Part shown: positions 1 to 21,291 of the stretch, one piece after another | Numbering within the stretch: position 1 is the first letter of the stretch | Layout: each line of letters opens with the position of its first letter | Source: a virus | Virus record (IMG/VR): IMGVR_UViG_3300030106_003370 | Span: 1-21,291 of that record | Length of the DNA: 21,291 nt | Reading direction: 5' to 3' (one strand) | Notes under the pieces: model-generated | Databases searched by the model: none | What the model was told of the DNA's origin: nothing | What the model saw: the letters and a program-made list of their open reading frames with translations, nothing else | Program-made: the position numbers and the translations under genes

Positions 1-443
1 GGGCTACTCCACAGGATTTGTTTGACAAATTAAACAAACAGTTTAACTTTGATATTGATGTGTGTGCAGATGTTTCTAATGCAAAATGTAAAAAATATTA
101 TTCTATTGAGGACGATGCGCTGTCACAAACATGGAAAGGATACTGTTTTATGAATCCGCCCTATGGACGAGAGATATCAAAATGGGTAAAAAAAGCGTAT
201 GAGTCTAGTGGCGCAAACAGTTTCAGTCCTATTTCATCAGGTGAAGCGACTGTTGTTTGTTTGTTGCCTTCAAGAACAGATACAAAATGGTGGCATGACT
301 ATGTGATGAAAGCTGATACGGTAAAGTTTATTAAAGGTCGATTGAAATTTGACGGTCATAAAAACTCAGCCCCATTCCCTTCTGCTATAGTTGTTTTTGG
401 AAACTACCCTAAATACCAATGGGGATTTTTTGCTTATGAGTAA
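1..443 (+). CDS. Phage Dam-type DNA N6-adenine methyltransferase (5'-truncated by window edge)
   Basis: Likely transfers a methyl group from SAM to adenine N6 in DNA, of the small phage Dam family (DNA_N6_Dam). The reading frame is open to base 3, and the first visible residues (ATPQDLFDKLNKQFNF) match the usual start-proximal WATPQDLF...DVCAD block of the family. The TTG at 18 is therefore not the start; a few to some tens of residues lie outside the window. Visible landmarks are the DIDVCAD segment, the catalytic motif IV NPPYG (about residue 46 counting from the TTG codon), and the conserved C-terminal half with GRLKF and SAIVVF. It overlaps the next gene by 8 bases (ATG at 436, stop at 441-443), which suggests translational coupling. 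No cognate restriction endonuclease is visible, so protection against host restriction or a regulatory role is more likely than a complete R-M system. Target sequence unknown. Confidence 0.88.
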   Translation, partial: ATPQDLFDKLNKQFNFDIDVCADVSNAKCKKYYSIEDDALSQTWKGYCFMNPPYGREISKWVKKAYESSGANSFSPISSGEATVVCLLPSRTDTKWWHDYVMKADTVKFIKGRLKFDGHKNSAPFPSAIVVFGNYPKYQWGFFAYE

Positions 444-1101
444 CTTTACATGGTCATACTCAGGACTATCCTTGTTTAAGCAATGTCCTAGAAAATTCTA
501 TCGCACAAGAATTAGTAAGGATATTAAGGAAGAAGAACAAGACCATTTAATTTATGGGAAAGCAGTCCATACAGCCGCAGAAGAATATGGTAGAGATGGC
601 ACACCATTGCCAGAAAAATATAAGTTCATTCAACCCTATGTAGATACTTTAATGAGAACAAAGGGTGACAAGTACTACGAGTTAAAGATGGCTTTAACCG
701 CAGATTTAGAACCATGTGAATTCTTTGACCCTGAAGCATGGTGGCGTGGGATTGCTGATTTTATTACAGTTAACGATGTAACCGCATTATTGGTGGATTA
801 TAAGACCGGAAAATCAGCGCAATATGCGGATACTAAACAGTTAGAGATACTGTCATTAGCATTATTTAAACATTTCCCTAAAGTTAATACAGTAAAAGGT
901 GGGCTGATGTTTGTGGTTGCAGATAAATTTATTGAAGCTAAATTTTATAGAGAACGAGAAGAAGAATATTGGGAATCGTGGGATAAGGATATTGCTTCAT
1001 TGAATTTATGTTTTGGATCAAACACTTGGAACCCTAAAAGTAATTTCAGTTGCTACCGATTCTGCCCTGTCTTAGACTGTGAATATAATGGGAGGGCTTA
1101 A
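436..1101 (+). CDS. PD-(D/E)XK nuclease, RecB/Cas4-like exonuclease
   Basis: Predicted metal-dependent nuclease of 221 aa, probably acting in phage recombination or DNA processing. Counting from ATG 436: an N-terminal SxLxxFxQCPRKFY motif (C17), GKAVH (H45), GIADF (D108), the catalytic DYKTGK (D121, K123) and QLEILSLAL (Q135), the standard order for the RecB-like PDDEXK superfamily. C17 together with C206, C210 and C215 gives one N-terminal plus three C-terminal cysteines, the layout of the 4Fe-4S cluster in Cas4/AddB-type nucleases; cluster binding here is inference. A longer in-frame start at 391 exists, but it would overlap the methyltransferase by 53 bases and adds 15 residues upstream of the conserved SYSGLSLF motif. 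The ATG at 436 fits the 8-base overlap used elsewhere in this operon. Confidence 0.85.
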   Translation: MSNFTWSYSGLSLFKQCPRKFYRTRISKDIKEEEQDHLIYGKAVHTAAEEYGRDGTPLPEKYKFIQPYVDTLMRTKGDKYYELKMALTADLEPCEFFDPEAWWRGIADFITVNDVTALLVDYKTGKSAQYADTKQLEILSLALFKHFPKVNTVKGGLMFVVADKFIEAKFYREREEEYWESWDKDIASLNLCFGSNTWNPKSNFSCYRFCPVLDCEYNGRA

Positions 1102-1103
1102 AA

Positions 1104-1316
1104 ATGCCATTAAAAAAAGGAAAGTCTGACAAGGTAATTAAAGCTAATATTGTGGAATCTATTAAGTCGGGAAAACCACGTAACCAAGCAATCGCTATTG
1201 CGTTAAGCAAGGCAAGAGGTAATAAAAATAATGCCATACGTAAACAAAAAAAGACCGTACAAAAAAGAGTACCAACAACAAAAAGCAAGGGGCGAAAGAA
1301 AAAGAAGAAACGCTAG
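1104..1316 (+). CDS. Small basic phage protein of unknown function
   Basis: A 70-aa, strongly Lys/Arg-rich protein. The N-terminal part (MPLKKGKSDKVIKANI then SGKPRNQAIAIALSKA) matches a small protein seen repeatedly in marine and other environmental phages, where it ends soon after the SKA segment. Its function is not known; the charge suggests nucleic acid binding. It starts 3 bases after the nuclease stop, with GGGAGG about 9 bases upstream of the ATG. From about residue 43 the frame overlaps the start of the HNH gene, and the tail (RKKKKKR) is low-complexity sequence read out of the overlap. The N-terminal half is well supported, while the tail may be merely tolerated read-through. Confidence 0.7.
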   Translation: MPLKKGKSDKVIKANIVESIKSGKPRNQAIAIALSKARGNKNNAIRKQKKTVQKRVPTTKSKGRKKKKKR

Positions 1317-1572
1317 GGAAAGAGCGAGATATGAAGCCAAAAACAAAGGTAAAGATGGGAAAATTACCGATGTAAAAGGGGAAGATATAGATCACAAAAA
1401 GCCATTGAGTAAAGGTGGTACGAACAAAGCCTCTAATCTTAGAAGTGTATCTCCTAGTAAAAATAGGTCATTTAGCCGAAACCCAGATGGTAGTGTGAAA
1501 AAGAATGTGCCTAAAAAGAAAACAGCCAAGAAAAAAACGAGTAAAAAGAAAACAAGTAAAAAGAAGAAGTAA
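1231..1572 (+). CDS. HNH endonuclease, small, with Lys-rich tail
   Basis: Predicted HNH nuclease of 113 aa. The core is DIDHKKPLSKGG (D54, H55), then ASNLR (N69) and SPSKNRSF (N78), the usual beta-beta-alpha metal pattern of phage HNH proteins with Asn as the last residue. The N-terminus (MPYVNKKRPYKKEY) is typical of this phage subfamily. The C-terminus is a run of about 20 residues built from KKKTS/KKKTA units, coded by A-rich repeats at 1513-1569. The start lies inside the preceding gene in another frame; a Shine-Dalgarno GAGGT at 1216-1220, 10 bases upstream, supports it. The stop overlaps the next ATG by one base (TAATG). It could be a free-standing (homing-like) endonuclease or a DNA-processing enzyme; terminase-associated HNH proteins usually sit next to the terminase, which is not visible here. 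Confidence 0.85.
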   Translation: MPYVNKKRPYKKEYQQQKARGERKRRNARERARYEAKNKGKDGKITDVKGEDIDHKKPLSKGGTNKASNLRSVSPSKNRSFSRNPDGSVKKNVPKKKTAKKKTSKKKTSKKKK

Positions 1573-3128
1573 TGCAAGTAATTGATAACACACTAATCCT
1601 TCGTACAAGACATCCTACAAAAATACAGGATAGAATTCCTGATAGTGATATTGTTAGAAAAGACAATGATATCTACACTATGACAGTGGAGTGGGATTTA
1701 TATACTGCGCAACAGTTAGCAAGGTTGCGTATGAAAAACATCCCTTCTCCTATCATGCGAGATTATAACTGGTCAGGTGTCTATGCGCCGATGGATCACC
1801 AAAAAGTTACGGCTGAATTTTTAACCTTGAACCCAAGAGCTTTCTGTTTTAACGAACAAGGTACAGGCAAAACTGCGGCAGCGCTTTGGGCTTCTGATTA
1901 TTTACTACAACAAGAATATATACATAGAGTTCTAGTTATATGCCCGCTTTCTATAATGCACAGCGCATGGGGGGCTGATATGTTTGACTTTGCCCCGCAT
2001 AGGTCAATGGGAGTAGCTTATGGGGCGAAAGATAAACGGAAGGAGATAATAAAAAAAGACTACGAGTACATAATCATTAATTTTGATGGTATTGATGTAG
2101 TTAAAGAGACTATTGCAAAGGGTGGCTTTGATTTAATCATTATAGATGAAGCCAACGCCTACAAAAACTGTACTACTAAACGATGGAAGACAATCAACAG
2201 ATTAATTAAACCATCAACGTGGATGTGGATGATGACAGGAACCCCCGCCGCCCAATCTCCGTTAGACGCACATGGGTTAGCTAAGTTATGCGTACCTAAA
2301 AATGTCACTCCTTCTAAAACAAGATTTAAAGATTCTGTGATGTACCCTGTATCTAAATTTAAGTGGATGGCAAAACCAACCGCTCAAGCTACAGTGCATA
2401 AAACACTTCAACCTGCGATTCGGTTTACTAAAGAACAGTGTCTTGATTTACCGGAAGTTACCTATGTAGAACGGCAAGCACCTTTGACTTTACAGCAACA
2501 ACATTACTATAAAGAACTATGTCGGGAATTTGTTATTTGTGCGGGGGAAGAAAGTGTTACCTCTGCTAATGTTGCCGTAAATATGAGTAAACTATTACAG
2601 TTATCGGGGGGCGCAGTTTATTCAAACAACGGTAATGTTATAGAGTTTGATGTGTCCAACAGGCTAAAAGTAGTTAAAGAAGTTATAGATGAAGCGACTG
2701 CAAAAGTTTTAATCTTTGCTCCTTTCAAACACACCATAGCTATGTTGTATGAGTTTCTAAATAAGGCAAAAATATCAGCAGAATGTATAACAGGGGAAGT
2801 ATCGGTAAGTAAACGGACAAGGCTGTTTGATTTTTTTCAAACAACTTCAGAGCCTAGAGTTTTAATAATCCAACCACAAGCGGCGGCGCATGGGATCACT
2901 TTAACTGCCGCTAACACAATCATATGGTATTCCCCCATAACATCTACAGAAACATATTTACAAGCTAATGCAAGGATAGACCGCAAGGGTCAGAAAAATG
3001 CGATGACCATTGTAAATATAGATGGCTCCCCAATAGAACGTAAGCTATATAGACTGCTTTCTGGGCGTTTAGAAGCACACGTTAAACTTTTGGATTTATA
3101 TGAAGAAATAATTAAAGAAAGCACTTGA
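1572..3128 (+). CDS. SNF2-family DNA helicase/translocase
   Basis: SF2 ATPase of 518 aa, near normal length for stand-alone phage SNF2-like helicases. Motifs in order: Q-like region with MDHQK (about 75), Walker A QGTGKT (G97-T101), Walker B IIIDEAN (D192, E193; DEAN instead of DEAH), motif III MTGTPAA (221-227), the second RecA lobe with LIFAPFKHT, and motif VI QANARIDRKGQ (464-474, R468 and R471). It should use ATP to translocate on double-stranded DNA; in phages such proteins are linked to replication, recombination or protein displacement. Its start overlaps the HNH stop by one base, so it is translationally coupled. The stop codon lies inside the -35 box of a predicted promoter for the next gene. 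Confidence 0.9.
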   Translation: MQVIDNTLILRTRHPTKIQDRIPDSDIVRKDNDIYTMTVEWDLYTAQQLARLRMKNIPSPIMRDYNWSGVYAPMDHQKVTAEFLTLNPRAFCFNEQGTGKTAAALWASDYLLQQEYIHRVLVICPLSIMHSAWGADMFDFAPHRSMGVAYGAKDKRKEIIKKDYEYIIINFDGIDVVKETIAKGGFDLIIIDEANAYKNCTTKRWKTINRLIKPSTWMWMMTGTPAAQSPLDAHGLAKLCVPKNVTPSKTRFKDSVMYPVSKFKWMAKPTAQATVHKTLQPAIRFTKEQCLDLPEVTYVERQAPLTLQQQHYYKELCREFVICAGEESVTSANVAVNMSKLLQLSGGAVYSNNGNVIEFDVSNRLKVVKEVIDEATAKVLIFAPFKHTIAMLYEFLNKAKISAECITGEVSVSKRTRLFDFFQTTSEPRVLIIQPQAAAHGITLTAANTIIWYSPITSTETYLQANARIDRKGQKNAMTIVNIDGSPIERKLYRLLSGRLEAHVKLLDLYEEIIKEST

Positions 3129-3154
3129 CACAGTTAAGTGTAAGTAATTAGAAT
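3125..3154 (+). promoter_or_regulatory. Predicted sigma70-like promoter
   Basis: A perfect TTGACA (3125-3130) and TAGAAT (3149-3154; 5 of 6 to TATAAT) are separated by 18 bases. It lies in the only sizeable intergenic gap (3129-3190) of the left block and is followed by a strong Shine-Dalgarno AAGGAG at 3179-3184, 6 bases before the ATG at 3191. It would drive the ssDNA-binding/primase-helicase group using the host polymerase. The motif match is directly visible; promoter activity is inferred. Confidence 0.6.
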
Positions 3155-3190
3155 AATAAATAAAAACTAAAGAGTGTTAAGGAGAAGTAA

Positions 3191-3598
3191 ATGGCCGCTA
3201 TTATTGAGGAAGAACCCTCACTTGATCAGATTTGCGCCGCTCATCTTAAAATACGTGATGAGATCGCAAAAATTAGAAAAGATGCTGACAGAAAAGTTAG
3301 TCGTTTAGAAGAAGATAAAGCAAAGTTAGATGCTTTCCTTGCTAATAAATTGCAGGGGATGGGGGTAACAAGTGCAAAGACTTCTTCTGGAACTATCATG
3401 TTGTCAGAAAAAAGACGGTTCTCTACAACGGATTGGGAAAATATGTTCCGATTCATAGGAGATAATGACGCATTTGAATTGTTAGAAAAACGAATTCATC
3501 AAACTAATATGCGTACATTTCTGGAAGAGAACCCAGATAACCACCCAAAAAATCTGAATGTTTTTTCAGAATCTAAAATAACTATTCGTAAATCATAG
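3191..3598 (+). CDS. Small phage protein with N-terminal coiled coil, unknown function
   Basis: A 135-aa protein. Residues about 10-55 form a charged helix likely to be a coiled coil (EIAKIRKDADRKVSRLEEDK), followed by GVTSAKTSSGTI, then DWENMFRFIGDN and a C-terminal beta-like end (KITIRKS). This layout recalls Gp157-like and Gam-like phage proteins, where a coiled coil precedes a small domain, but I cannot assign it to either family. It starts the group after the predicted promoter and is followed 13 bases later by the ssDNA-binding protein, so a role in replication or recombination is the reasonable guess. Confidence 0.75.
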   Translation: MAAIIEEEPSLDQICAAHLKIRDEIAKIRKDADRKVSRLEEDKAKLDAFLANKLQGMGVTSAKTSSGTIMLSEKRRFSTTDWENMFRFIGDNDAFELLEKRIHQTNMRTFLEENPDNHPKNLNVFSESKITIRKS

Positions 3599-3611
3599 GA
3601 GAAGTAATAGT

Positions 3612-4412
3612 ATGGAAAATATGAGACACCTTATCAAAGACGTAGAGGCAATGTACCCACGTATAAACAGGCCGTACAGATTTGATGGCGTAAATGCGGG
3701 AAAATCAGTGCCATGTGAAGCCCACGAAGATGGAGCGGCATATGAATTACAATTTCGTATGGATCGTGAACAAGCGTCAGCATTATTGAAAGCGATGAAA
3801 AACGCTTATGCCGCAGTTAGGGAAAGCGACCCCAAGAAAAGCAAAGGGGACAAGGCTTGGCCTGAAAAAATAAAGACCCCATTTAAGGATGAAGGGGATG
3901 GTTTTTACACCCATAAGGCCAAGATCAAAGCGCAGTATAACAACCAATTAACTCGTCCCATTGCACATTTTGATTCTGAGCGAAACGCATTACCGGAAGG
4001 TTTTGAATTAACTACTGGCAGTATGGTTAACATTGCTTGTGTATTTATTCCTTACAATACTGACATGGCAGGTGCAGGTGTATCACTAAGATTAAGTGCT
4101 GTACAAGTGCTTAAATTAGCAGAACGTCAGCAAGCGTATAATCCTTTTGAAGTTGTAGAAGGAGGCTTTAAGGTTCAACAGGAGGAAGATAACCCTTTTA
4201 TGGAAATGGCAGATGAGGAACTTGACGCAAAGGAGGAAGAGGAAGAAGACCCGTTTGAAGAACCAGAAGAAACGCCAAAAGTTAAAACCCGTAAGAAAAA
4301 AGCTCCTTCTAGTGGAAAAGATTCTACTGACAAGAGGGCATTGAAGGATGTACTCACTAAAATTAACGACTTGGATTCTGATGACATAGATGATGAACTA
4401 GCCGATGAGTGA
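3612..4412 (+). CDS. Single-stranded DNA-binding protein (DUF2815/T7 gp2.5-like)
   Basis: Predicted ssDNA-binding protein of 266 aa. The N-terminal two thirds (to about residue 172) look like the DUF2815 OB-type domain: YPRINRPYRFD near the start, the central WPEKIKTPFKDE and FYTHKAKIKAQ, then the GAGVSLRLSAVQVLKLA block (155-170). A Glu/Asp-rich segment (191-220), a Lys-rich stretch (223-231) and a very acidic C-terminal tail (DLDSDDIDDELADE) follow. Acidic tails of phage SSBs contact polymerase and helicase partners. AGGAGAAG precedes the start, and a second ATG lies at 3621. Its stop overlaps the next gene by 8 bases. The gene lies just upstream of the primase-helicase, consistent with a replisome module. 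Confidence 0.82.
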   Translation: MENMRHLIKDVEAMYPRINRPYRFDGVNAGKSVPCEAHEDGAAYELQFRMDREQASALLKAMKNAYAAVRESDPKKSKGDKAWPEKIKTPFKDEGDGFYTHKAKIKAQYNNQLTRPIAHFDSERNALPEGFELTTGSMVNIACVFIPYNTDMAGAGVSLRLSAVQVLKLAERQQAYNPFEVVEGGFKVQQEEDNPFMEMADEELDAKEEEEEDPFEEPEETPKVKTRKKKAPSSGKDSTDKRALKDVLTKINDLDSDDIDDELADE

Positions 4413-4650
4413 TTATCGCGGATATTCCAATAAGATAGTCAATGCCAATGCCAATGCCGATATGGACAGCGCAGGGGTGAAACTTGGAAGGTTTTGTATT
4501 AAATATGATAGGCGTGTTTCTGATGTTTCAGAGAGATTTAATGTATCCAAACTAACTATTTATAAATGGTTTGATGGGAGTTGGGTTCCTAATAAGAGAC
4601 ACACAGAATTAATACTTGATTTTCTTGAGAGGGAATATGAGAAGGTCTAG
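4405..4650 (+). CDS. Small helix-turn-helix DNA-binding protein
   Basis: An 81-aa protein with a helix-turn-helix at about residues 36-58 (RVSDVSERFNVSKLTIYKWF), similar in style to XRE-like or transposase-type HTH domains and to small HTH proteins found next to replication genes in environmental phages. There is no second domain. It could be a transcriptional regulator of the early operon or an accessory replication protein. The N-terminus has an unusual NANANAD stretch coded by a 6-bp tandem repeat. It overlaps the SSB stop by 8 bases and ends 5 bases before the primase-helicase ATG. Confidence 0.72.
   Translation: MSDYRGYSNKIVNANANADMDSAGVKLGRFCIKYDRRVSDVSERFNVSKLTIYKWFDGSWVPNKRHTELILDFLEREYEKV
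4441..4458 (+). repeat. 6-bp tandem repeat, 3 copies
   Basis: AATGCC occurs three times in a row and codes for alternating Asn-Ala in the HTH protein. It is a simple microsatellite that could vary in copy number in steps of two residues without frameshifting. Confidence 0.8.
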
Positions 4651-4655
4651 TTATT

Positions 4656-7442
4656 ATGCCAACACTTTTACAGAAGATCCTTCCAGATAAAGGGCATTAT
4701 TGTACCGTTGGGTTAAAAGAAGATACTCCTCCACAACAAAGTTTTCATAGTACTTGGGAAGATGTAGAAAATGATGTTGCTGAATTATTAGAAGGGGGGT
4801 TTAACGTATATTTTGCGTGTGCTTCATTCCAAGAATCTGAAAAGAGGACACAAGATAACGCTGAATATATGAAGTCTTTTTGGCTTGACTTGGATTGTGG
4901 TGAAGGAAAACCCTATCCAAGTCAAACTGATGCTTTAGAAGCGTTATTATCTTTTTGCAAAACGGTTAAGTTACCTGCCCCTACTATTGTTAATAGTGGG
5001 AACGGTATTCATGTCTACTGGATATTAAAGAACGCCATTCATAAAGATGAATGGAATCCTATTGCAAAACATTTAAAGAATTTATGTAAGGAGAAGGGAC
5101 TTGAAGCAGATCCGGCGGTTACGGCAGATAGCGCACGAATTCTACGTGTGCCAGATACGCTTAATTATAAAACCGATCCCCCTGCTGAAGTATCAATACT
5201 GCACGAATCCTCTGAAGTTGATTTTGAAGAGGTTAAAACACTTATTGGAACCCCCCAAACCGATGAAGAGTATTTATTTGCGGAGGTTGATGCGCGAAAG
5301 AAAGATAACCAACAACATTCTTTTGCTAAAATTATACAGAAAACAATTAAAGGAAAAGGATGCGCCCAAGTAGAACACGCAATAATAAATCAAGACCAAA
5401 CTGATTATAATTTATGGCGGGCTATTCTATCTATAGCGGCTAATTGTAAAGACTCTGATATGGCAATCCATGCGGTTTCAGATAAACACCCTGATTATGA
5501 TCGCCAAAAGACAGAAGAAAAAGCGGTTGATTTAATTGGAAAACCTTATCGTTGTGACACAATAGATGAAACCAACATTAATGTTTGTGATGATTGTCCT
5601 CATTTTGGGAAAATAAGAAGTCCTATAGAGTTGGGGCAGCAGATTAAAGAAAATACAGATATTAATGAAAATACATTAATATCTAACAATCACCCAGCGC
5701 TTCCTTATCCTTTTTTTAGAGCTTTAAAGGGTGGAATATACAAAAAAGCTAGAAAACCTGAAGATGATGATATTCAAATATATCACAATGATCTGTATTT
5801 AATTAAGCGACTGCATGATAAAGAGAAAGGGGATATGGCTCTTGCGGAGTTACATCTTCCTAAAGATGGTACGCGGGAATTTTTAATCCCATTATCTAGC
5901 ATGACTAGCAAAGAAGAATTAAGGAAGATTCTTTCAGCACAGGGCGTTGTAATGATGCCTAAACAACTAGATAACATGATGGTGTATTTAATTGAGTGTA
6001 CAAAAAATCAACAGTCTCAGGATGAGGCAGAGATTATGAGAACACAATTTGGTTGGGTGGATAATGACAGTAAATTTATTCTTGGGGATAAAGAGATTAA
6101 TTGTTCTGCTGTCCGTTATTCTCCACCTTCTCCTAAGACAGAATCCATTTGTAAATGGCTTATTGCTAAAGGGGATATTGAAGAGTGGAAAAATGTTATT
6201 CAGGTTTACAACAAGCCTGATTTTGAACCCCATGCGTTTGGATTTTTTACCGCATTTGGTGCGCCACTGATAAAACATCTTGGATTTAACGGTGCGTTAA
6301 TAAATTTGATTAACTCATCATCAGGCACAGGGAAATCTACCGTGTTAAAGATGTGTAATAGCGTGTATGGACACCCTGACAAGCTACTGGCACAGGAAAC
6401 AGATACTTTTGCACATAAAATGTACCGATTAGGGGTAATGAATAATCTACCTTATACGGTAGATGAGATAACGAATATGCACCCTGAGTCTGTTAGCACA
6501 CTTTTATATAACGTATCACAGGGTTCTGGCCCCGGAAGGATGCAGTCTCAAAATAATATAGAGAGGAAGAACGATACTAATTGGAGTTTGATTGCGCTTG
6601 CAAGTTCTAATGCGTCTATGGCAGAAAAATTATCCCTGATTAAGCAATTTGCTGACGGGGAGATTATGCGGTTACTGGAGTATCGTATTGACCGTACTGA
6701 TAACATTAGTAAGTCTGACGCTTATAAATTGTTTGAAGGTGGGCTATTAAATAATTATGGGTTGGCAGGGCCAATTTATATTGAGTATTTAGTCAAGAAT
6801 CTACCAAAGGCAGTTAAATTAGCACAGGGTATACAGGAACATTTAGATGCTAAAGCTAGTTTAAACTCACGGGAAAGGTTTTGGTCTGCTGTTATATCCT
6901 GCAATATAGCAGGAGCGCAAATTGCGAACTACCTAAAGCTAATAGACCTAGACATCCCTAGAGTATTGGATTGGGCAAGTAATGAGCTTGTGGATACATT
7001 AAGACAACAAATTATAGAGCCTGAAATAGATTTTGTTGGGGTGCTAGGCGGATTCTTAAATGTGAATCGTGGGCATATTTTAGTGGTCAATGGCGCACAA
7101 GATGCCAGAAACTCAATTACTCCATTGCCTGTTGTAGAACCACGCTATGAACTAACCACTCGACTAGAGCCAGATACAGAAACTTTATATATTTTTAGTA
7201 AAGCGATTAGGAACTACTGTGCTAAAGAACAAATTATATTTAAAGATTTGGTAAGGGATTTAAAAGATAAAGGGATTCATCAAGGGACTGTACGCAAACG
7301 ACTAGCAAAAGGTACATCTATTGATAGCCCTCCTGTTGAAGCTCATATATTTAAACTGGAAGGTACTGATTTAATAGATACCGAATTTATGCAAACTTTA
7401 GGACAGGAAATTGATGATCCAGATTCACGGGATAACCTTTGA
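4656..7442 (+). CDS. Bifunctional primase-helicase (PrimPol-like plus SF3/DUF927-like ATPase)
   Basis: Replicative enzyme of 928 aa. The N-terminal part looks like an archaeo-eukaryotic primase/RepB-like domain: WLDLDCG (metal-binding D78, D80), NSGNGIHVYW (113-122, with the Ser/Gly-x-His motif) and RILRVPDTLN (161-170). A Cys pair in CDDCPHFG near residue 310 may end the linker domain. The C-terminal half carries Walker A GTGKST (557-562), a Walker B-like VDE (602-604) and a sensor-like LIALASSN, the layout of DUF927/SF3-type helicases. It probably primes and unwinds DNA at the phage fork. It ends with a helical, possibly winged-helix region (VRKRLAKG). The Shine-Dalgarno is weak (GAGAAGG overlapping the previous stop), so coupling to the HTH gene is likely. 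The stop is followed at once by a terminator-like hairpin. Confidence 0.86.
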   Translation: MPTLLQKILPDKGHYCTVGLKEDTPPQQSFHSTWEDVENDVAELLEGGFNVYFACASFQESEKRTQDNAEYMKSFWLDLDCGEGKPYPSQTDALEALLSFCKTVKLPAPTIVNSGNGIHVYWILKNAIHKDEWNPIAKHLKNLCKEKGLEADPAVTADSARILRVPDTLNYKTDPPAEVSILHESSEVDFEEVKTLIGTPQTDEEYLFAEVDARKKDNQQHSFAKIIQKTIKGKGCAQVEHAIINQDQTDYNLWRAILSIAANCKDSDMAIHAVSDKHPDYDRQKTEEKAVDLIGKPYRCDTIDETNINVCDDCPHFGKIRSPIELGQQIKENTDINENTLISNNHPALPYPFFRALKGGIYKKARKPEDDDIQIYHNDLYLIKRLHDKEKGDMALAELHLPKDGTREFLIPLSSMTSKEELRKILSAQGVVMMPKQLDNMMVYLIECTKNQQSQDEAEIMRTQFGWVDNDSKFILGDKEINCSAVRYSPPSPKTESICKWLIAKGDIEEWKNVIQVYNKPDFEPHAFGFFTAFGAPLIKHLGFNGALINLINSSSGTGKSTVLKMCNSVYGHPDKLLAQETDTFAHKMYRLGVMNNLPYTVDEITNMHPESVSTLLYNVSQGSGPGRMQSQNNIERKNDTNWSLIALASSNASMAEKLSLIKQFADGEIMRLLEYRIDRTDNISKSDAYKLFEGGLLNNYGLAGPIYIEYLVKNLPKAVKLAQGIQEHLDAKASLNSRERFWSAVISCNIAGAQIANYLKLIDLDIPRVLDWASNELVDTLRQQIIEPEIDFVGVLGGFLNVNRGHILVVNGAQDARNSITPLPVVEPRYELTTRLEPDTETLYIFSKAIRNYCAKEQIIFKDLVRDLKDKGIHQGTVRKRLAKGTSIDSPPVEAHIFKLEGTDLIDTEFMQTLGQEIDDPDSRDNL

Positions 7443-7620
7443 TATAGAGTGGGGTAAATTTAAACCCCACTCTTCTTTTTTTATTCCATGCCTCGATACC
7501 AAAGAAGCAAAGAAGGCTTTAAGAGTAGCTTGTAAACATAAAAAATATAAAACCCGTATGAAAGTAGTAATTGAAAATAAGATAAGAGGTATAAGAGTAT
7601 GGAGATTACCAGATGACTGA
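7414..7620 (+). CDS. Small conserved-looking phage protein, unknown function
   Basis: A 68-aa protein. The TTG at 7411 is directly followed by ATG at 7414, which is the likelier start, with AGGACAGG upstream. The composition looks protein-like: FDIEWGKFKPHSSFFIPCLD, then a Lys-rich helix, then a beta-like end (MKVVIEN, GIRVWRLP). I have the impression of similar small proteins in environmental phage genomes but cannot name a family. It overlaps the primase-helicase stop by 29 bases and the next ORF by 8. The hairpin at 7447-7472 lies within its codons 12-20, so its expression may depend on read-through. Confidence 0.68.
   Translation: MIQIHGITFDIEWGKFKPHSSFFIPCLDTKEAKKALRVACKHKKYKTRMKVVIENKIRGIRVWRLPDD
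7447..7485 (+). terminator. Intrinsic terminator-like hairpin inside the 68-aa gene
   Basis: A perfect 9-bp stem GAGTGGGGT (7447-7455) / ACCCCACTC (7464-7472) with an 8-base AT loop is followed at once by a T-rich tract (TTCTTTTTTTATT, 7473-7485). This is the classic intrinsic terminator shape on the + strand, 4 bases after the primase-helicase stop. It may end most early transcripts. Because it lies inside the following reading frame, it would also attenuate that gene. Function is inferred from shape only. Confidence 0.65.
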
Positions 7621-7792
7621 AAAGAAACCACCTATTTATTATGTAGTTTTAAATACTTTGAAAGCATACGAACAAGCTAATTATGCTAGTGGTAAAAGAA
7701 AACGAGAAGCAGATAAAAGAAAACGAGAAACAGATAAAAGAAAAGAATTACAGGAGCAAACTAACGCCAAACCTTTACCCGATCTGGATTGA
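7613..7792 (+). CDS. Small Lys/Arg-rich ORF, 59 aa, unknown function
   Basis: An ORF of 59 codons starting MTEKKPPIYYVVLNT and ending KPLPDLD. It starts in the stop region of the previous gene (8-base overlap, the same arrangement as two other junctions in this operon), which supports it. The centre is a charged helix made of KRKREAD-type units coded by a 21-bp tandem repeat. No family is recognised. Its last 32 bases overlap the end of the convergent gene on the other strand. Reality is probable but not certain, because repeats of this kind stay open in several frames. Confidence 0.55.
   Translation: MTEKKPPIYYVVLNTLKAYEQANYASGKRKREADKRKRETDKRKELQEQTNAKPLPDLD
7693..7744 (+). repeat. 21-bp tandem repeat, about 2.5 copies
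   Basis: The unit TAAAAGAAAACGAGAAGCAGA at 7693-7713 recurs at 7714-7734 with one change (AAGCAGA to AAACAGA), and a partial third copy starts at 7735. It encodes heptapeptide units of KRKREAD/KRKRETD in the 59-aa ORF, so copy-number change would keep frame. Confidence 0.8.
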
Positions 7793-7970
7793 CCATGACA
7801 GGGGTACACGTTGCTCCTACTTCCGGCTGATTGTATTTCTGCGATTGCCAATAATTCTGCCTACGCAAACTTCTTGCAAAATACTGACAACGATCAATAG
7901 ATTCCCAGTAAAACTTATCGGGCTGCGGTTGCCCGTCTAAAAATGTTGTCAACATAAATACAAGAAGCAT
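7761..7970 (-). CDS. Small protein with hydrophobic N-terminus, possible secreted or membrane protein
   Basis: A 69-aa protein. The first 11 residues (MLLVFMLTTFL) are hydrophobic but lack a leading positive charge, so a short signal or anchor is possible. The rest is polar with two cysteines (C28 in RCQYFARSL, C55 in ATCTPV) that could pair in the periplasm. The DRCxYFAxxL pattern resembles small unassigned proteins of environmental phages. The start overlaps the upstream stop by one base (TAATG), indicating translational coupling to the 163-aa membrane protein. It is the last gene of the leftward block, and its 3' end overlaps the convergent 59-aa ORF by 32 bases. A lysis-related or superinfection role is speculative. 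Confidence 0.65.
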   Translation of the reverse strand: MLLVFMLTTFLDGQPQPDKFYWESIDRCQYFARSLRRQNYWQSQKYNQPEVGATCTPVMVNPDRVKVWR

Positions 7971-8461
7971 TACTCACTACTACCTCCTTGTTGAAATAAC
8001 CAAACAAAACCTATAATAAACCCCAAGAAAAATATTACAAAAAACATTATTGCTATAAAATCAGCAATCTTTTGTTTAAGCTCTTGTCGAGCATGGATTT
8101 GTTTCTTACGTTCAGCACGAATTTCTTTTTCCATCTGTACTAATTCAGTCCAAGCATCTTTGCCCCAACTGTACGTTATTAACTCATATAAAGTTTTACG
8201 TTGTTCGGCCATTTTGCGTTTAGCAATAAGTGCATCAAACGCTTCTTTTTCTACAGACTTAGCAGCAGTAACTTTTTGAAATATACTAGGATTCTTAGCT
8301 CTGTTTTCAGCCGCATTAATATCCGACACACACTCAAACCAACGCGATATATGACCCATAGCTGATTCTAATTCACGCCCAGAATTTACAGCTTTAGTTA
8401 CACCATTTATACATTTGCCAGCAAGGGTAATAGCTGCGGTAATGGTTAATGGATCGGGCAT
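7970..8461 (-). CDS. Phage protein with C-terminal membrane segment, unknown function
   Basis: A 163-aa protein. It begins MPDPLTITAAITLAGKCING, followed by a long charged helical region (about 60-132, rich in Lys, Glu and Arg) and a single strong hydrophobic segment at about 134-156 (IAIMFFVIFFLGFIIGFVW) near the C-terminus. A tail-anchored topology with the coiled part in the cytoplasm is likely. GAGGT lies 5 bases before the ATG. It follows the giant virion protein by 19 bases and is coupled to the 69-aa gene. Proteins of this shape occur after ejection-protein genes in marine phages without known function; a holin or spanin-like role is possible but not shown. Confidence 0.75.
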   Translation of the reverse strand: MPDPLTITAAITLAGKCINGVTKAVNSGRELESAMGHISRWFECVSDINAAENRAKNPSIFQKVTAAKSVEKEAFDALIAKRKMAEQRKTLYELITYSWGKDAWTELVQMEKEIRAERKKQIHARQELKQKIADFIAIMFFVIFFLGFIIGFVWLFQQGGSSE

Positions 8462-8480
8462 ATACTACCTCGAATAATCA

Positions 8481-11400
8481 TTAAAATTGCTGTAAATGCT
8501 GATCCATATGTTTTAAGTCTAAAAAGTTTTTGAATGGTAATTCTTTACCTAGTACTTCATATGTTGCATCACTAAGAGATATACCAGAAAAACTTAACTC
8601 CATAGCCTTCATTCTTGCATCAGCAGATCTTCTTAAATCATAGGAACTTATAGCCCAAGTGCCATATTTAGCTAATTTACGCGCATTATATTCAGGAATA
8701 TCTACATCACGAATTTCTCTCATTCTTTTTGTATCACCATTTATTTGTGCTAGGGTGTACTCTTGGAAAATTTTTCTTTTCTGAAAAGCCATATCCCTTT
8801 CAACCCCTTTCATTAAATTAAAGGTTCTTTTTAATAATGCCGTTTCTGCACCAGCAAAACCTATTGCTTTATTAAATGCTGTCCAATCAGATATATTGGT
8901 ATTTACAAGATCTCCTTTTCTATTTACAGCGCCTTTATTTACAAGATCATATGCTTGTATTAAATTTTTAAACGCGGAAGGCAAAGACAAAGTAACAGCC
9001 GTTTTTGTGTCCATTTCGCCATTCCATATTTTAAGTATGTTCTCCGCAGGAGTTTTTATCACACTAAAAGCTGGCCCTAGATAAGTTTCTAAAGCATAAA
9101 GAGGGTATCCTATTTGGCTTATTCTGTAGTCATTATCTCGTATCAAAAGTCCCCGCCAAGTAACTCTATGTGCAATATCCATGTTCATTAAATTAGGAAG
9201 CCATCCATAAGCATAATCAGCACCTAAAAATCGAACAGCTTTCATTTCAAGTTCTTCTGCGGGGTCATCTTCCCATACAAGATCATGAAGCATTTCTATT
9301 AACCCATATACAGGAACCCCCATAACTCCTGCAACACTAAAAAGACTTGCATTAATTGCGGCGTATTGCCCTATAGCTACAGCTCTTGATTCTTTATCAA
9401 GAGGGGCAATAGCTTGGCGCAAAAGTTTATATTGTAGATAAAATTGGGAGAGGGGAAATTTCTTAAAAGTTCCAATAACTTTCCCCCAACTATCCCTGAA
9501 CCAAGTTGGGCCGACTTCTGTTATTGCAGGGCCGTTTACTGTTTCTACAAAATCTATTGCTTCTTGCATAGCTTCTCTAGTCGCGGTTTTAGAATCTTTA
9601 CCCTGTTTTAAAAGTCGGTCTTTTTCTAATTTAAAAGCTGCTATTAAAGTTATCTCTCTATTACCACGTTCTGAATTTTGAAACAGCCAGTTTAAAGCGT
9701 ACTCTGCCCTTGACCAAGTTCCCGTAGGAGATCCTACAGGATCACTTATAGAATCAGGCAATATACTTAACGCTTTTTGCGAGTATTTTACATCTGTTAT
9801 TTCCTGCCCTGTAGCAATACGAACCGCTTGTTGATCGACTGCCATATCATATAATTCTTTTAATTCCCCTTTTGCATCTTTAAATGCTGTCCAATCTGCT
9901 AGAGGAATAGCAATATCTGTATCAGGAATCCCAAGGTCTAGATTAGTATTGTCATCCTGACCACCCATAAAATAATTTGCATAAGATTCCATTAATACTT
10001 TTGAAGCTTTTACAGGCCCGTATTTAACAGCCATCATAGGAAAAGCAATAATAGGTATTTGAGAAAAGTTAATGGCTGAAGCGGATATATTACCCATTAA
10101 GTACCATTGATACCCAAGGTATGACATATTCGCAGCCCACGGTGCTGGGAAAGGGTTGTATATATTTTTTCTATCGGCGTTTAGCCTATCCATTACCCTT
10201 TCGCTTAATGCAGTATACCCCGGAGTTTCATCTTCTACGCCTGTGGCATCTTTTGTTGCGGCTTGTTGTGCTTTTTTCGCCGTTTCTTGTATTACCCCAA
10301 ACGCATCATCTATTCCTTTTTGACTATTCATTAATGCTTGTTCACTAGCTAATTTATAGCCAACATCTGCAAAATCTGCCAATACATTTTTTCTAAATCC
10401 GGGGGTTTTCTTTCGGACTTTAAACTGTTGTTTTACAGAATCACTGGGGAACATAGATAGATAAGTCTCTTGAACAGACTCAATAACACCATCTAGTGCA
10501 TGGGGGGTATCATCGGGTATACCTTTATCTTGTTTATCTTTTGATCTTAAATTCCTTAATTGTTTTATTACTTTATTAAACTCAGCAGTCATCGCAGGGT
10601 TGTCTTGATCTTTTAGACTATCTGTTTGCCTATTATAAATTGTTGAAAAATTAAACGCTCCACGCTTTTGACGTTCTTTTATCGCCATTTGAGCGGCACT
10701 TCTAGTTGGAAAGGCTTCTTTCACCCTACCTTCAGTTCCTTCTATTTCGTAATCAATCCAATAATCTCCTGACCTGTATAAAGGTAAGTAAGGATTTATT
10801 CTAGATCTTTGTAATCTTAATGTATTTACAAGATCGCTCTCTCGACCTGCGCCTCCTTGAATAGCAAGTTCTACCATTTTATCTATGTGCGCTTGGGCAT
10901 ACTTCCTATAAGTATTGACCATATTTCTATAAAGAAGTTGTAATTCTGGGGGTAGTTTTTTATAGCGTTTGAATAACTCAGACTGCACAACTGCGGGGTT
11001 GTTTACATCTGTTAAATCTATTTCATCAATAGTTGAGTCATACGCAATATCATTAAACTCTTCAGCGTATTTAGCGTGTTTTTGTAGAATTTTTTGTCCG
11101 TCATAAATAGATTTAGCTATTCTTTTTCTAAGCTCATCTATTTGGCTTTTACGTTTTTTTAATTGTTTATCTAAGGTAAGTATATTGTCAGCTAATCGGT
11201 TAATAACTTTTCCTGTTTCTCCTTTTGCTCTTTCAGCTTTATATTTTAATGAATCTGCTAGCTGAAAATAGGAAAGTGTTTTAGTAACAAAACTACTGGA
11301 GAATTTTTCTGATCTTTCTATAACCTCAATCGTTTTACCTATGGCAGGTTTTGTAAAATCAGGAGATACTTTTAGTGCAGTATCCCTAGCGCCCCATATA

Positions 11401-14400
11401 AATTTATCAAAAATACGTTCTGCTTTAAGAGGGTCTGAGGTTTGCTCTATTACAGTTTCATTAGTTCGTGCAGAATTACCACGTATAACATCACCTGCCG
11501 CACCATAAGCTAAATCAACAAGATCTTGCGCAGTAAGGGTAACTGGTAAGCCAAGCCTTCTCATCGCATTTTTTATACCCGCAAAAACACGTTTCATAAA
11601 AGTAACAACAGGTTTTTCGTAAGAAGGTATTTCATTAGGTTTAAGGTCAGGTGTATAACCATCATTTACTGCTTCTTCTATAAAATAAGCTAGTAATTCA
11701 TCGTCAGGTTTAGCCGTACCTACTTCTTGTGCAAACTCAACTCTTGCGGCAGCTTTATTAGCAATGATTACTTCAGGAGATGAATTTTTTCCAGCAGGGT
11801 TCTGTTTAGCCCACTGTTTTATTTTCTTAATATAAAAATTATAGTTTCCAGAACCAACCAGATTTTTCATTCCTACATGACTACCTACCTCATGCAGAAA
11901 AACACTTAACTCATCGCCTTCCTGAATATTATCGGTAAAGAGGTAAATAGTGCCGTCTTTGGTTACAGTCCCTTTTGTGTATACCTGCGGGGCATCTTCT
12001 TCTAACCCTGCTTCTTTTGGATTTTTTACAAATTTTATATTTGCTTTTTCTAATGCTGCTTCAGTCGTATTAAATGCTTCAGTAATTGCATCTTTTATCT
12101 TCTTAACCGTAGTTGGTTTAGTGGGTACAACAGGACTTACTGAATTTTCTTCTTCAATTATGTCATTGCGTAAATCAAGTTTAACACTCCCATCAATTTG
12201 CGTAGAATCACGAAACGCTATTATAGGTATGTATTCTTCTTTCTCTAATATAGCATTTCGTTCTTCTCTAAGATTATCTAAAGTTTTTTGGAGAGCTTCA
12301 TCTTCCCTATTACTTAATATTGCTTTAGTCTTGCCAATTTCACCGTTAATATCTGTAAGTGTTTTGACATCCTGCTTCAGATTTGGAAAGTCTTTAGATT
12401 GTTGATAACTTGCAAGTGTATCATTGGTAATAGCTTGAGCTTCTAAATCTGCTTTATCCTGTTCTAAAGATTGTATTTGTTCATTTAAATCCGCTTCGGT
12501 ATTTTGAGTTTCTAAGTTAACATCTTGCCTAGCAATTTCTAGGCTTTCTTGCTCCCCCGAAAGTTTTTTAAGATCTGTAACTACCTCTTGCGTTGCATCA
12601 ATATCAGAATCTGGGTCAGCAATTTTGGGTTTCTTACTTTTTTCAAAGGCTTTTTTTATTGCGTTAAATCTTTGATCAGACGTTGACAGCGTTTGTAACT
12701 GAAGTTTTTTTAGTTCCTCAATACGTTTATCTATCGCTTCTATTGATTGACTAGGAGGATTAGTAACAGCTTCTGCATACTGACTAGCTTGTTTAGCTTG
12801 TAAATTTATTAATTTTTGTTGTTCTGGAGTTATTTGAGCATCACGTTTAGCTCTGGAATTTAAACCATTGATTAATGCTTGGTTTGCGGCCTCTGCGTAT
12901 TCAGGATTTTTTTCTACAAAAAATTGTAATCGTAATTTAGCCTGTGCTATAGCTTGGGTTCGTGTTCCCTGTTTTGTAACATCAAAAGGTACGTTATCTA
13001 TTGAAGAAGCTGAATCTACATCACCTATAAGCTCTTTAAATTCCCGATCAAGCCGTTGTTTTGTAGTTTTTTGTATAGTTTTAAGCGGTCTTTGTTTTAC
13101 ACCTTCTGGTACATCAACTACTTTTGTACCTTTTCTTGTGCCTGTTTGCCGTCTTTGTTTTGCTATTGCCTCTTTGTCAGCTTGTTCTTTTTTGTATTTA
13201 GCTTTTTTAAGGTCTTTTATGTCTTGTTTTGTCCAACCTGCTTCAGAAGAAGGTTTAATAACTCCTTTTGTTTTAGGCCTTCTTAATGCAGTATCGTCAT
13301 TTTTCTGATTTTTAAAATCGTCCAAAGTTAACGCAATTTCTCCCTCTTCGGCAGTCATGGCACGTTCAGCTAATTCTAACCGTTTAGCAGGAGGAGAGGG
13401 CGCTATCTCAATACCCTCGGATTCCAGACTATCCAATAAGGCTTTTTTACTTGTGTAATCTTTATCTTCTTTTGGAGGGTTAGCTATTATTTTCTCAATA
13501 ACTTTTCTACGTTCTTTTGGTCGTGAAGAACCTTTAGGTGTTGCTCTCTTTTCAACCATTAAACTATCATCAATAACTTTTTCTTGTTCGGGAGAAAGTT
13601 CAAAACCTAGTCGGTTTTTAATATATGCAAGAGAACCTTGTTTAGATTTTACCGCTTTAGCTAACTCTTGTTGTTCAGCCTCTATCTCAGCCCTGACTTC
13701 AGCTAATGCTGCATCTTCTTTTCTTTTTTGTTGTTGGATTTCTGCTTGTGCCGCAACAGCTTGTCTAGCTTTTCTAAGCTCTCCCCTCGTAAAAGTCTCG
13801 CCTCCATACTCTACTTCTTCTGCATCACGAGCCGCAATTTCATCTTTTCTAGCTTGTTCAGCTTTTTTTAAAGCGGCTAGGGTTTCAGGTCTTACCTCTT
13901 CCCTAGCCTGTTTTAGTCTGTCTAGATAGGCTTCTACAGCAGGAGAATCTGTACCATATTCGCTTTTTATCTCCCCTATCGTGCTAGGAATGACCGTACC
14001 GTAGTACCCAGCTCCCGCAGATCGAGCTTTTTGAATATCCCGTTCTGCTAATTTAACTGCCTTTGCTTTTGCCTCTTTTTCAGCTTTTATTGTAGCTATT
14101 GTTTCCTGTAGTTTTCCTACTTTCTTTATAAAATCTTGTACTGCTTTTGCTGTTTTAGTTTCAGGTGCTTTTTTAGTTTCAGGTGCTTTTTTAGTTTGAT
14201 CTCTTTTTGCTTTAGCAATTTTTTGTAAATCAGAAACTTTTAATTTGTTTATGTTTGCGCCATCTGGCAAAAATTCAGCAATATCTTTATCGTCTAGATT
14301 CTTTAGATCTTTTCTATTGGCCCTGTTATTCCATGCTTCTTCTACTTTAGGTGTATTAAACCCGAACCCTGCTGTATCTGCATCTGTTTCTGTTTCTTCT

Positions 14401-17237
14401 TTTTTAACATCTGGTTTAGTTTTTGGTTTGCCTTTTTTTGCTTCTATAGCATTTATAACCTGTTGAGCTTTAACAGGGTCTTTTTTAATTGCATTGTCAA
14501 CAGAGGTGCGTAAACTTTCAAAGCCCCCCCTTTCAGCATCCATAAGTGTTGCTAATTCATCTTTTTGGTCATAACTTAGTTTCCCAGCGCGTTCAATAAG
14601 TGCATCTGCATCTGCATCTGTTTCTATTTCGTCTATAAGATTATTAAATCTAGGTTCGTCATTTAAAATAGCATCTACTAATTGGCCTTTAGCTTTAGGA
14701 ATTCCTGTAATTTCTTCTAATTTATTTTTTTGTTCCTCAGTTAAAGCATCATATCGTCCTACAGCATTTCGTTCAGTTTTTGTAGTATCCGGTTTAGTTT
14801 TTGGTTTGCCTTTTTTTGCTTCTTTTGTAGCACCCGGTTTAGTTTTTGGTTTGCCTTGTTTTGCTTGATAGTTATCAAAATTTTTATCTGCTATTTTTTG
14901 AGCTTCTTCTCTATAAGCAGCTTCAGCTTCTGGCCCAAGGTTTCTGCCTATAGTTAAAGCCATATCATCTCTTTCTCTATCAAATATTGCTAACTCACCT
15001 CTAGCTTTCATATCTTGCCGAGCTTTTTTTCTAGCAACTGTGATTGGATCGTCAGCATCTTGTATTGCTTGATCTAATGGATCGTCAGTATCTTTTGCTT
15101 CTTGATCTAATAAAGTATCAACAACATCTTCGGTTGTTGCTTTAATGGGTTCAGGGGCTTTTACAGAACCTTGTAGATAAGGGTTATTGGCAATAGCGTG
15201 GTCTAAACGAGCATTAATGTCAGGGGAAAGACTCTCATCTGCAAATGTCGTATTTAATAGTCTTTTAATTTCAGCACGTTGTTCTTCATCTAATAAAGAT
15301 AGGGATTTATTTTTATTTGCGTATGCAAAAAGTTCTTTAATCCTATCTGCTATTTCTCCTGTTTGTGGAGCTTTTTTGCCTCCTAATATAGCGGTTATTA
15401 ACGCGGGTAGTTCACTTGCTTCATCAATAGCTATTTTTTGTTCAACTTCTTTTTCAACTCTTTCAGCTTGCTCAACAGATGTAAACCCACCGGGGATTTC
15501 TTTGCGATATTGTTCAGGAATTTTTTCCCATCTTGTATATAAATCTTTTTCTGCTAATTTTTTCTTTGCGTCATCTAACTGCTTACGAACTTTCCGTATG
15601 TTTTCAGCGTCTGCTTGAGTAGCTGGATCTTCTAACCTAGCTTCCAGTTCAGCAACTACCCCTTGTAATTGTTCGACCTCAAGATTAACTTGTGCTGATA
15701 CTCCCTCCGGCCCTTCTTCTTCAGCAATATCGGCAAGGGTTCTACCTTCTTCATCTAAAGGACGGCCTTCTTCTTCTCGGCGTAATTGTTCCCTTGGGGA
15801 CGAAAGCGTATTTAACTCTGCTTGTGTTTCTTCTTTTTGCTTTTGTAGATCTATTATCGTTTCTGGGTCAGTTTCATTCGCTATCTGGTTTTCTATATCT
15901 GTTAACTTACTGTCTAATTTTCTTACTTCTGGATCTATCTGTTCTTGATACTCAAGGTCTTCCAGATATTTTCTTTCTTCATCAGCTTCCCGCAACGCTT
16001 TTTTTGCTCTGGAACTTTCATAGGCACTTGAAAGCCCCCCAAACGGGCCTCCCCCTACAGTTCCCTGCACTATACTTTCTACAATCCGATCCATTTCGTC
16101 AGAACTAAGTGCTTCCCAGTTGTCCATTACAATACGTTCTGCAAGAATGCTAATTGCTTCTTGCCCGCCTTCAGTAACCCCTTCTAATGCACCTGCTTTT
16201 CCGGTTCCCCATGCCAACCCTCTAAGCACAGAAGGTTTAGCCCCACTTCTTTCTAGTACTTTTTTAACAACTTCCTGTCGTAAAAGCGGGTTTTGAGATA
16301 TAGCTTTACTAACTTGGTAGGGCAGTATGCTGTCTAAAGAAGCGGCTACAGCACCTGCAAGTAACGATGTTCCGGGAGCAAAAGTCCCAGTTCTTTCATA
16401 TATGTTATTAAAGACTTCAGGGGCATTAAGTGCGTAACTTCCCATAAAAGTAGAGGCATACAAGGCTTTTTTAGCAGCTTTCTCGCCTACTTGTTTAATA
16501 AGTTTTTGCCCTGACACATTGTTTCTAAAGTCTATTTTATCCTTATCAGCACCTTTATCCTTAAGCTCCTTTACTCGTTTATCAACTAGTTTTTTTGCTT
16601 GTTTTTCAGCCGTTTTTTTAGCAACCGCACTACCTATACCACCCGTACCTATAATGCCTAGTAAATTAGGTACTTGTTCTCCAACAACCTGTAAACCAAA
16701 TTTAACCGCATCTCCTACACCTGCTACTTCTTTATAGGATTGAAATTCCGCAGGATTGTTTGCAGCAATCGCTTCTTCTGTTGCCATATTTTCATTAATC
16801 TGTTCTGTAGCATAATCCCGTAACGCTTCGGCGGCATTATCCGCCCCTACTGTTTCTGCTATGGAAGCTATAGTTGAAGCACCTAATGCAGGGAGAAGAT
16901 CTGCTGCGGTAGATGAAAGCCGTGTAGCCCCCCTCCTAATCCCCCGTACTCCTGAAGAAAGGAACCCATAATCAGGCCTAGTTGGATCTCTTTCTTCATC
17001 AAAATCAGTAGGGTCAACAGCAGGGCCAGCAGCAGGGCCAACAGCAGGGTCAACAGCAGGGCCAGTAACCAAATTAGGTTGTGTAGAAAAAGGCCTTGGT
17101 GGAGGAGAAAGCCTTGGTGGAGGAGAAGGCCTTAACTCGTTTATAGCTCTTTCTAAAACTTCATTTTGAGAAACACCTTCAGGTGCAGTTACCCGATGCC
17201 TTCTTCCTGTTGGGTCTTGTACTATATATACAGGCAT
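8481..17237 (-). CDS. Giant polyvalent virion protein with metallopeptidase-like domain (2918 aa)
   Basis: Probable internal virion protein ejected with the DNA. Layout: a short N-terminal beta-type motif (MPVYIVQDPTGRRHRVTAPEG...); a Pro-rich and AVDP-repeat linker (36-78); an Ala/Gly-rich region ending in EGVTEGGQEAI (about 350-360); then long coiled coils and Lys-rich linkers (about 400-1700) with repeated GKPKTKP. A metallopeptidase-like domain follows: FLHEVGSH (H1782, E1783, H1787; HExxxH spacing) and DELLAYFIEE with E1847 as possible third ligand, matching zincin-like domains of phage polyvalent proteins. The C-terminal third resembles large polyvalent protein associated regions (YLPLYRSGDYW, NISASAINFSQIP), with hydrophobic stretches near 2361-2410 and 2618-2650 that could interact with membrane. 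It follows smaller virion-type proteins, the place of T7 gp16. Protease activity is inferred. Confidence 0.85.
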   Translation of the reverse strand: MPVYIVQDPTGRRHRVTAPEGVSQNEVLERAINELRPSPPPRLSPPPRPFSTQPNLVTGPAVDPAVGPAAGPAVDPTDFDEERDPTRPDYGFLSSGVRGIRRGATRLSSTAADLLPALGASTIASIAETVGADNAAEALRDYATEQINENMATEEAIAANNPAEFQSYKEVAGVGDAVKFGLQVVGEQVPNLLGIIGTGGIGSAVAKKTAEKQAKKLVDKRVKELKDKGADKDKIDFRNNVSGQKLIKQVGEKAAKKALYASTFMGSYALNAPEVFNNIYERTGTFAPGTSLLAGAVAASLDSILPYQVSKAISQNPLLRQEVVKKVLERSGAKPSVLRGLAWGTGKAGALEGVTEGGQEAISILAERIVMDNWEALSSDEMDRIVESIVQGTVGGGPFGGLSSAYESSRAKKALREADEERKYLEDLEYQEQIDPEVRKLDSKLTDIENQIANETDPETIIDLQKQKEETQAELNTLSSPREQLRREEEGRPLDEEGRTLADIAEEEGPEGVSAQVNLEVEQLQGVVAELEARLEDPATQADAENIRKVRKQLDDAKKKLAEKDLYTRWEKIPEQYRKEIPGGFTSVEQAERVEKEVEQKIAIDEASELPALITAILGGKKAPQTGEIADRIKELFAYANKNKSLSLLDEEQRAEIKRLLNTTFADESLSPDINARLDHAIANNPYLQGSVKAPEPIKATTEDVVDTLLDQEAKDTDDPLDQAIQDADDPITVARKKARQDMKARGELAIFDRERDDMALTIGRNLGPEAEAAYREEAQKIADKNFDNYQAKQGKPKTKPGATKEAKKGKPKTKPDTTKTERNAVGRYDALTEEQKNKLEEITGIPKAKGQLVDAILNDEPRFNNLIDEIETDADADALIERAGKLSYDQKDELATLMDAERGGFESLRTSVDNAIKKDPVKAQQVINAIEAKKGKPKTKPDVKKEETETDADTAGFGFNTPKVEEAWNNRANRKDLKNLDDKDIAEFLPDGANINKLKVSDLQKIAKAKRDQTKKAPETKKAPETKTAKAVQDFIKKVGKLQETIATIKAEKEAKAKAVKLAERDIQKARSAGAGYYGTVIPSTIGEIKSEYGTDSPAVEAYLDRLKQAREEVRPETLAALKKAEQARKDEIAARDAEEVEYGGETFTRGELRKARQAVAAQAEIQQQKRKEDAALAEVRAEIEAEQQELAKAVKSKQGSLAYIKNRLGFELSPEQEKVIDDSLMVEKRATPKGSSRPKERRKVIEKIIANPPKEDKDYTSKKALLDSLESEGIEIAPSPPAKRLELAERAMTAEEGEIALTLDDFKNQKNDDTALRRPKTKGVIKPSSEAGWTKQDIKDLKKAKYKKEQADKEAIAKQRRQTGTRKGTKVVDVPEGVKQRPLKTIQKTTKQRLDREFKELIGDVDSASSIDNVPFDVTKQGTRTQAIAQAKLRLQFFVEKNPEYAEAANQALINGLNSRAKRDAQITPEQQKLINLQAKQASQYAEAVTNPPSQSIEAIDKRIEELKKLQLQTLSTSDQRFNAIKKAFEKSKKPKIADPDSDIDATQEVVTDLKKLSGEQESLEIARQDVNLETQNTEADLNEQIQSLEQDKADLEAQAITNDTLASYQQSKDFPNLKQDVKTLTDINGEIGKTKAILSNREDEALQKTLDNLREERNAILEKEEYIPIIAFRDSTQIDGSVKLDLRNDIIEEENSVSPVVPTKPTTVKKIKDAITEAFNTTEAALEKANIKFVKNPKEAGLEEDAPQVYTKGTVTKDGTIYLFTDNIQEGDELSVFLHEVGSHVGMKNLVGSGNYNFYIKKIKQWAKQNPAGKNSSPEVIIANKAAARVEFAQEVGTAKPDDELLAYFIEEAVNDGYTPDLKPNEIPSYEKPVVTFMKRVFAGIKNAMRRLGLPVTLTAQDLVDLAYGAAGDVIRGNSARTNETVIEQTSDPLKAERIFDKFIWGARDTALKVSPDFTKPAIGKTIEVIERSEKFSSSFVTKTLSYFQLADSLKYKAERAKGETGKVINRLADNILTLDKQLKKRKSQIDELRKRIAKSIYDGQKILQKHAKYAEEFNDIAYDSTIDEIDLTDVNNPAVVQSELFKRYKKLPPELQLLYRNMVNTYRKYAQAHIDKMVELAIQGGAGRESDLVNTLRLQRSRINPYLPLYRSGDYWIDYEIEGTEGRVKEAFPTRSAAQMAIKERQKRGAFNFSTIYNRQTDSLKDQDNPAMTAEFNKVIKQLRNLRSKDKQDKGIPDDTPHALDGVIESVQETYLSMFPSDSVKQQFKVRKKTPGFRKNVLADFADVGYKLASEQALMNSQKGIDDAFGVIQETAKKAQQAATKDATGVEDETPGYTALSERVMDRLNADRKNIYNPFPAPWAANMSYLGYQWYLMGNISASAINFSQIPIIAFPMMAVKYGPVKASKVLMESYANYFMGGQDDNTNLDLGIPDTDIAIPLADWTAFKDAKGELKELYDMAVDQQAVRIATGQEITDVKYSQKALSILPDSISDPVGSPTGTWSRAEYALNWLFQNSERGNREITLIAAFKLEKDRLLKQGKDSKTATREAMQEAIDFVETVNGPAITEVGPTWFRDSWGKVIGTFKKFPLSQFYLQYKLLRQAIAPLDKESRAVAIGQYAAINASLFSVAGVMGVPVYGLIEMLHDLVWEDDPAEELEMKAVRFLGADYAYGWLPNLMNMDIAHRVTWRGLLIRDNDYRISQIGYPLYALETYLGPAFSVIKTPAENILKIWNGEMDTKTAVTLSLPSAFKNLIQAYDLVNKGAVNRKGDLVNTNISDWTAFNKAIGFAGAETALLKRTFNLMKGVERDMAFQKRKIFQEYTLAQINGDTKRMREIRDVDIPEYNARKLAKYGTWAISSYDLRRSADARMKAMELSFSGISLSDATYEVLGKELPFKNFLDLKHMDQHLQQF
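14153..14197 (-). repeat. 18-bp tandem repeat in giant gene
   Basis: TTTTAGTTTCAGGTGCTT (14153-14170) is repeated exactly at 14171-14188 and begun again at 14189. On the coding strand it gives KKAPET units in a flexible Lys-rich linker. Confidence 0.85.
14413..14857 (-). repeat. Dispersed 22-33 bp exact repeats in giant gene
   Basis: The same 22 bases occur at 14413-14434, 14791-14812 and 14836-14857; the first two copies stay identical for 33 bases (14413-14445 and 14791-14823). They encode GKPKTKP, mostly as AKKGKPKTKP, in linkers at about residues 794, 808 and 934. Exact DNA identity suggests recent duplication or ongoing recombination within the gene. Confidence 0.85.
17012..17059 (-). 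repeat. 12-bp tandem repeat, 4 copies
   Basis: GGTCAACAGCAG and close variants (GGCCAGCAGCAG, GGCCAACAGCAG) occur four times, coding for AVDP, AAGP, AVGP and AVDP tetrapeptides in the N-terminal linker of the giant protein. Confidence 0.85.
17093..17128 (-). repeat. 18-bp tandem repeat, 2 copies
   Basis: GCCTTGGTGGAGGAGAAA is followed by the same unit ending in G, coding for the RPSPPPRLSPPPRPF Pro-rich stretch near residues 36-50 of the giant protein. Confidence 0.85.
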
Positions 17238-17247
17238 TAGTTAGCAC

Positions 17248-18900
17248 CTAGTAGGAAGCAAGTCCTACAAGACCGCCTTTTTTATAACTACCGCCGTATA
17301 AGCCTGTTTGTTGCTGAAATGTTTTAAAATATTGATTAACCATAGCGTCATAATTCCCAACATTCATACTTTCTAGGGCATCAGCCATTCTTTTTGCTGA
17401 ATAAGAAAGAGCAAGGTTTTGCATTGCAACATTCGATTGAAGTCTTTCATAAAGTTTTTGTCTAGCTTTTGTACTTTTTTCTTTGTCCCCACGTATAGCT
17501 TGTTCAAAGAGAGGAGCAGCACCTGAATCCATTTTAACAAATTGGGCTTTTAATGATTCTAATGTTTCTGGAGATGCCTCCATTAAAAATGGCTCAACGT
17601 ATCGTTGTTTATGTGTTCCCGCCAAACCCTCCAATGTTTCTACATACCCATAAATATCCTTATCAGTAATTGATCCCTGATTTTTTGTTAATATATCTGC
17701 AATACTACTAGCATGGATTTTTGCTAAATCAGTGCTTCGCCCAATTTCTGCGGTATATATACTAGCCTTTACACTAGCGAGAGCTGCAGCTGCGGTTGTT
17801 GCACTACTTCTGTCTGTATTTCTTTCATTTGCAATACGATCTTTTGCTTTTTCAACCGCATTAAATAAATTTTCGTTAAGTTTTTCTCGCCGTTCATTTA
17901 CTGTTTTTTGTGCGGCATCTGCATCCCCTCGTTTTAATTGGTTTTGTGCTTGCTTAATTTTGTCTATATCCCTATCAATTATTCTTTTAGCGGAATCTAT
18001 GTCATCTAATTCCTGACTATAGCTTTTAAACGCTGGTGACATCCCTTTTAAAAATCTTGCTCCTGTACTATAACCTTGTTGCGTAAGATCTTTATCTAAA
18101 ACTGCCCCTGCTAAATCAAAAAATACCTGAGATCCAGCTCGTTTTCTTGCTCCGGCATAACCCTCTTTTTCTGCTTCAAGTGATTCGAGTCCTTTTTTAT
18201 ACAAATTTGGGTCATATCCTGCGGCTTTACGAGCCGCTTCCATAGCCGCTAGCTCCCCTCCTTCTCCTGTAGCTTTCATTGGGCCTAAATCTAAAATACC
18301 GCTAACCTCTTTTTTAATACCTTGTGGGTCAACTTTTCTTTTCTCTGGAAGCGTTGCGAATTTTTCTAGGTTTTTAATGGACTCTTGTGACTCAAACTCA
18401 TCTACAGGTATTACAGAAAACCCATCTTTTGTTACTGGCCCTGCTGCTAATAACCTATTTCTATCAAATTCAGAAGTCGTTGGATCATATGCAAGACCAG
18501 TAGACATAAAGTTAGACGGGAGTTCATCCTGCATAAAGGTATTAGGGTCAAACCCTGCCATTAAAAGATCCCTATAATCATCTTCGCCAAGAACTAAACC
18601 TGTATTTGCATACCCGATAATGCCACCTTCCCTAAAATTTTGTTCTGCTAGAGCTAAAGACTCTACCCCCCTGTTAGCCGATTCATTTCTTACATTATCT
18701 GCTACTGTAGGGGCAGGGGGTTGCATAGCTTGCTGCATTGCTTTTTGTGTATTTCTATCTTTTAGTTCTGTTAATGCTAATGAAGAATACGCATCATTTT
18801 GGCGAGATATTTCATCAAGCAGCTCATCAGGCATACGCTTCATCTCTTTATGTATTTGAGCAATATTTTTACCTGTTGTTGAATAACTATATCCTGCCAT
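17248..18900 (-). CDS. Probable internal virion/ejection protein, 550 aa
   Basis: No catalytic motif is seen. It begins MAGYSYSTTGKNIAQIHKEMKRMPDELL and has a helical N-terminal part, a FREGGIIGYANTG motif at about 88-100, a long Ala/Lys/Glu-rich helical middle (about 210-420) and a C-terminal YKKGGLVGLASY. The GG(I/L)(I/V) glycine motifs at both ends are common in virion proteins of marine podovirus-like phages. It lies 10 bases upstream of the giant protein, in the position expected of a T7 gp15-like ejection protein. It is preceded by GAGGT 8 bases before the ATG. Assignment rests on style and context only. Confidence 0.7.
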   Translation of the reverse strand: MAGYSYSTTGKNIAQIHKEMKRMPDELLDEISRQNDAYSSLALTELKDRNTQKAMQQAMQPPAPTVADNVRNESANRGVESLALAEQNFREGGIIGYANTGLVLGEDDYRDLLMAGFDPNTFMQDELPSNFMSTGLAYDPTTSEFDRNRLLAAGPVTKDGFSVIPVDEFESQESIKNLEKFATLPEKRKVDPQGIKKEVSGILDLGPMKATGEGGELAAMEAARKAAGYDPNLYKKGLESLEAEKEGYAGARKRAGSQVFFDLAGAVLDKDLTQQGYSTGARFLKGMSPAFKSYSQELDDIDSAKRIIDRDIDKIKQAQNQLKRGDADAAQKTVNERREKLNENLFNAVEKAKDRIANERNTDRSSATTAAAALASVKASIYTAEIGRSTDLAKIHASSIADILTKNQGSITDKDIYGYVETLEGLAGTHKQRYVEPFLMEASPETLESLKAQFVKMDSGAAPLFEQAIRGDKEKSTKARQKLYERLQSNVAMQNLALSYSAKRMADALESMNVGNYDAMVNQYFKTFQQQTGLYGGSYKKGGLVGLASY

Positions 18901-18912
18901 TGCTAGATACCT

Positions 18913-19917
18913 CTATGATCTAAATTGATTATACGCACCTAACCCGCCTAGACCCGCAGCTAACATTTCTGCGCCACCACTAGGGGTACGTCCATAGGTA
19001 ATTTCAGAAGACTCCAATCCAGCGGGCAACCCACGAACAATATTACTATACCAGCCCAGTTGCTCTCTTGGAAAATCCCTCTGCCTAAGAAAATCTGCAT
19101 AACGGGTATCGAATATTTTTTGTTGCCGCTGTTGCTGCTGCGCTCCTGCTCTTTGTTGAGCAGCCAATCTTTGTAAATCTGATTGTTGTTGTGTAAGCCC
19201 TAATCCAGTTAACCCTCTAGCTGAAGCTAATTGAGCTTGTCTGTCCCGTTCAGCTTGCGTCATCATAGCAGCCCGATCCCGTTCAGCTTGCGTCATCATA
19301 GCAACCCGATCCCGTTCTTCTGCGGTCATTCTAGCCTGTCTATCCCGCTCAAACTGTTGTTGTGCCATTCTAAACGCATCTTGGCTACCGCGAGCTTGTA
19401 AATCACCTACCGTATCTGTTAACCCTCGCATACGCATAGCGTCCATAACGGCTTGTCGAGATCCTCCAGCACTTCCTCGTCCTGCTGCGCCTAACTGGGA
19501 TATACCAGCTTGCCGCTGTGATTCTTCCTGTGCTTTACGAATTGCAATATCAGTAACGGCTTGTTGGTAAGGACTCATATATTGTTTAGCTTGTGCTTCA
19601 CCAAAAGTACCTGCTTGCGTAGTACCTGTGTCAACTTTCCCGCTAACATCTAATTGTCCTGCTGACCCTGCAATCTGATTATAAAGCCCTCCAGCCTGTC
19701 CAAATTGATCTGGACGTTTTAATTGCCCAATCTGCTTGAACGCTTTTTCTTGCATAGGGTCGAATCCAGCGACCCGTTGCCCTTTATATGGTTGATATTC
19801 TTCCCTTGAAACAGCTTGCGCTCTACTTGCAACATCCGTTACATAAGGCTGCAACCATTCAGGAATCGTTTCATTTTTAACAACTTGTGTTGTTTCTTTT
19901 GGGCCACCACCGCTCAT
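18913..19917 (-). CDS. Probable virion-internal structural protein, 334 aa, Gln/Arg-rich
   Basis: Starts MSGGGPKETTQVVKNETIPEWLQPYV and continues with the block YMSPYQQAVTDIAIRKAQEE and SQLGAAGRGSAGGSRQAV, a recognisable pattern of structural proteins in many marine podo- and siphovirus genomes. The middle is a long helix rich in Gln, Arg and Ala, including MTQAERDRAAM units coded by a 33-bp repeat, then a Gln-rich stretch (AGAQQQQRQQ). The C-terminus has DTRYADFLRQRDFPREQLGWYSNIVRG-type sequence. It sits between the gp13-like protein and the 550-aa protein, the place of a T7 gp14-like ejection protein. GGAG precedes the ATG. Confidence 0.72.
   Translation of the reverse strand: MSGGGPKETTQVVKNETIPEWLQPYVTDVASRAQAVSREEYQPYKGQRVAGFDPMQEKAFKQIGQLKRPDQFGQAGGLYNQIAGSAGQLDVSGKVDTGTTQAGTFGEAQAKQYMSPYQQAVTDIAIRKAQEESQRQAGISQLGAAGRGSAGGSRQAVMDAMRMRGLTDTVGDLQARGSQDAFRMAQQQFERDRQARMTAEERDRVAMMTQAERDRAAMMTQAERDRQAQLASARGLTGLGLTQQQSDLQRLAAQQRAGAQQQQRQQKIFDTRYADFLRQRDFPREQLGWYSNIVRGLPAGLESSEITYGRTPSGGAEMLAAGLGGLGAYNQFRS
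19245..19343 (-). repeat. 33-bp tandem repeat, 2 near-exact copies plus a degenerate third
   Basis: Copies at 19245-19277 and 19278-19310 differ at one base (GCAGCC versus GCAACC). The unit at 19311-19343 is recognisable but diverged. Each encodes an 11-residue segment of the MTQAERDRxAM type in the helical part of the 334-aa protein, so copy change keeps frame and three heptad-like turns. Confidence 0.88.
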
Positions 19918-19929
19918 ATTACTACTCCA

Positions 19930-20346
19930 TTAGAGTTTTCTAGTAAAAACTCTGGTATTTAAATCCCACCCATTCTCTATAAAATGTTTATTTAATTTAT
20001 CTAAAGGCGATTTAGTTTCTATAAAATCACATCTGCAATCACGAGCTACCTGTTCAAAAAAAGAAGTGTGCATCACTATAGATGAATTACGTTTTAAACC
20101 TTTTTTAGAACACCATGCTAACCAGATTAAAAATGTATTTCCCCCTGTAAATTTGTCTGCCTCTATAGTAGTCACCGCAAAACTTTTATGCTCATCTATA
20201 AATAAAGTTGCTGACCCATTAACACATTCTGCATACACATCTTCTGGCCTATATGTTAATTGTGGTTGTGCATCTAATATCTCTTCAATACCAATTTTTA
20301 CCCAATCCCATTCTCTTCTAATATCTGCTGCGAAAGGGGTACTCAT
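19930..20346 (-). CDS. T7 gp13-like small internal virion protein / GNAT-like fold
   Basis: A 138-aa protein beginning MSTPFAADIRREWDWVKIGIEEIL. The DVYAECVNGSATLFI, FAVTTIE and FLIWLAWCSKKG segments and the C-terminal FIENGWDLNTRVFTRKL match small acetyltransferase-fold proteins encoded just before ejection proteins in T7-like and marine podovirus-like genomes. The length equals that of T7 gp13 as I remember it. No clear acetyl-CoA-binding R/Q-x-x-G-x-G/A loop is seen, so enzymatic activity is doubtful and a structural or assembly role is likelier. The start overlaps the upstream stop by four bases (ATGA). Confidence 0.7.
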   Translation of the reverse strand: MSTPFAADIRREWDWVKIGIEEILDAQPQLTYRPEDVYAECVNGSATLFIDEHKSFAVTTIEADKFTGGNTFLIWLAWCSKKGLKRNSSIVMHTSFFEQVARDCRCDFIETKSPLDKLNKHFIENGWDLNTRVFTRKL

Positions 20347-21291
20347 ACGGGCATCATCTCCCCCGCATTAATTGCACGAGGCTGGGATGTTTTACCTGTT
20401 CGCGCACCCCTAACCCTATCCATCATACCATATAATTGTTTTGCCCCTGCTGACGTTGACCCATTACCTAATCCTGACACAACATCCGCAGGTACAACAA
20501 ATTCATCAGGCGATACGGCTGCAATATCTTTAGACCCTGTAATAGGAAGCATAATATCATCACTCATACCATCTCCCGGCCCTCGTGTTAACCCGCCACC
20601 TTGTAAAGGTACAAGTCCTCCTGTTCTATAAGTATATCCGGGAGGTGTAAAAGGTGCAGGGTCAAAATATAATCGCTCTTCTGAAAAATCTGCGCCAGCA
20701 GGATCTCCTGCAAACGGGTCAATAGAATCTCTAGGAGGGGGCATAAAACCGCCTTCAGGATAGAACGGTTGCTCTTTTTCTGCGATATCGTAAGGTTCAG
20801 GTGTTTTTGTATATTCATGTGCTGCCATAGACGCAAGACTAGCGGCAATAGGTGCTTTACCTAACGCTAAACCTTCAGCTCCTTTACCCGCAAGATTTTT
20901 TAATCCTTCACTACTAAAAGCTCTACCCATATTTCCAACATTTAATCCTGCTTGAGCAGAAGGAGATAATGTAGAAGACATACTTTTTGCTAACTCTCCG
21001 CCATATGCTCTACCCGGAGGCCCACCCAGCATTGCCATATGATCCGCAGTTCCTGCTGTAAACCCTGCTTTTCCTTGTGCTGTTTGTCTAGCTGCTTCCC
21101 CTGCTGTTGTACCTGCTCCTGCCCCTGCAAGTGCGTTACCTATTGAAGCACCGCCACCAACACCTAACCCCCATTTTGCCATTTGTGCTGTATCAAACCC
21201 CGTAGCAAGACCCGCGCCTAATGCTGCGCCACCACCTAAAACCCACGGATTAGCTAATAATGTTGACGCACCACCTGTAAATGGAGCTGCT
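20343..21291 (-). CDS. Gly-rich late phage protein (5'-truncated by window edge)
   Basis: The frame is open to the right window edge; 36 residues upstream of the ATG at 21182 (ending ALGAGLATGFDTAQ) read without a stop and have the same Gly/Ala-rich character, so the true start lies outside. At least 315 residues are visible. The N-terminal part is Ala/Gly-rich and may contact membrane; the middle is Pro-rich (FMPPPRD, PFTPPGY). The C-terminal domain is a clear conserved phage module: GGGLTRGPGDGMSDDI, then SPDEFVVPADVVSGLGNGS and a helical LYGMMDRVRGARTGK end. That module is widespread in marine phage late regions with no assigned function. A virion protein is likely. Confidence 0.75.
   Translation of the reverse strand, partial: AAPFTGGASTLLANPWVLGGGAALGAGLATGFDTAQMAKWGLGVGGGASIGNALAGAGAGTTAGEAARQTAQGKAGFTAGTADHMAMLGGPPGRAYGGELAKSMSSTLSPSAQAGLNVGNMGRAFSSEGLKNLAGKGAEGLALGKAPIAASLASMAAHEYTKTPEPYDIAEKEQPFYPEGGFMPPPRDSIDPFAGDPAGADFSEERLYFDPAPFTPPGYTYRTGGLVPLQGGGLTRGPGDGMSDDIMLPITGSKDIAAVSPDEFVVPADVVSGLGNGSTSAGAKQLYGMMDRVRGARTGKTSQPRAINAGEMMPV

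Follow-up and report, generated by a model that had tools for sequence, protein, structure and literature searches.

The window analysed here, a virus record of 21,291 bases, encodes a giant polyvalent, ejection-type protein of 2918 amino acids whose best conserved part is a zincin-type domain with an HExxxH motif. This domain is homologous to domains with the canonical HExxH motif in giant proteins of isolated phages, and it holds a regular place in the module order of related loci. The giant is a very large phage protein, probably one that virions carry and introduce into the host along with their DNA. In the reading developed below, it would be an ejected polyvalent virion protein whose zincin processes itself or partner ejection proteins, a proposal whose chances we judge to be about even.

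Layout of the giant protein

The open reading frame (positions 8481 to 17237) starts with ATG, comprises 2918 codons and fills about 41% of the window; it lies on the minus strand, as do all its parts described below. An initial annotation had placed a gene filling about 40% of the window here without giving its strand, and had described about 1300 residues as coiled coil and linkers and a C-terminal polyvalent region with hydrophobic stretches; the gene and both regions are recovered in the present analysis. The architecture is common to 92 related loci, and relatives share the order of an N-terminal module, a long variable linker, the zincin, an optional ART-like domain and a tail-700 module. 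In most complete relatives, the zincin sits between the flexible linker and the tail-700 module.

The N-terminal virion-type module (residues 110 to 414, positions 15996 to 16910) is conserved and rich in alanine and glycine. A family profile matches it in most complete relatives and also in POI1126 gp30 and JC1 gp69. The linker (residues 415 to 1704, positions 12126 to 15995), recognized by composition and conservation, is poorly conserved; charged residues make up mostly 34-44% of the stretch from about 415 to 1705, with 23-28% in two 100-residue blocks. A match to ABC_tran_CTD at residues 520-572 (E 8.5e-4, under its cut-off) falls in this charged region and was taken as an effect of composition.

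The C-terminal polyvalent region corresponds to a tail-700/PLxRFG module (residues 2149 to 2889, positions 8571 to 10793), which matches NF032893 over the whole model (E 4.6e-69; 233.6 bits against an NCBI cut-off of 100; positions 2-676 of 681). It contains one hydrophobic peak, at about residues 2620-2651 (positions 9285 to 9380), the most hydrophobic segment of the protein. The predicted structure of this module is of modest quality (pLDDT 69); with it, Foldseek found viral matches to many phage giant proteins and a weaker one to a Roseobacter phage CRP-4 protein annotated as 'Internal virion protein D' (E 1.5e-4, query TM 0.36). A PDB search with the same model returned helix matches only.

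Of 17 full-length members of the family, four have a Pfam match to LPD38, and LPD23, LPD39, ART-PolyVal and ParB each occur in a single member; in the window protein Pfam detects neither an ART nor an LPD domain. A PHROG named DarB-like antirestriction is matched by 11 of 17 family members, with the window protein under the threshold. In about half of the relatives (L002, L003, L006-L009 and others), an ART-like domain (WHGT...GEGxQAFGWGxY) directly follows the zincin. It is absent from the window protein and its closest relatives, and this slot therefore seems to have been gained and lost.

The zincin-type domain and its HExxH homologues

The zincin-type domain spans residues 1709 to 1915 (positions 11493 to 12113) and is supported by conservation, a structural model and profile alignment. 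In the relatives compared, identity is about 40% across some 180 residues of the domain, against 10-20% in most other regions. Its motif, H1782-E-V-G-S-H1787 (positions 11877 to 11894), and the downstream stretch E1847-L-L-A-Y-F-I-E-E1855 (positions 11673 to 11699), preceded by D1846, lie exactly where the initial annotation had put H1782, E1783, H1787 and its DELLAYFIEE segment. On sequence composition, the motif exceeds chance expectation: HExxxH arose in 7 of 2000 shuffles of the giant protein, which has just 11 histidines.

A search with residues 1690-1930 yielded 8 viral loci, and a profile search returned 197 related stretches, of which 80 were kept, together with three contigs from bacterial genomes. 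From 92 database loci, 48 non-redundant representative domains were taken to measure conservation. The four fixed residues of HExGxH are invariant in all 48, as are the downstream E, A and Y of E-x-x-A-Y (E1847, A1850 and Y1851); this count carries some bias, since the motif itself served as one of two scan patterns. More than 12 loci, recovered through a separate distal pattern, V[DN][LM]AYGAA, have HEVGVH, HEFGDH, HEVGEH or HEVGGH, all outside the motif pattern, and HExxxH is kept in every case.

Pfam and NCBIfam searches left the domain unnamed, with no Pfam family at cut-off. MPTase-PolyVal (PF18818) matched one of the 48 members with an E of 0.038, short of family level, and searching PDB sequences with the zincin profile returned chance helical matches only. 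The M49 family (dipeptidyl peptidase III) has the HExxxH spacing in common with the window protein (PMC5708649); PF03571 is not among the Pfam matches listed.

The homologous domain carries the canonical HExxH in giants from isolated phages, reading HEAFH in JC1 gp69 and POI1126 and HELFH in ZX1. Aligned with hhalign, the HExxxH and HExxH domain profiles match with a probability of 98.9% (E 2.6e-17, 159 columns); the alignment places the extra residue inside the motif and pairs ExxAY in both. Because the homologous domain has the canonical form, HExxxH is best read as a zinc motif that is one residue longer. The relationship extends beyond the motif, as JC1, ZX1 and POI1126 still score 19-23 bits (JC1 22.9) once it is masked, against a shuffle maximum of 3.4. 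In a midpoint-rooted tree, for which treekit issued a long-branch warning, the four HExxH and the 48 HExxxH sequences fall on opposite sides of a fully supported split. Scanning for the HExxH versions by themselves brought in a single further viral contig.

An AlphaFold model of the domain (pLDDT 82.9, pTM 0.74) predicts helices at model residues 22-33 and 37-42, followed by three strands (45-48, 67-69 and 75-78) and then a helix (87-105) that holds HEVGSH 1782-1787. E1847 (model residue 158), a candidate third zinc ligand, lies on a second, C-terminal helix at 155-169. This predicted order is the one described for polyvalent zincins (PMC5512222). A Foldseek search of the model against the PDB gave nothing with E below 0.001. 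In a structural comparison with the PDB, lethal-factor-type zincins stood at the top (Certhrax and lethal factor are among the matches named), with PPEP-1 further down. Since all of these matches are weak (Z 3.9 or less), they are only supportive, and the absence of other zincins from the list excludes nothing. HExxxH is the active-site motif of working M49 zinc peptidases (PMC5708649), so the longer spacing is compatible with catalysis.

Gene neighbourhood and known phage systems

Upstream of the giant lie a gene for a 550-aa protein (positions 17248 to 18900, minus strand), which has the same place in relatives, and a 334-aa homologue of the 'DNA ejection protein' phrog_4287 (positions 18913 to 19917, minus strand; E 4.8e-18). 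The position of the giant after this homologue is conserved among relatives. Downstream, a converging gene encodes a DUF927 protein of 928 aa (positions 4656 to 7442, plus strand), and it is found in 74 of the 75 loci with enough sequence. The initial interpretation is partly supported. Its claim of a zincin-type domain within a polyvalent ejection-type giant is borne out by the HExxH homology, the predicted secondary-structure order, the LPD, ART and ParB domains of relatives and the place after the ejection-protein homologue.

Several other genes and records were noted in passing. Between the DUF927 gene and the giant, a 163-aa gene (7970-8461, minus strand) has a hydrophobic segment near its C-terminus and matches phrog_32327, of unknown function. 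At 3-443 and 391-1101, inspection by eye suggests a likely DNA adenine methylase and a likely PD-(D/E)XK-type nuclease, and Pfam identifies a SNF2 helicase at 1572-3128; these are separate genes in the window, whereas in Bcep22-like phages the giant itself is annotated with helicase and methylase regions. One family member, without the usual converging DUF927 gene, lies in a large bacterial chromosome contig of 716 kb (Aromatoleum anaerobium, L091) and is possibly part of a prophage. Synechococcus phage MinM2 has the same gene run, with an ejection-like homologue, a protein of about 530 aa and a 2803-aa giant, in which the family profile did not detect the zincin. Three cyanophage records (OQ594354, OL906435 and PP438419) have different names and hosts and an identical length of 65,014; they share one match that differs only in position and strand, and they may be one phage.

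The initial annotation also held that the giant takes the place of T7 gp16. A T7-like origin is unsupported, as the T7-type portal/connector PF12236 was above cut-off in none of 20 related records, some of them fragments, and the window has no head genes; among relatives that include head genes, the nearest carries a terminase of phrog_38 and a portal of phrog_1216. Unlike T7 gp16, the window protein has no transglycosylase match (Pfam found none in it or in 16 relatives), and it is more than twice as long. What stands of the comparison is the ejection-protein context and the likeness of the C-terminal module to CRP-4 Internal virion protein D, which makes a functional parallel to T7 gp16 plausible.

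Further parallels are the DarB-like/PLxRFG giants of Bcep22-like and Lastavirus podophages (JC1 gp69, POI1126 gp30 and ZX1), which have the zincin-homologous domain in a similar place and are likewise encoded by the last large gene of the virion module. A tail-700 C-terminus like that of the window protein occurs in POI1126, ZX1 and douglas 12A4, whereas the match in JC1 gp69 is marginal (E 0.04). The JC1, POI1126 and ZX1 giants differ in having HExxH rather than HExxxH and in their length of 3867-4841 aa, and Bcep22-like giants are annotated with transglycosylase, helicase and methylase regions that the window protein lacks. The MPTase domains described by Iyer et al. resemble the present case in that the zincin motif belongs to a giant multidomain protein of a phage, whose relatives carry LPD- or ART-type domains, and their HEXXXH set shares both the spacing and the glutamate on the second helix (PMC5512222). 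The window protein differs from these polyvalent zincins in having no Pfam-detectable ART or LPD domain.

Possible role in genome delivery

CsCl-purified virions of JC1 yielded 51 unique peptides of gp69, which has the homologous domain (PMC9144972), and by analogy with this homologue the window protein is likely packaged in the virion. The giant would be made late and packed in the head alongside the products of the genes upstream of it, to enter the host before the DNA or together with it. Residues from about 1709 to 1915 would act as a zincin metallopeptidase, with H1782, H1787 and probably E1847 forming the zinc site and E1783 serving as general base. The most likely job of such an enzyme would be processing in cis or among the ejection proteins: during assembly or ejection the giant chain may be cut, with the flexible linker as the probable site, which would release its modules from one another.

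Processing is favoured by the invariance of the motif and ExxAY, the HExxH homology, the element order of the model and the lethal-factor and PPEP zincins in the structural list, as well as by the position between linker and tail-700, the upstream ejection-protein homologue and the presence of JC1 gp69 in virions. Iyer et al. also proposed autoprocessing of polyvalent zincins, citing the processed P1 DdrB (PMC5512222). Against it count the packaging of the zincin-bearing N4 virion RNA polymerase in unprocessed form (PMC5512222), the low Z scores against solved zincins and the lack of Pfam recognition; moreover, JC1 gp69 as a whole is a different, larger protein with the HExxH form.

Alternatively, the zincin could be an injected effector whose substrates are host proteins of the periplasm or cytoplasm, such as defence proteins, and not those of the phage. 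Iyer et al. name it as an alternative (PMC5512222), and the ART-like domain next to the zincin in many relatives, together with their ART-PolyVal, ParB and LPD domains, fits effector cargo. However, the zincin is conserved across the lineage, whose loci were found through it, while the adjoining ART comes and goes; a housekeeping role therefore fits better than a fast-changing effector, and we consider host-directed cleavage possible but doubtful. A structural or packaging module that has kept the zincin fold and perhaps zinc without proteolysis is unlikely. Encapsidation of the N4 virion RNA polymerase requires its MPTase region, and that protein stays unprocessed (PMC5512222), but a zincin with a purely structural role could do without the base, and all catalytic positions, including E1783, are invariant in 48 diverse sequences; HExxxH is, moreover, a working active site in M49 peptidases (PMC5708649). 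Coincidence of the motif in a helical region with no zincin fold is highly improbable. In its favour are the missing Pfam family, the lack of any PDB match under an E of 0.001 and a structural Z that reaches only 3.9; against it are an invariant motif, profile-level homology with ExxAY aligned and predicted elements in the correct order.

Polyvalent zincins, including a set with HEXXXH, and the idea of autoprocessing were published by Iyer et al. in 2017 (PMC5512222), and the window protein is a well-supported further example. The present analysis adds that the domain is tied to HExxH counterparts in cultured podophages and that the lineage keeps a fixed architecture and gene neighbourhood; it also corrects the comparison with T7. 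More tentatively, the zincin with its longer motif could be an active protease throughout this lineage, fixed as the conserved core of the ejected giant. It would cleave the ejection apparatus as the genome is delivered, while effector domains beside it, such as the ART, are swapped or dropped; HExxxH would then be a distinct catalytic subtype, derived once from HExxH or ancestral to it.

No domain is more common in phage polyvalent proteins than the zincin, yet there have been hardly any tests of what it targets, be it the protein itself, a partner or the host. This lineage offers a clean case, in which a single conserved zincin sits in a defined neighbourhood and has matched homologues of both the HExxH and the HExxxH form. 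It also provides a likely annotation for Pfam-less proteins in about 200 viral contigs.
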